This document shows, in pieces, positions 1 through 59,293 of a DNA stretch of 59,293 nucleotides. The stretch lies in NCBI GenBank assembly GCA_001899205.1, contig MKVL01000005.1:1-59293 (forward strand), written 5' to 3'. Each line of letters starts with the position of its first letter. The stretch's first letter is position 1. Below the pieces are notes generated by a model that saw only the letters and a list, made by a program, of their open reading frames with translations, did not search any database and was not told the origin of the DNA. The position numbers and the translations under genes were made by a program. The stretch comes from Mesorhizobium sp. 65-26 (GTDB lineage: Bacteria; Pseudomonadota; Alphaproteobacteria; Rhizobiales; Rhizobiaceae).

Positions 1-515
1 TCGTGCCGCTGCTGGCGCCGGCGGCGGACAAGCTCGGCATCGACCTGATCTGGTTCGGCGTGCTGCTCGGCGTGAACATGCAGACCAGCTTCATGCATCC
101 GCCCTTCGGCTTCGCGCTGTTCTACCTGCGCTCGGTCGCGGCGCGCGTGCCCTATGTCGACCGCATCACCGGCAAGACGATCCAGCCGATCACCACCGGG
201 CAGATCTACTGGGGAGCAGTGCCCTTCGTGCTGATCCAGGTGGTTATGATCGGCCTGACCATCGCCTTCCCGCAGATGGTCATGCACTACAAAGGCGCGA
301 CCGTCGATCCGGGCACGATCGACTTCAAGGTGCCGGAAGTGCCCGGATTTTCAACGCTCGGCGCGCCGGGAGGCGGCAATGCCGCTCCAGCCAATGGCGC
401 CGGGCCGGCGGCTCCCTCCACCGACCTGTCGCAGCCGCCGAGTTTCGGTGACGCGCCGGCCAAACCGGCGTCGCCCCCTGCTCCTGATCTGTCGCAACCA
501 CCGAGCTTCAACTGA
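1..515 (+). CDS. TRAP transporter large permease (DctM-like), C-terminal part
   Basis: This gene runs off the left edge; about 170 residues remain, read in the frame that starts at base 3. The visible part has the end of a DctM-type permease: 'GVLLGVNMQTSFMHPPFGFALFYLR' is a conserved TRAP large-subunit stretch (shown here as a description of residues 19-43), followed by a last membrane segment around residues 70-92. The protein should form the inner-membrane channel that imports organic acids handed over by a periplasmic binding protein. After the last helix comes an unusual Pro/Gly/Ala-rich tail of about 70 residues that contains DLSQPPSF twice, the second copy almost at the C-terminus. A TakP-like binding protein is encoded convergently at 1793-2902 and is the likely partner. 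The family assignment is firm; the substrate is inferred. Confidence 0.85.
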   Translation, partial: VPLLAPAADKLGIDLIWFGVLLGVNMQTSFMHPPFGFALFYLRSVAARVPYVDRITGKTIQPITTGQIYWGAVPFVLIQVVMIGLTIAFPQMVMHYKGATVDPGTIDFKVPEVPGFSTLGAPGGGNAAPANGAGPAAPSTDLSQPPSFGDAPAKPASPPAPDLSQPPSFN

Positions 516-521
516 GCGCCC

Positions 522-1562
522 ATGTCGACGACCATGAAAGCAGTCCGTCTCGAGGCCGTCGGCACCATAGCGCTCCGCGAGGTTGCCAGGCCCATCGCTG
601 GCCCGGACGAGCTTCTGGTCAGGATCGAGGCCTGCGGCGTGTGCGGCACCGACCGGCACCTGTTCCATGGCGAGTTTCCCTGCACGCCGCCGGTGACGCT
701 CGGCCATGAATTCTCCGGCATCGTCGAAGCCGTCGGCGGCGGGGTGTCCGGCATTGCCGTGGGTGACCGCGTCACCGGCGATCCCAACATCGCCTGCGGT
801 CGCTGCGCCCACTGCCATGCCGGCCGCGTCAATCTCTGCAGCAATCTCAGCGCCATCGGCATCCACCGAGACGGCGGCTTCGCCGACTATGTGCTGATGC
901 CGCAGAAACAGGCGTTCAAGCTGCCCAAGGACCTCAAGCCGACCCATGGCGCGTTCTGCGAACCGCTGGCCTGCTGCCTCCACGGCGTCGATCTGGCTGC
1001 GATCCGGCCTGGCGCTTCGGTCGTGGTGCTTGGCGGCGGCGTCATCGGCCTGCTTGTCGTGCAACTGGCGAAGCTCGCGGGCGCGGCGACCATCATACTG
1101 TCGACCAGGCAGGCGTCGCGCCGCGCGCTCGCCGAGGAGCTCGGCGCCACCGCGACGATCGATCCTGGCGCAGGCGATCCCATCGCAGCCGTCGCCGGGC
1201 CCAACGGCCTGGCGCCCGGCGGCGTCGATGTGGTGCTGGAATGCGCCGGCGTGCGCGACACGGTCCAGCAGTCGATGCGCATGGCGAGGGCCGGCGGCAC
1301 GGTCGTGATCGTCGGCGTGGTGCCGCAAGGCATGAAGGTGGAAATCGAGCCGTTCGACCTGCTGTTTCGGGAATTGAAGGTACTTGGCTCCTTCCTCAAC
1401 CCCTTCACCCACGGCAGGGCCGCCCAACTCATTGCCTCGGGCGCAATCGAGATCGATCGGCTGATTTCGAGGCAGGTCAGCCTGGAAGAGGCCTCTGATG
1501 TGATCGCCAACCCGCCGGCGCCGGGCGAGGTCAAGGTGCTGGTGGTGCCGGGCCGAGGCTGA
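522..1562 (+). CDS. Zinc-dependent alcohol/polyol dehydrogenase (MDR family)
   Basis: The 346-residue protein has the full layout of a medium-chain zinc dehydrogenase. The catalytic zinc ligands fit C41, H62 and E63 (the GHE motif), and the structural zinc lobe has C92, C95, C98 and C106. A Rossmann NAD(P) site VVLGGGVIGLL lies near residue 166. Overall it resembles the sorbitol/threonine/galactitol-phosphate dehydrogenase branch, so an oxidation of a secondary alcohol is expected, but the substrate cannot be read from the sequence. The ATG at 522 follows the TRAP permease stop by 6 bases, so the two are probably co-transcribed and the enzyme may act on something the transporter imports. No key residue is missing. 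Confidence 0.88.
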   Translation: MSTTMKAVRLEAVGTIALREVARPIAGPDELLVRIEACGVCGTDRHLFHGEFPCTPPVTLGHEFSGIVEAVGGGVSGIAVGDRVTGDPNIACGRCAHCHAGRVNLCSNLSAIGIHRDGGFADYVLMPQKQAFKLPKDLKPTHGAFCEPLACCLHGVDLAAIRPGASVVVLGGGVIGLLVVQLAKLAGAATIILSTRQASRRALAEELGATATIDPGAGDPIAAVAGPNGLAPGGVDVVLECAGVRDTVQQSMRMARAGGTVVIVGVVPQGMKVEIEPFDLLFRELKVLGSFLNPFTHGRAAQLIASGAIEIDRLISRQVSLEEASDVIANPPAPGEVKVLVVPGRG

Positions 1563-1599
1563 AGGCTTGCAACGTCAGCGATTGGCGAAGCCGGCGGCG

Positions 1600-1790
1600 A
1601 CAGCACCCCTCGCCCCGTTTACGGGGAAAGGATGCCGGCAGGCAGGTGGGGGGCGACGCCGACGCCGGGTAGTGACGCAGAATGTTGGGGCTTCGGTTAA
1701 GCCCGGAGCGATCCATCGCCGAACCCGGCGCTGCCCCTCGTCCCCCTGCCGGGGCCTTCTCCCCGTACAGTGACGGGGAGAAGGGGCTGT
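1600..1790. repeat. Intergenic palindromic repeats between convergent genes
   Basis: The gap between the dehydrogenase and the convergent TRAP binding protein is filled by two GC-rich palindromic elements of the same family in opposite orientation. The right copy has a perfect 12-bp stem, CCTTCTCCCCGT (1755-1766) with ACGGGGAGAAGG (1773-1784). The left copy has CCCCGT/ACGGGG near 1614-1628. A degenerate relative lies at 47303-47366. The structure could terminate transcription from both sides; this is an inference, as neither stem has a clean T tract. Confidence 0.7.
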
Positions 1791-1792
1791 TC

Positions 1793-3293
<1,501 letters not shown>

Positions 3294-4067
3294 ATGCATC
3301 AGCCGCTTGTCGCCGTATCGACGGATGTACGCCAGTTCGAGAACTACACCTGGCACGCCGCGCCGCGGCAGTATCTCGAGGCCGCCATCGCGGGGGCCGG
3401 CGTGTTTCCTGTCCTGGTGCCCTCCTTCGGTGACCGGCTCGATTTCGACGAACTCCTGTCCGCCGTCGACGGCGTGATGGTGACCGGTTCGAAGTCCAAC
3501 GTGCATCCCTCGCTCTATGGCGGCGACGCCAGCGAAAAGAACGGCCCCTACGATCCCGATCGCGACGCCACCACGCTGCCGCTGATCCGCCGCGCGGTGG
3601 AACGCGGCGTGCCGCTGCTGGCCATCTGCCGCGGCATCCAGGAGATGAACGTCGCGCTCGGCGGCACGCTGGCCACCGAGATCCAGGAGCGGGAGGGCGC
3701 GCTCGACCATCGCGCGCCGGTCAGCGACAACCAGGACGAGCGCTTCAAGATCCACCAGGCGGTGACGATCAAGCCCGGCTCCTGCCTGGCGGGCGTGTTC
3801 GGCGCCGGGGAAATCATGGTCAACTCGGTCCATCGCCAGGCGGTCGATCGCCTCGGCCCGACCCTTCAGCTCGAAGCCGTCGCCGCCGACGGCACCGTCG
3901 AGGCGGTTTCGGTGCGCGACGCGCGTGCGTTTGCCGTCGGCGTCCAGTGGCATCCCGAATACTGGGTCAAGTCGGACAGCATTTCGGCGAAGATCTTCCG
4001 CGCTTTCGGCGATGCCGTGCGACTGCACGCGGCTGCGAAGGCCGGTGCGCGCGCAGCAGCCGAATAG
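3294..4067 (+). CDS. Class I glutamine amidotransferase, gamma-glutamyl-GABA hydrolase-like (PuuD type)
   Basis: The 257-residue protein is a peptidase C26-type class I amidotransferase. The nucleophile is C112 in LLAICRGIQEMN, and the triad is completed by H220 and E222 in GVQWHPEY. Family members of this length hydrolyse gamma-glutamyl-GABA to glutamate and GABA in polyamine breakdown. The ATG at 3294 starts MHQPLVAVSTD, the usual N-terminal strand; the 52 upstream in-frame residues look non-coding. A glutamine-synthetase-like ligase and a class III aminotransferase of the same pathway type lie about 9 kb away (12701-15579), so this gene may be a detached member of that set. Substrate specificity is inferred. 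Confidence 0.85.
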   Translation: MHQPLVAVSTDVRQFENYTWHAAPRQYLEAAIAGAGVFPVLVPSFGDRLDFDELLSAVDGVMVTGSKSNVHPSLYGGDASEKNGPYDPDRDATTLPLIRRAVERGVPLLAICRGIQEMNVALGGTLATEIQEREGALDHRAPVSDNQDERFKIHQAVTIKPGSCLAGVFGAGEIMVNSVHRQAVDRLGPTLQLEAVAADGTVEAVSVRDARAFAVGVQWHPEYWVKSDSISAKIFRAFGDAVRLHAAAKAGARAAAE

Positions 4068-4077
4068 TCCAGTCGGG

Positions 4078-4470
4078 TCAATTCTCGACAGCAGCCAGCG
4101 ACAACAGCGGCGCGGCCGGAGCGTAGGATTCGTAACCGTCGCCATCGGCAACCGCGAAGGTCACGATCGGATCGACCCCATCGGCGCTGAAGGTAATCGT
4201 GCCGTCATTGCGCTCCCGCCAGAACCTCGCGCGCTCGATGCCCGGCAGGACCCGGCCACAGTCGGGCGCGAGCGTCAGCGCCGACAGCCCGTCGGCGATC
4301 CGCCCGCCGCGCCGGACCGCGCAGGTCTCTTCCTCGCCATTCGCCGCCAGCCTGAACATGTCGCCGGAAGCCGCCCGAGCCGCCGGACGATCCTCACTCG
4401 ACCCGCCGTTGTAAATCTGGGAGCCGCCGAACAGCGCCGCGCCGGCAAACAGAACGAGCAAGGTCTTCAT
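4078..4470 (-). CDS. AprI/Inh-type metalloprotease inhibitor domain protein
   Basis: A 130-residue exported protein. Residues 1-17 form a hydrophobic leader. The rest looks like the small beta-barrel of AprI/Inh inhibitors: residues 37-125 contain GDMFRLA, C50 and C71 spaced as the family disulfide pair, and the ending FSADGVDPIVTF. Inhibitors of this family block secreted serralysin-type metalloproteases from the periplasm. No serralysin gene is in the window; the only secreted protease seen is a subtilisin-like enzyme at 48693-50177, which belongs to a different class. The gene ends 10 bases from the convergent amidotransferase. The family call rests on pattern memory and is moderately sure. 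Confidence 0.6.
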   Translation of the reverse strand: MKTLLVLFAGAALFGGSQIYNGGSSEDRPAARAASGDMFRLAANGEEETCAVRRGGRIADGLSALTLAPDCGRVLPGIERARFWRERNDGTITFSADGVDPIVTFAVADGDGYESYAPAAPLLSLAAVEN

Positions 4471-4734
4471 TCAAACTCTCCACGCCACCCATGCCTGCAC
4501 GCATGCAGGCAAGCTGTGAGCCGCATATGCCTTTAGTGCGAACAGAGGGCCGCAAGCGCCATGCGCCTGCCGCCGTGGCACGTGCTCACGGTTGGCCGAT
4601 AATGGTTTGTTAGGGTTAATCAGCCGTTAAGCAGCGGCGGCAGCGCTTGGCGCGGCGGACAGTTTGCCTTCTTGCCGGCGCCAAAAATCTCGACCGCCCT
4701 CCGGGAACGCAAACTGTCCCCAGGGCGCCCGACT

Positions 4735-5718
4735 CTAGCCCTTGGCCTTCACATTTACCGTCTCGGGCACCGCCGTCAGCGGCCGGCGCTCGGTGAACCA
4801 GGATACGAGATTGTCGACGCAGAGGTCGGCCATGGCGCGGCGCGTGTGTTGCGACGCCGAGCCGACATGCGGCAAGAGCGAGGTGTGGGGCGCGTCGAGC
4901 AGCGCCTTCGGCACATTCGGTTCGTCGGCAAAGACATCGAGCCCGGCGGCGGCGATCGTGCCATCGGCCAGCGCGGCGGCAAGGGCTGCCTCGTCCACCG
5001 TGCTGCCCCGGCCAATGTTGACGAAGACGCCGTTTCCGCCCAGCGCCGCCAGGATTTCGGCATTGATGGCCTTTTCCGTCGCAGCGCCGCCCGGCGCGAT
5101 GCAGACGAGCGTGTCGACGGCCTCCGCCAGGCCCTTCAGCGTCGCATGATAGTCATAGGTCAACCCGTCAACCTTGCGCCGATTGTGGTAGGCGATCGAA
5201 AGGCCAAAGGCCTCGAGGCGATGCGCGACGGCCAGACCGATGCGACCCATGCCGAAGATGCCGACCTTGCGGCCACGCAAGGTGAGCCGGCTCAACGGAT
5301 AGTTTCCCTGCTTCACCCAGGTGCCGTCGCGCAGGTATTTCTCCGCGCCGTATAGCTCCCGCACCGTGTTGATCAGCAGGCCGATGGTGGTGTCGGCCAC
5401 CTCCTCGGTCAGCACGTCGGGCGTGTTGGTGACCATGATGTCGTGAGCGCCGGCGTGCCGGGCATCGACGGAATCGTAGCCGACGCCGAAATTGGCGATG
5501 ATTTCCAGCTTCGGCAGCGCGTCCATGAAGGCCGCGCTGATGCCGCCGAAGGAAGCGATGCCGCGCACGGACTTGCGCATCTCGTCGGTGAGCAGGGACG
5601 GATCGGCACGCGCGACGGTGACGCGCTCGAACGTCCGGTCGATGCGGGCGACAGCGTGGTCGTTGAAGTTGCCCGGCACCAGTATGGCGACGGGCAGCTT
5701 GCGTTCGTTCGTCGTCAT
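4735..5718 (-). CDS. D-2-hydroxyacid dehydrogenase (glyoxylate/hydroxypyruvate reductase-like)
   Basis: A 327-residue NAD(P)-dependent dehydrogenase. The nucleotide-binding motif is GMGRIG. The catalytic residues are visible as R in VNIGRGS, E in FADEPNVP and H in LLPHVGSAS. Length and motifs fit the GhrB/hydroxypyruvate reductase group, which reduces glyoxylate or hydroxypyruvate in the cytoplasm. The ATG overlaps the stop of the upstream LacI-type regulator by 4 bases (ATGA, 5715-5718), so the two are translationally coupled and the regulator probably controls this enzyme. Which 2-oxo acid it uses is not decidable here. Confidence 0.87.
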   Translation of the reverse strand: MTTNERKLPVAILVPGNFNDHAVARIDRTFERVTVARADPSLLTDEMRKSVRGIASFGGISAAFMDALPKLEIIANFGVGYDSVDARHAGAHDIMVTNTPDVLTEEVADTTIGLLINTVRELYGAEKYLRDGTWVKQGNYPLSRLTLRGRKVGIFGMGRIGLAVAHRLEAFGLSIAYHNRRKVDGLTYDYHATLKGLAEAVDTLVCIAPGGAATEKAINAEILAALGGNGVFVNIGRGSTVDEAALAAALADGTIAAAGLDVFADEPNVPKALLDAPHTSLLPHVGSASQHTRRAMADLCVDNLVSWFTERRPLTAVPETVNVKAKG

Positions 5719-6737
5719 GTCCGCTCCACCGGCTTGCCGGTCGACTGGCGCACATGCAGCTCCGGCTTGATGAGTTCCTGCGACGGCCGCACCGTCTGCC
5801 CGTTCAGCTTGTCCAGCAGGGCGCTCGCCGCGCGGCGCCCCACCTCGCGCTGGCCGTTCCAGACGGTGGTCAGCGCCGGCGTGGCGATCGCCGCTTCCTC
5901 GAGATCGTCATAGCCGGTGACCGAAATGTCGATGCCCGGCACCAGGCCGGCGCGGGCGATGCCGTTCATCAGGCCGATGGCGACGAGATCGTTCCAGCAG
6001 CAGGCGGCGGTCGGCTTGTCCTTCAGCGCGAGGAACTGCCCGGCAGCCTCGAAGCCCGCCTGCTTGGTGCGCGGACCGGCGATGCGCCATGACGGCTTCA
6101 CCTCCAGGCCCGCCGCCTCCATGGCGTTGACGTAGCCCTGGTAGCGGTCGCGGCCGGTCGACGTCTGGTCGGTGCCGCCGATCATGGCGATGCGCTTGTG
6201 GCCGAGCGAGATCAGATGGTTTGTCGCGAGCGCGGTGCCGTAGGCGTCGTCGCCGCGAAACACCGGCACGTCGGCGCCGGCCACGGTTCTGGCGATCAGC
6301 ACCGCCGGCAGGCCGTTTTCCTCGGCCATGATGATGTCTTCCGGCGGTGTTCCGATGGCCGGCGACATGATGACGCCGTCCGCGCCGAGCTGCAGCAGAG
6401 TGTCGATGAAGGTGCGCTGCTTTTCGAGCTGATCGTAATGGTTCGACAGGATGAAGGTCTGCCGGCTGCGGTCGAGCTCGCTTTCGATCGAGCGCAGGAT
6501 CTCGGCGAAGAACGGGTTCATGATGTCGTGGACGACGACCCCGACGATGCCCGAACGCGAGGTGCGCAGGCTGGCGGCGCGCCGGTTGTAGATATAGCCG
6601 ATGGCGCGGGCGTGTTCCTTGATGCGATCGCGGGTGGCGCCGGCAACGAGCGGGCTGTCGCGCAAGGCCAGCGAGACGGTGGCGGTGGACACGCCAAGCG
6701 CATCGGCGATCGTCGAAAGCTTGATCTTCTGTGCCAG
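5715..6737 (-). CDS. LacI-family transcriptional regulator, probable CTG start
   Basis: The protein has a LacI DNA-binding head (KLSTIADALGVSTATVSLALRD) and a periplasmic-binding-protein-like sensor domain. The first conventional start, GTG at 6692, falls inside the helix-turn-helix and would delete its first helix. The frame stays open upstream to a stop in the 6790s but holds no ATG, GTG or TTG that would keep the helix. CTG at 6735-6737 gives MAQKIKLSTIAD, the length usual for the family, with GGGAG 9 bases upstream. I therefore place the start there (340 residues). A palindrome TTTAAACAGTTTAAA lies at 6759-6773, where an autoregulatory operator would be. It is translationally coupled to the downstream dehydrogenase. 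Function as a sugar or sugar-acid sensor is inferred. Confidence 0.72.
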   Translation of the reverse strand: MAQKIKLSTIADALGVSTATVSLALRDSPLVAGATRDRIKEHARAIGYIYNRRAASLRTSRSGIVGVVVHDIMNPFFAEILRSIESELDRSRQTFILSNHYDQLEKQRTFIDTLLQLGADGVIMSPAIGTPPEDIIMAEENGLPAVLIARTVAGADVPVFRGDDAYGTALATNHLISLGHKRIAMIGGTDQTSTGRDRYQGYVNAMEAAGLEVKPSWRIAGPRTKQAGFEAAGQFLALKDKPTAACCWNDLVAIGLMNGIARAGLVPGIDISVTGYDDLEEAAIATPALTTVWNGQREVGRRAASALLDKLNGQTVRPSQELIKPELHVRQSTGKPVERT

Positions 6738-6758
6738 CCTCGTGCGCTCCCGCTCGGA

Positions 6759-6773
6759 TTTAAACAGTTTAAA
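6759..6773. promoter_or_regulatory. Candidate LacI-type operator TTTAAACAGTTTAAA
   Basis: A 15-base inverted repeat (TTTAAA on both arms, CAG centre) lies 22 bases upstream of the probable start of the LacI-type gene and in the short gap after the DMT transporter gene. The position fits autoregulation of the regulator-dehydrogenase operon. This is an inference from symmetry and location. Confidence 0.55.
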
Positions 6774-6803
6774 GGCGGCCTTATGCCATCGATCGAAGCC
6801 AAG

Positions 6804-7775
6804 TCAAAGTTTTTTTGCCAGCGCCTCGGCCTCCGCATCCGCCGCCGCGCGGCTGCGCAGCCGCAGCCTGTGTTCGCGATGCACGATGTAGAGGCCGCTG
6901 GCGACGATGACGGCGGCGCCGACCAGCGTCCAGCCGTCGGGTAACTGGCTGAAGACGAGCCAGCCGGCGATGATCATCCACACCATCTGCGAATAGGGAA
7001 AGGGCGCCAGCGCGGTCGTCGTCGCCATGCGATAGGCCTGCACCACAAACCAGTGCCCCAGCGCGCCGAAGAAGCCGAGCATGACCAGCACCAGCCAGTG
7101 CCAGCCGTCATGCGGCAGCGAAAGCGAGAACGGCAGGAAGGGAAGCAGCAGCACCGTGGGCGCCACGGCCGAGAACAGGATCAGGCTCTCGGGGGTCTCG
7201 CTGGCCGACATGCGCCGTGTCATGATGACGTAGAAGCAGTTGGACAGCATCGAGCAGAGCGCGAAGACATGGCCGATGCCGAACACGCCGACGCCCGGCC
7301 GTGTGATGATCAGCACGCCGACGAACCCGGCCAGAATGGCCAGCCAGCGTCGCCAGCCCGCCCATTCGCCGAGCAGCGGCCCGGCAAGTGCTGTGATGAC
7401 CATCGGGCCGAAGAAGTAGATGGACGTGGTCTCGGCAAGCTGCAGCGTGCGCAGAGCCAGGATGTTGAAGATCGTCGAGCCGAACAGGAACATGCCACGC
7501 AGCAACTGCGCCGGCAGATTGGCTGGCCGGAAACGGACAGGCTGGCGCCAGCCACGCAGGAAGGCGCCGATGACCAGCACATGCACCGCGAAGCGCACCC
7601 AGGCGACGATCAGTGGCGCGACGCCCGCGACGACAAGGTATTTGCTGCTGGTGTCGAGAAAGGTGAAGCAGACATAGACCAGCAGCATGCACAGGATCGC
7701 CGCGGGCGGCGTCGCGCTTTCGTCTTGTCTTTCGGGCGTGTTCAACGTCGGGCCGGTGGTGAGGGAGGCAGGCAT
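6804..7775 (-). CDS. DMT/EamA-family transporter
   Basis: About 323 residues with roughly ten hydrophobic segments in two EamA halves. Landmarks are FTFLDTSSKYLV in the first helix, ETTSIYFFGPMVITALAGPLLGE at the end of the first half and TTALAPFPYSQMVWM in the second. It should be an inner-membrane exporter or importer of metabolites; the substrate is unknown. ATG 7775 is preferred because AAAGGTGG sits just upstream; ATG 7820 is also possible and would add 15 residues. The gene ends 66 bases before the LacI-type regulator on the same strand. Confidence 0.8.
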   Translation of the reverse strand: MPASLTTGPTLNTPERQDESATPPAAILCMLLVYVCFTFLDTSSKYLVVAGVAPLIVAWVRFAVHVLVIGAFLRGWRQPVRFRPANLPAQLLRGMFLFGSTIFNILALRTLQLAETTSIYFFGPMVITALAGPLLGEWAGWRRWLAILAGFVGVLIITRPGVGVFGIGHVFALCSMLSNCFYVIMTRRMSASETPESLILFSAVAPTVLLLPFLPFSLSLPHDGWHWLVLVMLGFFGALGHWFVVQAYRMATTTALAPFPYSQMVWMIIAGWLVFSQLPDGWTLVGAAVIVASGLYIVHREHRLRLRSRAAADAEAEALAKKL

Positions 7776-7891
7776 CCACCTTTGCGGGAATCGCGCCGCG
7801 CCAGCAAGCCCATTGTCCACCCTGGCCGGACCAAAACCGATCCGTGCAACAAAGGACCGACGCCGAGATACGGGCGAAGGCTCCGTATCTG

Positions 7892-8299
7892 CTAGGAATG
7901 CATGCGGGCGCCCTTGGTGATCTTGTCGACGAGCTTCTTGTCGCCGCGCAGCGCGATACCGACCACCCTGGCGTCGTCAGGCGCGAACTCCGCGAAAACG
8001 GCGCGGTTGGCGGCATCGTGGCCGGTCGAGAACATCTCCTCGACATAGAGCGAGGTCGTAACGCCACGCTCGAGCGCACGCCGCTGGATGGCGCCAAGCG
8101 TCGAACCGTCCGCCGAAAGGACGATGACGGGCTGGATCGACAGCGGGTTGTAGAGATTGCCGTCCCGGTCGCGATAGGCCTCGCCGATGATGTCCGGAAA
8201 CTGGGCCACGACGCCGCTGGTCAGGAAGGCGGTGACATTGAGCTTCTGCCAGACGGCGAGGTCCTCCCTGAGGACGATTGCAAACTTGGTGTCGAACAT
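7892..8299 (-). CDS. DUF2000 family protein
   Basis: A 135-residue protein with the features of DUF2000: MFDTKFAIVLREDLAVWQKLNVTAFL at the start, AYRDRDGNLYNPLSIQPVIVL in the middle and DDARVVGIALRG near the end. The family has a fold related to Pth2 peptidyl-tRNA hydrolase, but no role is established. It is divergent from an AraC regulator whose start is only 36 bases away, an arrangement that suggests the regulator controls this gene. The listed stretches describe what is visible; function is unknown. Confidence 0.75.
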   Translation of the reverse strand: MFDTKFAIVLREDLAVWQKLNVTAFLTSGVVAQFPDIIGEAYRDRDGNLYNPLSIQPVIVLSADGSTLGAIQRRALERGVTTSLYVEEMFSTGHDAANRAVFAEFAPDDARVVGIALRGDKKLVDKITKGARMHS

Positions 8300-8335
8300 G
8301 AGAGATTCAGCCGCTTCGAGGTTACGGATCAGACG

Positions 8336-9199
8336 ATGTCGCGCGATCTAGGCGAGGAGCCGTTTCAGGGTCTTGGACGTTTGTGCGCCGCCGAGAACCG
8401 CATCATCGCGGCGCCCAGCGCGGAAGGCCTGGAGCGCATCGAGGCCCGCTTCCACGGCAGCGCCTTCGAGCTCCACCGCCACGACACCTACGCCATCGGC
8501 GTGACGCTCGACGGCGTGCAGACGTTCCGCTATCGCGGGGCCAGGCGCCAGAGCCTGCCAGGCCAGATCATCGTGCTGCATCCCGACGAATTGCATGACG
8601 GCGGCGCCGGCACCGAAGACGGTTTGCGCTACAGGATCCTCTACCTCGAACCCGCGCTCATGCTCGATTGCCTGGGCGGCGCTTCGCTTCCCTTCGTCAG
8701 GGACGGCGTGGCGACGGACGTTCCGCTGCGCCAGACATTGCTGTCGGCCCTCGGCTCCCTCGACAGCGAACTGGACGAGCTGTTCGTGGCGGACTTCATC
8801 GCCCGCCTGATGCCGGGGCTTGTCCGGCTGGCCGGGCAACCGGCGAAGCCGGTGCCACGCACGGCCTGGCGCGCCGCCACTCTGGCGCGAGACTATCTGG
8901 CCGACAATGCCTGGAGAACCGTGCGGTCGGCCGAGCTGGAGGCGGTGACCGGGCTCGACCGCTACGCGCTGTCGCGCCACTTCCGCGCCGCCTTCTCGAC
9001 CAGTCCGCACAGGTTTGCCGTGATGCGCCGACTGGAGCTTGCACGCCGGATGATCGGCGACGGCGAACCGCTGGCGCAGATCGCCGTGGCCGCGGGCTTC
9101 AGCGACCAGAGCCATTTCAACCGCCAGTTCAAGAAGGCCTTCGGCATTCCGCCAGGCCGCTGGGCCACGCTGGTGCGCGGCAGCGGCGCGGCAGCCTGA
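8336..9199 (+). CDS. AraC-family transcriptional regulator
   Basis: A 287-residue regulator with an N-terminal cupin-like sensor (HRHDTYAIGVTLDGVQTF ... LPGQIIVLHPDELHDG) and a C-terminal pair of AraC helix-turn-helices. The second recognition region reads AVAAGFSDQSHFNRQFKKAFG. ATG 8336 was chosen because the sensor domain follows at once; the open frame upstream runs through the divergent DUF2000 gene and is not coding. The only non-coding DNA between the two genes is 8300-8335, so their promoters overlap coding sequence. It stops 2 bases from the convergent MarR gene. Confidence 0.85.
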   Translation: MSRDLGEEPFQGLGRLCAAENRIIAAPSAEGLERIEARFHGSAFELHRHDTYAIGVTLDGVQTFRYRGARRQSLPGQIIVLHPDELHDGGAGTEDGLRYRILYLEPALMLDCLGGASLPFVRDGVATDVPLRQTLLSALGSLDSELDELFVADFIARLMPGLVRLAGQPAKPVPRTAWRAATLARDYLADNAWRTVRSAELEAVTGLDRYALSRHFRAAFSTSPHRFAVMRRLELARRMIGDGEPLAQIAVAAGFSDQSHFNRQFKKAFGIPPGRWATLVRGSGAAA

Positions 9200-9201
9200 G
9201 C

Positions 9202-9672
9202 TTATTCCTCGGTCTCGACCTCGTCGTCGATCAGCACCATCTCCTCGTTGGAGAGGTTGGCCTCGATACGGGCCAGAAGCTTGAACAGCGTCTTCTGGTC
9301 CTTCTTGTCGAGGCCCTTCAGCGCCTGCTTCTCGGTCTTCTTCACCGACTTCTCGATGGCGCGGATCGTTTCGCGGCCGGATTCGGTGAGGAAGATGTGC
9401 GCCTGCCTGGCGTCGGCCTCGGATGCGCGCTTCTCCAGGAAGCCCTGTGCCTGCAGCCGGTTGATGGTCTTGGTGATGGTGGGCGGACGGACACCGAGCC
9501 GACCGGCGAGATTGCCGGGCGTCTGGCCGTCCTCGCGATCGAGCGCCAGCATGATCTGGTCCTGCCCGGCATAGAAGCCGTGCGCCAGAAGCCGCGCCGC
9601 GAGCGCGGTTCGCGCCAGCCGCGCCGCCGAATGCAGCCGGCTCATCGTTGCAGTCTTGTCCGCCTTGGCCAT
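9202..9672 (-). CDS. MarR-family transcriptional regulator
   Basis: A 156-residue winged-helix regulator. The DNA-binding part is QTPGNLAGRLGVRPPTITKTINRLQAQGFLEK (residues about 51-82), followed by the wing DARQAHIFLTESG. The C-terminus is acidic (DDEVETEE). ATG 9672 is preferred over 9678 because AGAGGG then has a normal spacing of six bases. The gene is convergent with the AraC regulator and divergent, across a 385-base gap, from the CobW gene. Ligand and target are unknown. Confidence 0.85.
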   Translation of the reverse strand: MAKADKTATMSRLHSAARLARTALAARLLAHGFYAGQDQIMLALDREDGQTPGNLAGRLGVRPPTITKTINRLQAQGFLEKRASEADARQAHIFLTESGRETIRAIEKSVKKTEKQALKGLDKKDQKTLFKLLARIEANLSNEEMVLIDDEVETEE

Positions 9673-10057
9673 GGTCATCCCTCTTCGGCCATACCGGTGC
9701 GCGAAGCATAGCCACGGGCGGCCAGTTGGCAATCGACGATCAAAAGAAGCCGGCGCTCTCAAACCGCTTTGCCGGCAAGCATTGCGCTATCCGCCGTGGC
9801 TAATGCCAGATGATTATTTCAGTTAGATGACAAACGACTTTGGGCACGACCAAGTTCGTCGGCGGAAGCCTCCGGCTGTCTCTTCGCGCCGGCCGCCGGA
9901 GCCCTCCGGCGCGCGTCAACCGGCCCCGGACGGCCGATGATCCCGGTACCGGCTGGCCCACCGCTTTGCCGCGTGCAAAAGCGCCGCGCGCATCCTATAT
10001 GGAGCCGACAATCCCATTTCACGGCCTGGAATGCGGGCCAGACTTTCGAGGCGAGTG
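9673..10057. promoter_or_regulatory. Divergent intergenic region, marR / cobW
   Basis: These 385 bases hold the two divergent promoters. A GC-rich hairpin, CGCCGGA (9894-9900) with TCCGGCG (9905-9911), lies mid-region. I looked for a Zur-like dyad because the CobW gene is probably zinc-related and did not find a convincing one. An AT-richer stretch near 9805-9840 is the likeliest promoter area. No small gene was supported. Confidence 0.45.
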
Positions 10058-11149
10058 ATGAGCGACGCAAAAACGACGAGCGAAGCGCAGACGCAGATTC
10101 CCGTAACCGTGCTCACCGGCTATCTCGGCGCCGGCAAGACGACGCTGCTCAACCGCATCCTGTCGGAGAACCACGGCAAGCGCTACGCCGTCATCGTCAA
10201 TGAATTCGGCGAGATCGGCATCGACAACGACCTGATCGTGGAATCCGACGAGGAAATCTACGAGATGAACAATGGCTGCGTGTGCTGCACGGTGCGCGGC
10301 GACCTGATCCGTGTGGTCGAGGGCCTGATGCGCCGGCCGGGCCGCTTCGATGCCATCGTGGTCGAGACCACGGGGCTGGCCGACCCCGTGCCGGTGGCGC
10401 AGACCTTCTTCATGGACGACGACGTGCGCACCAAGACCAAGCTCGACGCGGTCGTGGCGCTGGTCGATGCCAAGCATCTGCCGCTGCGGCTCAAGGATTC
10501 CAAGGAGGCGGAAGACCAGATCGCCTTCGCCGACGTGGTGGTGCTGAACAAGACCGACCTGGTGACCCCGGAAGAGCTCGCCAAGGTCGAGGCGACCATC
10601 CGCGCCATCAACCCGGCGGCGCGCATCCACCGCACGACGCGCGCCGGCGTCGCCCTCAGCGAGGTGCTCGACCGGGGCGCGTTCGACCTGTCGCGCGCGC
10701 TGGAAAACGATCCGCACTTCCTCGAGGCGCACGACCATGATCACGATCATGAGTGCGGGCCGGATTGCGATCACGACCATCACCATCATCATGACCACCA
10801 CGGGCACGATCATCATGACCACGATCACGCCCATCCGTCCGACATCCACGACGTGACGGTCAAGTCGGTGTCGCTGCGCGGCGGCGAGATGGATCCGAAG
10901 AAGTTCTTCCCCTGGATCGAGAAGATCACCCAGATGGAAGGCCCGAACATCCTGCGACTGAAGGGCATCATCGCGCTCAAGGGCGACGACGAACGCTATG
11001 TCCTGCAGGGCGTCCACATGATCATCGAGGGTGACCACCAGCGCGCCTGGAAGGATGGCGAAAAGCACGAAAGCCGGCTGGTGTTCATCGGACGCGAACT
11101 CGACGCCGAGCGGCTCAGGAAGAGCTTCGAGGCCTGCCAGGCGGCTTGA
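10058..11149 (+). CDS. CobW/COG0523 G3E GTPase, His-rich (putative zinc chaperone)
   Basis: A 363-residue GTPase with Walker A GYLGAGKTT, the metal-binding CxCC motif in NNGCVCCTVRGDL, and NKTD for guanine recognition. Between the GTPase domain and the CobW C-terminal domain is a long His/Asp stretch (residues about 227-266, more than a dozen His). COG0523 proteins of this type insert or deliver metals, usually zinc, under scarcity. ATG 10058 gives MSDAKTT with GAGGCGAG upstream. The WD40 gene two positions downstream is its usual companion in rhizobia; here an Imm45-like gene lies between them. Metal identity is inferred. Confidence 0.9.
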   Translation: MSDAKTTSEAQTQIPVTVLTGYLGAGKTTLLNRILSENHGKRYAVIVNEFGEIGIDNDLIVESDEEIYEMNNGCVCCTVRGDLIRVVEGLMRRPGRFDAIVVETTGLADPVPVAQTFFMDDDVRTKTKLDAVVALVDAKHLPLRLKDSKEAEDQIAFADVVVLNKTDLVTPEELAKVEATIRAINPAARIHRTTRAGVALSEVLDRGAFDLSRALENDPHFLEAHDHDHDHECGPDCDHDHHHHHDHHGHDHHDHDHAHPSDIHDVTVKSVSLRGGEMDPKKFFPWIEKITQMEGPNILRLKGIIALKGDDERYVLQGVHMIIEGDHQRAWKDGEKHESRLVFIGRELDAERLRKSFEACQAA

Positions 11150-11159
11150 TCCTGACGAC

Positions 11160-11570
11160 ATGGCGCAAACCTGGGCTCGAAGCACCTGGAGGACAACCCG
11201 TCGGCTACTGGCCGAGATTCCAGATGAAAGCCTCTGGCGCGGCGACGTTATCCGGCTCGCCCACGATCCGTCGCTGGGCCCTGGTTCGCCGCCGGCCGAG
11301 TTCATGCTCTTCGAAACTTGGGGGTATGACGACGTCCTGGGGCTATTGAAACTCAAGGGCTACAAAGCCGGCCTGCCATTCCTCTATTTCCCAAAAGAGA
11401 GCCAGGGAGAGGACAAATTGTCCCTTGAAACCGGCTGGCTCTTCAAAAACTGGAACCAATGGTTTGTGTACGGCTACCACACCGATGAAAACGACGAACT
11501 GATTGCTCTTCCCATCGAAGGCACAATGATCATAAGACGATCCAAACCCGCGCCACGATTAAAAGTCTGA
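11160..11570 (+). CDS. Imm45-like putative immunity protein (AT-richer insertion)
   Basis: A 136-residue protein that does not belong to the metal operon around it. The pattern SLWRGDVIRL ... FMLFET ... GYKAGLPFLYFPKES ... WLFKNWNQWFVYGY resembles Imm45-family immunity proteins of polymorphic toxin systems, as I remember them. ATG 11160 lies 10 bases after the CobW stop and the gene ends with TGATG shared with the WD40 start. The later part is clearly AT-richer: I count 89 G/C in bases 11341-11520 (49%), against 42 of 60 (70%) at 12001-12060. No toxin gene is nearby. The gene looks acquired and kept as an orphan antidote, but the family call needs a profile search. Confidence 0.6.
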   Translation: MAQTWARSTWRTTRRLLAEIPDESLWRGDVIRLAHDPSLGPGSPPAEFMLFETWGYDDVLGLLKLKGYKAGLPFLYFPKESQGEDKLSLETGWLFKNWNQWFVYGYHTDENDELIALPIEGTMIIRRSKPAPRLKV

Positions 11571-12544
11571 TGCCCACAGTCGCTCCACTCGATCTCGAAG
11601 GCCATTGCGTCGCCGCCGTCTTCCTCAACGACGTGCCGCATTTCGCGCTCGCCGACGGCGCCATCCACCGGCTCGACCATGGCCAGAAGACCGTCCAGGC
11701 CAATGACGGGCTGCTCGCCGCTTTCCACGATGCCGCCAACGACCGGCTGATCACCGGCGGCGAGGACGGCAAGGTGTTCGCCGTCAAGGCCGGAGGCGAC
11801 GTGAGCGAGCTGGCCAGCGCCGGCAAAAAATGGATCACCAACGTCACCGCCGGGCCGCAAGGCTCGATCGCCTATGGCTCGGGCAAGACCGCCTTCGTGC
11901 GCTTCGCCGACGGCAAGACCAAGGAGTTTGCGCATCCGCGCTCGGTCGAGGGGCTGGCCTTCTCGCCCAAGGGCATGCGCATCGGCGTCGCGCGCTACAA
12001 TGGCGCGACGCTGCATTTCCCCGCCGCTGAGGGCAAGCCGGTGGAACTCGAATGGGCGGGCGCCCACACCGGCATCACCTTCTCGCCCGACGGCGCCTTC
12101 CTGGTCACCACCATGCAGGAGAACGCGCTGCACGGCTGGAAGCTTGCCGACGGCAAGCACATGCGCATGACCGGTTATCCCGGCAAGGTCAAAAGCCTGT
12201 CTTGGAGCGTCAAGGGAAAGTGGCTGGCCAGTTCCGGCGCGCCGGCGGCGATCGTCTGGCCGTTCGCGGCCAAGGACGGCCCGATGGGCAAGGCGCCGCT
12301 CGAGCTCGGCACGCGCGGCAATGTGATGGTGACCTGCGTGGCCTGCCATCCCAGCCAGGATGTGGCGGCGATCGGCTATGACGACGGCATGATCCTGGCC
12401 GTGCGTTTCGCCGACGCCAAGGAAGTGCTGCTGCGCCGCCCCGGCAAGGGCGCCGTCACCGCCATGGGCTGGGACAAGGAAGAACGGCGCATCGCCTTCG
12501 GCAGCGCCGTGGGTGATTGCGGCGTCATCGACATCGCCGGTTAG
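11570..12544 (+). CDS. WD40-repeat protein of the CobW operon
   Basis: A 324-residue beta-propeller. Repeated units are visible, for example NDRLITGGEDGKVFAV, HTGITFSPDGAFLVTTMQENALHGW and SLSWSVKGKWLASSG. No signal peptide is seen, so it should be cytoplasmic. Its ATG shares one base with the stop of the Imm45-like gene (TGATG), so translation is coupled. In rhizobial genomes such a WD40 protein commonly follows a CobW GTPase, so a role in metal handling is likely but not shown; the molecular function is unknown. Confidence 0.8.
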   Translation: MPTVAPLDLEGHCVAAVFLNDVPHFALADGAIHRLDHGQKTVQANDGLLAAFHDAANDRLITGGEDGKVFAVKAGGDVSELASAGKKWITNVTAGPQGSIAYGSGKTAFVRFADGKTKEFAHPRSVEGLAFSPKGMRIGVARYNGATLHFPAAEGKPVELEWAGAHTGITFSPDGAFLVTTMQENALHGWKLADGKHMRMTGYPGKVKSLSWSVKGKWLASSGAPAAIVWPFAAKDGPMGKAPLELGTRGNVMVTCVACHPSQDVAAIGYDDGMILAVRFADAKEVLLRRPGKGAVTAMGWDKEERRIAFGSAVGDCGVIDIAG

Positions 12545-12655
12545 GGCAGTAGGGGAATAGGGCAGCAGGGCATTATGTGGATTGCCGGGAACGGCTTGCC
12601 CCACAGCCCTATCGCCTGATCCAACGCAGACCCCTCGCGCGGCCAATTGCGGTTT

Positions 12656-12671
12656 TGCCAACCGGTTGGCA
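12656..12671. promoter_or_regulatory. 16-bp perfect palindrome TGCCAACCGGTTGGCA, candidate operator
   Basis: A perfect dyad with central CG lies 30 bases upstream of the aminotransferase start. Perfect 16-bp symmetry with a CpG centre is typical of LacI-type operators, but the binding protein is not known. It differs from the two other LacI-type palindromes in the window. Confidence 0.55.
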
Positions 12672-12700
12672 GAGTGCCGGCGCGAAGAAGAGGGGTTTTC

Positions 12701-14074
12701 ATGCAGGCATCGCATTCATCCACCGGCGGCATCGACGCCGCCCGCATCGCCGAACTGCGCGAGATGGAGGCCACCGCATTCCGCAAGGCGCGGCCGAAAT
12801 CGGCGGCGCGGATCGGCAACGGCATCGCCGGCTTCTTCGGCGGCGTGCCCATGCACTGGATGACCGACTGGCCGACGCCCTTCCCGATCCTGGTCGACCA
12901 CGCCAGGGGCGCGACCATCACCGACATCGACGGCAACAGGCTGGACGATTTCTGCCTCGGCGATACCGGCTCGATGTTCGGTCATTCGCCGCCGCCGGTG
13001 GCCCGCGCCATCCGGCGCCAAGCCGGGCGCGGCCTGACGTATATGCTGCCGAGCGAGGATGCGCTGGCCATCGGTCCGCTGCTCCAGCAACGTTTCGGCC
13101 TGCCCTTCTGGCAGATCGCCACGACCGCCACCGACGCCAACCGCTTCGCGCTGCGCGTCGCGCGCGCCGTCACCGGACGCGAGAAGATCCTGGTGTTCAA
13201 CGGCTGCTACCATGGCTCGGTCGACGAGACGATGGTGCGCATCGTGGCCGGCAGGCCGGCCAACCGGCCAGGGTTGGCCGGGGAATTCCGCGACCTGACG
13301 GCGACCACCAAGATCGTCGAATTCAACGACCTGCCAGCGCTCGAGGCAGCGCTGAAGGACCGGGATGTCGCTTGCGTCATCACCGAGCCCGTGCTGACCA
13401 ATTCCTGCATGGTGCTACCCGATCCGGGCTTTCATGCCGCGCTTCGCGACCTGACCCGGGCGGCCGGCACGCTGCTGCTGATCGACGAAACGCACACGAT
13501 CTCGACGGGGCCGGGCGGCTATGTCGGCAAATACGGGCTCGAGCCGGACCTGTTCGTGCTCGGCAAGCCGGTGGCCGGCGGGGTGCCGGCCAGCGTGTGG
13601 GGCATGAGCGATGAGGTCGCCACGCACTATGCCGCCTACAACAGGACGAAGGAACCCGGCTATTCCGGCATGGGCACGACGCTGTCGGCCAATCCGCTGC
13701 AGTTCGCCGCCATGCGCGCGACGCTGGAAGAGGTGATGACCGAGGAAAACTACGACCGGATGGACCATCTGGCCCGGCGGCTGGACGCCGGGTTGACGGC
13801 GGCGATCGACCGCCACGGCCTGCCCTGGCATGTCGCGCGGGTCGGCGCCCGCGTCGAGTTCATCTGCGCGCCCGGTCCGCTGCGCAACGGCGGCGAGGCG
13901 GAGACCGCGCACGCGCCGGAGCTCGAAGCCGCCATCCACGTCGCTCTTGTCAATCGCGGCGTGCTGATCGCCCCCTTCCACAACATGATGCTGATCTCGC
14001 CCGCGACCACGGCGGCCCAGGTGAACCGGCTGATCGCGGCCTTCGAGGCTGTTGCGGCCAGGCTTGCGGCATGA
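12701..14074 (+). CDS. Class III PLP aminotransferase (glutamate-1-semialdehyde aminomutase/GABA transaminase-like)
   Basis: A 457-residue fold-type I aminotransferase. The PLP region is visible as LLLIDETHT (the Asp that holds the pyridine ring) and the Schiff-base lysine in PDLFVLGKPVAGG. FNGCYHGSVDE matches the GSAM-like subgroup. It probably transfers the amino group of an omega-amino acid or amine. ATG 12701 is preceded by AAGAGGGG. The downstream ligand-synthase gene (14194) and the amidotransferase at 3294 suggest a gamma-glutamyl amine pathway, though this is inferred from families only. A repeat with a terminator-like hairpin separates it from the next gene. Confidence 0.85.
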   Translation: MQASHSSTGGIDAARIAELREMEATAFRKARPKSAARIGNGIAGFFGGVPMHWMTDWPTPFPILVDHARGATITDIDGNRLDDFCLGDTGSMFGHSPPPVARAIRRQAGRGLTYMLPSEDALAIGPLLQQRFGLPFWQIATTATDANRFALRVARAVTGREKILVFNGCYHGSVDETMVRIVAGRPANRPGLAGEFRDLTATTKIVEFNDLPALEAALKDRDVACVITEPVLTNSCMVLPDPGFHAALRDLTRAAGTLLLIDETHTISTGPGGYVGKYGLEPDLFVLGKPVAGGVPASVWGMSDEVATHYAAYNRTKEPGYSGMGTTLSANPLQFAAMRATLEEVMTEENYDRMDHLARRLDAGLTAAIDRHGLPWHVARVGARVEFICAPGPLRNGGEAETAHAPELEAAIHVALVNRGVLIAPFHNMMLISPATTAAQVNRLIAAFEAVAARLAA

Positions 14075-14097
14075 GACAAGCAGGCGGACATACCTCC

Positions 14098-14176
14098 CTT
14101 ACGCAATTCCGCGGGGAAGGCGTCACGCGCTTTTCCTAGGAAAACCGCGGCGCGGTTTTGCCGGAATTGCCTTAAG
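14098..14176. repeat. Rhizobial intergenic palindromic repeat with terminator-like hairpin
   Basis: The gap begins and ends with the inverted pair GCAATTCCG ... CGGAATTGC. Inside are a 14-bp palindrome TTTTCCTAGGAAAA (14131-14144) and a stem AAAACCGC (14141-14148) / GCGGTTTT (14152-14159). This is the form of a repeat common between genes in rhizobia. The second stem ends in four T and may terminate aminotransferase transcripts. Confidence 0.65.
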
Positions 14177-14193
14177 CCAACCAGAGTTCCATC

Positions 14194-15579
14194 ATGACCT
14201 CACCATCGGGCTCGACGCCCACCGAGGCGCAAGCCTTTCTCGACGCCCATCCCGACATCGAGGCCTTCGACATCGTTCTCACCGACGCCAACGGCATCGG
14301 ACGCGGCAAGATCGTGCGCCGGCACGAATTGATGAGCATATTCGAGGGCGGCCGGCACATGCCGATCTCCATCCTCGGGCTCGACATAACCGGCGAGGAT
14401 GTCCACGACACCGGGCTTATCTGGGACACGGGCGACGGCGACCTGCGGGCATGGCCGATCCCCGGCACGCTGGTGCCGCTCCATGGCACCAAGCCGCCGC
14501 GCGGACAGGTGCTGATGTCGATGTATCATCTCGACGGCGAGCCGATGACCTCCGATCCGCGCCTGGCTCTGGCCAGGCAGGTTGAAATCCTGGCGGCGAG
14601 AGGGCTGCATCCGGCGGGCGCGTTCGAACTCGAGTTCTTCCTGCTCGCCAATGAGCGCGACGCCGAGGGCCGGGTACAGCCGGCGCGCGCCGTTCTTGAC
14701 GGACGCCGGTCGGCCAAGACGGAGGTCTATTCCGTCGACCACCTGCACGGCATGGAACCGCTGTTCTCCGACATATACGCGGCCGCGAAGGCGCAAGGCA
14801 TTCCGGCCGAGACGGTCATTTCGGAATACGCCCCCGGCCAGTACGAGCTGACGCTGAACTACCGCAAGGACGTGCTGCGGGCCGCCGACGATCTGGTGAT
14901 GCTGAAGCGGCTGGTGCGGGCGCAGGCGCGCCGTCACGGCGTCACCGCCTGCTTCATGGCCAAGCCGATCGAGAAATACGCCGGCTCGGGCATGCATTTC
15001 CATGTTTCGCTGCAGGACGGCGCCGGCAGGAACGTGTTCACCGAGGCCGCCGGCGAAACATGGTCGCCCAAGCTGCTCGGCGGGCTCGGCGGCCTTCTCC
15101 ACACGATGGCGGAATCGATGCTGGTGTTCGCCCCGCATGCGAATTCCTGGCGGCGATTCGTCTCGCAATCCTATGCCCCGGTGGCGCCGACATGGGGCGT
15201 CAACAACCGCTCCGTGGCACTGCGAGTGCCGGCAGGCGACGCGAAGAACCGCCGCATCGAACACCGGCCGTCCGGCGTCGACGCCAACCCCTACCTGGTG
15301 GCGGCAACCGTGCTGGCCGGTATCGTCAAGGGCCTCGACGAGGGGCTCGACCCCGGCGCCGAGACCACGGGCAACGGCTATGACGCGGCCCCCACGCAGA
15401 CCAATATGCCGGTAGACTGGCGCACCGCCATCGAGGCGGCGAGAGAGTCCAGCTTCCTGAAAGTCGCCCTGGGCGAGGATTTGCATCGCACCTTCGTCGC
15501 CATCAAGCAGGCCGAGTATCTGCGCGTGGCGCGTACCGTCAGCGAACTGGACTACCACCTCTATCTGCACGAGGTCTGA
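14194..15579 (+). CDS. Glutamine synthetase family ligase (gamma-glutamylputrescine synthetase-like)
   Basis: A 461-residue member of the GlnA/PuuA superfamily. It has the ligase beta-grasp N-terminus (DIVLTDANGIGRGK) and the catalytic motifs EYAPGQYELTLNY, KPIEKYAGSGMHFHVSL and NRSVALRVP with RRIEHRPSG. The Tyr-adenylation loop of true GlnA is not seen, and the length fits the amine-ligating group, which joins glutamate to putrescine or another amine using ATP. ATG 14194 follows a rhizobial repeat. Neighbour families (aminotransferase upstream, gamma-glutamyl-GABA hydrolase-like enzyme at 3294) fit amine catabolism. The exact amine is unknown. Confidence 0.87.
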   Translation: MTSPSGSTPTEAQAFLDAHPDIEAFDIVLTDANGIGRGKIVRRHELMSIFEGGRHMPISILGLDITGEDVHDTGLIWDTGDGDLRAWPIPGTLVPLHGTKPPRGQVLMSMYHLDGEPMTSDPRLALARQVEILAARGLHPAGAFELEFFLLANERDAEGRVQPARAVLDGRRSAKTEVYSVDHLHGMEPLFSDIYAAAKAQGIPAETVISEYAPGQYELTLNYRKDVLRAADDLVMLKRLVRAQARRHGVTACFMAKPIEKYAGSGMHFHVSLQDGAGRNVFTEAAGETWSPKLLGGLGGLLHTMAESMLVFAPHANSWRRFVSQSYAPVAPTWGVNNRSVALRVPAGDAKNRRIEHRPSGVDANPYLVAATVLAGIVKGLDEGLDPGAETTGNGYDAAPTQTNMPVDWRTAIEAARESSFLKVALGEDLHRTFVAIKQAEYLRVARTVSELDYHLYLHEV

Positions 15580-15593
15580 TCGCGGATCCGAAG

Positions 15594-15620
15594 GGCGCGG
15601 CGATCACTTTTCGCCGCGCC
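15594..15620. terminator. Terminator-like hairpin after the glutamine synthetase-like gene
   Basis: A perfect 9-bp stem, GGCGCGGCG (15594-15602) with CGCCGCGCC (15612-15620), loop of nine bases. It is not followed by a T run, so termination strength is uncertain, but it separates the amine operon from the LexA-controlled repair operon. Confidence 0.6.
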
Positions 15621-15651
15621 GTGTCAAAAATTATAGCGTTGGCAAGTTTTG

Positions 15652-15666
15652 GAACATATCATGAAC
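15652..15666. promoter_or_regulatory. LexA (SOS) box GAACATATCATGAAC
   Basis: The sequence is a perfect GAAC-N7-GAAC direct repeat, the established LexA-binding motif of Alphaproteobacteria. It lies 2 bases upstream of the radical SAM gene start, where a bound repressor would block transcription. The two repair genes behind it should therefore be induced by DNA damage. Confidence 0.8.
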
Positions 15667-15668
15667 AT

Positions 15669-16904
15669 ATGTCCGTACTTTCCATCCGTGAAAAACTCGC
15701 GATCCTGTCCGACGCCGCGAAATACGACGCCTCCTGCGCATCGTCGGGGTCGATCAAGCGCGATTCGTTGAAGTCGCGCGGCATCGGCTCGACCGAGGGA
15801 TCCGGCATCTGCCACTCCTACGCGCCGGACGGGCGCTGCATTTCGCTGCTCAAGATCCTGCTCACCAATTTCTGCATCTACGACTGCAGCTATTGCATCA
15901 ACCGCTCGTCCTCGAACGTGCGGCGCGCCCGCTTCGGCGTCGACGAGGTGGTGAAGCTGACGATGGATTTCTACCGCCGCAACTACATCGAAGGGCTGTT
16001 CCTGTCGTCGGGCGTCATACGCTCGCCGGACGAGACGATGGGCGAGATGGTCGAGGTGACGCGCCGGCTGCGGCTGGAGGAGAAATTCGGCGGCTACATC
16101 CACCTCAAGACCATTCCGGAAGCCTCCGCCGGGCTGATCGAGATGGCCGGTCTCTATGCCGACCGACTGTCGATCAACGTCGAATTGCCGACCGACGAGG
16201 GCGTGAAGAAGCTGGCGCCGGAAAAGAAGCCGGAGACGATCCGGCTGTCGATGGCGAAGCTGCGGCGTAAGATCGAGGAGAAGGCCGAACCGACATTGCA
16301 GAGCCGCAAGCGCGAGCGCTTTTCCCCGGGCGGGCAGTCGACCCAGATGATCGTGGGCGCCGACAAGACGTCCGATGACGGCATCCTGCGCGCCAGCGCC
16401 CGGCTCTACGGCAGCTACCATCTGCGCCGCGTCTACTATTCGGCCTTCAGCCCGATCCCGGATTCATCGTCCGCCCTGCCCTTGCTGAAGCCACCGCTGA
16501 TGCGCGAGCACCGGCTTTACCAGGCGGATTGGCTGATGCGCTTCTACGGCTTCTCGCAGCCGGAAATCCTGGCCGGCAGCAACGATGGCATGCTCGATCT
16601 CGCCATCGACCCCAAGCTCGCCTGGGCCCTGCGCAACCGCGGCCGCTTCCCCGTCGACGTCAACCGCGCCGAGCGCGAGGCGCTGCTGCGCGTGCCCGGC
16701 CTCGGCACCAAGGTGATCGACAGGATACTGGAGACGCGCCGTTATCGCCGGCTGCGCCTCGAGGATGTCGGCCGGCTCTGTCATTCGGTCGCCAAGGTGC
16801 GGCCTTTCATAACGGCGGAAGGATGGTCGCCGGGCGCGCTTACCGACAAGGCCGGCCTGCGCGAGGTTGTCACCCGCTCCTGCGAGCAGCTTTCGCTGTT
16901 TTGA
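15669..16904 (+). CDS. Putative DNA modification/repair radical SAM protein
   Basis: A 411-residue radical SAM enzyme of the type annotated as putative DNA modification/repair protein (TIGR03916 group, from memory). The 4Fe-4S cluster cysteines are C69, C73 and C76 (CIYDCSYC). The C-terminal part carries a helix-hairpin-helix (VNRAEREALLRVPGLGTKVIDRIL without its last residues), a non-specific DNA-binding element. ATG 15669 gives MSVLSIREKL, the usual N-terminus; a GTG at 15621 would put the LexA box inside the gene and is unlikely. The ribosome site is weak. The gene is followed after 2 bases by the UdgX fusion, its standard partner. The chemical reaction is unknown. Confidence 0.87.
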   Translation: MSVLSIREKLAILSDAAKYDASCASSGSIKRDSLKSRGIGSTEGSGICHSYAPDGRCISLLKILLTNFCIYDCSYCINRSSSNVRRARFGVDEVVKLTMDFYRRNYIEGLFLSSGVIRSPDETMGEMVEVTRRLRLEEKFGGYIHLKTIPEASAGLIEMAGLYADRLSINVELPTDEGVKKLAPEKKPETIRLSMAKLRRKIEEKAEPTLQSRKRERFSPGGQSTQMIVGADKTSDDGILRASARLYGSYHLRRVYYSAFSPIPDSSSALPLLKPPLMREHRLYQADWLMRFYGFSQPEILAGSNDGMLDLAIDPKLAWALRNRGRFPVDVNRAEREALLRVPGLGTKVIDRILETRRYRRLRLEDVGRLCHSVAKVRPFITAEGWSPGALTDKAGLREVVTRSCEQLSLF

Positions 16905-16906
16905 CC

Positions 16907-18376
16907 ATGGCAGGAACCCAGCTCAGCCTCGCGACCCATCTCGTCCGGCTCGAAAGCGAGACCGACTTCGACGGTTGGCGCGATGCGGCGCGCCGCCTGG
17001 CGACGAACGACGTCACGCCGCAGGACGTGGCATGGCGGGTCGAGCCCGATGCGGATCGCCGCGACGGCGATTTGCCTGCTTGTTCGCCCGATTCGCGGCT
17101 TGTCGTGCCGCGCGAATTCATCGAACGCGCCGAAAGGACCATCTGCCATTCCGACCCCGAGCGGTTCGGTTTCCTCTATCGGCTGCTCTGGCGGCTGCGC
17201 GCGGAACCGAAGCTGCTTTCGATCGCTTCCGACCCGGATATCCGCCGGCTGGAAACGATGGAGAAGGCGGTCGGCCGCGACATCCACAAGATGCGCGCCT
17301 TCCTGCGCTTCCGGAAGATCGGCGCGGGCGAGGGCGAACGCTATGTAGCCTGGTTCGAACCCGACCATTTCATCGTCGAGCGCAACGCGGATTTCTTCGT
17401 GCGCCGCTTCACCGGCATGCGCTGGACCATCCTCACGCCGCACGCCTCGGCCGACTGGGACGGCGAGCGGCTGGCGATCGGCCCTGGCGCCGCCAAGCGC
17501 GATGCGCCGGCCGAGGACGACACCGAGACGTTGTGGCAAACCTATTTCGGCAGCATCTTCAACCCGGCGCGCCTCAAGGTGAAGGCGATGCAGAAGGAAA
17601 TGCCGAAGAAATACTGGCGGAACCTTCCGGAGGCCTCGCTCATTCCAGACCTGATAGCAGGAGCGGACAGAGCCACCTCAGCCATGATCGCCCGCATGCC
17701 AACCACGCCGGCACCGCATCACGCCAAGGTCCAGGCCCGGCACTGGCCGACGCCGCGGCCGGCCGAAGCCGATGACATCGAAAGCGTCGACACGATCCCG
17801 GCCCTGCGCGAGATGGCGAAAAGCTGCCATCGCTGCCCGCTCTGGCGCGACGCGACGCAGACCGTATTCGGCGAAGGGCCTGAGAATGCCGAGGTGATCT
17901 TCGTCGGAGAACAGCCCGGCGACCAGGAAGATCTGGCCGGCAAGCCCTTTGTCGGCCCGGCCGGCAAGGTGTTCGACGGCATTCTCGAGCACGCGGAAAT
18001 CGACCGCGCCAAGGTCTATGTGACCAACGCGGTCAAACATTTCAAATTCGAGCCGCGCGGCAAGCGGCGCATCCATTCGAAGCCCAATGCCGGCGAGGTC
18101 CAGGCCTGCCGCTGGTGGCTGGACAAGGAACTCGACCTCGTCAAGCCGAAGCTGGTCGTCGCGCTGGGCGCCACGGCGGCCCTGTCGCTGCTCGGCAAGG
18201 CGGTGCCCATCACCAGGATGCGCGGGCAGGTCATCGAGCGCGACGACGGCCTTCGCGTCTTCCTCACCATCCATCCGTCCTTCATCCTGCGCATCCGCGA
18301 ACAGGAGGACAAGGAGGCGGAGCGGGAGCGGTTTCTCGGGGATATGCGGACGGTGAGGCGGTTGATGGCGGCCTGA
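16907..18376 (+). CDS. udgX: DUF4130-UdgX fusion: uracil-DNA glycosylase family protein
   Basis: A 489-residue two-domain protein. Residues about 1-255 are a DUF4130-type domain (the partner of TIGR03916 radical SAM proteins). Residues about 295-489 are a UdgX-type uracil-DNA glycosylase: GEQPGDQED (334-342), cysteines C307 and C310 for the Fe-S cluster, the UdgX-specific loop KRRIHSKP with H390, and HPSFIL (456-461). In UdgX the loop histidine forms a covalent bond to uracil-excised DNA, which is established for the mycobacterial enzyme. Here the loop has Lys instead of the usual Arg before Pro. ATG 16907 follows the radical SAM stop by 2 bases, so the two are one operon under the LexA box. 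Confidence 0.88.
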   Translation: MAGTQLSLATHLVRLESETDFDGWRDAARRLATNDVTPQDVAWRVEPDADRRDGDLPACSPDSRLVVPREFIERAERTICHSDPERFGFLYRLLWRLRAEPKLLSIASDPDIRRLETMEKAVGRDIHKMRAFLRFRKIGAGEGERYVAWFEPDHFIVERNADFFVRRFTGMRWTILTPHASADWDGERLAIGPGAAKRDAPAEDDTETLWQTYFGSIFNPARLKVKAMQKEMPKKYWRNLPEASLIPDLIAGADRATSAMIARMPTTPAPHHAKVQARHWPTPRPAEADDIESVDTIPALREMAKSCHRCPLWRDATQTVFGEGPENAEVIFVGEQPGDQEDLAGKPFVGPAGKVFDGILEHAEIDRAKVYVTNAVKHFKFEPRGKRRIHSKPNAGEVQACRWWLDKELDLVKPKLVVALGATAALSLLGKAVPITRMRGQVIERDDGLRVFLTIHPSFILRIREQEDKEAERERFLGDMRTVRRLMAA

Positions 18377-18463
18377 TCGTCTCAACGCGTCCCTAACGGA
18401 CCTCGCGCAGAGATACGGACGGATGCCACGGCTTCGGAGATTACCCCGAGACGCCCGTCGCTT

Positions 18464-18643
18464 CGTCATCCACGGGCGGAGCAAGGAGCGAAGCGACGCG
18501 CGCAGACCCGAGGATCCATGCCGTTACTCTAAAGCGTTGCAGCGGTTCGGAATTCTGCTCCGCAGCATACCTCGGCCAAGGTCACGGCATGGATCCTTGG
18601 GTCTTCGCTCCGCTTCGCGTCGCTGCGCCCAAGGATGACGACG
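18464..18643. repeat. Long imperfect inverted repeat in intergenic gap
   Basis: The 281-base gap between the UdgX gene and the convergent glycerate kinase is mostly one repeat unit. Its arms are CGTCATCCACGGGCGGAG near the left end and CCCAAGGATGACG at the right end, with GGATCCATGCCGT (18512 region) pairing with ACGGCATGGATCC (18590 region). Elements of this kind are frequent between convergent genes of rhizobia. No gene is supported inside it. Confidence 0.65.
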
Positions 18644-18657
18644 TTTGGATGCCTGTT

Positions 18658-19917
18658 CTACCTGATCAGGATCGCCCTCAGATCATTCACATTCGTGCCC
18701 GTGGGCCCAGGCACGAACAGATCGCCGACCGCGTTGAAGGCCGTCCAGGCATTGTTGCCGGCAAGCATTACCTTGGCGTCTACGCCGGCGGCGCGCAGGC
18801 GCGACACGGTCGAGCCGTCGGCGAAGGCGCCGGCATTGTTTTCCGAACCGTCGATGCCGTCCGTGTCGGCGGCCAGAGCGTGGATGCCTTGCACGCCACT
18901 GATGCCGATGGCGAAGGCGAGCAGGAATTCCGAGTTGCGGCCGCCTTTGCCTTTTGCCCGCAACGTCACCGTGGTCTCGCCGCCGGAGAGGATCAGCACC
19001 GGCTTTTCGAAAGGCCGGTCGCGCGTCGCGACCTCGCGGGCTATCGCGGCATGGACGCCGCCGACCTCGCGCGCCTCGCCTTCAATCGAATCCGACAGGA
19101 TGACAGCTTCGATGCCTTGCCGTTTCGCCTCGGCGGCCGCGGCTTCCAGCGAGACGGCGGCCGAGGCGATCAGATGCACCTCATTGCCGGCAAAGCGCTG
19201 ATCCCGCGGGCTCGGCGCATCGGCGGCGGGCGACTGGATATGCGCCATGACAGCGGCCGGAAGCTTCATGCCATAGGCGGCGATCGCCGCCAGCGCATCC
19301 TCGCGGCTGCCAGTGTCCGGCACGGTCGGGCCCGAAGCGACGAGCGCGGGATTGTCTCCCGGAATGTCGGAGACGACAAGCGATACCACACGTGCAGGAT
19401 GGGCGGCGGCGGCCAGCCGGCCACCTTTAATGGTCGAGACATGCTTGCGGATGGTGTTCATCGCCGCGATCGGCGCGCCGGAGGCGAGCAGCGCCTCGTT
19501 GACGGCGATCTCGTCAGCCAAAGTCAGGCCGGGAGCGGGCGCCGGCAACAATGCCGAGCCGCCGCCGGAGATCAGAGCCACCACCAGATCGTCGGCGGTC
19601 AGGCCACGCACCTTGTCCAGCAGGCGACGCGATGCTTCCAGGCCGGCGGCATCGGGAACGGGATGCGCCGCCTCGATGATCTCGATGCGCTCGCATGCGG
19701 CGCCATAGCCGTAACGGGTAACGACCAGCCCATCGATGGGACCGTCCCAGGCCTTCTCGAACGCCGCCGCCATCTGCGCCGAGCCCTTGCCGGCGCCGAC
19801 GACGACGGTGCGACCCTTCGGCCGAGCCGGCAGGTGGTTGCGGATCGTCCTTTCGGGGTCTGCGGCGGCGACGGCGGCGCTGAAGATCGCTGTGAGGAAG
19901 GATTTGGGATCGGTCAT
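18658..19917 (-). CDS. Glycerate 2-kinase (MOFRL family)
   Basis: A 419-residue glycerate kinase of the GckA/TtuD type. Visible family features are VVVGAGKGSAQMAAAFE near the N-terminus, ISGGGSALLPAP, RKHVSTIKGGRLA, and the MOFRL-domain stretches LSGGETTVTL and ALAADTDGIDGSE. It phosphorylates D-glycerate to 2-phosphoglycerate in the cytoplasm. ATG 19917 overlaps the stop of the HbpS-like gene (ATGA). As the last gene of a minus-strand cluster puuD-guaD-HbpS-like-kinase, it could assimilate the glyoxylate produced by purine breakdown, through tartronate semialdehyde and glycerate; that connection is inferred. Confidence 0.88.
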   Translation of the reverse strand: MTDPKSFLTAIFSAAVAAADPERTIRNHLPARPKGRTVVVGAGKGSAQMAAAFEKAWDGPIDGLVVTRYGYGAACERIEIIEAAHPVPDAAGLEASRRLLDKVRGLTADDLVVALISGGGSALLPAPAPGLTLADEIAVNEALLASGAPIAAMNTIRKHVSTIKGGRLAAAAHPARVVSLVVSDIPGDNPALVASGPTVPDTGSREDALAAIAAYGMKLPAAVMAHIQSPAADAPSPRDQRFAGNEVHLIASAAVSLEAAAAEAKRQGIEAVILSDSIEGEAREVGGVHAAIAREVATRDRPFEKPVLILSGGETTVTLRAKGKGGRNSEFLLAFAIGISGVQGIHALAADTDGIDGSENNAGAFADGSTVSRLRAAGVDAKVMLAGNNAWTAFNAVGDLFVPGPTGTNVNDLRAILIR

Positions 19918-20417
19918 TTTTCTTCCGGAGGCAGCGCCAGGCCACGCGCGTCGATGCCGAGATGGGCGCAAAGCGCATCGACCACCACGCCGTGATCCTC
20001 GCGCTCGGGCAGGCCCGACACGGCGATGACGCCGATCACCCCGGCACCCTTCACGGTGACGGGAAAGCCGCCGCCGGCGAGCACGTAGTCGGCAATGTCC
20101 AGCCCCTCGCCGACCTTGAAGGTGCGATCGGGGTGCTGCTGCTCCAGCACGAGGCGGTAGGTGCTCCTGAGATAGCGCCGGACCACGTTGATCTTGCGCC
20201 GCGCCCAGTCGGGATTGGACGCGTTGGAACCCGGCATCGCCGCGTAGAAAAGCGGGCGATCGAAGGTCCTGATGTCGACGATGATCGGCAGGTCCTCCCG
20301 GAGCGCCCGGTCCCGGATCGCCGAGCCGATGGCGAAGGCCACGGCCTCGTCGAACGCGGGGAAGACCAGTGTGGCTTCCTGTTTCTTGATCAGAGCGATG
20401 TCGTCGGCGGCAGCCAT
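19914..20417 (-). CDS. HbpS/UPF0303-like (heme-degrading domain) protein
   Basis: A 167-residue single-domain protein of the GlcG/HbpS-like fold, UPF0303 branch. Visible marks are VDIRTFDRPLFYAAMPGS, NPDWARRKINVVRRY and the Gly-rich loop DYVLAGGGFPVTVKGAGVIG. No signal peptide is seen. Family members bind heme or small organic acids, and the true role is unsettled. It is coupled to the downstream glycerate kinase by a 4-base ATGA overlap, and follows guaD after 69 bases, which suggests a role in glyoxylate/purine metabolism. Confidence 0.75.
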   Translation of the reverse strand: MAAADDIALIKKQEATLVFPAFDEAVAFAIGSAIRDRALREDLPIIVDIRTFDRPLFYAAMPGSNASNPDWARRKINVVRRYLRSTYRLVLEQQHPDRTFKVGEGLDIADYVLAGGGFPVTVKGAGVIGVIAVSGLPEREDHGVVVDALCAHLGIDARGLALPPEEK

Positions 20418-20486
20418 CTCGTTCCCCTGTCAGCGTCGACGCACGCTTTGGCCGATGGGTGACGCCGGGTCAAGCCAGGAGCGCAT

Positions 20487-21800
20487 CTACGCGGCCAGAT
20501 CACTCTTGGCCGGGCGACCCGCGACATAGACCTCGCGCACGGCGCGATCGTCACCCAGCGTCTGCAGCAGGAAGAGTTCCTCGGCCAGCGTCTCCACCGT
20601 TTCCATCCTGAGCCGCATGGCGGGCGTGGCGCGGGCATCGAGCACGACGATGTCGGCGTCCGTGCCGGCGTCCAGCGTGCCGACCTTGTCGGCCACCGAC
20701 AGCGCCTCGGCATTGCCGCGAGTCAGTTGCCAGAAGGACTGGAAGGGGTTGAGCTTCTCACCGTTGAGGGCGATCACCTTGTAGCCCTCGCCCATGGTGC
20801 GCAGCATCGAATAGTTGGTGCCGCCACCGACATCGGTCGCGGCGGCAATGCGCAGCGGCTTCTGGCGTCCGCGATAGCGCTGGTAGTCGAACAGGCCGGA
20901 CCCGAGGAAGAGGTTGGAGGTGGGGCAGAACACCGCCACCGAGCCGGACTGCGACAGCGCGTCCGCCTCGCGTTCCGACAGATGGATGCAGTGGCCGAAC
21001 AGGCTCTTACCACCGAGCAGCCCATAATGCTCGTAGACGTCCGTGTAGTCGCGCGACCAGGGGTAAAGCTGCTGGGTAAAGGCGATCTCGGCGTGGTTCT
21101 CGGACAGGTGCGTCTGCATGTGGAGGCCGGGATGCTCGCGACAGAGCGCGCCGGCCATCTCCATCTGCTCGGGCGATGACGTGATCGCGAAGCGCGGCGT
21201 GATGGCATAGAGCTGGCGGCCCTTGCCATGCCATTCGGCGATCAGCGCCTTGGTGTCGTCATAGCCTGTTCGCGGGGTGTCGAGCACGCCATCGGGCGCG
21301 TTGCGATCCATCATCACCTTGCCGGCGATGTTGAGCATGTTGCGGTCATGCGATTCCGCGAAGAAGGCTTCGGCGGAAGCCTTGTGAACCGAACAGTATG
21401 CGACGACCGTGGTCGTGCCATGGCGCAGCATCTCGTCCAGGAAGAGCCGCGCGATGCGGCGACCATGCTGGGCGTTGCTGAATTTCGTCTCCTCCGGAAA
21501 GGTGTAGGTGTTCAGCCAGTCGAGCAGCTCTGCGCCGTAGGACGCAATGATCTGCATCTGCGGCACGTGCACATGGGCATCGATGAAGCCCGGCAGCAGC
21601 AGGTGCGGCCGATGATCGACCCTTTCGACGCCTTCCCCCGCCTGCCTTTCGACGTCGGCATAGGCGCCCGTCGCGACAATCCCGCCGTCACGGATCAGCA
21701 GGCCGCCATCCTCCTCGTAGCGCCACGCGGCGTGGTCGTCGACGGTTTCCGGCCAGCGCAGGAAGGTCAGCGTGCGGCCACGCAGAAGTCTTGAGGTCAT
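20487..21800 (-). CDS. guaD: Guanine deaminase
   Basis: A 437-residue amidohydrolase. Metal ligands are visible in GFIDAHVHVPQMQ, and HTHLSEN-like QTHLSENHAEIAF and TDVGGGTNYSML are guanine-deaminase signatures. It converts guanine to xanthine plus ammonia, the entry step into the purine pathway encoded around it. ATG 21800 begins MTSRLLRG; the longer open frame upstream runs antisense into puuD's end and is not coding. The start is 1 base from the puuD stop (21802), so the two are co-translated. Confidence 0.92.
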   Translation of the reverse strand: MTSRLLRGRTLTFLRWPETVDDHAAWRYEEDGGLLIRDGGIVATGAYADVERQAGEGVERVDHRPHLLLPGFIDAHVHVPQMQIIASYGAELLDWLNTYTFPEETKFSNAQHGRRIARLFLDEMLRHGTTTVVAYCSVHKASAEAFFAESHDRNMLNIAGKVMMDRNAPDGVLDTPRTGYDDTKALIAEWHGKGRQLYAITPRFAITSSPEQMEMAGALCREHPGLHMQTHLSENHAEIAFTQQLYPWSRDYTDVYEHYGLLGGKSLFGHCIHLSEREADALSQSGSVAVFCPTSNLFLGSGLFDYQRYRGRQKPLRIAAATDVGGGTNYSMLRTMGEGYKVIALNGEKLNPFQSFWQLTRGNAEALSVADKVGTLDAGTDADIVVLDARATPAMRLRMETVETLAEELFLLQTLGDDRAVREVYVAGRPAKSDLAA

Positions 21801-21801
21801 G

Positions 21802-23022
21802 CTACTTTCCCGCGCCTTCGAACCACGCCACCAGCAGGGCCCTCTCCTTGTCGGAGATCTGCGTGACGTTGGCGGGCGGCATGGCGTGGCTGCGGCCGGC
21901 CTGCAGATAGATCTCGCGCGCATGCTCGGCGATGTGCGCGTCGGTGTCCAGCATCACGCCCTTGGGAGCATGATAGATGCCTTCATAGGACGGCTCCTGC
22001 GCATGGCACATCGAGCAGCGGCCAAGCACCGTGTCGCGCACGGCCGGGAAATGCGCCGAGGCGACATAGACCTGCGCCGACGAGGACGCCTGCGGCTCCG
22101 CGCCGGTCAGGGCCTTCGGCACCGTCGACAGCCAGATGATGACGACGAACAGGATGGCCGCGGCCAGCCACGTCCAGGTCGGGTTGCCCTTCCGCGAATG
22201 CACGGTGTTGAAATAATGCCGGATCAGCACGCCGATGATGAACACCAGCGAGGCGATGACCCAATTGAACTGCGTGCCGAACGCCAGCGGATAGTGGTTC
22301 GACAGCATCAGGAACAGGACCGGCAGGGTCAGGTAGTTGTTGTGCAGCGAGCGCTGCTTGGCGATCTTGCCATACTTCGGATCCGGCTTGCGGCCGGCGA
22401 TCAGGTCGGCGACGACGATCTTCTGGTTGGGAATGATGACCATGAAGACGTTGGCCGACATGATCGTGGCGGTGATGGCGCCGAGATGCAGGAAGGCGGC
22501 GCGGCCGGTGAAGAGATGGGTGAGCCCCCAGGCGATGAACACCAGCACGCAGTAGAGCACCAGCATCAGCCCGGTGTCGCTCTTGCTGAGCGGCGAGCGG
22601 CACAGGAGATCGTAGATGACCCAACCAACGCCGATCGCGGCCAGCGACAGGAGGATGCCGACCGGCACCGACATGGGCAGCACGTTGGGATCGATCAGGA
22701 ACAGGTCGGCGCCGGCATAATAGACAACGCACAGCATGGCGAAGCCCGACAGCCACGTGGCGTAGGATTCCCATTTGAACCAGACGAGGTGCTCCGGCAT
22801 CTCGGCCGGCGCCACCAGATATTTCTGGATGTGATAGAAGCCGCCGCCATGCACCTGCCACTCCTCGCCGAAGGCGCCGGCGGGCAGGCCGGGACGCTGG
22901 CGAAGGCCGAGGTCGAGAGCGACGAAATAGAAGGACGAGCCGATCCAGGCGATGCCTGTGACGACATGCAGCCAACGGACGGCGAAGCTCAGCCAGTCCC
23001 AGAAAATCGCGAAATCCATCAT
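21802..23022 (-). CDS. puuD: Membrane urate hydroxylase/oxidase with C-terminal cytochrome c domain
   Basis: A 406-residue PuuD. About eight membrane segments occupy residues 10-320 (for example WLHVVTGIAWIGSSFYFVAL shortened, and NNYLTLPVLFLML). The periplasmic C-terminal domain has the heme c site CSMCH and a distal Met in HAMPPANVT. The enzyme oxidises urate to 5-hydroxyisourate and sends electrons to the respiratory chain, which avoids the peroxide made by soluble uricase. It is the first gene of the puuD-guaD-HbpS-like-glycerate kinase cluster and is divergent from a LysR regulator at 23251, which may control it. Confidence 0.92.
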   Translation of the reverse strand: MMDFAIFWDWLSFAVRWLHVVTGIAWIGSSFYFVALDLGLRQRPGLPAGAFGEEWQVHGGGFYHIQKYLVAPAEMPEHLVWFKWESYATWLSGFAMLCVVYYAGADLFLIDPNVLPMSVPVGILLSLAAIGVGWVIYDLLCRSPLSKSDTGLMLVLYCVLVFIAWGLTHLFTGRAAFLHLGAITATIMSANVFMVIIPNQKIVVADLIAGRKPDPKYGKIAKQRSLHNNYLTLPVLFLMLSNHYPLAFGTQFNWVIASLVFIIGVLIRHYFNTVHSRKGNPTWTWLAAAILFVVIIWLSTVPKALTGAEPQASSSAQVYVASAHFPAVRDTVLGRCSMCHAQEPSYEGIYHAPKGVMLDTDAHIAEHAREIYLQAGRSHAMPPANVTQISDKERALLVAWFEGAGK

Positions 23023-23250
23023 TGAGGTCGTCCCTGCCGATCAGGCGACTTTACGGACTGACGCGCAAACGAAAAGACCCGGGGCGTGCGATGACTTTCA
23101 AAAAAAAATGGAAAATAGTAGGCTTGTTCGCTCCAGCGGGGCGGGACGTTTTTTAACTGTATCGGGTCTTCCGTTCCGTCTGTTTGACTTAGCCGCATCT
23201 GCATGGCGCCAGGCGCCGACTGCAAATGCTCCAAGAGCCACGAAAGCCGC

Positions 23251-24171
23251 ATGGCCTATCTCGACAACATTGCCGTCTTCGTCCGCGTCGTCGAGCTCGG
23301 CAACCTGTCGGCCGCCGGCCGCGACATGCGCATTTCGCCCGCCGTGGCCTCCAATCGCATCAAGGAACTGGAGAAGCATCTCGGCGTGCGGCTTTTCAAC
23401 CGCACCACGCGGCAGCTGATGCCGACCGAGCACGGCACGGTGTTCTACACCGGCGCCAAGCAGGTGCTGGAAGCCATCACCGAAGCGGAAGCCGCGGTTT
23501 CCGCGCTCTCGGGCCAGCCGCGCGGCACGATCAAGGTCACCGCGCCGCTCGGCCTTGGCCGCAGGCTGATCGCGTCGGGCATTCCGGACTTCCATGACAA
23601 ATACCCCGACATCGAGGTGCGGCTCAGGCTCTCGGACCACAATGTCGACATCATGAAGGAAGGCATCGACGTCGCCTTCCGCCTGGGCATCATCGAGGAT
23701 TCCAGCCTCAGGATGCGCGGCATCATGGAATGCGAGCGCGTGCTGGTGGCGTCGCCGAAGTATCTCGAGGCGCGCGGCGAGCCGGTCGAGCCGCAGGAAC
23801 TGATCGGCAGGAAACATGACTGCCTGATGCTGCGCTATTCCGGCGCGCGCGAGTATGTCTGGACGCTGCAGACGCCGTCCGGGCCGCAGAAGTTCGAAGT
23901 CCATGGGCCCTATGACACCGACGATGGCGACGTGCTGACAGGCTGGGCGCTGGCCGGGCGCGGCATCATCAACAAGCCGCGTTTCGAGGTCGAGCCCTTC
24001 ATCCGCGACCGACGGCTGAAGGTCATTCTTCCGGGCGCGCCGCCGACGCCGGTGCAGCTCGCCGCCGTCTATCCGCACAAGAAGCTGCAGGATCCGAAGG
24101 TCCGGCTTCTGCTCGACTTCATGGCCGAACGCTGCCAGCGGCTGATCCGGGATCTGCTGGCCGGAAAGTGA
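23251..24171 (+). CDS. LysR-family transcriptional regulator
   Basis: A 306-residue LysR protein: the winged helix-turn-helix is in residues 1-60 (VRVVELGNLSAAGRDM ... VASNRIKELEKHLG), followed by the effector domain with the typical TAPLGLGRRLI and GWALAGRGI stretches. ATG 23251 begins MAYLDNIAVF. The 228-base gap to puuD contains both divergent promoters; I saw no single clear T-N11-A dyad. Position suggests control of puuD-guaD, but it could equally serve the flavin monooxygenase genes downstream on its own strand. Confidence 0.88.
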   Translation: MAYLDNIAVFVRVVELGNLSAAGRDMRISPAVASNRIKELEKHLGVRLFNRTTRQLMPTEHGTVFYTGAKQVLEAITEAEAAVSALSGQPRGTIKVTAPLGLGRRLIASGIPDFHDKYPDIEVRLRLSDHNVDIMKEGIDVAFRLGIIEDSSLRMRGIMECERVLVASPKYLEARGEPVEPQELIGRKHDCLMLRYSGAREYVWTLQTPSGPQKFEVHGPYDTDDGDVLTGWALAGRGIINKPRFEVEPFIRDRRLKVILPGAPPTPVQLAAVYPHKKLQDPKVRLLLDFMAERCQRLIRDLLAGK

Positions 24172-24230
24172 AGGCCCGCTGGTCCACTCGGCGGGGTTGC
24201 CTTGCCGACAGGCGAGCATAGTTTGGCTGC

Positions 24231-25193
24231 ATGCATCTCGCCGTCTCACTCAACATCGCGTCGGAGCCCGGACAGAGTGGCCTCGACTTCGCCGGGATAG
24301 TGGACATTGCGCGACAGGCGGAAGCCGCCGGCGTCGACATGCTGGTCATTTCCGACGCCGCATCGGACGGCCGTCCTTCGAACAGCCCGTTTGAAGCCAC
24401 GACCCTCGTCGCGGCGCTGGCGACAGTGACCGAAAGGATCGGCTTGGTCGCGAGCGCCTCGACGCTCATGCACCAGCCCTACAATCTGGCGCGCCGCTTC
24501 GCCTCGCTCGACATCATCAGCCAGGGTCGTGCCGGCTGGAGCGCGACATTGGCGCAAAGCCCGCGCGAGGCGGCGAATTTCAGCCGACCCGAAGGCTTTG
24601 CTCCGGATGATTTCCGCCGCCGCGCGCAGGAGTTCATCGGCATCGTGCGCGGCCTGTGGCAAGGCTGGGATCGCGACGCCCTGCTGTTCGACAAGGGGGC
24701 CGGCCGGTTCCACGACCCGGGGAAGATGCACCTGCTCGACCACAAGGGCGAATTCTTCTCGGTGCGCGGGCCACTCAACGTCGCCCGCTCGCCGCAGGAT
24801 GCGCCGCTGATGGTCATGTCCGGCCTGACGCCGGCCGATCTCGACTTCGCCGCCGGCGTCGCCGACATCATGCTGATCAATGCCCCGACACCGGGAACAG
24901 CGAAGGCTGCCGGCGACGACCTGCAACGGCGGGCGCTTGCCGCCGGGCGCGGCCCGGGCGCGCTGAAGGTGCTGGTCGATCCCGGACCGGGAACCGATGC
25001 GGTTCCGCTGGACGACCGGTTTCTCAGGGAAGGCTGCGACGGTCTCAACCTGGTGCTGCGCCCAGGACTTTCGGCGTCGAAGGATTTCGCCGAACGCGTG
25101 CTGCCCTGGCTTCAACGCAGGCCTGCCGGGCGAAGCGTGAGGAGCGCCACGCTGCGCGGCCGTCTCGGGCTTGGCGCGGGAGGCGAACAATGA
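24231..25193 (+). CDS. Luciferase-like (LLM) flavin monooxygenase
   Basis: A 320-residue member of the bacterial luciferase-like superfamily. Marks are EATTLVAALATVTERIGLVASAST, the RRFASLDIISQGRAGW loop and SPQDAPLMV. It is shorter than the usual NtaA/SnaA proteins (about 420-450), lacking part of the C-terminal region. It overlaps the next, longer LLM gene by 4 bases (ATGA), so the two are made together. Substrate is unknown; relatives oxidise sulfur compounds, chelators or other xenobiotics with FMNH2. Confidence 0.8.
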   Translation: MHLAVSLNIASEPGQSGLDFAGIVDIARQAEAAGVDMLVISDAASDGRPSNSPFEATTLVAALATVTERIGLVASASTLMHQPYNLARRFASLDIISQGRAGWSATLAQSPREAANFSRPEGFAPDDFRRRAQEFIGIVRGLWQGWDRDALLFDKGAGRFHDPGKMHLLDHKGEFFSVRGPLNVARSPQDAPLMVMSGLTPADLDFAAGVADIMLINAPTPGTAKAAGDDLQRRALAAGRGPGALKVLVDPGPGTDAVPLDDRFLREGCDGLNLVLRPGLSASKDFAERVLPWLQRRPAGRSVRSATLRGRLGLGAGGEQ

Positions 25194-26449
25194 GCCGGCG
25201 CCAGATGAAGCTCGGCCTCTTCCTGTGGGCGACGGGCCACCATATCGCCGCGTGGCGTCATCCGAAGGCGCATGAGAAGGCAGGCATAGACATCGCCCAC
25301 TACATCGAGCTGGCGCGCACCGCCGAGGCCGCCAAGTTCGACATGGTGTTCTGCGAGGACGCCGCCGGTCTGCGCGAAGCCAATGTCGGCATCGCCAGCC
25401 AGACGTCGCGCTCGATAGGCTTCGAACCTGTCAGCCTGCTTTCGGCGCTTGCCGCCCGCACGGAGCGTATCGGCCTCGTCTCGACGGCCTCGACCAGCTA
25501 CAACGAACCCTACGGCCTGGCGCGCATGTTCGCCTCGCTGGACAATCTGAGCGGCGGCCGCGCCGGCTGGAACCTCGTCACGTCAGCCAGCCCCATCGAA
25601 GCCGCGAATTTCGTCGCGACGGGGCTGCGCCCGCATGCCGACCGCTACGAGCGCGCACGCGAATTCGCCACGGCTGTCACCGGGCTGTGGCTCGGACGAC
25701 CCGGCCATGACGGGCAGGGCTTTTCGGTGCGCGATCCACTGGACATTCCGCCCTCACCGCAGGGCGCGCCCGTGATGGTGCAGGCCGGGGCGTCGGACGA
25801 CGGCAAGGACCTCGCGGCCCGGACCGCGGATGTGGTGTTCTCGGCCGCTCAGACATTCGACGAAGCCAAGGCCTTCTATGACGACCTGAAGGGGCGGCTC
25901 GCCGTTTACGGACGCGAGCCGGACGACATCAAGATCCTGCCCGGCGTTGCCCCGGTCGTGGCGGAAACGGAGGCGCAGGCTCGCGAGAAGCACGACCAGT
26001 TGCAGGAGCTCATTCCCGACGACGTCGGCGTGGCGCTGCTCTCCAGCTACCTCAGCATTTCGGACCTCGGCCGCTATCCGCTGGACGGGCCGCTGCCGGA
26101 GCTGCCCGAGAGCGAGGGCATGAAGAGCCGGCAGGCGCTGGTCATCGAACAGGCCCGCCGCGACGGTCTCTCGATCCGCGATCTGGCGCGCTATTTCGCC
26201 GGCGCGCGCGGCCATTGGCGGCTGGTCGGCACACCGGCGCAGGTCGCCGACGAATTGCAGGCGCGGTTCGAGGGTGGCGCCGCCGACGGCTTCAACGTCA
26301 TGCCTTCATGGTTTCCAGGCGAGCTCGACGCCTTCGCTAGGCTGGTGGTACCGGAACTGCAGCGGCGCGGCCTGTTCCGCAAGGACTATGAAGGCCGCAC
26401 GCTTCGGGAGCATCTGGGCCTCAAGCGTCCAACGCGGGAAGCGGTATGA
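25190..26449 (+). CDS. NtaA/SnaA/DszA-type FMN-dependent monooxygenase
   Basis: A 419-residue LLM oxidoreductase. Family features are FDMVFCEDAA, the EPVSLLSALAARTERIGL strand, LDNLSGGRAGWNLVTS and the C-terminal GGAADGFNVMPSWFPGELDAF region. It should take FMNH2 from a partner reductase; none is encoded here. ATG 25190 overlaps the stop of the shorter LLM gene. The close pairing of a short and a full-length LLM suggests one substrate pathway or a heterodimer, which is inferred. Confidence 0.85.
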   Translation: MSRRQMKLGLFLWATGHHIAAWRHPKAHEKAGIDIAHYIELARTAEAAKFDMVFCEDAAGLREANVGIASQTSRSIGFEPVSLLSALAARTERIGLVSTASTSYNEPYGLARMFASLDNLSGGRAGWNLVTSASPIEAANFVATGLRPHADRYERAREFATAVTGLWLGRPGHDGQGFSVRDPLDIPPSPQGAPVMVQAGASDDGKDLAARTADVVFSAAQTFDEAKAFYDDLKGRLAVYGREPDDIKILPGVAPVVAETEAQAREKHDQLQELIPDDVGVALLSSYLSISDLGRYPLDGPLPELPESEGMKSRQALVIEQARRDGLSIRDLARYFAGARGHWRLVGTPAQVADELQARFEGGAADGFNVMPSWFPGELDAFARLVVPELQRRGLFRKDYEGRTLREHLGLKRPTREAV

Positions 26450-26493
26450 CCCGCTCCACTTGAAGCCATCCGGCTTCAGCAGCCGGAATAGCC

Positions 26494-27330
26494 TCAGCCC
26501 TCTTCCATCATCCGTGCCGTGCCGGAGACCCGGATCGAACTTCCCGGCGCCGGCGGGATGTCGGCATGGAGGCGGGATCGCATGCCCATGTCCTCACCCT
26601 GGACGATGTCGATGGCGCCACCATGCGGCCATCCGATGTCGCGCAGATAGCCGGCGAAGGCCGCGGTCGCCGCGCCCGTCGCCGGGTCCTCGTAGACGCC
26701 GCCCGAGGCGAAGGGATTGCGCGTGTGGAAGCGGCGCGGCGTCTCGGCGTGGGCAAGCAGAATGGTGACAAGTCCCTCGCGTCGCATCAGGGCCTGGCCT
26801 TGCTTCAGGTCATAGGCCATCGCGGCCAAGGCCGCGCGGGACTTCAGGGCCAGCACGAGATGGTCGGCGCCGCCATGGATGAGCGCCGGGGCGATGGCCG
26901 GATCGAGGTCGTCCGGCCGGTAGCCAAAGAGCGTCAGGGCCTCCGCGACCAGCTCCGCCGGCGCCGCGCGGCTGCGCGTCGGCGGCGACTGCAAGGCCGC
27001 CGCGAAACTGGCGCCATCGCGAAAGCCTTCGACGGTGATGTCGGCCTGGTTGAGGGCGAGCGCATAGACGCCGTCGCCGAACTGCCTGACCAAGGCGGCG
27101 CCCAGCGCGATCGTGGCGTGACCACAGAACGGGACTTCCGATTCCGGCGAGAAATAGCGGACTCGCCAGCGATCACCTTCAGGCGCAGCGAAAGCGGTTT
27201 CCGAAAAGCCAACCTCGGCCGCGACGCGCTGCATATCGGCCGCGTCAAGCAAGGTCTCGCCGATCACCACGCCGGCCGGATTGCCACCCGTGCAGCCATC
27301 CGAGAAGGCGGCTATCCGCAATATGTCCAT
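26494..27330 (-). CDS. PhzF-family isomerase/epimerase-like protein
   Basis: A 278-residue PhzF-fold protein with two similar halves. The catalytic acid is probably E44 in GFSETAFA. GNPAGVV at the start, PFCGHATIALGAAL in the first half and DPATGAATAAFAGYL in the second are the family signatures. PhzF proteins catalyse proton shifts on small molecules; outside phenazine clusters their role is usually unknown, and no phenazine genes are present. It is convergent with the monooxygenase and divergent from dps. Confidence 0.85.
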   Translation of the reverse strand: MDILRIAAFSDGCTGGNPAGVVIGETLLDAADMQRVAAEVGFSETAFAAPEGDRWRVRYFSPESEVPFCGHATIALGAALVRQFGDGVYALALNQADITVEGFRDGASFAAALQSPPTRSRAAPAELVAEALTLFGYRPDDLDPAIAPALIHGGADHLVLALKSRAALAAMAYDLKQGQALMRREGLVTILLAHAETPRRFHTRNPFASGGVYEDPATGAATAAFAGYLRDIGWPHGGAIDIVQGEDMGMRSRLHADIPPAPGSSIRVSGTARMMEEG

Positions 27331-27564
27331 GGAATTCGTCCCGTGTTTGCCAGGCGCGCAGAAAACACGTTTCGCGCCGATTTGGGAAACGAAGAAAGCG
27401 AGGCGGAGCTGTGAGCCGTCGTCACAGCTCGAGCCCTTTCCGGCGCGCCGCGAGGCGGAACGAAACGACGCCTGTGCCGTTTCTGGCGGGTGCGGCCGCG
27501 CAGGGAGAGGCCGTCACCCCAGTCCCCAGCCTCATCAGCGATGCACCAGCGACAGGAGCCAATC

Positions 27565-28053
27565 ATGGACGCCATCGTCACCCGCAACGACCTGAAATCC
27601 AACGCCAAGAAGGAATCGATCGATCTTCTCAACGCCAGGCTTGCCGACGCCATCGACCTCGCCTTGATCACCAAGCAGGCGCACTGGAACGTGAAGGGGC
27701 CGCAATTCATCGCCATCCACGAAATGCTCGACGAGTTCCGCGAGGAGATCGACGGCCATGTCGATACCGTCGCCGAGCGCGCCGTGCAGCTCGGCGGCAC
27801 CGCGCATGGCACTTCGCAGGACGTGTCCAAGGCGACAAGACTGAAGCCCTACCCGACCGACATCCACAAGACCAAGGACCATCTGGCGGCTCTGATCGAC
27901 CGCTACGCGGCCGCCGCCAAGCTGACGCGAGAGGCGATCGACGAAGCGGCGGATGCCGGCGACGCCGACACGGCCGACATCTTCACCGCCTATTCGCGTT
28001 CGCTCGACAAACTCCTGTGGTTCCTCGAAGCGCACACGCAGGAAAAGGAATAA
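27565..28053 (+). CDS. dps: Dps ferritin-like DNA-protection protein
   Basis: A 162-residue Dps. The ferroxidase site is visible: KQAHWNVKGPQFIAIHEMLDEF supplies the His and the Asp/Glu of the inter-subunit centre (the two stretches overlap at His residues about 39 and 51). A Lys-containing N-terminal tail (SNAKKES) could bind DNA. It stores iron, removes peroxide and shields DNA in the stationary phase. ATG 27565 has GACAGGAG upstream. A hairpin follows the stop. No OxyR or Fur/Irr box was recognised in the 234-base upstream gap. Confidence 0.92.
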   Translation: MDAIVTRNDLKSNAKKESIDLLNARLADAIDLALITKQAHWNVKGPQFIAIHEMLDEFREEIDGHVDTVAERAVQLGGTAHGTSQDVSKATRLKPYPTDIHKTKDHLAALIDRYAAAAKLTREAIDEAADAGDADTADIFTAYSRSLDKLLWFLEAHTQEKE

Positions 28054-28060
28054 GGGTTAT

Positions 28061-28090
28061 GGCCGGATCGAGCGCGGCTTTGATCCGGCC
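28061..28090. terminator. Terminator-like hairpin after dps
   Basis: Stem GGCCGGATC (28061-28069) with GATCCGGCC (28082-28090), perfect over nine bases, loop of twelve. It lies between the convergent dps and xdhC genes. There is no T run, so it may act on both strands weakly or stabilise the mRNA ends. Confidence 0.55.
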
Positions 28091-28130
28091 GCTATCCGAC
28101 GGGATCATGTGACGCCGCAACAGGCCGCTG

Positions 28131-29144
28131 TCAGCCGGCGGACGCCTTCTCGGCCTGGCGTGAGCCGGCTGTTTCCGTGACATGCGAGACCAGCGCCGTC
28201 ATGATCTCGGCGGCGGCAAGCGCCGCGATGACCGGCGGGCGCTTGTCCTTCACGGCATCGCCGCCGATCGGCGAGACAAGGCGCGCGAACTGCGCCTCGC
28301 CGCCGTCAGCCGATTTCAGGAACCAGTTCCGGAAAGTGGCCTTCTTGGTCTTCGAGCCGATCATGCCGACATAGGCCGTGTCGTCACGCTTCAGCGCCTC
28401 CGCGACGATCAGGAAATCCAGCGCGTGGTCATGGGTGAGGATGGCGAAGGCCGAGCCGGCGGGCGCGTCGCGCACCATGACCTCGGGCATCGGCGTGAGT
28501 TTCGTCTCGACCGTCCCGGGCATGCCCTCCAGCGCCTCGGCGCGCGTTTCCACGACGATCGCGTGGACCGGCAAAAGCGCCAGCGACGACGCCAGCGCCT
28601 GGCCGACATGACCACCGCCGAAGACATAGACATGCGGCAGATGCGCCTCCTCGGCCTCCGCCTTGCGGATCAGTTCCGCCTCCAGCGCCGCGTTCACCAG
28701 CCGGATCAGCACTTCGACCCGCCCTCCGCAACACTGGCCTATTTCGGGCCCGAGCGGGATGTCGAGCGTGGCGCAGACCTCGTCGACCTCGATACGCGCT
28801 TCCCTTCCCCTTGAAGGGAGGGTGGCGGCGGAGCCGCCGGGTGGGGTCCCCAGAGCAATGCGCGGCGCCCTTGCTGCGCCTGCTGGGTACACCCCTTCTG
28901 GCCGCTTTGCGGCCATCTCCCGCTCAAGGGGGGAGAAAAGCATCTGCCGTGCCTTGTCGATGGCCATGTATTCGAGCTGGCCGCCGCCGATCGTGCCCAA
29001 GATCGCCGACGCGGAGACGAGCATGAAGGCGCCGGCCTCGCGCGGCGTCGAGCCCTTCGTCGCCGCGACCTCGACCAGGGCAACCCGGCCGGCCCGGCCG
29101 AGAAAATCCTTCAGGCTTCGCGCTTTCGAGTTCATCGTCTGCAT
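28131..29144 (-). CDS. xdhC: XdhC, xanthine dehydrogenase maturation factor, with in-frame repeat insertion
   Basis: A 337-residue XdhC. The N-terminal XdhC/CoxI domain has ATKGSTPREAGAFMLV and GTIGGGQLEY, then LGPEIGQCCGGRVEV; the C-terminal Rossmann domain has VFGGGHVGQAL, THDHALDFLI and VGMIGSKTKK. XdhC binds molybdenum cofactor, aids its sulfuration and inserts it into XdhB. Between ARQML and DIPLGPEIG, normally a short linker, about 50 residues are encoded by a palindromic repeat of intergenic type (28802-28937). The frame is kept open. It lies 103 bases downstream of xdhB. Start ATG 29144; ATG 29135 is possible. Confidence 0.88.
   Translation of the reverse strand: MQTMNSKARSLKDFLGRAGRVALVEVAATKGSTPREAGAFMLVSASAILGTIGGGQLEYMAIDKARQMLFSPLEREMAAKRPEGVYPAGAARAPRIALGTPPGGSAATLPSRGREARIEVDEVCATLDIPLGPEIGQCCGGRVEVLIRLVNAALEAELIRKAEAEEAHLPHVYVFGGGHVGQALASSLALLPVHAIVVETRAEALEGMPGTVETKLTPMPEVMVRDAPAGSAFAILTHDHALDFLIVAEALKRDDTAYVGMIGSKTKKATFRNWFLKSADGGEAQFARLVSPIGGDAVKDKRPPVIAALAAAEIMTALVSHVTETAGSRQAEKASAG
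28802..28937. repeat. Palindromic intergenic-type repeat inside xdhC
   Basis: The DNA shows nested stems: CTTCCCCTTGAAGGGAG at the left, GGCGGC/GCCGCC around 28825-28839, GCCGC/GCGGC near 28900-28912 and CTCCC ... GGGGAG at the right. The composition is that of the CCCTCCCC-GTGGGGT-type repeats usually found between rhizobial genes. Here it lies in a coding sequence without breaking it. Confidence 0.65.
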
Positions 29145-29247
29145 TTGCCTGTCTGGCTCGTGATCCTTTCCGAAACCGGCACCGGCTTCGAGGTCATTCG
29201 CTGCGAAATATAGGCCTTTTCGGCCTGGATTACACCTTACACGCGGC

Positions 29248-31608
29248 TCAGTCCGTCCTGGCGGCCTTCAGCCTTTCGATTGCCATCAGCACCCGCTCGG
29301 GCGTCGCCGGCGCGTCGAGGCGCGGACAGATCTTGTGATCGGCGACGCTGGCGATCGCATCGGAAAGCGCGTGCAACACCGACATGCCGTGCGGCAAGGG
29401 CGGCTCCCCGACGGCCTTGGAGCGATGGATGGTCGGCTCGTAGGCCTGCGACCAGTCGGTCAGCTTGACGTTGAAGATCTTCGGCCGGTCGGAGGCAAGC
29501 GGGATCTTGTAGGTCGACGGTGCGTGCGTCCGCAGCCTGCCCTTGTCGTCCCACCAGAGTTCCTCCGAGGTGAGCCAGCCCATGCCCTGGACAAAGCCGC
29601 CCTCGACCTGGCCGATGTCGATGGCACGGTTCAGCGAACGGCCGGCATCGTGCAGGATGTCGGTGCGCTCGACCACATATTCGCCCGTCAGCGTGTCGAC
29701 GGATACTTCGGAGCAGGCAGCGCCGTAGGCGTAGTAGTAGAAGGCGTGGCCCCGCCCCTTGCTGCGGTCCCAGTGGATCTTCGGCGTCTTGTAGAAGCCC
29801 GCCGCCGAAAGCTGGACGCGTGCGATATAGGCCTGCCTGACCAGATCGTTGAAGCTGACCTCCTGGTTGCCGACGCGCACGCGGTTGGGCAGGAAGACCA
29901 CCTGGTCGACCGGAACCTGGTATTTCTCGGCGGCGAAATCGGTCAGCCGACGGCGAATCTGGTGCGCCGCGTTCTGCGCCGCCATGCCGTTGAGGTCGGC
30001 GCCCGACGATGCGGCGGTCGGCGCGGTGTTCGGCACCTTGCCGGTCGTGGTTGCGGTGATCTTGACCCGGTTGAGGTCGATCTGGAATTCCTCGGCCACC
30101 ACCTGGGCGACCTTGAGATGCAGGCCCTGCCCCATCTCGGTGCCGCCATGGTTCATATGGACTGAGCCGTCGGCATAGACATGCACAAGGGCGCCTGCCT
30201 GGTTCGATTCCGTCTTCGTGAAGGAAATGCCGAACTTGACCGGCGTCATTGCCAGCCCGCGCTTGATGAAGCGGCTGTTGTTGTTGAACGCGCTGATCTC
30301 GCGCCGGCGCCTGGCGTAGCCCGCGCTTTCCTCCAGCTCGGCGACGATGCGATGGATGATGTTGTCCTCGACCTTCTGATGGTAGGGCGTGACGTTGCGC
30401 CCCGTATCGGTCCCCATCGGGTCGTAGAAATTCAGCTTCCTTATTTCGAGCGGGTCCTTGCCGACGGCGAAGGCCACTTCGTCGATGACGCGCTCGGCGC
30501 CCACCATGCCCTGCGGACCGCCAAAGCCGCGGAAGGCGGTGTTGGACACGGTGTTGGTGTAGAGCGGCGCGGATTTCGCCAGTACCGCCGGGTAGAAATA
30601 GGCATTGTCGCAGTGGAACAGCGCGCGATCGCCGACAGGCCCCGAAAGGTCGGCGGAGAAGCCGCAGCGCAACGCATAGGTGAAGTCGACGCCCAGGATG
30701 TTGCCCTCGTCGTCGAAGCCGACCTCATAGTCGATGGCGAAGTCGTGCCGCTTGCCGGTGGCGGTCATGTCCTCGTCGCGGTCGAGCCTGATCTTGACCG
30801 CCCGCTTCAGCTTCTTGGCGGCGATGGCAGCGATGGCGGCGCACTGGTTGGCCTGCGTTTCCTTGCCGCCGAAGCCGCCGCCCATGCGGCGCACCTCGAC
30901 CGTCACCGAATGGCTGGGCACACCCAGCGCATGCGAGACTAGGTGCTGCGTCTCGCTCGGCCCCTGGGTGGAGCAATAGACCGTCACTTCATCGTCCTCG
31001 CCGGGGATGGCGAGCGAGACCTGGCCCTCGAGATAGAAATGATCCTGGCCGCCGAGCCACATGCGGTTCTTGATGCGATGTGGCGCCGCCGCGATCGCGG
31101 CCGCGGCGTCGCCGCGTCGCAGGGTCAGCGGCGTGGTGACCTGCTTGTCCTTCGCCGGGTCGAGATCCCAGATGCCGACCACGGCGGGAAGCTCTTCATA
31201 TTCGATCTTTGCCAATCGCGCGGCGCGCCGCGCTTCTTCGCGCGTCCTGGCAACCACGGCGAAGATCGGCTGGCCATGGAACTGGACCTTGCCCTCGGCA
31301 AGCACCGGATCGTCGTGCATATTGCTCGGCGAGACATCATTCTCGCCAGGCACGTCGGCGTAGGTGAGAACATCGACGACACCGGGCGCGGCGCGCACCG
31401 CCGACAGGTCGACGCTCTTCAGCGTGCCGTGCGTCACCTTGGACAGGCCGAGGCCGATATGCAGCGTGCCGGCGGGCTCTGGCATGTCGTCGATGTAGAC
31501 GGCGGTTCCGCTGACGTGCTTGTGGGCGGAATCGTGCCGCTGGTCCGTGGCGACGCCGCCGATGATCTTCTCGGCCCCAGGATTGGACGTGGCGTGCTTG
31601 TTCATCAT
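29248..31608 (-). CDS. xdhB: Xanthine dehydrogenase molybdopterin-binding subunit
   Basis: A 786-residue molybdenum subunit of the xanthine oxidase family. The a/b hammerhead occupies about residues 20-130. Cofactor motifs are visible: GGFGGKETQ, FRGFGGPQG, and near the C-terminus the catalytic Glu in KAVGEPPLPHG. It oxidises hypoxanthine and xanthine to urate with water as oxygen source. Its ATG overlaps the xdhA stop (ATGA, 31605-31608). The Mo-cofactor loading factor xdhC follows. Length is normal for the two-subunit bacterial enzyme. Confidence 0.94.
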   Translation of the reverse strand: MMNKHATSNPGAEKIIGGVATDQRHDSAHKHVSGTAVYIDDMPEPAGTLHIGLGLSKVTHGTLKSVDLSAVRAAPGVVDVLTYADVPGENDVSPSNMHDDPVLAEGKVQFHGQPIFAVVARTREEARRAARLAKIEYEELPAVVGIWDLDPAKDKQVTTPLTLRRGDAAAAIAAAPHRIKNRMWLGGQDHFYLEGQVSLAIPGEDDEVTVYCSTQGPSETQHLVSHALGVPSHSVTVEVRRMGGGFGGKETQANQCAAIAAIAAKKLKRAVKIRLDRDEDMTATGKRHDFAIDYEVGFDDEGNILGVDFTYALRCGFSADLSGPVGDRALFHCDNAYFYPAVLAKSAPLYTNTVSNTAFRGFGGPQGMVGAERVIDEVAFAVGKDPLEIRKLNFYDPMGTDTGRNVTPYHQKVEDNIIHRIVAELEESAGYARRRREISAFNNNSRFIKRGLAMTPVKFGISFTKTESNQAGALVHVYADGSVHMNHGGTEMGQGLHLKVAQVVAEEFQIDLNRVKITATTTGKVPNTAPTAASSGADLNGMAAQNAAHQIRRRLTDFAAEKYQVPVDQVVFLPNRVRVGNQEVSFNDLVRQAYIARVQLSAAGFYKTPKIHWDRSKGRGHAFYYYAYGAACSEVSVDTLTGEYVVERTDILHDAGRSLNRAIDIGQVEGGFVQGMGWLTSEELWWDDKGRLRTHAPSTYKIPLASDRPKIFNVKLTDWSQAYEPTIHRSKAVGEPPLPHGMSVLHALSDAIASVADHKICPRLDAPATPERVLMAIERLKAARTD

Positions 31609-33113
31609 GCCGCCTCGCTGCGTGACACCTGGAACGGCGCCTTGGTGCCGGTCGTCTCGACGAAGAAGCGCAGCAGCAGGTTGCGCGCGGCCAGCGCGCG
31701 GTATTCGGCGCTCGCCCGCATGTCGGTCAGCGGCGTGAAGTCGTTGGCGTATTCAGCCATCGCCGCCTCGACCGTCGCTTCCGTCCATGCCTTGCCTATG
31801 AGTGCCTTCTCGACAGAGATTGCCCGCTTCGGCGTTGCCGCCATGCCGCCATAGGCTATGCGGATGCCTGCCACCGTTCCGTCCCTAGCAAGCGTCAGGT
31901 GGAAGGCGCCGAGCGTCGCGGTGATGTCCTCGTCGCGTCGCTTGGTGACCTTGTAGACGGCGAACTTCACGCTGTCCGCGGGAACCGGCACATGCACGGC
32001 CTCGACGAACTCGCCCGGCTGCCGGTCCTGCTTGCCGTAGGCGATGAAGAACTCCTCCAGGGGGATGGTGCGGCGCGAGGCGCCCTTGCGCAGCGTGAGC
32101 CGGGCGCCGAGCGCGATCAGTGGCGGCGGCGTGTCGCCGATCGGCGAGCCGTTCGCGATGTTGCCACCGATGGTGCCCATGTTGCGGACCTGCTCGCCGC
32201 CGATGCGGTCGACCAGGCCTCCGAGCGCCGGGATATGCCGGGACAACGTCTCGAAGGCCTCGGTATAGGTGACGCCGGCGCCGATCGAGATGACACCCTT
32301 GTCCTCGGAGACGGTGCGCAGTCCGTCGAGGTTGCCGATGAAGACGACCGGCGAGATGTCGCGCATATGCTTGGTGACCCAGAGGCCGACGTCGGTCGAG
32401 CCGGCAACCACGGTGGCGCCCGGCTCCTTCTCCAGCACGGCGGCGAAATCGTCGACGCTGGCCGGCACGACGAGGCGCGCCTTGCCGGCGCCGACCTCGA
32501 CGCGGGCGCCATCATTCAGCGCATCGAGCCTCGCCTTGATCGAGGCGCGCTCGAGCGCGAGCGGATCGCTGGCCGCCTCGCCATAGCTGGAAATGGCGCG
32601 CGCCGAGCGCATGATCGCCTCGTAGCCGGTGCAACGGCAGAGGTTGCCCTGGAGCGCCTTCTCGATGGCGGCGTCGGATGGGTTCGGCGTCTTCATCCAC
32701 AGGCCATAGAGCGACATGACGATGCCTGGCGTGCAGAAGCCGCACTGCGAACCGTGGAAATCGACCATCGCCTGCTGCACCGGGTGCAGCCCGCCCTTTT
32801 CGCCGCGCAGATGCTCGACGGTGACGACATGGGTGCGGTCGAGCGAGCCGAGGAAGCGGATGCAGGCGTTGACCCCCTCATAGGTGAGTTCGCCGCCGGA
32901 GAGCTTCCCGACCAGCACCGTACAGGCGCCGCAATCGCCCTCGGCGCAGCCTTCCTTGGTGCCGCGCAGCGAACGGTTGAGGCGCAGCCAGTCGAGCAGG
33001 GTCGCATCGGGCGCGACATCCCGTAGCACGACATCCTCGCCGTTGAGGATGAAACGGATTTCGTTGCGGATGCGGATCTCGGTCGTGGCTTCGGTCATCG
33101 TAGCTTCGGTCAT
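31605..33113 (-). CDS. xdhA: Xanthine dehydrogenase small subunit (2Fe-2S and FAD domains)
   Basis: A 502-residue electron-transfer subunit. The plant-type 2Fe-2S cluster has C56, C61 and C64 (CAEGDCGAC); the second cluster domain has CGFCTPG and CRCTGY. The FAD domain follows from about residue 205 (VVAGSTDVGLWVTK, GGNIANGSPIGDTPP). Electrons from XdhB pass through the clusters to FAD and NAD. ATG 33113 is chosen because GGGGGAG lies nine bases upstream; a TTG at 33122 has no spacing to it. The start is 5 bases from the uraH stop. Confidence 0.93.
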   Translation of the reverse strand: MTEATMTEATTEIRIRNEIRFILNGEDVVLRDVAPDATLLDWLRLNRSLRGTKEGCAEGDCGACTVLVGKLSGGELTYEGVNACIRFLGSLDRTHVVTVEHLRGEKGGLHPVQQAMVDFHGSQCGFCTPGIVMSLYGLWMKTPNPSDAAIEKALQGNLCRCTGYEAIMRSARAISSYGEAASDPLALERASIKARLDALNDGARVEVGAGKARLVVPASVDDFAAVLEKEPGATVVAGSTDVGLWVTKHMRDISPVVFIGNLDGLRTVSEDKGVISIGAGVTYTEAFETLSRHIPALGGLVDRIGGEQVRNMGTIGGNIANGSPIGDTPPPLIALGARLTLRKGASRRTIPLEEFFIAYGKQDRQPGEFVEAVHVPVPADSVKFAVYKVTKRRDEDITATLGAFHLTLARDGTVAGIRIAYGGMAATPKRAISVEKALIGKAWTEATVEAAMAEYANDFTPLTDMRASAEYRALAARNLLLRFFVETTGTKAPFQVSRSEAA

Positions 33114-33118
33114 GGAAC

Positions 33119-33493
33119 TCAACTCCCCCGATAGGTGGAGTAGCCGTAGGGCGAGACAAGCAGGGGCACGTGATAGTGCGCCGCCTCAGCCATGCCGAAG
33201 CGGATCGGCACCGTGTCGAGGAAGGCGGGTTTCGGCAGGCTGACGCCCAGCCGGCGCAGATAGTCGCCAGCAGCGAAGACCAGCTCGTATTCACCGGCGC
33301 GGAATTCCGGGCCGGCGAGCAGCGGGGCGTCGCAGCGGCCATCGGCATTGGTCGAGACCGTCTTCACATGCGTGCGGGTGTCGCCATCGAGGCGGAACAG
33401 CGAAATCGACAGTCCCGCCGCCGGCTTGCCGGTCGCGGTGTCCAGCACATGTGTCGTCAGGCGCCCGCCATCGGCTTTCGACGTTTCTGCCAC
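33119..33493 (-). CDS. uraH: 5-hydroxyisourate hydrolase (transthyretin-like)
   Basis: A 124-residue HIUase. It has the N-terminal [14 protein letters not shown] motif with the active-site His, and the C-terminal hallmark [10 protein letters not shown]. It hydrolyses 5-hydroxyisourate, the unstable product of PuuD, to OHCU. The start is taken as GTG 33493 with GGGAGA six bases upstream, because the conserved domain begins about ten residues later; the long open frame beyond it is antisense to puuE and not coding. It is the first gene of uraH-xdhA-xdhB-xdhC. Confidence 0.9.
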
Positions 33494-33563
33494 TGGCCGT
33501 CTCCCATCCCGGTACAGTCGAACATCGCTAGATTGTGCGCCAATTAAAGGCAATGCATAAGTC

Positions 33564-33575
33564 CCGCTCGAGCGG
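33564..33575. promoter_or_regulatory. 12-bp palindrome CCGCTCGAGCGG in the uraH-puuE divergent gap
   Basis: A perfect 12-bp dyad lies near the middle of the 198-base gap between divergent uraH and puuE. Position suits an operator shared by both purine transcripts. GC-rich short palindromes also arise by chance, so this is weak. Confidence 0.3.
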
Positions 33576-33691
33576 AGCACGCCAAAAACAGTTTCAAAAA
33601 TTTTCGGGGGAATGCGGCCGGCGGCGTTTGGACTATCCTGCCGATGACTTCCGGCAGCGGCTTCCTGGAGCCACCCGGGCAGGGAGGGATC

Positions 33692-35116
33692 ATGCGTTAC
33701 GAACGAGACATGCGCGGCTACGGAGCCAATCCGCCGGATCCGAAGTGGCCGGGCGGCGCGCATGTGGCGGTGCAGTTCGTCGTCAACTACGAGGAAGGCG
33801 GCGAGAACTGCGTCCTCCATGGCGACAAGGCCTCCGAAGCCTTCCTGTCCGAGATCGTCGGCGCGGCGCCCTGGCTCGGCCAGCGCCATTGGAACATGGA
33901 ATCGATCTACGAATACGGCGCGCGCGCCGGCTTCTGGCGGTTGCTCAGGATGTTCACGCAGGCGCAGGTGCCAGTCACCTGCTACGGCGTCGCCACCGCG
34001 CTCGCCCGTTCGCCAGACCAGGTTGCCGCCATGCAGGAGGCCGGCTGGGAGATCGCCTCGCACGGGCTGCGCTGGATCGACTACCGCGACCATAGCGCCG
34101 AGGACGAACGCCGCGACCTGGAGGAGGCTATCCGCCTGCATTACGAGGTGACCGGCGCGCGGCCGACCGGATGGTACACCGGACGCACCTCGGTCAACAC
34201 GGTGCGGCTGGCCGCCGAGGAAGGCGGGTTCGACTACGTATCCGATACGTATGACGACGAACTGCCCTACTGGTTCGACCGCGACGGCATCGAGAAGCCG
34301 CAGCTCATCATTCCCTACACGCTCGACGCCAACGATATGCGCTTCGCGACGCCGCAGGGATTCAATTCGGGCGACCAGTTCTTTGCCTATCTGAAGGACA
34401 ATTTCGATACGCTCTACGCCGAGGGCAAGGCCGGCCGGCCACGCATGATGAACATCGGGCTGCACTGCCGGCTCATCGGGCGCCCCGGGCGGGCCGCGGC
34501 GCTGCAGCGGTTCATCGACTACGTGAACTCGCACGACAAGGTCTGGCTCGCGCGGCGCATCGACATCGCCAGCCACTGGCGCCAGACGCATCCCTACAAG
34601 GCGCCGGCGCTCAGGCCCTCGCGGATGGAGTTCGAGCCCTTCGTGCATGCCTTCGGCGGCATCTTCGAGCATTCGCCGTGGATTGCCGAGCGCGCCTACG
34701 AGCTGGAGCTCGGCCCGGCGCATGACAGCGCCGGCGGCCTTCACAACGCGCTTTGCCGCGCCTTTCGCGCCGCCAGCGAGGCCGAGCAACTGTCGGTGCT
34801 GAACGCCCATCCCGACCTTGCCGGCAAGCTTGCACGCGCCAAGCGGCTGACGCCGGAATCGGCCAAGGAGCAGGCCTCCGCAGGGCTCGACGCGCTGACC
34901 GACCAGGAGCGCGAACTCTTCTCCAAGCTCAACGCCGCCTACGTCACCACGTTCGGCTTCCCCTTCATCATCGCGGTCAAGGGCAAGACGAAGGAGGAAA
35001 TCCTCGCCGAATTCGAGACCCGCATCGGCAACAGCCGCGGCGTCGAATTTGCGACCGCTTGCAAGCAGGTCGAACGGATCGCCCTGCTTCGCCTGAAAGA
35101 CATGCTGCCACTCTAG
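33692..35116 (+). CDS. puuE: Bifunctional allantoinase (PuuE) / OHCU decarboxylase (UraD) fusion
   Basis: A 474-residue fusion. Residues 1 to about 305 are PuuE, the metal-independent allantoinase of the polysaccharide deacetylase fold ([54 protein letters not shown]). Residues about 315-474 are OHCU decarboxylase UraD ([29 protein letters not shown]). The protein thus makes S-allantoin from OHCU and opens it to allantoate, two consecutive steps. ATG 33692 has AGGGAGGG upstream. Divergent from uraH, first gene of a four-gene operon. Confidence 0.93.
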
Positions 35117-35175
35117 TTTTCACGTCGGAGAGCGCTCCACGTTTCTCCCGGAATTGTTCTGAAGGTCAGGACCAC

Positions 35176-36030
35176 ATGGACACGATCAAGATGCCCGAGC
35201 GTACCTACTATGCGCCGCATGGCGGCCACCCCGGCCAGGGTGAACTCCTGACCGGCCGCGCCGTCTTCACCGAGGCCTACGCCGTCATCCCCAAGGGTGT
35301 GATGCAGGACATCGTCACCAGCGCCCTGCCGCTCTGGGACAAGACCCGCGCCTGGATCATCGCGCGGCCGCTGTCGGGCTTCGCCGAGACATTTTCGCAA
35401 TACATCGTCGAGATCGAACCGGGCGGCGGCAGCGACCGGCCGGAACCAGACCCGGAAGCCGAAGGCGTGCTGTTCGTGGTCGAGGGCGAGCTCACCGTGT
35501 CGCTCGCCGGCAAGCAGCATGTGCTGCGGCCGGGCGGCTTCGCCTTCCTGCCGCCGTCGAGCGGCTGGACGGTGCGGAACACGAGCCGCGAGGCGGTGCG
35601 CTTCCACTGGGTCAGGAAGGCCTACGAGGCTGTCGACGGCCTCGACACGCCTGAAGCCTTCTTCACCAACGAGCAGCAGATCGCGCCGACGCCGATGCCG
35701 GGCACGGAAGGCCGCTGGGCGACGACCCGCTTCGTCGACCCGGCAGACCTGCGCCACGACATGCATGTGACCATCGTCACCCTGCAGCCGGGCGCCGTCA
35801 TCCCGTTCGCCGAGACGCATGTGATGGAGCACGGCCTCTACGTGCTGGAGGGCAAGGCGGTCTATCGCCTCAACCAGGACTGGGTCGAAGTCGAGGCCGG
35901 CGACTTCATGTGGCTGCGCGCCTTCTGCCCGCAGGCCTGCTACGCCGGCGGCCCCGGCAATTTCCGCTACCTTCTCTACAAGGACGTCAACCGGCACGCC
36001 AAGCTCGGCGGCACGAGGCGCGCGCCGTGA
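35176..36030 (+). CDS. allE: (S)-ureidoglycine aminohydrolase (bicupin)
   Basis: A 284-residue bicupin. Both cupin halves are visible: EGVLFVVEGELTVSL with FAFLPPSSGWT, and IPFAETHVMEHGLYVLEGKAVY with GDFMWLRAFCPQACYAGG. The C-terminal cupin keeps the Mn-ligand pattern (His, Glu, His). It removes ammonia from (S)-ureidoglycine to give (S)-ureidoglycolate. The gene lies 59 bases after puuE and overlaps allA (GTGA). The step that supplies its substrate, allantoate amidohydrolase, is not encoded in the window. Confidence 0.9.
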   Translation: MDTIKMPERTYYAPHGGHPGQGELLTGRAVFTEAYAVIPKGVMQDIVTSALPLWDKTRAWIIARPLSGFAETFSQYIVEIEPGGGSDRPEPDPEAEGVLFVVEGELTVSLAGKQHVLRPGGFAFLPPSSGWTVRNTSREAVRFHWVRKAYEAVDGLDTPEAFFTNEQQIAPTPMPGTEGRWATTRFVDPADLRHDMHVTIVTLQPGAVIPFAETHVMEHGLYVLEGKAVYRLNQDWVEVEAGDFMWLRAFCPQACYAGGPGNFRYLLYKDVNRHAKLGGTRRAP

Positions 36031-36533
36031 GCGGCGTGATCATCGCTAGGCAGCTGACCCGGGAGAATTTCGCCCCGTTCGGCGACGTGATCGAGATTGG
36101 CGGCGACAACCACTACCCGATCAATGGCGGCAAGGCCGAACGCTATCATGCGCTCGCCACGGCGGACGCGACCGGGTCGAACGCAAGCGTGCTGATCTCG
36201 ATGGTGCGCGGCACGCCCTACGCCTTCCCGCTGAAGCTGACCATGGTCGAGCGCCATCCGTTCGGCAGCCAGGCCTTCATCCCGCTGTCGCCGCGTCCTT
36301 TCCTGGTGGTGGTGTGCCATGACGGCCGCGACGGCCCGGAGATCCCGCACGCCTTCATCACCGCGCCCGGCCAGGGCATCAACTACCGGCGCAACCTCTG
36401 GCACGGCGTGCTGACGCCGATCGGCGAGAGCCAGGACTTCCTGATCGTCGACCGGGGTGGCGACGGCTCCAACCTCGAGGAGTTCCACTTCTCGCACCCT
36501 TACGAAATCCATTTGCCCGACGGAGCCGCGTGA
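36027..36533 (+). CDS. allA: Ureidoglycolate lyase
   Basis: A 168-residue AllA. Family marks are FAPFGDVIEI, ISMVRGTPYAFPLKLTMVERHP, GSQAFIPL and the catalytic region GQGINYRRNLWHGVL. It splits ureidoglycolate into glyoxylate and urea. The start is GTG 36027, which overlaps the stop of the aminohydrolase (GTGA); no ATG fits the conserved N-terminus. Its own stop overlaps the start of the following deaminase (TGATG). Confidence 0.9.
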   Translation: MSGVIIARQLTRENFAPFGDVIEIGGDNHYPINGGKAERYHALATADATGSNASVLISMVRGTPYAFPLKLTMVERHPFGSQAFIPLSPRPFLVVVCHDGRDGPEIPHAFITAPGQGINYRRNLWHGVLTPIGESQDFLIVDRGGDGSNLEEFHFSHPYEIHLPDGAA

Positions 36534-37126
36534 TGGCCGATGTTTCGCTGATCGACCGGCTGTTGGACGTCATCGAGAACGACATCGTGCCGAAGACCGC
36601 CGAGGGCGTGGCGCACGGCAACAAGCTGTTCGGCGCCGCGATCCTGCGCAAGGAGGACCGTTCGCTGGTGCTGGCCGAGACCAACAACGAGATGGAGAAC
36701 CCGCTCTGGCATGGCGAGGTGCACTGCCTGAAGCGCTTCTACGAAATGCCGCGCGCCGAGCGCGTCGATACGAAGGATGCCATCTTCCTCGCCACGCACG
36801 AGCCCTGCTCGCTCTGCCTGTCGGCCATCACCTGGACCGGTTTCGACAATTTCTACTACCTGTTCAGCCACGAGGATTCGCGCGACAGCTTCGCCATCCC
36901 GCATGACCTGAAGATCCTGAAGGAGGTCTTCACCCTCGATCCCGGCGGCTACAACGCCGAGAACGCCTACTGGAAGAGCTTCTCCATCCGCAGGCTGGCG
37001 CGCGCCCTGCCCGATGGCGAGCGCCAGCGGCTGGAGGCGCGGATCGGAAAGATCGCCGCGCGCTACGACGCGTTGTCGGATGCCTACCAGGCAAGCAAGG
37101 CCGACAATGACATTCCTCTGAACTGA
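36533..37126 (+). CDS. Cytidine/deoxycytidylate deaminase-fold nucleobase or nucleoside deaminase
   Basis: A 197-residue zinc deaminase. The CDA-fold site is visible as WHGEVHCL (His and Glu) and EPCSLCLSAI (the PCxxC pair). It is longer than tRNA adenosine deaminases and has a C-terminal helical part (residues 140-197). The ATG is fused to the allA stop (TGATG), so it belongs to the purine operon. guaD already provides a guanine deaminase of a different fold, so this enzyme may act on another purine or on a pathway intermediate; the substrate cannot be named. Confidence 0.8.
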   Translation: MADVSLIDRLLDVIENDIVPKTAEGVAHGNKLFGAAILRKEDRSLVLAETNNEMENPLWHGEVHCLKRFYEMPRAERVDTKDAIFLATHEPCSLCLSAITWTGFDNFYYLFSHEDSRDSFAIPHDLKILKEVFTLDPGGYNAENAYWKSFSIRRLARALPDGERQRLEARIGKIAARYDALSDAYQASKADNDIPLN

Positions 37127-37272
37127 GCACAGCGCGGCGATCGCTCGGGTTGCGGGCATGCTCTCTTTCGCCTGAACGAGCGGGGGGCGGCCGGCGGCCA
37201 AGTCGCATATTTCGCTGCGCCAGTCGTGATTAGCGATTGAAAGTCCGCGCGGCGCGAGGCGTTATGCGCGCC

Positions 37273-39258
37273 ATGAAAACAGTCACAGAATTCCCCCGCA
37301 AGGTCGTCGAATTTCCGGACATGGGCATCGTCATGCCGGATGGCTGCCGGCTGTCGGCGCGCATATGGATACCGGAGGACGCCGCCGACAATCCGGTGCC
37401 GGCAATCCTGGAGCACCTGCCCTACCGCAAGCGCGACGGCACCATCTTCCGCGACCAGCTCACCCATCCCTATTTCGCCGGGCACGGCTACGCCTCGATC
37501 CGCGTCGACATGCGCGGCAATGGCGATTCCGAAGGGCTGATGGACGACGAATACACCGAGCAGGAGCTGCAGGATGCCTGCGACGTCATCGCCTGGGCGG
37601 CCAGCCAGCCCTGGTGCAACGGCAATGTCGGCATGATGGGCATCTCCTGGGGCGGCTTCAACTGCCTGCAGGTGGCGGCCAAGCAGCCGCCGGCGCTGAA
37701 GGCGGTGATCAGCCTCTGCTCGACGGTCGATCGCTATGCCGACGACATCCATTACAAGGGCGGCTGCCTGCTGCTGGAGAATGTCGGCTGGGCCTCGACC
37801 ATGCTGTCCTATTCGTCGCGGCCGCCGGATCCGGCGATATCCGGTGAAAACAGATGGCGCGAGCTGTGGCTGCAGCGGCTTGAGAACCAGCCCTTCCTGG
37901 CGGAGGTATGGCTTGGCCACCAGCATCGCGACGCGTACTGGAAGCGCGGCTCGATCTGCGAGGATTTCTCCGCCGTCAAGGCGGCGGTGCTGTCGATCGG
38001 CGGCTGGCATGACGGCTACCGCAACACGATCTCCCACCTGGTCTCGAACATCCAGTCGCCGGTGAAGGGCATCGTCGGCCCCTGGATCCATAAATATCCG
38101 CACTATGCCGGCCCCAAGCCTGCCATAGGCTTCCTGCAAGAAGCCCTGCGCTGGTGGGACCACTGGCTGAAGGGCGTTGAAACCGGCGTCGAGGCCGATC
38201 CGGCCTATCGCGCCTATGTCATGGACAGCGTGCGTCCTGCGCGCTGGCACCCAGAGCGTCCGGGCCGCTGGGTGGCCGAGCAGCAATGGCCGTCCGCCAA
38301 CATCAAGGTCGAGGCGATCGAGCTCATCCCGCAGGGCGCCAGGCCGGCGATCGTGGCCACGCCGCAGACCTGCGGCCTCACGGGCGGCGAGTACTTCCCC
38401 TTCACCTTTGGTCCGGAACTGCCGGGCGACCAGCGCCCGGACGACGCGCTCTCCGTGTGCTTCGACCAGCCTGAACTAAGCGAAGCCATCGACATCGTCG
38501 GCGCGCCCGAGGTCGAGATCCGCGTCGCCTCCGACCGCAGGCAGGCCAACATCGCCGTCCGCCTCTGCGACGTGCATCCCGACGGCGCGTCGGAGCTGAT
38601 CTCCTATGGCGTACTCAACCTAACCCATCGCAATTCGCACGAATTCCCCGAGGCGCTGGTGCCGGGCGAAACGGTTTCGGCGCGCGTCGTGCTCGACCAG
38701 TGCGCCTATCGCGTGCCGGCGGGGCACCGGCTGCGCATCGCCGTCTCGAACGCCTACTGGCCGATGATATGGCCCTCGCCGGAGGCCGTCCGCCTCGACC
38801 TTTCGAAGGCGACGCTGAAACTGCCGGTGCGGCCGCTGGCCAAGGGCGATGAGGTCTCCTTCCCTGAGGCGGAAGGGGCGAAGCCATGGGCAACCGAGAC
38901 AATCCGGCCCGCCAATTCGGAGCGCCATGTCGACCGTGACGAAAAGAGCGGAAATGTCACGCTTTCGATCGTCGACGACTTCGGCGAAGTGCGCGATCTC
39001 GAGCACGGCCTCGTCAACGGCAGCATCGTGCGCGAGACATGGGTGATCCACCGCGACGATCCGCTTTCGGCCTCGGGACGGACGCACTGGACGCAGACCC
39101 TGTCGCGAAATGAATGGTCCGTGCGCACGGAAACGATGGCTGAAATGCGTTCCGACGCGCAAAACTTTATCGTAAACGCCAGAATCGAGGCCTATGAGGG
39201 CGAGAAACTGGTTTTCCAGCGTGATTTCGAACAGAAAGTTCCGCGCGTTCTTCTCTGA
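37273..39258 (+). CDS. CocE/NonD-family (S15-like) hydrolase
   Basis: A 661-residue alpha/beta hydrolase. The nucleophile is S125 in GMMGISWGGFNCLQ, the oxyanion region is YRKRDG, and the catalytic His is probably in GPWIHKYPHYAGP. The C-terminal half is the jelly-roll domain of CocE and X-Pro dipeptidyl peptidases. It is expected to cleave acyl, ester or amide bonds. No signal peptide is seen. ATG 37273 is preferred; ATG 37264 is possible and has GAGG only three bases away. A peptide-type ABC operon begins 155 bases downstream, so the substrate is probably imported by it. Confidence 0.85.
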   Translation: MKTVTEFPRKVVEFPDMGIVMPDGCRLSARIWIPEDAADNPVPAILEHLPYRKRDGTIFRDQLTHPYFAGHGYASIRVDMRGNGDSEGLMDDEYTEQELQDACDVIAWAASQPWCNGNVGMMGISWGGFNCLQVAAKQPPALKAVISLCSTVDRYADDIHYKGGCLLLENVGWASTMLSYSSRPPDPAISGENRWRELWLQRLENQPFLAEVWLGHQHRDAYWKRGSICEDFSAVKAAVLSIGGWHDGYRNTISHLVSNIQSPVKGIVGPWIHKYPHYAGPKPAIGFLQEALRWWDHWLKGVETGVEADPAYRAYVMDSVRPARWHPERPGRWVAEQQWPSANIKVEAIELIPQGARPAIVATPQTCGLTGGEYFPFTFGPELPGDQRPDDALSVCFDQPELSEAIDIVGAPEVEIRVASDRRQANIAVRLCDVHPDGASELISYGVLNLTHRNSHEFPEALVPGETVSARVVLDQCAYRVPAGHRLRIAVSNAYWPMIWPSPEAVRLDLSKATLKLPVRPLAKGDEVSFPEAEGAKPWATETIRPANSERHVDRDEKSGNVTLSIVDDFGEVRDLEHGLVNGSIVRETWVIHRDDPLSASGRTHWTQTLSRNEWSVRTETMAEMRSDAQNFIVNARIEAYEGEKLVFQRDFEQKVPRVLL

Positions 39259-39278
39259 TATCTGACCGGCTTGGTCCA

Positions 39279-39315
39279 AATGCGACGTGCGATTTACGCC
39301 ACGGCATGTCGCATT
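39279..39315. other. Long-loop inverted repeat between hydrolase and binding-protein genes
   Basis: AATGCGAC (39279-39286) and GTCGCATT (39308-39315) form a perfect 8-bp inverted repeat separated by 21 bases. It could be an operator for the transporter genes or a weak terminator; neither is shown. Confidence 0.35.
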
Positions 39316-39412
39316 CGGTCTTGCGTGCCGCTTTGGCTTGCGGCCATTATTCTCCTCACAAGAACCAAAAAGAACGACCGTCAGGTCGAAACCACAGAGT
39401 GAGGAACTCATC

Positions 39413-41002
39413 ATGACGAACGAACTGGAATTTCTTAGCCGGCGCGTTGCGTCGGGCAAGCTCAGCCGCCGCGACTTTCTGGGTCGGGCGGCGGCACTCG
39501 GCGTGACCGCGACTTTCGCCAATTCGCTGCTTTCGAACGCGGCGAAGGCGGCTGGCCCGGTCAAGGGCGGCACGCTGAAGGCCGGCCTGCAGGGCGGCGA
39601 ATCGACCAATAGCCTCGACCCGGCGACCTTCCTCAGCCAGGTTCCGTTCGCTTTCGGCAAGTGCTGGGGTGAAACGCTTGTCGAGCTCGCGCCTGGCGGC
39701 GGCATCGAATATCGCATCGCCGAGGAGATCGGCAGCTCCAAGGACGCCAAGACCTGGACGATGAAGATCCGCAAGGGCGTCCAGTTCCACAACGGCAAGG
39801 AAGTGACGGCGGACGACGTGGTGGCGACGCTGAAGCGCCACAGCGACGAGAAGTCGAAGTCTGGCGCGCTGGGCGTGCTGAAGAGCATCGACACCATCAA
39901 GACAGATGGCGGCAATGTCGTGGTCACGCTCAAGGACCCGAACGCCGACATGCCTTACCTGATGGCGGATTACCATCTGATCATCCAGCCGAACGGCGGC
40001 CTGGACAAGCCCGATGCCGGCATCGGCACCGGGCCCTACAAGGTGACCGTAAACCAGCCTGGCGTGAAACATGGCGGCGAGCGCTTCGCCAACTACTGGA
40101 ACGCCGACAAATACGGCCATGCCGACCAGGTTGAAATCATCGTCGTGAACGACCCGACGGCCCGCATGGCGGCGCTGCAGGGCGGCCAGGTGAACATGAT
40201 CAACCGCGTCGAGCCGAAGATCGTCGACCTGGTCAAGCGGCTGCCGGGCGTGACCATCCGCGCCGCCTCCGGCCGCGGCTTCTATCCCTTCAACATGTTC
40301 TGCGACACCGCGCCCTTCGACAAGAACGACCTGCGCATGGCGTTGAAGCTGGCGATGGACCGCGAGGAGATGCTGAACAAGATCCTGCGCGGCTATGGCT
40401 CGGTCGGCAACGACATGCCGGTCAACAAGGCCTATCCGCTGTTCTCCGACGATTTCGAGCAGCGCAAGTTCGATCCGGACAAGGCGAAGTTCCACTACAA
40501 GAAGTCCGGCCACGACGGATCGATCCTGCTCAGGACATCGGATGTCGCCTTCCCCGGCGCCGTCGACGCGGCCCAGCTCTACCAGCAGAGCTGCGCCAAG
40601 GCCGGCATCAAGATCGAGATCAAGCGCGAGCCGGGCGACGGCTACTGGACCGAGGTCTGGAACAAGCAGCCCTTCTCGCTCTCCTACTGGGGCGGCCGTC
40701 CGACCCAGGACCAGATGTACTCGACCGCCTACCTCTCGACGGCGGACTGGAACGACACCCGCTGGAAGCGCGAGGATTTCGACAAGATGGTGCTCGCGGC
40801 GCGCGGCGAGCTCGACGAGGCCAAGCGCAAGAAGATCTACCGCGACATGGGCCAGATGATGCGCGACGAAGGCGGCCTGATCGTGCCGTTCTTCAACCAG
40901 TTCGTCGACGCGACAGGCAAGGGTGTCGAGGGCTGGGTCGAAAATCCGGCGCAGGAGCTCAGCAACGGCCACGCCCTGATCGAGTGCTGGCTGCAGGCCT
41001 GA
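39413..41002 (+). CDS. ABC transporter substrate-binding protein, family 5 (peptide/opine type), copy 1
   Basis: A 529-residue periplasmic binding protein. The twin-arginine leader is LSRRDFLGRAAALG. The SBP_bac_5 signatures are visible (AEEIGSSKDAKTWTMKIRKGVQFHNGKEVTADDV region, GPYKVTVNQPG, and SYWGGRPTQDQMYSTAYLSTADWND region). Expected substrates are peptides, opines or similar compounds. ATG 39413 has GTGAGGA upstream. A strong hairpin follows the stop, and a close paralogue (44705-46291) lies on the other side of the permease/ATPase genes. Confidence 0.9.
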   Translation: MTNELEFLSRRVASGKLSRRDFLGRAAALGVTATFANSLLSNAAKAAGPVKGGTLKAGLQGGESTNSLDPATFLSQVPFAFGKCWGETLVELAPGGGIEYRIAEEIGSSKDAKTWTMKIRKGVQFHNGKEVTADDVVATLKRHSDEKSKSGALGVLKSIDTIKTDGGNVVVTLKDPNADMPYLMADYHLIIQPNGGLDKPDAGIGTGPYKVTVNQPGVKHGGERFANYWNADKYGHADQVEIIVVNDPTARMAALQGGQVNMINRVEPKIVDLVKRLPGVTIRAASGRGFYPFNMFCDTAPFDKNDLRMALKLAMDREEMLNKILRGYGSVGNDMPVNKAYPLFSDDFEQRKFDPDKAKFHYKKSGHDGSILLRTSDVAFPGAVDAAQLYQQSCAKAGIKIEIKREPGDGYWTEVWNKQPFSLSYWGGRPTQDQMYSTAYLSTADWNDTRWKREDFDKMVLAARGELDEAKRKKIYRDMGQMMRDEGGLIVPFFNQFVDATGKGVEGWVENPAQELSNGHALIECWLQA

Positions 41003-41015
41003 CGGTGAAAGCGGG

Positions 41016-41040
41016 AAAGGCCGGTCTGTCACCGGCCTTT
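41016..41040 (+). terminator. Hairpin after the first binding-protein gene (partial terminator)
   Basis: Perfect 10-bp stem AAAGGCCGGT (41016-41025) and ACCGGCCTTT (41031-41040), loop CTGTC, ending in TTT and followed by CTTCG. It stands between the binding-protein gene and the permease genes of one operon, so it probably lets only some transcripts pass and keeps binding-protein mRNA high. Confidence 0.75.
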
Positions 41041-41099
41041 CTTCGTGTCGTGGTCTTTTGCAAGGACCGCTGTCCTTCTTTCAACGCTACAGGTTGCAG

Positions 41100-42059
41100 A
41101 TGTCGACTCCGATCCTGAGACTGGTGGCTCAGCGGATTGCGCTGGGCATCCTTCTTTTGCTGGCCGTTTCGGTCCTCATTTTCGCCGGGACGCAGATTCT
41201 GCCCGGCGACGTCGCCCAGGCCATCCTCGGCCAGTCGGCGACGCCGGAGGCGCTGGCGAACCTGCGCGAGCAGCTCGGCCTCAACGACCCGGCGTGGCTG
41301 CGCTACGTGCACTGGCTCGGCGGGATATTGCATGGCGATTTCGGCACCGCGCAGTCGAGCGGGCTGGACATCGCCAGCTCGATCCGCGTGCGCCTGAAGA
41401 ACACGCTGTTCCTGGCGGCCTGCGCGGCGATCGTCGCCGTGCCGCTTGCCATCGTCCTCGGCCTGATCGCCGTGCGGTACCGCAACGGCTTCGTCGACAA
41501 GCTGATATCCGGCCTGGCGCTGGCCTCGACCTCGTTCCCCGAATTCTTCATCGGCTACGTGCTGATCTTCGTCTTCGCGGTGCACTGGCAGATCTTCCCC
41601 AGCATCTCGACCGTGGACGAGACGACGCCGTTCCTCGAAAGGCTGCAGGCCGTCGTCCTGCCGGCGACGGCGCTGACGCTGGTGGTGCTGGCGCACATGA
41701 TGCGCATGACGCGGGCGGCGATCCTCAACGTCATGCAATCGGCCTATATCGAGACCGCCGAGCTGAAGGGCCTGAAACCCTTCGACATCATCCGCAAGCA
41801 TGCCTTTCCAAACGCCATCGCGCCGGTCGTCAACGTCGTGATGCTGAACCTGGCCTACCTCATCGTCGGCGTCGTCGTGGTGGAGGTGATCTTCGTCTAC
41901 CCCGGCATGGGACAGTATCTGGTCGACCATGTCGCCAAGCGCGACGTGCCCGTGGTCCAGGCCGTCGGCCTGATCTTCGCCGCGGTCTACATCTCGCTCA
42001 ACATCGTTGCCGACATCGCCGCCATCCTGGCCAATCCGAGATTGAGGCATCCGAAATGA
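41100..42059 (+). CDS. ABC transporter permease (DppB type)
   Basis: A 319-residue inner-membrane permease with about six helices. The first helix and the periplasmic loop with GDVAQAILGQSATPEALANLR (only partly conserved beyond the family's LGDPA pattern) are typical DppB. The ATPase-contact EAA loop is visible as YIETAELKGLKPFDIIRKHAFPNA. ATG 41100 begins MSTPILRLVAQRI. With the DppC-type gene it forms the channel. Confidence 0.9.
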   Translation: MSTPILRLVAQRIALGILLLLAVSVLIFAGTQILPGDVAQAILGQSATPEALANLREQLGLNDPAWLRYVHWLGGILHGDFGTAQSSGLDIASSIRVRLKNTLFLAACAAIVAVPLAIVLGLIAVRYRNGFVDKLISGLALASTSFPEFFIGYVLIFVFAVHWQIFPSISTVDETTPFLERLQAVVLPATALTLVVLAHMMRMTRAAILNVMQSAYIETAELKGLKPFDIIRKHAFPNAIAPVVNVVMLNLAYLIVGVVVVEVIFVYPGMGQYLVDHVAKRDVPVVQAVGLIFAAVYISLNIVADIAAILANPRLRHPK

Positions 42060-42117
42060 CGGGGAGCATCCGGAGACATGGGGCGGATGCGGAACGATCA
42101 GAGGGGGCAATGAGCCA

Positions 42118-42939
42118 ATGGGCCTGAAACAAATCCCGGTCACCGCCTGGATCGGCCTCATCCTGACAGGCGCCTTCGCGTTCTGCGCCATCTTCGCGCC
42201 GTGGATCGCGCCGCATGGCAATGGCGAGATCGTCGGCGACGTCTGGGAGCCGATGTCGGCCGCCCATTGGCTGGGCACCGACAATCTCGGCCGCGACCTC
42301 ATCTCGCGCATGATCTACGGCGCCCGCATAACGATCGAGATCGCGGTCCTGGCAACGGCGCTGTCCTTCTCGCTCGGCTCGATCCTGGGCTTCACGGCCG
42401 CCGTTTTCGGCGGCTGGTTCGATACGCTGATGTCGCGCTTCGTCGACCTGCTGATGTCGATCCCGACGCTGATCTTCGGCCTCGTGGTGCTTTCGGTGCT
42501 GCCGGCGAACACGCTGACCCTGATCCTGGTCATGGGCATCCTCGATTCGACACGCGTCTACCGACTGTCGCGCGCGGTCGCCGTCGACATCAACGTCATG
42601 GATTTCGTCGAGGCGGCTAAGCTGCGCGGCGAAGGCAAGGCCTGGATCATCTTCCGCGAGATCCTGCCCAATGCGCTGTCGCCGCTGGTCGCCGAGCTCG
42701 GCGTGCGCTTCATCTTCGCCGTGCTCTTCCTGTCGGCGCTCTCCTTCCTCGGCCTTGGCGTGCAGCCGCCGGATTCCGACTGGGGCGGCATGGTCAAGGA
42801 GAACAAGGACGGCATCGTCTTCGGCATTCCGGCGGCGCTTATCCCGGCGGCCGCGATCGCGGTGCTCGCCATCTCGGTCAACCTGGTCGCCGACTGGGTG
42901 CTCAACCGCACGACGAGCCTGAAGGGAGGGCGCGGCTGA
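42118..42939 (+). CDS. ABC transporter permease (DppC type)
   Basis: A 273-residue permease. The DppC-type features are HWLGTDNLGRDLISRMIYGAR after the first helix (GTDxxGRD) and the EAA loop DFVEAAKLRGEGKAWIIFREILPNA. FLGLGVQPPDSDWGGMV near the C-terminus is a further hallmark. The listed stretches are described as visible positions. The stop overlaps the ATPase start by one base (TGATG). Confidence 0.9.
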   Translation: MGLKQIPVTAWIGLILTGAFAFCAIFAPWIAPHGNGEIVGDVWEPMSAAHWLGTDNLGRDLISRMIYGARITIEIAVLATALSFSLGSILGFTAAVFGGWFDTLMSRFVDLLMSIPTLIFGLVVLSVLPANTLTLILVMGILDSTRVYRLSRAVAVDINVMDFVEAAKLRGEGKAWIIFREILPNALSPLVAELGVRFIFAVLFLSALSFLGLGVQPPDSDWGGMVKENKDGIVFGIPAALIPAAAIAVLAISVNLVADWVLNRTTSLKGGRG

Positions 42940-44594
42940 TGGCCGACAGCAAGGCACAATCGGGCAAGCTCCTCGACATCCGCAACCTGCGCATCGAGGC
43001 GACCGTCTACCCGCCCGGCGAGGCGCCGAAGACCATCACGCTGGTCCACGACGTCTCGCTGACGCTGGAGAAGGGCAAGGTGCTCGGCCTCATCGGCGAG
43101 TCGGGCGCCGGCAAGTCGACCATCGGCCTGTCGTCCATGGCCTACGGCCGTGGCGGCGTGCGCATCACCGGCGGCGAGGTGATCCTCAACGGCCGCGACA
43201 TCCTAAAGGCCGGTGCAAGGGGCATACGGGCGCTGCGCGGGCGCGAGGTCTGCTACGTCGCCCAGTCGGCGGCAGCTGCCTTCAATCCGGCCCACAAACT
43301 CATCGACCAGGTGGTCGAAGCCGCCATGCTGCATGGCACGGCGACGCGGGCCGAGGCCGAAAAGCGGGCCATCGCCCTGTTCAAGAAACTCAGCCTGCCG
43401 AATCCCGAGACGATCGGCGAACGCTACCCGCACCAGGTCTCCGGCGGCCAGCTGCAGCGCGTCATGACGGCGATGGCGCTGTGCTCGGAGCCCGATCTCA
43501 TCGTCTTCGACGAGCCCACCACGGCGCTCGACGTGACGACGCAGATCGACGTGCTGGCGGCCATCAAGGACGCCATCCGGGACACGCATGTCGCCGCACT
43601 CTACATCACCCACGACCTCGCCGTCGTGGCGCAGGTGTCGGACGAGATCATGGTGCTGCGCCATGGCCGGCTTGTGGAATGGGGTGGCACGCGCCAGATC
43701 ATCAAGGAGCCCCGACAGGAATACACCAACGCGCTGGTCTCGGTGCATGAGATCGAGCATCACGAACAGCAGCCCGGCACGGCGCCGATGCTGTCGGTGA
43801 AGAACGTGACGGCTGCCTATGGCGGCGGCCACGTGAAGGTGCTGAAGAACGTCTCGGTGGACATCTATCCCGGCCAGACGCTGGCCGTCGTCGGCGAGAG
43901 CGGTTCCGGCAAATCGACGCTGGCGCGCGCCATCACCGGCCTTTTGCCGCCGGAGCAGGGCAGCGTCGTCTTCGACGGCCGCACGCTGGGCAATCGGCTG
44001 GCCGACCGGCCGAAGGAAGACCTGCGTCAATTGCAGATGATCTACCAGATGGCCGACGTTGCGATGAACCCGCGCCAGACGGTCGGCACGATCATCGGCC
44101 GGCCGCTGGAATTCTACTTCGGCATGAAGGGCCGCGAGCGCGACAAGCGCGTCGCCGAACTGCTGGACGAGATCGAGATGGGCAAGGGCTTCATCGATCG
44201 TTACCCGGCAGAGCTCTCCGGAGGACAGAAGCAGCGCGTCTGCATCGCGCGCTCGCTGGCGGCCAAGCCGAAGCTCATCATCTGCGACGAGGTGACGTCG
44301 GCGCTCGACCCGCTCGTCGCCCACGGTATCCTCAAGCTGCTGCTCAACCTGCAGCAGGTCGAGAAGGTCGCATACTTGTTCATCACCCACGACCTGGCGA
44401 CGGTGAAGTCGATCGCCGATTCGATCGCGGTGATGTATCGCGGCGAGGTGGTGCGCTACGGTTCCAAGAGCAAGGTGCTGACGCCGCCCTTCGACGCCTA
44501 TACCGAGCTTCTCCTGTCCTCCGTTCCGGAGATGGAGATCGGCTGGCTGGAAAAGGCCATCAAGGGTCGGCGCATGGCGAGTGCCGGAAATTAG
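42939..44594 (+). CDS. ABC transporter ATP-binding protein, fused DppD-DppF type
   Basis: A 551-residue protein with two ATPase domains. Domain 1: Walker A GESGAGKST, signature VSGGQLQRV, Walker B IVFDEPTTALD. Domain 2, from about residue 290: Walker A GESGSGKST, signature LSGGQKQRV, Walker B LIICDEVTSALD. Both keep the H-loop (ITHDLA). It energises the two permeases as a single chain instead of a DppD/DppF pair. A hairpin and then the second binding-protein gene follow. Confidence 0.92.
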   Translation: MADSKAQSGKLLDIRNLRIEATVYPPGEAPKTITLVHDVSLTLEKGKVLGLIGESGAGKSTIGLSSMAYGRGGVRITGGEVILNGRDILKAGARGIRALRGREVCYVAQSAAAAFNPAHKLIDQVVEAAMLHGTATRAEAEKRAIALFKKLSLPNPETIGERYPHQVSGGQLQRVMTAMALCSEPDLIVFDEPTTALDVTTQIDVLAAIKDAIRDTHVAALYITHDLAVVAQVSDEIMVLRHGRLVEWGGTRQIIKEPRQEYTNALVSVHEIEHHEQQPGTAPMLSVKNVTAAYGGGHVKVLKNVSVDIYPGQTLAVVGESGSGKSTLARAITGLLPPEQGSVVFDGRTLGNRLADRPKEDLRQLQMIYQMADVAMNPRQTVGTIIGRPLEFYFGMKGRERDKRVAELLDEIEMGKGFIDRYPAELSGGQKQRVCIARSLAAKPKLIICDEVTSALDPLVAHGILKLLLNLQQVEKVAYLFITHDLATVKSIADSIAVMYRGEVVRYGSKSKVLTPPFDAYTELLLSSVPEMEIGWLEKAIKGRRMASAGN

Positions 44595-44651
44595 CCCTTC
44601 GGAGGAAAAAGCCGCACCCGTCATGCGGCTGCAACGCGAACCGGAAAAGAT

Positions 44652-44687
44652 CGGCGCGAGCGGGAAGCACCCGCGCCGAGTGTTTTT
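44652..44687 (+). terminator. Terminator-like hairpin before the second binding-protein gene
   Basis: Left arm CGGCGC plus GGG (44652-44664, with a four-base bulge), loop AAGCA, right arm CCCGCGCCG (44670-44678), then AGTG and five T. A smaller stem AGCCGCA/TGCGGCT lies at 44610-44630. Most transcripts of the permease/ATPase genes may stop here. Confidence 0.6.
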
Positions 44688-44704
44688 GAAAAAGGGGGTA
44701 GAAC

Positions 44705-46291
44705 ATGCAGAATGAACTCGACCATCTCGTCGGCCTCGCCGGCAAGGGCAGGATATCGCGTCGCGACTTCCTCGGCCGGGCGGCGGCGCTGGGCGCGTCC
44801 GCCGCGCTGGCGACGACGCTGGCCGGCAAGGCCTTCGCCGCGACTCCGGTCAAGGGCGGCCTCCTCAGGGCGGGCCTGCAGGGCGGTGAATCGACCAACA
44901 GCCTCGATCCGGCGCTGAATCTCAGCCAGGTCACCTACAGCTTCTGCAAGCAGTGGGGCGAGTTCCTCGTGCGCCTGACGCCCGACAACAAGCTGGTGAA
45001 CCTGATCGCCGAGGAGATCGGCGCCTCGAAGGACGCCAAGACCTGGACGATCAAGGTCCGCGACGGCATCGAGTTCCACAACGGCAAGACCGTCGGCGCG
45101 GAAGACGTCGCCGCCACGATCGAGCGTCATGCCGACGAGAAGTCGAAGTCGGGCGCGCTCGGCATCCTGAAGAACATCAAGGGCGTCAAGGCCAGCGGCA
45201 AGGAAGTCATCGTCTCGCTGGGCGATGCCGATGCCGACTTCCCGTACCTGATGGCCGACTACCATCTCGTCATCCAGCCGAACGGCGGCAAGGACAACCC
45301 GAATGCCGGCATCAGCGCCGGCCCCTACAAGGTCACCGTCAACCAGCCGGGCGTGAAGCATGGCGGCGAGCGCTTCGCCAACTACTGGCGGGGCGACAAG
45401 GCCGGCCACGCCGACCAGATCGAGATCGTCGTCATCAACGACGCAACGGCGCGTCTTGCCGCCCTGCAGGGCGGCCAGGTGCACATGATCAACCGTGTCG
45501 AGCCGAAGGTGGTCGATCTGGTCAAGCGCATACCGGGCGTTTCCATCGAGAACGCCTCGGGCAAGGGCTACTACCCCTTCAACATGTTCTGCGACACCGC
45601 GCCCTTCGACAGTGCCGACCTGCGCATGGCGCTGAAGCTCGCCATGGACCGTGACGAGATGCTGGAGAAGATCCTGCGCGGCTACGGCTCGGTCGGCAAC
45701 GACTTCCCGATCAACGAAGCCTATCCGCTGTTCACCGCGCTCGAGCAGCGCAAGTTCGATCCGGAGAAGGCGGCGGCCCTCTACAAGAAATCCGGCCACA
45801 GCGGCTCGATCCTGCTGCGCACCTCCGACGTCGCCTTCCCCGGCGCGGTCGATGCCGCCCAGCTCTATCAGCAGAGCGCGGCCAAGGCCGGCATCAAGAT
45901 CGAGATCAAGCGCGAGCCCGGCGACGGCTACTGGTCGGAAGTCTGGAACAAGCAGCCCTTCTCGCTCTCCTACTGGGGCGGCCGCGCCACGCAGGACCAG
46001 ATGTACGCCACCGGCTACGTCTCGACCGCCGACTGGAACGACACGCGGTTCAAGAACCCGGCGTTCGACAAGATGCTCTACGCCGCGCGCGGCGAGCTCG
46101 ACCAGGACAAGCGCAAGGCGATCTACCACGACATGGCAACGCTGATGCGCGACGAAGGCGGGCTGATCGTGCCGTTCTTCAACCAGTTCATCGACGCGGC
46201 CGCGTCCAACAAGATCGACGGTTTCGTCAAGAGCCCGATCGGCGAGATGATGGACGGTTACGCGCTTGCCGAATGCTGGCTGAAGGCCTGA
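44705..46291 (+). CDS. ABC transporter substrate-binding protein, family 5, copy 2
   Basis: A 528-residue paralogue of the protein at 39413. It has the same twin-arginine leader (ISRRDFLGRAAALG) and long identical runs, such as GPYKVTVNQPGVKHGGER and NKQPFSLSYWGGR. Differences cluster in the first third (for example TYSFCKQWGEFLVRLTPDNK against PFAFGKCWGETLVELAPGGG) and at the C-terminus, places that can line the ligand pocket. The two proteins probably serve the same permease with different ligand ranges. ATG 44705 has GGGGGTAG upstream. Confidence 0.9.
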   Translation: MQNELDHLVGLAGKGRISRRDFLGRAAALGASAALATTLAGKAFAATPVKGGLLRAGLQGGESTNSLDPALNLSQVTYSFCKQWGEFLVRLTPDNKLVNLIAEEIGASKDAKTWTIKVRDGIEFHNGKTVGAEDVAATIERHADEKSKSGALGILKNIKGVKASGKEVIVSLGDADADFPYLMADYHLVIQPNGGKDNPNAGISAGPYKVTVNQPGVKHGGERFANYWRGDKAGHADQIEIVVINDATARLAALQGGQVHMINRVEPKVVDLVKRIPGVSIENASGKGYYPFNMFCDTAPFDSADLRMALKLAMDRDEMLEKILRGYGSVGNDFPINEAYPLFTALEQRKFDPEKAAALYKKSGHSGSILLRTSDVAFPGAVDAAQLYQQSAAKAGIKIEIKREPGDGYWSEVWNKQPFSLSYWGGRATQDQMYATGYVSTADWNDTRFKNPAFDKMLYAARGELDQDKRKAIYHDMATLMRDEGGLIVPFFNQFIDAAASNKIDGFVKSPIGEMMDGYALAECWLKA

Positions 46292-46324
46292 TGCCGGCTT
46301 ACTGCTGAAAGCGCCGCGTGCCCT

Positions 46325-46371
46325 AGAGCCGGATGACTTCAGGTTGATTCAACCAGAAGTCATCCGGTTCT
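46325..46371. repeat. Long hairpin repeat after the second binding-protein gene
   Basis: AGAGCCGGATGACTTC (46325-46340) pairs with GAAGTCATCCGGTTCT (46356-46371) at 15 of 16 positions, and inside it GGTTG pairs with CAACC. Related 'agagcatgatg..' repeats are frequent in Rhizobiales. It can act as the end of the ABC operon transcripts. Confidence 0.7.
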
Positions 46372-46451
46372 GAGTCAGAGAGATGTCTTTTTCGGCATCA
46401 TGCTCTAAAGCGCGGCGCACCCGTTTCACCGACAACCGCATGGAATGGCCT

Positions 46452-47291
46452 ATGGCGCTGAAGAACAAACTCCTGCTGATCATCCTCGACGGCGTGCCGT
46501 ACCGGAACTGGCGCCGGCTGATGGGCAATCTGGAGGGCTGGGTTCAGTCCGGCGAGGCCGGGGTCTGGAAAATGCGATCGGTGCTACCGTCCACCTCCGC
46601 CTGCTGCTATGCCTCGATCCATACGGGCGTGCCGCCGCAGATGCACGGGATACTGTCCAACGAGAACCGCTTCCGCGTCGAGCAGCCGGACATTTTCTCG
46701 GAGGTCAGCAAGGCCGGCGGCAAGACGGGTGCCGTCACCCATTCCTACTGGTCGGAATTCTTCCGCGCCTACCCGTTCGATCTGGTCGAGGACATGGAGT
46801 ATGACGAGCCGGCCGGGCCGATCACCCATGGCCGCTTCCACACCATGACCGGCTACAATCTCAAGAACCAGATGACGCCGAGCGACGTCGACCTGTTCGC
46901 GACGCTGACGATGCTGACGAAGCGCCACGCCATCGACTATGGCATCCTGCACACCTGCACGCTGGATTCGATGGGACATCGCTTCGGGCACGACTGCCAC
47001 GAGATGGACCATGCCTGCTACGCGATGGACGGTATGCTGGCGGCCTTCCTGCCGCGGTGGCGGGATGCCGGCTACGAGGTCATCGTCACCGCCGACCACG
47101 GCCAGACAGATCGCGGCCATCATGGCGGCCATGACGACGAGATGCAGGACTTCGCCCTCTATTATTTCGGCGCCGCGAAAGGCCCCGAGGCCGATACGCT
47201 GCTCGACCAGCTGCAGCTCGCGCCGACGGTGTTGAGCCGGCTCGGGGTCGAGATACCCTCGACGATGAAGGCGAAGGTGTTTCTGAGGTAA
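46452..47291 (+). CDS. Alkaline phosphatase superfamily enzyme (nucleotide pyrophosphatase/phosphodiesterase-like)
   Basis: A 279-residue protein of the alkaline phosphatase superfamily. Metal ligands are D13 in LIILDGVP, the D and H in LDSMGHRFGHD, and DH plus H in TADHGQTDRGHHGGHDD; the nucleophile is the Thr/Ser of LPSTSACCYASIHTG. No signal peptide is seen. The family hydrolyses phosphate mono- or diesters. It lies 160 bases after the ABC operon on the same strand, and may act on an imported compound. ATG 46452 is used; ATG 46440 would add four residues. Confidence 0.8.
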   Translation: MALKNKLLLIILDGVPYRNWRRLMGNLEGWVQSGEAGVWKMRSVLPSTSACCYASIHTGVPPQMHGILSNENRFRVEQPDIFSEVSKAGGKTGAVTHSYWSEFFRAYPFDLVEDMEYDEPAGPITHGRFHTMTGYNLKNQMTPSDVDLFATLTMLTKRHAIDYGILHTCTLDSMGHRFGHDCHEMDHACYAMDGMLAAFLPRWRDAGYEVIVTADHGQTDRGHHGGHDDEMQDFALYYFGAAKGPEADTLLDQLQLAPTVLSRLGVEIPSTMKAKVFLR

Positions 47292-47302
47292 GCGCGGCAG
47301 CG

Positions 47303-47366
47303 CTGCCCCTCATCCGCCTGCCGGCCTCTTCTCCACGTATAGCGACGGGAGAAGGGGCACTCTGGC
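47303..47366. repeat. Degenerate palindromic repeat (same family as 1600-1790)
   Basis: CTGCCCCTCATCCGCCTGCC, CTTCTCC and GGGAGAAGGGG occur in the same order as in the right copy at 1735-1786, with mismatches in the stem. It follows the phosphatase-family gene and precedes the sigma factor gene. Confidence 0.6.
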
Positions 47367-47411
47367 AACGCTGACTTTCTTCGGTTAGCCTCCAAAATTC
47401 CTTGGCGGAGG

Positions 47412-48038
47412 ATGAACCTTTTTGGACCGATCGGCGACAAAGCGGACGAGAGCCAGGCGGCTCAACCGGCCATGAGCGCAGCGATCGACACCGATCGCGC
47501 GCTGGTGGAACGGGTCGCGAAGGGCGACCGGGCCGCCGTGCGGCTCCTGTTCATGCGTCACCACGCGCGGGTCTACCGCTTCGTGGCGCGCCAGACGGGA
47601 TCGGAAATGATGGCCGACGACATCGCAAACGAGGTTTTCCTCGAATTGTGGAAGCAGGCGCCGAACTTCGAGGGCCGCTCGGAGGTGTCGACCTGGCTGC
47701 TCGGCATCGCCCGATTCAAGGCGCTGTCGATGCTGCGCAGGAAGAAGGAGGACTGGATCGACGACGAGGCCGCCGCCGCGGTGCCTGACAGCGCCGATAC
47801 GCCTGAAGTCGCCACCATGAAGGAAGACAAGGGCGCCGCGCTCCGGCGCTGTGTCGACGCCCTGCCGGAAGAGCATCGCGTCGTCATCGACCTCGCCTAT
47901 TACCACGGACAATCGGTGACCGAGATCGGCGAGGTGCTCGGCATCCCGGTGGCGACCGTCAAGACCAGGATGTTCTACGCCCGCAAGAAACTTGGCGAGG
48001 CCCTCAAGGCCGCCGGTTACGACAGGGGATGGCCATGA
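47412..48038 (+). CDS. ECF-family RNA polymerase sigma factor
   Basis: A 208-residue group IV sigma factor. Region 2 is RALVERVAKGDRAAVRLLFMRHH ... ADDIANEVFLELWKQ (about residues 29-85), and region 4 is LPEEHRVVIDLAYYHG ... TEIGEVLGIPVATVKTRMFYARKKL (about 150-200). It directs RNA polymerase to the promoter of its own regulon. The stop overlaps the anti-sigma start (ATGA). ATG 47412 is used; GGCGGAGG touches it with no spacer, and ATG 47472 is an alternative. No clear ECF -35/-10 pair was found upstream. Confidence 0.88.
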   Translation: MNLFGPIGDKADESQAAQPAMSAAIDTDRALVERVAKGDRAAVRLLFMRHHARVYRFVARQTGSEMMADDIANEVFLELWKQAPNFEGRSEVSTWLLGIARFKALSMLRRKKEDWIDDEAAAAVPDSADTPEVATMKEDKGAALRRCVDALPEEHRVVIDLAYYHGQSVTEIGEVLGIPVATVKTRMFYARKKLGEALKAAGYDRGWP

Positions 48039-48703
48039 GCGCCGCTGAGAAGATGTCGCGCCGCGACGAGATGGAGGCGCTGCTGCCGTTCTATCTCAAC
48101 GGTACGCTGGAAGGCGCCGAACTCGAGGCCGTCGAGGAGTGGCTGAGCAACGATCCGGCGGCCATGGCGGCATTGGGCGAGGCCGAGGCTGAATTCTCGG
48201 GCGCGACCGCCGCCAATGAGGCGATCCGGCCGCCAGCCGACGCGCTGAGCCGCTTCACCCGGGCGCTCGACGCCGAGGCCAGGCCGGCGCGCACGCCGGC
48301 CGCGAGCTCGTGGCTGCGGCAGGCCTTCGATCGCTTCATGGCGATACCCGCGCCCGTCGCATGGGCGGCGGCGGCGGCTTTGCTCGCCCTCGTGATCGTG
48401 CAGTCCCAACTCCAGCCCGGCGGCAAGGGCAAGGATTTCGAGGTCGCCGGCCAGGAGGACGATCTGGCGAAAATGCCGTTCGCCCTGGTCAAGTTCAAAG
48501 CGGACGCGAAAATGGCCGACATCGTCGCCTTCCTCGACGGCAACGGGTTGAAGATCGCCGGCGGACCGACCGCCAGCGGCGTGTTCCGCATCGCCATCCC
48601 GGCGGGCACGACGGCCGATTACAAGAAACTGCTCGGCCTTATTGCCGCCCAGTCTTTCGCCGATACAGTGCTGGAGGGAAGGAAGCCCGTAGATGGCGGC
48701 TAA
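48035..48703 (+). CDS. Anti-sigma factor, single membrane helix
   Basis: A 222-residue membrane protein. The cytoplasmic N-terminus (EALLPFYLNGTLEGAELEAVEEWLSNDP) has the helical anti-sigma form, without the HxxxCxxC zinc motif of ZAS proteins. One membrane helix lies at about residues 107-123 (PVAWAAAAALLALVIVQ). The periplasmic part, about 95 residues, ends with a small alpha/beta fold. It should hold the ECF sigma factor at the membrane. ATG 48035 has AGGGG six bases upstream and overlaps the sigma stop; it overlaps the protease gene by 11 bases. Confidence 0.82.
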   Translation: MSAAEKMSRRDEMEALLPFYLNGTLEGAELEAVEEWLSNDPAAMAALGEAEAEFSGATAANEAIRPPADALSRFTRALDAEARPARTPAASSWLRQAFDRFMAIPAPVAWAAAAALLALVIVQSQLQPGGKGKDFEVAGQEDDLAKMPFALVKFKADAKMADIVAFLDGNGLKIAGGPTASGVFRIAIPAGTTADYKKLLGLIAAQSFADTVLEGRKPVDGG

Positions 48704-50177
48704 GGCGGTCATGCGACGCGTGGTAATCCTGGCGGCTGCGACACTGGCCGCAGCGTCCGCCTTTGCGCAGACCAACGATCCGAACCTGACCCAGACGCAG
48801 ATCGACTGCCTCAACCGCACCGCTGCCGCGGGCACCGACTGCGGGAAGGACGGCGGCGCCAATGGCGGCGACCAGAGCGGGGGCGGACAGAGTGGCGGTG
48901 GCAAGCCCGGCGCCGCACCGGGTGGCGTTTTCCTGCCGGCGCTGATCGTCGATCTGTTCCCTAACCCGCCAGCCGCTCCGGCTCCGGCGCCAGCTCCACC
49001 GAGCGCGCCGCCACCACCTCCCGCCGGCCCGACGACGCCGCCGGCGACACCGGCGGCGGGACCGGGCGGTGGGCCGCCCTCCTCGCTCGGCGGGCTGGTC
49101 GCGGCGGAGCCGCCGCGTGCCGTCAGCGGCGACTTCGTGCCGGACGAGGTGCTGGCGACGGTCGACGGCGACGCCGGCGTGGTGCAGCAGATCGCCACCT
49201 CCTTCGGCCTCCAGGTGCGCTCGCAGCGCCAGTCGCGCCTGCTCGGCACGACGCTGGTTCGCTTCGGCATTCCCGACGGCCGACCGGTGGGCGTCGTGCT
49301 GGCGCAGCTTGCCGCCGACGGCCGGACCCGGCGACGCGAGCCCAACCATGTCTACACGCTGCAGCAGGCGGCCGGCGTGGTGAACTATGCCTTCGATCGC
49401 ATAGCGCTCGACCCGCAACAGGCGAGCGGCGAGAATGTGCGCGTTGCCGTCATCGACACCGCCATCGACGACACCAATCCGGCGCTTGCCGGCGTCATTG
49501 CCGGGCAGTTCGACGCCATGCCAGGCGTGCCTGTCGAGAAACGCGATCATGGCACGTCAGTCGACGGTCTGATCGCCGGGGTCGGCGCGCTGGAAGGCAT
49601 GGCGCCTGGGGCCCGGATCTACCACGCCCGCGCCTTCGAGGGCGGCAAATCGACGATGGACGTCATCCTTTCGGCGCTCGACTGGGCGGCGGACCAGAAC
49701 GTCAGCATCATCAACATGAGCTTCGTCGGCCCGAGGAACGAGTTGCTCGGAACCGCCTGCCGCAATGCCAGGGCGCTCGGCATGGTTCTGGTGGCGGCGG
49801 CCGGCAACAACGGGCCGAAGGCGCCCTATGGCTACCCTGCGGCGTTCGACGGCGTGCTGGCGGTGACCGCCACCGACGCCAAGGACCAGTTGATGCCGCA
49901 GGCCAACCGCGGCCCCTACGTCTTCATCTCGGCGCCCGGGGTCGAGATGGTCGCGCCGAGTGGGGCCGGCACCGACGTGGTTACCGGCACCTCGTTCGCC
50001 GCGGCGATCGTCAGCGGCGCCATCGCCAACATGCTGCATGTCGCGCCAGAGCGCTCCGCCGACAGCATCGAGAAGGCGCTGGCCGCGACCGCCAAGGATC
50101 TGGGCGGCCATGGCCGCGATAGTGATTTCGGCTATGGCTTGCTCAACGCCAAGGCGGCGGAGGCGGCAAAGGACTAG
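48693..50177 (+). CDS. Secreted subtilisin-like (S8) serine protease
   Basis: A 494-residue exported protease. A signal peptide ends near residue 26 (ASAFAQ). Residues 52-145 are a Gly-rich then Pro-rich linker. A pro-domain-like part (FVPDEVLATVDG) follows, then the catalytic domain with D255 (AVIDTAID), H286 (RDHGTSVDG) and S434 (GTSFAAAIVSG); the oxyanion Asn is in AAAGNNGP. The triad is complete, so it should be active in the periplasm or outside the cell. It overlaps the anti-sigma gene by 11 bases. ATG 48711 is an alternative start with a better-spaced ribosome site. Confidence 0.88.
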   Translation: MAAKAVMRRVVILAAATLAAASAFAQTNDPNLTQTQIDCLNRTAAAGTDCGKDGGANGGDQSGGGQSGGGKPGAAPGGVFLPALIVDLFPNPPAAPAPAPAPPSAPPPPPAGPTTPPATPAAGPGGGPPSSLGGLVAAEPPRAVSGDFVPDEVLATVDGDAGVVQQIATSFGLQVRSQRQSRLLGTTLVRFGIPDGRPVGVVLAQLAADGRTRRREPNHVYTLQQAAGVVNYAFDRIALDPQQASGENVRVAVIDTAIDDTNPALAGVIAGQFDAMPGVPVEKRDHGTSVDGLIAGVGALEGMAPGARIYHARAFEGGKSTMDVILSALDWAADQNVSIINMSFVGPRNELLGTACRNARALGMVLVAAAGNNGPKAPYGYPAAFDGVLAVTATDAKDQLMPQANRGPYVFISAPGVEMVAPSGAGTDVVTGTSFAAAIVSGAIANMLHVAPERSADSIEKALAATAKDLGGHGRDSDFGYGLLNAKAAEAAKD

Positions 50178-50182
50178 ACGTC

Positions 50183-50270
50183 CTGTCTTGAAGCAGACAG
50201 TTCCGGCCGCCACCGAACCGGGCGTATTTTCCCGGCGCCCGCGCAACGCGCCTCGTCCCAAAGACGAGGC
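50183..50270. terminator. Two hairpins between convergent protease and lipoprotein genes
   Basis: CTGTCT (50183-50188) pairs with AGACAG (50195-50200). GCCTCGTC (50250-50257) pairs with GACGAGGC (50263-50270), loop CCAAA. They lie between two gene ends and probably act as terminators for both strands, although no T run is present. Confidence 0.55.
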
Positions 50271-50278
50271 CGAAGCGT

Positions 50279-50638
50279 CTACGGGTATTTTGTCCTGGCG
50301 GCGGCCTGGGCGTTTGGATCTATTTCCAGATCCTTCGGCAGCGGCAGGCTCGAGCACTGCAGGTGCACCTCGCGGGAATACAACTTCCGTTGCTTTTGCT
50401 CATGCTCCTTGATCGCGGCAGCCAGCCCTAACGAATAAGGGCCGAGCAGGACGCCGAAGCCCCAACCCGGATGCTCCTTTTCGCGGGCCTCGTAGGCCGA
50501 CGCATTGGTGCGGGCCTGCTGGCAAGCCGGCGACGCCCATTTCGGATCTTGCTGCGAAAGTGATGCTTCATAGTTGACCGGAGAGGTCGCGCATCCCGAT
50601 AGTGCCGCGGCCAGCGCGACCAGTAAGGCAATTCTCAT
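50279..50638 (-). CDS. Small lipoprotein of unknown function
   Basis: A 119-residue protein with a lipoprotein signal peptide: MRIALLVALAAALSGCATS, cleavage before C16. The mature part has two further cysteines and a mildly hydrophobic middle (GWGFGVLLGPYSLGLAAAI, about residues 58-76), then a charged helix. I do not recognise a domain. It is convergent with the protease. Its ATG 50638 lies 83 bases after the aglR stop on the same strand. Confidence 0.7.
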   Translation of the reverse strand: MRIALLVALAAALSGCATSPVNYEASLSQQDPKWASPACQQARTNASAYEAREKEHPGWGFGVLLGPYSLGLAAAIKEHEQKQRKLYSREVHLQCSSLPLPKDLEIDPNAQAAARTKYP

Positions 50639-50721
50639 TCGAAAGCCCCAATGACAACAGCATGAGAGTACACGGAACTCCTTTCCCCGCAAGGAGGCGC
50701 TCCCGACAAAGGCGGATCGAT

Positions 50722-51744
50722 TCAGCCCGGCGCGCCGGCGACGGACCCCCTGACCACCAGATCGACCGGCCAGACCTCGCCGCGCACGCCCTCCTCCAAC
50801 CCGGAGATGCGCGCGGCAAGCCGCTCGGCGACACGCGCCCCGGCAAGCCGGATCGACGAGCGCGTCGTTGCCAGCGGCACGGAGAAGTTCTCCGGCTTGA
50901 GCCACGGGAAGACGTCGTCATGGGCAATCAGGGATACGTCGCCCGGAATCGACAGGCCAAGATCGCGGACGGCGCGCACCACGCCCAGCGCCATGATAAG
51001 CGAGGAACAGACAATCGCCGTCGGCGCTATGTCACGCTCCAGCAGCAGCCGGGCCGCGCGGTAGCCGTTCTCCTCGGTCATTGCCGAGGACGAGACGTGG
51101 CCATCGCCCAGGAGCAGGCCGCTGGCCGCGAGAGCGCGTCGCACGCCCCGTTCTCGGTGGATGGCGAAGGTTTCGCGGCTGTCGCCGTTGATCAGCGCCA
51201 GCCGGCGATGACCGAGTTGCACGAGCAGCCTCGCCGCCTCGTGGAATGCGCCCTCATTGTCGATGTCGGTGTAGGGATAGTCGAAATCGAAGCCCTCGCT
51301 GCGGCCATGCACGATGAAAGGGATGCCGAGCGTGTTCAGGAGCGCGACGCGGCGATCGGCCGGACGAGGGGAGGAAATGTAGACGGCGTCGACCTGCCGG
51401 TTGGCGACGATGCGCCGGTAGGTCGTCTCCTGGTCGTCGGCATCGGCGGGCGAGAGCACAAGATCGAGCTCGTGCGAACGGGCATAGTCGCCCAGCCCGG
51501 ACAGGAACTCGACGAAATGCGGATCGATGTCGACCGACGCTCCGGTCGGCAGCACATAGCCGATCATGCCGGTCTTGCCCGTCGCCAGGCGGCGCGCGCT
51601 CGGGTTGGGCCTGTAGCCATGGCGCTTGGCGGCATCCATGACGCGGCGGCGCGTTTCCTCGTTGACCTCGGGGTAGCCGTTCAACGCGCGACTGACCGTG
51701 GTCTGCGAAAGCGCCAGCATGTGCGATAGCTGCTTGAGATTCAC
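50722..51744 (-). CDS. aglR: AglR, LacI-family repressor of the alpha-glucoside operon
   Basis: A 340-residue LacI-type regulator. The DNA-binding head is LKQLSHMLALSQTTVSRALNGYPEVNEETRRRV and the sensor domain follows (MIGYVLPTG ... DIDNEGAFHEAARLL). The start is GTG 51744 with GGAGG six bases upstream. It is divergent from aglE, and two AAAGCGCTTT-core palindromes occur in the gap, one close to each gene, so it should repress both itself and the agl operon until an alpha-glucoside binds. Confidence 0.88.
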   Translation of the reverse strand: MNLKQLSHMLALSQTTVSRALNGYPEVNEETRRRVMDAAKRHGYRPNPSARRLATGKTGMIGYVLPTGASVDIDPHFVEFLSGLGDYARSHELDLVLSPADADDQETTYRRIVANRQVDAVYISSPRPADRRVALLNTLGIPFIVHGRSEGFDFDYPYTDIDNEGAFHEAARLLVQLGHRRLALINGDSRETFAIHRERGVRRALAASGLLLGDGHVSSSAMTEENGYRAARLLLERDIAPTAIVCSSLIMALGVVRAVRDLGLSIPGDVSLIAHDDVFPWLKPENFSVPLATTRSSIRLAGARVAERLAARISGLEEGVRGEVWPVDLVVRGSVAGAPG

Positions 51745-51763
51745 GGCAGGCCTCCAAAACCTC

Positions 51764-51776
51764 CAAAGCGCTTTTG
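51764..51776. promoter_or_regulatory. AglR operator, aglR side (CAAAGCGCTTTTG)
   Basis: A nearly perfect dyad with AAAGCGCTTT core 20 bases upstream of the aglR start codon. It fits autorepression. The arms are less symmetric than those of the aglE-side site. Confidence 0.7.
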
Positions 51777-51984
51777 AACCCTGAATTCCACGAGGCGCCC
51801 AAGCGATGGCGCCAGTTCATCGGACAATAATCACGGGTTTCGCCATTTTGAACCTAAAACTACTGTTGCGACGCCAAAAATACATGCTGCACTGCACATT
51901 TCAAAGCGCATGAATACGAAATTTAAATCGATTAGGTCGATGGCCTCTTGACTATTGGCCGATTCAGTGGCGTGATCAGGAAAG

Positions 51985-51998
51985 CCAAAGCGCTTTGG
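51985..51998. promoter_or_regulatory. AglR operator, aglE side (CCAAAGCGCTTTGG)
   Basis: A perfect 14-bp palindrome with central CG, the usual form of a LacI-type operator, 111 bases upstream of the aglE start and downstream of a TTGACT element. Its core is identical to that of the aglR-side operator. Confidence 0.75.
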
Positions 51999-52108
51999 AA
52001 GACTCTTCGAAAGGTTGCGGTTCCCCTCTCGCTGAGTCACAGTCCTGCGGCGTCGGCGGACGGAATGGAGGTTCCGTCCGATGTTGTTGTTCACTGGGAG
52101 GAATACCG

Positions 52109-53464
52109 ATGAAGAAAGTGCTTCTGCTTGGCGTCGCGCTTGCCGCGCTCGCCATGGGCGCGCCCGCGCAGGCTGAACTGAAATTCAAGCCGGGCGAGGA
52201 TCCTCGCTTCCACTGGGCCAATTTCGACGACCTCAAGAAGGTCGACCTCAAGGGCGAGACGCTGTCGATCTTCGGACCGTGGCGCGGCGAGGACGAGACG
52301 CTTGTCCGCTCGGTACTCGACTATTTCGCCGAAGCCACCGGCGCCGAGGTCAAATACTCCTCGTCCGAGAACTACGAGCAGCAGATCGTCATCGACACCC
52401 AGGCCGGCAGCCCGCCCAACATCGCCGTCCTGCCGCAGCCGGGTCTCATCCAGGACCTTGCCTCCAAGGGTGTGCTCACCCCGCTGGGTGATGACGTTGC
52501 CGCCTGGGTCAAGGAGAATTACGCGGCCGGTGAATCCTGGGCAAAGCTCGGCACCTACAAGGGCAAGGACGGCAAGCCGGGCTTCTACGCCTTCCCCTAC
52601 AAGATCGATGTGAAGGGTCTCGTCTGGTACTCGCCGGACAATTTCCAGGAAGCGGGCTACAAGGTTCCCAAGACGCAGGAAGAACTCGCCGACCTCGAGA
52701 AGAAGATCATCGCCGATGGCGGCAAGCCATGGTGCATAGGCCTAGGCTCCGGCGGTGCCACCGGCTGGCCGGCGACCGACTGGGTCGAGGATCTGATGCT
52801 GCGCACGCAGCCGCCGGAAGTCTACGACAAGTGGGTGACGAACGAAATTCCGTTCACCGACCCAGCAGTCGTCAACGCCATCGACATCTTCGCCAAGATC
52901 GCCACCGACGACAAGATGGTGGACGGCGGCGCCAAGGCGGTCGCGGCGACCGACTTCCGCGACAGCCCGAAGGGCCTCTTCACCGTGCCGCCGAAGTGCT
53001 ACATGCACCATCAGGCGTCGTTCATACCCTCCTTCTTCCCCGAGGGCACGAAGCTCGGCCAGGACGCGGATTTCTTCTACTATCCGCCTTTCGCCTCCAA
53101 GCCGGAGTTGGGTACGCCGCTGGAGGTCGCCGGCACTCTGGTGATGATCACCAAGGATTCCAAGGCCTCGCGTGAGTTCATCAAGTTCCTACAGATGCCG
53201 CTCGCGCATGAACTGTGGATGGCGCAGAAGAGCTTCGTCACCCCCTTCAAGGCGGCCAACAAGGATGCCTATGGCAGCGACGCGCTGAAGAAGCAGGGCG
53301 AGATCCTGACCAGCGCCACGACCGTGCGCTTCGACGGTTCGGACCTGATGCCGGGCAAGATCGGCGCCGGCTCCTTCTGGACCGGCATGATCGACCTGGT
53401 CGGCGGCAAGCCGGCAAAGGATGTCGCCGCCGATATCCAGAAGAGCTGGGACGCAATCAAGTAG
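52109..53464 (+). CDS. aglE: Alpha-glucoside ABC transporter substrate-binding protein
   Basis: A 451-residue family 1 (sugar) binding protein. The signal peptide is MKKVLLLGVALAALAMGAPAQA. Characteristic stretches are LSIFGPWRGEDETLVRSVL, GSPPNIAVLPQPGLIQDLA and WCIGLGSGGATGWPATDWVEDL (first 20 residues), as in rhizobial AglE. It binds maltose, sucrose, trehalose or similar alpha-glucosides in the periplasm. ATG 52109 has GGGAGGAATACC upstream. A hairpin in the following 208-base gap separates it from the permease genes. Confidence 0.92.
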   Translation: MKKVLLLGVALAALAMGAPAQAELKFKPGEDPRFHWANFDDLKKVDLKGETLSIFGPWRGEDETLVRSVLDYFAEATGAEVKYSSSENYEQQIVIDTQAGSPPNIAVLPQPGLIQDLASKGVLTPLGDDVAAWVKENYAAGESWAKLGTYKGKDGKPGFYAFPYKIDVKGLVWYSPDNFQEAGYKVPKTQEELADLEKKIIADGGKPWCIGLGSGGATGWPATDWVEDLMLRTQPPEVYDKWVTNEIPFTDPAVVNAIDIFAKIATDDKMVDGGAKAVAATDFRDSPKGLFTVPPKCYMHHQASFIPSFFPEGTKLGQDADFFYYPPFASKPELGTPLEVAGTLVMITKDSKASREFIKFLQMPLAHELWMAQKSFVTPFKAANKDAYGSDALKKQGEILTSATTVRFDGSDLMPGKIGAGSFWTGMIDLVGGKPAKDVAADIQKSWDAIK

Positions 53465-53509
53465 GCTGCCCATGGCGGCTGGACGCTAGATCCATCCGAT
53501 CCTTACACC

Positions 53510-53533
53510 GGATCCGGGCCACGGCCCGGATCC
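53510..53533 (+). terminator. Intercistronic hairpin between aglE and aglF
   Basis: GGATCCGGGC pairs perfectly with GCCCGGATCC (53510-53533) around a four-base loop. There is no T run. It probably protects the 3' end of the aglE message or attenuates readthrough to aglF, a known way to keep binding protein in excess. The rest of the gap (53534-53672) holds nothing clear except the aglF ribosome site. Confidence 0.65.
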
Positions 53534-53672
53534 CACCGGCAGTGCATGCCGGAAGCCTTCGCGTTCGATTCCGAAGCAATACGCGATTTCCCGGGAAACC
53601 GCTCCAGGATCTTCTCGGGATCGCTCCAATCGCCAGCTGCGGCTGGCCAGTCATGCGCAGGGAGAGGGACCC

Positions 53673-54686
53673 ATGGCGGCTCAGATCTTCTCGGCCATTT
53701 TCGTCATCATCGTCGGCGTCGGCGGCTGTGTCGCCTATTTCTGGGGCGCCAACAAACTGCTCGATCTCATCTTCCCCTCGCGCGGGGTTACCGGCACAGC
53801 CGCCATCAACAATCTGCGCCGGCAGGGCCTGGTGCGGCCGTGGCTGTTCGTCGGCCCCGCGCTGATCATCCTCACGATCTACCTGATCTATCCTGTCATC
53901 GAGACGCTGCGCCTGTCGTTCCTCGACCGCAGCGGCAGCAGTTTCGTGGGGCTCGCCAACTATCAGTGGGCGTTCGGCGACCAGGATTTCCGCAATTCGA
54001 TCCTGAACAACGTGCTTTGGCTGGCGGTCGTGCCGGCGGCCTGCACCTTCCTTGGCCTGATCATCGCCGTGCTCACCGACAAGATCTGGTGGGGCACCAT
54101 CGCCAAGAGCCTGATCTTCCTGCCGCTCGCCATCTCCTTCGTCGGCGCCAGCGTGATCTGGAAGTTCATCTACGAGTATCGCGGCGAAGGCCAGGTGCAG
54201 ATCGGCCTGTTCAACGCCATCATCCAGCATTTCGGTGGCCAGCCGCAGGTGTGGATATCGCTGCCGTTCTGGAACAACTTCTTCCTGATGATCATCCTGA
54301 TCTGGATCCAGACAGGCTTCGCCATGGTGATCCTGTCGTCGGCGCTGCGCGGGATTCCCGAGGAGACGCTCGAGGCCGCCGTCATCGACGGCGCCAACCC
54401 CTTCCAGATCTTCTGGAAGATCATGGTGCCGCAGATCTGGGGCACCATCGCCGTTGTCTGGACCACCATCACCATCCTGGTGCTGAAAGTCTTCGACATC
54501 GTTCTGACGATGACCAACGGCCAATGGAACAGCCAGGTGCTGGCCAATCTGATGTTCGACTGGATGTTCCGCGGCGGCGGCGACTTCGGCCGCGGCGCAA
54601 CCATCGCCATCATCATCATGATCGCGGTCATTCCGATCATGATCTGGAATATCCGGCAGGCGAACAGAGAGACGGGAGGACATTGA
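53673..54686 (+). CDS. aglF: Alpha-glucoside ABC transporter permease
   Basis: A 337-residue permease of the MalF type. An N-terminal helix (IFSAIFVIIVGVGGCVAYFW) is followed by a cytoplasmic stretch and the core six helices. The EAA loop is visible as EETLEAAVIDGANPFQIFWKIMVP. ATG 53673 follows AGGGAGAGGG. The stop is 1 base before the aglG start, so the two permeases are made together. Confidence 0.92.
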   Translation: MAAQIFSAIFVIIVGVGGCVAYFWGANKLLDLIFPSRGVTGTAAINNLRRQGLVRPWLFVGPALIILTIYLIYPVIETLRLSFLDRSGSSFVGLANYQWAFGDQDFRNSILNNVLWLAVVPAACTFLGLIIAVLTDKIWWGTIAKSLIFLPLAISFVGASVIWKFIYEYRGEGQVQIGLFNAIIQHFGGQPQVWISLPFWNNFFLMIILIWIQTGFAMVILSSALRGIPEETLEAAVIDGANPFQIFWKIMVPQIWGTIAVVWTTITILVLKVFDIVLTMTNGQWNSQVLANLMFDWMFRGGGDFGRGATIAIIIMIAVIPIMIWNIRQANRETGGH

Positions 54687-54687
54687 G

Positions 54688-55842
54688 ATGGCCGTCACGA
54701 CCGGAAAGTCCCTGCCCAGCCGCCTTGGCGTCCATATCGCCGTGCTGATCTTCGTGGTGATCTGGACGATCCCGACGCTCGGCATCCTCGTCTCCTCGCT
54801 GCGCGACAAGGACCAGATCATCGCCTCCGGCTGGTGGAATTCCTTCGCCAGTTCGAGCCAGACGGGAGCCGGCCGCCTGCCGGCGGCCTCCGCGCAGACG
54901 CAAAAGGACGGCAAGTACGTCATCCAGGGCAATCTGTTCACCGACGGCGCCGCGCGTGACATCAGCGCCTTCGGCGTCAAGGCGGCGGCGCCGACGCAAT
55001 ATACGGCCGGCAGCACCGCCGATCTTGGCGACGGCGTCAGCCTGCAGGTCAACGCCGATGGCAGTTTCGTGCTCTCTTCGCTGAAAGCCTTCGAGGGCGA
55101 CCGCGGCCAGCGCGTCTATTTCGCCTCTTCCGCGCCGCCGAAATTCACCACGGAAAACTACAAGAACGTGCTGCTTTCCGAGGGTATCGGCCGCTCGTTC
55201 ATGAACTCGCTGACGGTGACTATCCCGGCCACCATCATCCCGATCCTGATCGCGGCTTTCGCGGCCTACGCGCTGGCCTGGATGCGGTTTCCCGGCCGGG
55301 CGCTGCTGATCGCCGTCATCATCGGCCTGCTGGTGGTGCCGCTGCAGATGTCGCTCATCCCGCTGCTCAAGCTCTACAATGGCGTCGGCACCTTCTTCGG
55401 CGTTCCTTCCAAGACCTATCTCGGCATATGGCTGGCGCATACCGGCTTCGGCCTACCCTTCGCCATCTACCTGCTGCGCAGCTACATTGCCGGCCTGCCG
55501 CGCGAGATCATGGAATCGGCGCGCATCGACGGCGCCAGCGATTTCGAGATCTTCGTCAAGATCGTGCTGCCACTGTCGTTCCCGGTGCTGGCCTCATTCG
55601 CCATCTTCCAGTTCCTGTGGGTGTGGAACGATCTTCTGGTGGCCATGGTGTTCCTGGGAACCGAAGCGGACCAGATCGTGTTGACCGCCAAGCTCAACGC
55701 GCTGCTGGGTTCGCGCGGCGGCAACTGGGAGATCCTGACCACGTCGGCTTTCGTCACCATCATCGTGCCGCTGATCGTGTTCTTCTCGTTGCAGCGTTAT
55801 TTTGTCCGCGGGCTGCTGGCCGGCTCGGTGAAAGGAGGCTGA
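54688..55842 (+). CDS. aglG: Alpha-glucoside ABC transporter permease
   Basis: A 384-residue permease of the MalG type. The first helix (VHIAVLIFVVIWTIPTLGIL) is followed by a large periplasmic insert of about 130 residues with no membrane character, typical of AglG. The remaining helices are in residues 165-375, and the EAA loop is EIMESARIDGASDFEIFVKIVLP. It pairs with AglF. The stop is 4 bases before aglA. Confidence 0.92.
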   Translation: MAVTTGKSLPSRLGVHIAVLIFVVIWTIPTLGILVSSLRDKDQIIASGWWNSFASSSQTGAGRLPAASAQTQKDGKYVIQGNLFTDGAARDISAFGVKAAAPTQYTAGSTADLGDGVSLQVNADGSFVLSSLKAFEGDRGQRVYFASSAPPKFTTENYKNVLLSEGIGRSFMNSLTVTIPATIIPILIAAFAAYALAWMRFPGRALLIAVIIGLLVVPLQMSLIPLLKLYNGVGTFFGVPSKTYLGIWLAHTGFGLPFAIYLLRSYIAGLPREIMESARIDGASDFEIFVKIVLPLSFPVLASFAIFQFLWVWNDLLVAMVFLGTEADQIVLTAKLNALLGSRGGNWEILTTSAFVTIIVPLIVFFSLQRYFVRGLLAGSVKGG

Positions 55843-55846
55843 AACA

Positions 55847-57511
55847 ATGCAATCGGCTTTGAAGGCGACTTCCAGACCAGACCCCGCCGTCGACAGCGAC
55901 TGGTGGCGGGGCGCGGTGATCTACCAGATCTATCCGCGCAGCTATCAGGACTCCGACGGCGACGGCATAGGCGACCTGAAGGGGATCGTCAGCCGCCTGC
56001 CCTACATCGCCTCGCTGGGCGTCGACGCCATCTGGATCTCGCCATTCTTCAAATCGCCGATGAAGGACTTCGGCTACGACGTGTCGGACTATTGCGACGT
56101 CGACCCGATGTTCGGCACGCTGGCCGATTTCGATGCGCTGACCGCCGAGGCGCACAGGCTGGGCCTCAAGGTGATGATCGACGAGGTGCTGTCGCACACC
56201 GCCGACATCCATCCCTGGTTCAAGGAAAGCCGCTCGAACCGGAGCAATCCGAAATCCGATTGGTATGTCTGGGCCGATGCCAGGCCCGACGGCACGCCGC
56301 CTAACAACTGGCTGTCGATCTTCGGTGGCTCGGCCTGGCAATGGGACACCAGCCGCCAGCAGTATTACATGCACAATTTCCTGGCCGAGCAGCCGGACCT
56401 CAACTTCCATAACCGGGAGGTCCAGAACGCGCTGCTCGACGTCACCCGCTTCTGGCTGGAGCGCGGTGTCGACGGCTTCCGCCTCGACACCATCAACTTC
56501 TACTTCCACAGCCTTGGGCTGGAGAACAACCCTCCGCTGCCGCCGGAGGAGCGCAACGACCAGACCGCTCCCGCGGTCAATCCATACAATTACCAGGACC
56601 ACCTCTACGACAAGAGCCGTCCGGAGAACCTCGGCTTCCTGGAGCGTTTCCGGGCGCTGCTCGACGAATACCCGGCGACGGCCGCCGTGGGCGAAGTCGG
56701 CGATTCACAGCGGGGGCTGGAGGTGGTCGCGGCCTATACGGCGGCGGGGAAGCGCGTGCACATGTGCTATTCCTTCGATTTCCTGGCGCCGGAAAAGATC
56801 AGCGCCGCCAAGGTGCGCACGGTGCTGGAGGCGTTCGGCAAGGTGGCGAGCGACGGCTGGTCATGCTGGGCCTTCTCCAACCACGACGTCATGCGTCCGG
56901 CCTCGCGCTGGGCCGCCAGCGAGGCTGATCCCACCGCTTACCTGAAGGTCATCTCGGCCCTGCTGATGTCACTGCGTGGCTCGGTGTGCATATACCAGGG
57001 CGAAGAGCTCGGCCTGGCCGAGGCCGACCTGCGCTTCGAGGATCTGCAGGATCCCTACGGCATCCGCTTCTGGCCCGAGTTCAAAGGGCGCGACGGCTGC
57101 CGCACGCCGATGGTGTGGGACGGCGCGGCCAGGAATGGCGGCTTCTCCTCGGCCAAGCCATGGCTCCCGGTGCCGGCCGCGCATCTCAAGCGGGCGGTCA
57201 ATGTCCAGCAGGGCGACCAGGCGTCGCTGCTCGAACACTATCGCCGGTTCCTTGCCTTCCGGCACGCGCATCCCGCGCTTGCCAAGGGCGACATCCGTTT
57301 CGTCGAGAGCGAAGGCGACACGGTGGCCTTCACGCGGCGCGAAGGCAACGAAGAGATCGTCTGCGTCTTCAACCTCGGCAGCAAGCCAGCCAAGGTCGAT
57401 TTCGGCGGGCGCTCGCTTCAGCCCTTGCCGGGGCACGGCCTTTCAGGACAAGCTGAGTCGGGCTCCGTCCGCCTCGGCGGCTACGGCGCCTGGTTCGGGC
57501 GTATCGACTGA
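55847..57511 (+). CDS. aglA: Alpha-glucosidase, GH13
   Basis: A 554-residue GH13 enzyme without signal peptide. The TIM-barrel motifs are complete: nucleophile D214 (DGFRLDT), acid/base E283 (AVGEVGD) and D347 (FSNHDVMR). A calcium-site-like DGDGIGDL lies near residue 39. It hydrolyses imported maltose- or sucrose-type disaccharides in the cytoplasm to free glucose. It sits between the permease genes and the ATPase gene of the operon. Confidence 0.93.
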   Translation: MQSALKATSRPDPAVDSDWWRGAVIYQIYPRSYQDSDGDGIGDLKGIVSRLPYIASLGVDAIWISPFFKSPMKDFGYDVSDYCDVDPMFGTLADFDALTAEAHRLGLKVMIDEVLSHTADIHPWFKESRSNRSNPKSDWYVWADARPDGTPPNNWLSIFGGSAWQWDTSRQQYYMHNFLAEQPDLNFHNREVQNALLDVTRFWLERGVDGFRLDTINFYFHSLGLENNPPLPPEERNDQTAPAVNPYNYQDHLYDKSRPENLGFLERFRALLDEYPATAAVGEVGDSQRGLEVVAAYTAAGKRVHMCYSFDFLAPEKISAAKVRTVLEAFGKVASDGWSCWAFSNHDVMRPASRWAASEADPTAYLKVISALLMSLRGSVCIYQGEELGLAEADLRFEDLQDPYGIRFWPEFKGRDGCRTPMVWDGAARNGGFSSAKPWLPVPAAHLKRAVNVQQGDQASLLEHYRRFLAFRHAHPALAKGDIRFVESEGDTVAFTRREGNEEIVCVFNLGSKPAKVDFGGRSLQPLPGHGLSGQAESGSVRLGGYGAWFGRID

Positions 57512-57544
57512 ACGTTCCGCAACGAATCCACTGGGAGGGAATCC

Positions 57545-58657
<1,113 letters not shown>

Positions 58658-58708
58658 GAGCAGGATGCTTGGCGGCGGCAGGCATCCGCCAAACCTCCGG
58701 TCGAATAA

Positions 58709-58745
58709 AAACAGGAGCGGCGGGCCAAGCCCACCACTCCTGTTT
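58709..58745. terminator. Bidirectional terminator, aglK / DUF680 gene
   Basis: AAACAGGAG (58709-58717) pairs with CTCCTGTTT (58737-58745); GGGC and GCCC pair inside the loop region. The stem has A-rich and T-rich flanks on the two sides, so it can end transcripts from both the agl operon and the convergent DUF680 gene. Confidence 0.8.
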
Positions 58746-58764
58746 CATTCAACGCTTGGTCTGA

Positions 58765-58995
58765 TCAGTGGCCGAAAAGGTTGCGGTCGCTGCCCTGGCT
58801 CGGCTGCTGCACGTCGCCCGAAGACTTGTACAGCTTCTGAGCGGACGAATGCGTGTCGCCGACCGCGCCGGTGAGGGTGCTGTCGACCGAAACAGCCGGC
58901 TGATTGGCACCGTTCGAGCCGTAGTTGTCGCTACCGGCGAACGCACTGCCGGAGATGGCCAGAACGGCCGCGGCGGCAAGGATGATCTTCTTCAT
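58765..58995 (-). CDS. DUF680-type small secreted protein, copy 1
   Basis: A 76-residue exported protein. The signal peptide MKKIILAAAAVLAISGSAFA is followed by GSDNYGSNGANQPAVSVD, a variable part and the ending DRNLFGH. This is the form of DUF680 proteins, known mostly from Mesorhizobium, with no established function. A closely similar gene lies directly upstream. ATG 58995 was chosen because the signal peptide starts there; the open frame before it is the intergenic spacer. Confidence 0.8.
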   Translation of the reverse strand: MKKIILAAAAVLAISGSAFAGSDNYGSNGANQPAVSVDSTLTGAVGDTHSSAQKLYKSSGDVQQPSQGSDRNLFGH

Positions 58996-59064
58996 GTCAG
59001 GTACTCCAAATTCCGGGATTCCGCAGGAACGGAGGAAGCCCACCATTCCCGATCGCGGCGTTCC

Positions 59065-59271
59065 TTAGTTGTTGCCGAAAAGGTTGCGGTCGGCACCCTG
59101 CTGGACCGGCTCCTGGGTGGCCGGCGCCGACTTCTTGACCGAAGCCGTGTAGGTGTTGTCGACTGAAACAGCCGGCTGGTTGGCGCCGTTCGAGCCGTAG
59201 TTGTCGCTAGCGGCGAACGCGCTGCCGGAGATGGCCAGAACGGCCGCGGCGGCAAGAACAATCTTCTTCAT
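59065..59271 (-). CDS. DUF680-type small secreted protein, copy 2
   Basis: A 68-residue paralogue of the neighbouring gene. MKKIVLAAAAVLAISGSAFA and SDNYGSNGANQPAVSVD are nearly identical to copy 1, and the ending is DRNLFGNN; the middle differs (TYTASVKKSAPATQEPVQQGA). The start is ATG 59271 with GGAG eight bases upstream. A 69-base spacer separates it from copy 1. Function is unknown. Confidence 0.8.
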   Translation of the reverse strand: MKKIVLAAAAVLAISGSAFAASDNYGSNGANQPAVSVDNTYTASVKKSAPATQEPVQQGADRNLFGNN

Positions 59272-59293
59272 GTTAGTCACTCCTGAATTCTCA

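Follow-up and report, generated by a model that had tools for sequence, protein, structure and literature searches.

What brings a radical SAM enzyme, a DUF4130 protein and a uracil-DNA glycosylase of the UdgX class together behind a predicted LexA operator, and which of these proteins form the working unit? The locus discussed here lies in a 59,293-nucleotide stretch of the genome of Mesorhizobium sp. 65-26 (hereafter the window), and all the features described are on the forward strand. Both the operon and the fact that it is under SOS control are already known; the fresh clue is a clamp-type tail on the radical SAM protein, and the unit worth studying is the radical SAM enzyme with DUF4130, rather than with UdgX. 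The best explanation as a whole, to which we give roughly two chances in three, is a LexA-repressed repair unit made of a clamp-recruited radical enzyme and DUF4130, with UdgX as an accessory.

The radical SAM protein

The first gene (15669..16904) encodes a protein of 411 amino acids assigned to the NCBIfam family TIGR03916 (rSAM_link_UDG; 560.1 bits against a cut-off of 343.5) and to the Pfam family Radical_SAM (PF04055), with a mean pLDDT of 84.2 in its AF2 model. We take the TIGR03916 protein to be COG4277. The cysteines C69, C73 and C76 reported in an earlier note on this DNA are indeed present as a CX3CX2C motif (15873..15896), kept in 176 of 176 distinct proteins; this motif marks a member of the radical SAM superfamily, for which a [4Fe-4S] cluster and SAM cleavage are predicted. 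Three further cysteines, C23, C48 and C57 (codons of residues 23-57, 15735..15839), did not appear in that note; each position is occupied by cysteine in 175 of the 176 proteins. This pattern suggests candidate ligands of an additional, auxiliary Fe-S cluster, which would narrow the possible chemistry.

The helix-hairpin-helix that had also been reported is plausible at about residues 325-357 (16641..16739), but the similarity is weak: chains of ComEA and RuvA match it with E values of 0.0087 to 0.39, the value of 0.0087 being that of a ComEA-related chain against residues 325-367 in phmmer. The fold matches listed comprise HydE, biotin synthase, MqnE, lipoyl synthase and other non-DNA enzymes, and no spore photoproduct lyase structure is among the 50 listed. 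As these are non-DNA enzymes, the view that DNA is the substrate, which we infer, draws on genomic context and on the weak helix-hairpin-helix.

One version of the chemistry within our preferred explanation would be a direct reversal of pyrimidine lesions resembling that of spore photoproduct lyase, in which DUF4130 would modify or recognize thymine damage. SplB shares with the present enzyme its radical SAM nature, a link to DNA repair and an association with the SOS response, according to the accessible parts of PMC3765255 and PMC8565304. Unlike SplB, the enzyme of the window falls under a separate family model, TIGR03916, has a constant DUF4130 partner and carries the extra conserved cysteines, whose suggested additional cluster also argues against a lyase-like reaction. 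Such a reversal is possible rather than probable.

A clamp-type motif at the C terminus

The radical SAM protein ends in EQLSLF, and its last five residues, QLSLF (residues 407-411, 16887..16901), form a predicted beta-sliding-clamp-binding motif, a feature that the earlier note did not mention. Q407 is found in 176 of 176 distinct proteins. Under a looser definition, 174 of the 175 orthologue tails carry a penta- or hexapeptide clamp motif close to their end, against a background of 51 in 4569 windows, and the shuffle rate of the narrow pentapeptide motif is 0.6%. The motif is encoded with mixed synonymous codons, is situated in a low-confidence tail of the AF2 model (pLDDT below 50 for residues 405-411), and is kept at five loci where DUF4130 does not adjoin (L021, L023, L024, L025, and L177).

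The tail has, in an exposed position, the sequence motif of beta-clamp-binding proteins of replication and repair, and binding to DnaN is predicted, bearing in mind that conservation of short linear motifs can have other causes. The constant pairing of DUF4130 with the radical SAM gene would suit another partner for QLSLF, such as DUF4130 itself. Nevertheless, the tail fits the clamp-binding consensus QL[S/D]LF or QxxLF given in the accessible part of PMC12309361, and variants of the QLALAL type resemble the published hexapeptide QLSLPL, so that a partner other than the clamp is unlikely. A literature search found no paper joining "clamp-binding motif" and "radical SAM", and the papers on QLSLF and the sliding clamp, judged by title and the start of the abstract, deal with no radical SAM protein; the clamp-type motif of this protein is new here.

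The DUF4130-UdgX fusion and its partnership with the radical SAM gene

As previously noted, the second gene begins only 2 bases after the stop codon of the first, with an ATG at 16907. It encodes a protein of 489 amino acids (16907..18376) in which NCBIfam and Pfam models identify a fusion of DUF4130 (TIGR03915) with UdgX (TIGR03914). The DUF4130 domain (16952..17635) scores 209.4 bits against a cut-off of 112.25 and matches PF13566. A profile of 13 sequences retrieved no solved structural relative of this domain up to an E value of 10, and the few invariant residues of the 13-sequence alignment (A27, F132, R134, F135, A148, P152, R167, I175, W210, Y213, and R222) include no obvious catalytic set. 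The C-terminal domain (17639..18355) contains GEQPG (334-338), KRRIH (386-390) and HPSFILR (456-462), which correspond to motif A (GEQPG), the R-loop (KRRIH) and motif B (HPS) as defined for the UdgX class in the accessible part of PMC10359453. The structure matches listed for the fusion protein cover this domain and give it the UDG fold. Class motifs and fold therefore agree on UdgX, the KRRIHSKP loop with H390 is where it had been described, and covalent capture of AP-DNA is predicted. Unlike UdgX of Mycobacterium smegmatis, the present one is fused to DUF4130 and shares an operon with a radical SAM gene.

In 398 Pseudomonadota genomes, the radical SAM gene was found in 84, DUF4130 in 87 and both in 84, leaving three genomes with DUF4130 and no radical SAM gene. 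UdgX exceeds its cut-off in 78 genomes; it does so in 63 of the 84 radical SAM genomes and fails to do so in the other 21, and 15 of the 78 lack the radical SAM gene. Absence of UdgX means here that, of the candidates scored in each genome (seven at most), none passed the cut-off. This census includes G201 and G295, the UdgX match of the latter being broken across frames. One genome counted as lacking UdgX (G523, locus L171) encodes a UDG-like domain with 34% identity and without the class motifs. A UDG domain is present at 74 of 80 named alphaproteobacterial loci, three Rhodobacterales operons end after DUF4130 (one of these genomes has a family-4-like protein as its sole UDG), and no UdgX is annotated in the operons of Spirosoma and Parabacteroides. 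A perfect box of the kind described below precedes just one of the 17 UdgX genes that lack an intact DUF4130. Co-occurrence of the radical SAM gene with DUF4130 is thus near-perfect and UdgX is detachable. Because DUF4130 is constant, UdgX separable and solo UdgX mostly boxless, the SOS unit looks like the radical SAM protein plus DUF4130. Of 150 genomes of the order, only 9 have a family-1 Ung that exceeds its cut-off, and this rarity makes the comparison uninformative as to a role complementary to Ung.

These counts correct the idea of a constant radical SAM-UdgX pair and bear on two alternatives. First, in the model that goes back to the earlier note, UdgX would covalently cap a lesion made or exposed by the radical SAM enzyme, so that both proteins would handle one substrate in succession. 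The adjacency of the genes in most named alphaproteobacterial loci, as reflected by the 74 UDG domains, and the box common to both genes are in its favor. However, the partner found in 84 of 84 genomes is DUF4130, UdgX does not exceed its cut-off in 21 of them and persists elsewhere without the radical SAM gene, mostly without a box, and the truncated Rhodobacterales operons point the same way; as a core function, the lesion-then-cap sequence is quite improbable. Second, the radical SAM enzyme could resolve the UdgX-DNA cross-link and take the cap off DNA. The genes adjoin, and for this task the accessible part of PMC10359453 puts forward proteases or pathways that depend on RecA, which leaves room for a dedicated enzyme. 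Yet each is kept without the other, and given this mutual independence cross-link resolution cannot be the general role; we consider it very improbable.

The operator and its conservation

The direct repeat GAAC-N7-GAAC (GAACATATCATGAAC, 15652..15666) is a predicted LexA operator and, as the earlier note had it, precedes the radical SAM gene by 2 bases (AT), the ATG being at 15669. The window contains one perfect copy against 1.40 expected from the shuffled window, and the whole genome 162 against 117 copies of a reversed control. The box is at chance level in the window and, given these counts, proves nothing by itself; it is taken as real because it is conserved before orthologues.

The earlier note had made its LexA reading depend on the presence of the motif upstream of orthologues, and of 80 named alphaproteobacterial orthologues, 77 were found to have a perfect copy in front of them (reversed motif, 1/80), the three exceptions having one mismatch each. 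The repeat also occurs at 27 of 27 loci from a search of the order (control, 1/27) and at 31 of 31 distinct alphaproteobacterial loci from a search of the phylum (control, 3/32, a duplicate being still counted), although these unnamed sets may repeat named species and have 7 genomes in common. The phylum set comprises 31 loci, L133 and L179 being one place, and 38 of 54 alphaproteobacterial matches were examined, with the own genome excluded. The window itself (L094), L118 (the same as L145), L179, two fragment matches (L110 and L111) and a locus cut by a contig end (L185) were left out of the counts. Across the 74 named loci that have the repeat in forward orientation, identity is near random in the flanks (0.265 and 0.276) and reaches 0.548 in the unconstrained 7-base spacer. 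Where the DUF4130(-UdgX) gene stands apart from the radical SAM gene, a perfect box is nearby at five loci (L112, L113, L199, L200, and L201), and none was found at L114, where a fusion gene is so placed.

In other classes, the operator is replaced by another LexA-type motif. Among all 29 over-cut-off genomes outside Alphaproteobacteria, CTGT-N8-ACAG, the E. coli-type LexA motif, takes the place of the GAAC repeat at 19 of 29 loci (two rearranged controls, 0/29). Five of the ten loci missing it have a one-mismatch copy, and five (L145, L150, L162, L169, and L173) differ by at least two mismatches. A chance match, with an operon outside SOS regulation, is hardly credible: 1.4 perfect matches are expected per window, but the repeat lies close to the start in 77 of 80 orthologues against 1 of 80 for the control, other classes carry a different LexA-type motif at the operon, and this conservation leads us to reject a chance origin.

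It is thus very probable that the box serves as a LexA operator and that the operon is under SOS control, as the earlier note claimed; besides the conserved motif, this is supported by PMC8565304, whose accessible part reports SOS control of a COG1573-COG4277 operon and credits Erill 2016 and da Rocha 2008 with earlier reports of the SOS operon in Verrucomicrobia and Alphaproteobacteria. A LexA site was independently predicted for the Clostridium acetobutylicum pair CAC3343-CAC3344, a radical SAM repair protein and a gene of unknown function from a different phylum than the operon of the window (PMC3828012, accessible part). LexA would be expected to bind the operator itself. The genome of the window yields a single LexA match, with GAACACAACTGGAAC 74 nt upstream of the likely lexA ATG, and its recA has a one-mismatch copy of GAAC-N7-GAAC and no perfect one.

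Of 121 distinct alphaproteobacterial upstream regions, 72 have the start codon 0-4 nt past the box, and 53 have it exactly 2 nt past the box. The 72 regions show a weak TTG-like element 17 nt before an A-T-rich hexamer within the box. It is only suggestive that these could act as a promoter, which would give a nearly leaderless transcript; the window itself has no TTG at the 17-nt spacing, and a consensus scan of 15540-15760 found no sigma-70-like promoter.

Proposed mechanism and comparison with known systems

In the likeliest picture, a radical enzyme induced by the SOS response would be recruited by the clamp and act on damaged DNA. DNA damage would lead to the inactivation of LexA, thereby freeing the operator at the start codon and allowing both proteins to be made. 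The C-terminal QLSLF would then dock onto the beta sliding clamp, in a peptide pocket that also serves DNA polymerases, and bring the radical SAM protein to replicating or freshly synthesized DNA; recruitment to replication forks is what we infer from the tail, which points to where the enzyme would act. There, aided by its helix-hairpin-helix and by DUF4130, the protein would direct a 5'-deoxyadenosyl radical at a damaged base or sugar. Finally, the fused UdgX, where present, would serve as an accessory module that excises uracil and caps the site via its loop histidine.

A bolder generalization, which could about equally well hold or fail, is that TIGR03916 proteins are clamp-tethered radical SAM enzymes with a second Fe-S cluster at C23/C48/C57, an obligate DUF4130 partner and an optional UdgX, devoted to replication-coupled radical chemistry on damaged DNA in the SOS response. 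If true, they would constitute a new class of clamp-guided repair.

One close parallel to this proposal, the COG1573-COG4277 SOS operon of Bacteroidetes, likewise places such a gene pair under LexA control and is described, in the accessible part of PMC8565304, as a uracil-glycosylase base-excision system. In contrast to that description, DUF4130 is constant here, UdgX optional, and the radical SAM protein endowed with a clamp-type motif. Carriage by phages may also occur, to judge from two IMG/VR contigs and ten phage records, among which L184 was looked at more closely.

The Operon and Its LexA-Type Box

The best reading of these sequence comparisons is an SOS-induced unit of a radical SAM protein and DUF4130, with UdgX as an accessory, which would reach DNA via the sliding clamp; guidance by the clamp is predicted and probable. 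The box GAACATATCATGAAC, a predicted LexA operator of the form GAAC-N7-GAAC, occupies 15652-15666, the radical SAM gene 15669-16904, and the DUF4130-UdgX fusion gene, starting two bases past it, 16907-18376, confirming the arrangement described in the earlier note. By profile score, the radical SAM protein lies far over the TIGR03916 cut-off, and the fusion protein far over those of both TIGR03915 (DUF4130) and TIGR03914 (UdgX). The source genome (6.84 Mb, 42 contigs) has its nearest named relatives in Mesorhizobium, the radical SAM proteins sharing 94% identity. The radical SAM frame stays open up to a GTG at 15621 (15621-15668), a start with which the box would become part of the coding sequence; given orthologue alignments, we favour the ATG at 15669. 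Past the operon, the intergenic stretch 18452-18641 contains four inverted-repeat pairs, the longest of 28 nt with 89% complementarity (18500-18527 and 18581-18608), and looks like a palindromic intergenic repeat.

Taken alone, the box is no more than chance, since shuffled windows hold 1.40 perfect copies on average and the whole genome 162 copies vs. 117 of the reversed motif; judged by conservation, however, it is more than chance. The upstream scan of orthologues proposed in the earlier note, covering both strands from -200 to +30 relative to the start, found it at 77 of 80 named loci (reversed control, 1/80), and the remaining three each have a one-mismatch copy. Two unnamed sets, which may overlap with the named species, gave 27/27 and 31/31. 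Common ancestry by itself does not explain this conservation, because the flanks at 74 named loci agree at near-random levels (0.265 and 0.276) vs. 0.548 for the free spacer. A single LexA match was found in the source genome; GAACACAACTGGAAC lies 74 nt ahead of the likely start of that gene, and recA is preceded by a one-mismatch box.

The phylum search included 29 genomes from outside the Alphaproteobacteria. In these the alphaproteobacterial motif was absent, and 19 have CTGT-N8-ACAG, the E. coli-type LexA motif (two rearranged controls, 0). A one-mismatch copy of CTGT-N8-ACAG occurs at five more loci, and L145, L150, L162, L169 and L173 lack even that.

SOS/LexA regulation, as proposed in the earlier note, is well supported by the 77 conserved boxes, and it is a new instance of an already known pattern, given the predictions in print. 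Excerpts of the literature describe the alphaproteobacterial direct repeat as a LexA motif and predict SOS regulation of the operon in Bacteroidetes, citing earlier reports for Verrucomicrobia and Alphaproteobacteria (PMC8565304), and predict LexA control of Clostridium CAC3343-CAC3344 (PMC3828012). Other excerpts present DUF4130 as a predicted mutagenesis-related enzyme (PMC3765255) and a gene with this annotation as up-regulated in dried Acinetobacter (PMC13130816).

UdgX as a Probable Accessory

The earlier note had proposed that the radical SAM enzyme makes or processes a DNA lesion that UdgX then caps. A census of all three families in one set of 398 Pseudomonadota genomes does not support this sequence as the core function. 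TIGR03916, TIGR03915 and TIGR03914 were over cut-off in 84, 87 and 78 genomes, respectively, UdgX being sought among at most seven scored candidates per genome, so that an extra copy could escape. DUF4130 accompanies radical SAM in 84/84 genomes and occurs without it in three. Of the 84, 21 have no UdgX over cut-off, and the radical SAM gene is absent from 15 of the genomes with UdgX. In 20 operons from those 21 genomes (18 non-alphaproteobacterial loci, G241 and G322), tblastn found DUF4130 and no UDG domain, and the last genome, G523, has a weak UDG-like domain. By locus, DUF4130 and a UDG domain are present at 78/80 and 74/80 named loci, and at 29/29 and 11/29 non-alphaproteobacterial loci (L171 counted in). 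The operon stops after DUF4130 at L027, L044 and L079, the genomes of the latter two having no UdgX over cut-off (the L079 assembly is only 2.7 Mb). In Spirosoma and Parabacteroides records, likewise, TIGR03915 comes after the radical SAM gene and no UDG is annotated. At L211 (G295:C2:1900-7000, 1496-2795), the UdgX match after DUF4130 is split across frames and is perhaps decaying.

Regulation, as predicted from the box, follows the radical SAM and DUF4130 pair. Of 17 UdgX genes without intact DUF4130 (L191-L198, L202-L210; thirteen from genomes without radical SAM, four second copies), one, L191, has a perfect LexA-type box upstream. Two others have a perfect copy at a distance of over 1.5 kb. 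One-mismatch copies within 500 bases occur at L195 and L204 (alphaproteobacterial type) and at L203 (E. coli type), which is about chance level. L192 and L193 retain small DUF4130 pieces and no box. L191 belongs to a Mesorhizobium relative, G136 (G136:C1:5486000-5490500, reverse strand, about 2829-3692), in which no radical SAM gene scored over cut-off. Its box, GAACATACCATGAAC, stops six bases short of a DUF4130 remnant (residues 209-245) that contains an in-frame stop and runs into UdgX. A single loss seems to have removed most of DUF4130 along with the radical SAM gene.

Where DUF4130, with or without UdgX, does not adjoin a radical SAM gene, perfect boxes occur nearby at L112, L113, L199, L200 and L201, but not at L114. 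L199-L201 come from three congeneric genomes, in none of which a radical SAM gene exceeds the cut-off; their DUF4130, fused to UdgX in two of three, has its own box, GTTCATGATATGTTC or GTTCATGGTATGTTC.

A Clamp-Type C-Terminal Tail

The radical SAM protein ends in EQLSLF. Excerpts give the sliding-clamp-binding consensus as QL[S/D]LF, more generally QxxLF, with QLSLPL used as a tight-binding peptide (PMC12309361), and describe such motifs as frequently C-terminal (PMC4549789). A clamp-type penta- or hexapeptide is found at 174/175 loci in five sets (80, 27, 31, 29 and 8), within the last 15 residues, extended to 50 for the set of 8, which are plasmid and viral records; in the single exception, L090, QLDLF lies 28 residues before the end. 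Position 407 is Q in 176/176 distinct aligned proteins. The narrow pentapeptide has a background of 0.6% in shuffled tails and 4/4457 in other windows, and the looser definition underlying the 174 one of 51/4569 windows. Overlap with the DUF4130 start can be dismissed as the cause, since different loci use different synonymous codons for the motif (both of those for Gln, and all six for Leu at position 2), which also persists where DUF4130 is distant or outside the locus. AlphaFold2 gives residues 405-411 a pLDDT below 50, in keeping with an exposed docking peptide, here predicted to bind the clamp. The literature search returned no paper combining "clamp-binding motif" with "radical SAM", and, by title and start of abstract, none on QLSLF and the sliding clamp concerned a radical SAM protein.

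On an IMG/VR contig (L184, 3857-5797), the orthologue of the radical SAM gene has the perfect box GAACGTATATCGAAC and encodes the tail QLELFG; it adjoins phage-like ORFs, with a hemerythrin-like ORF downstream in place of DUF4130 (named by eye). A 35% identical Gemmatirosa protein (L187, 2501-3655) lacks the N-terminal cysteine triad, retains CX3CX2C and a QLSLW string close to its end, and perhaps represents a separate subfamily.
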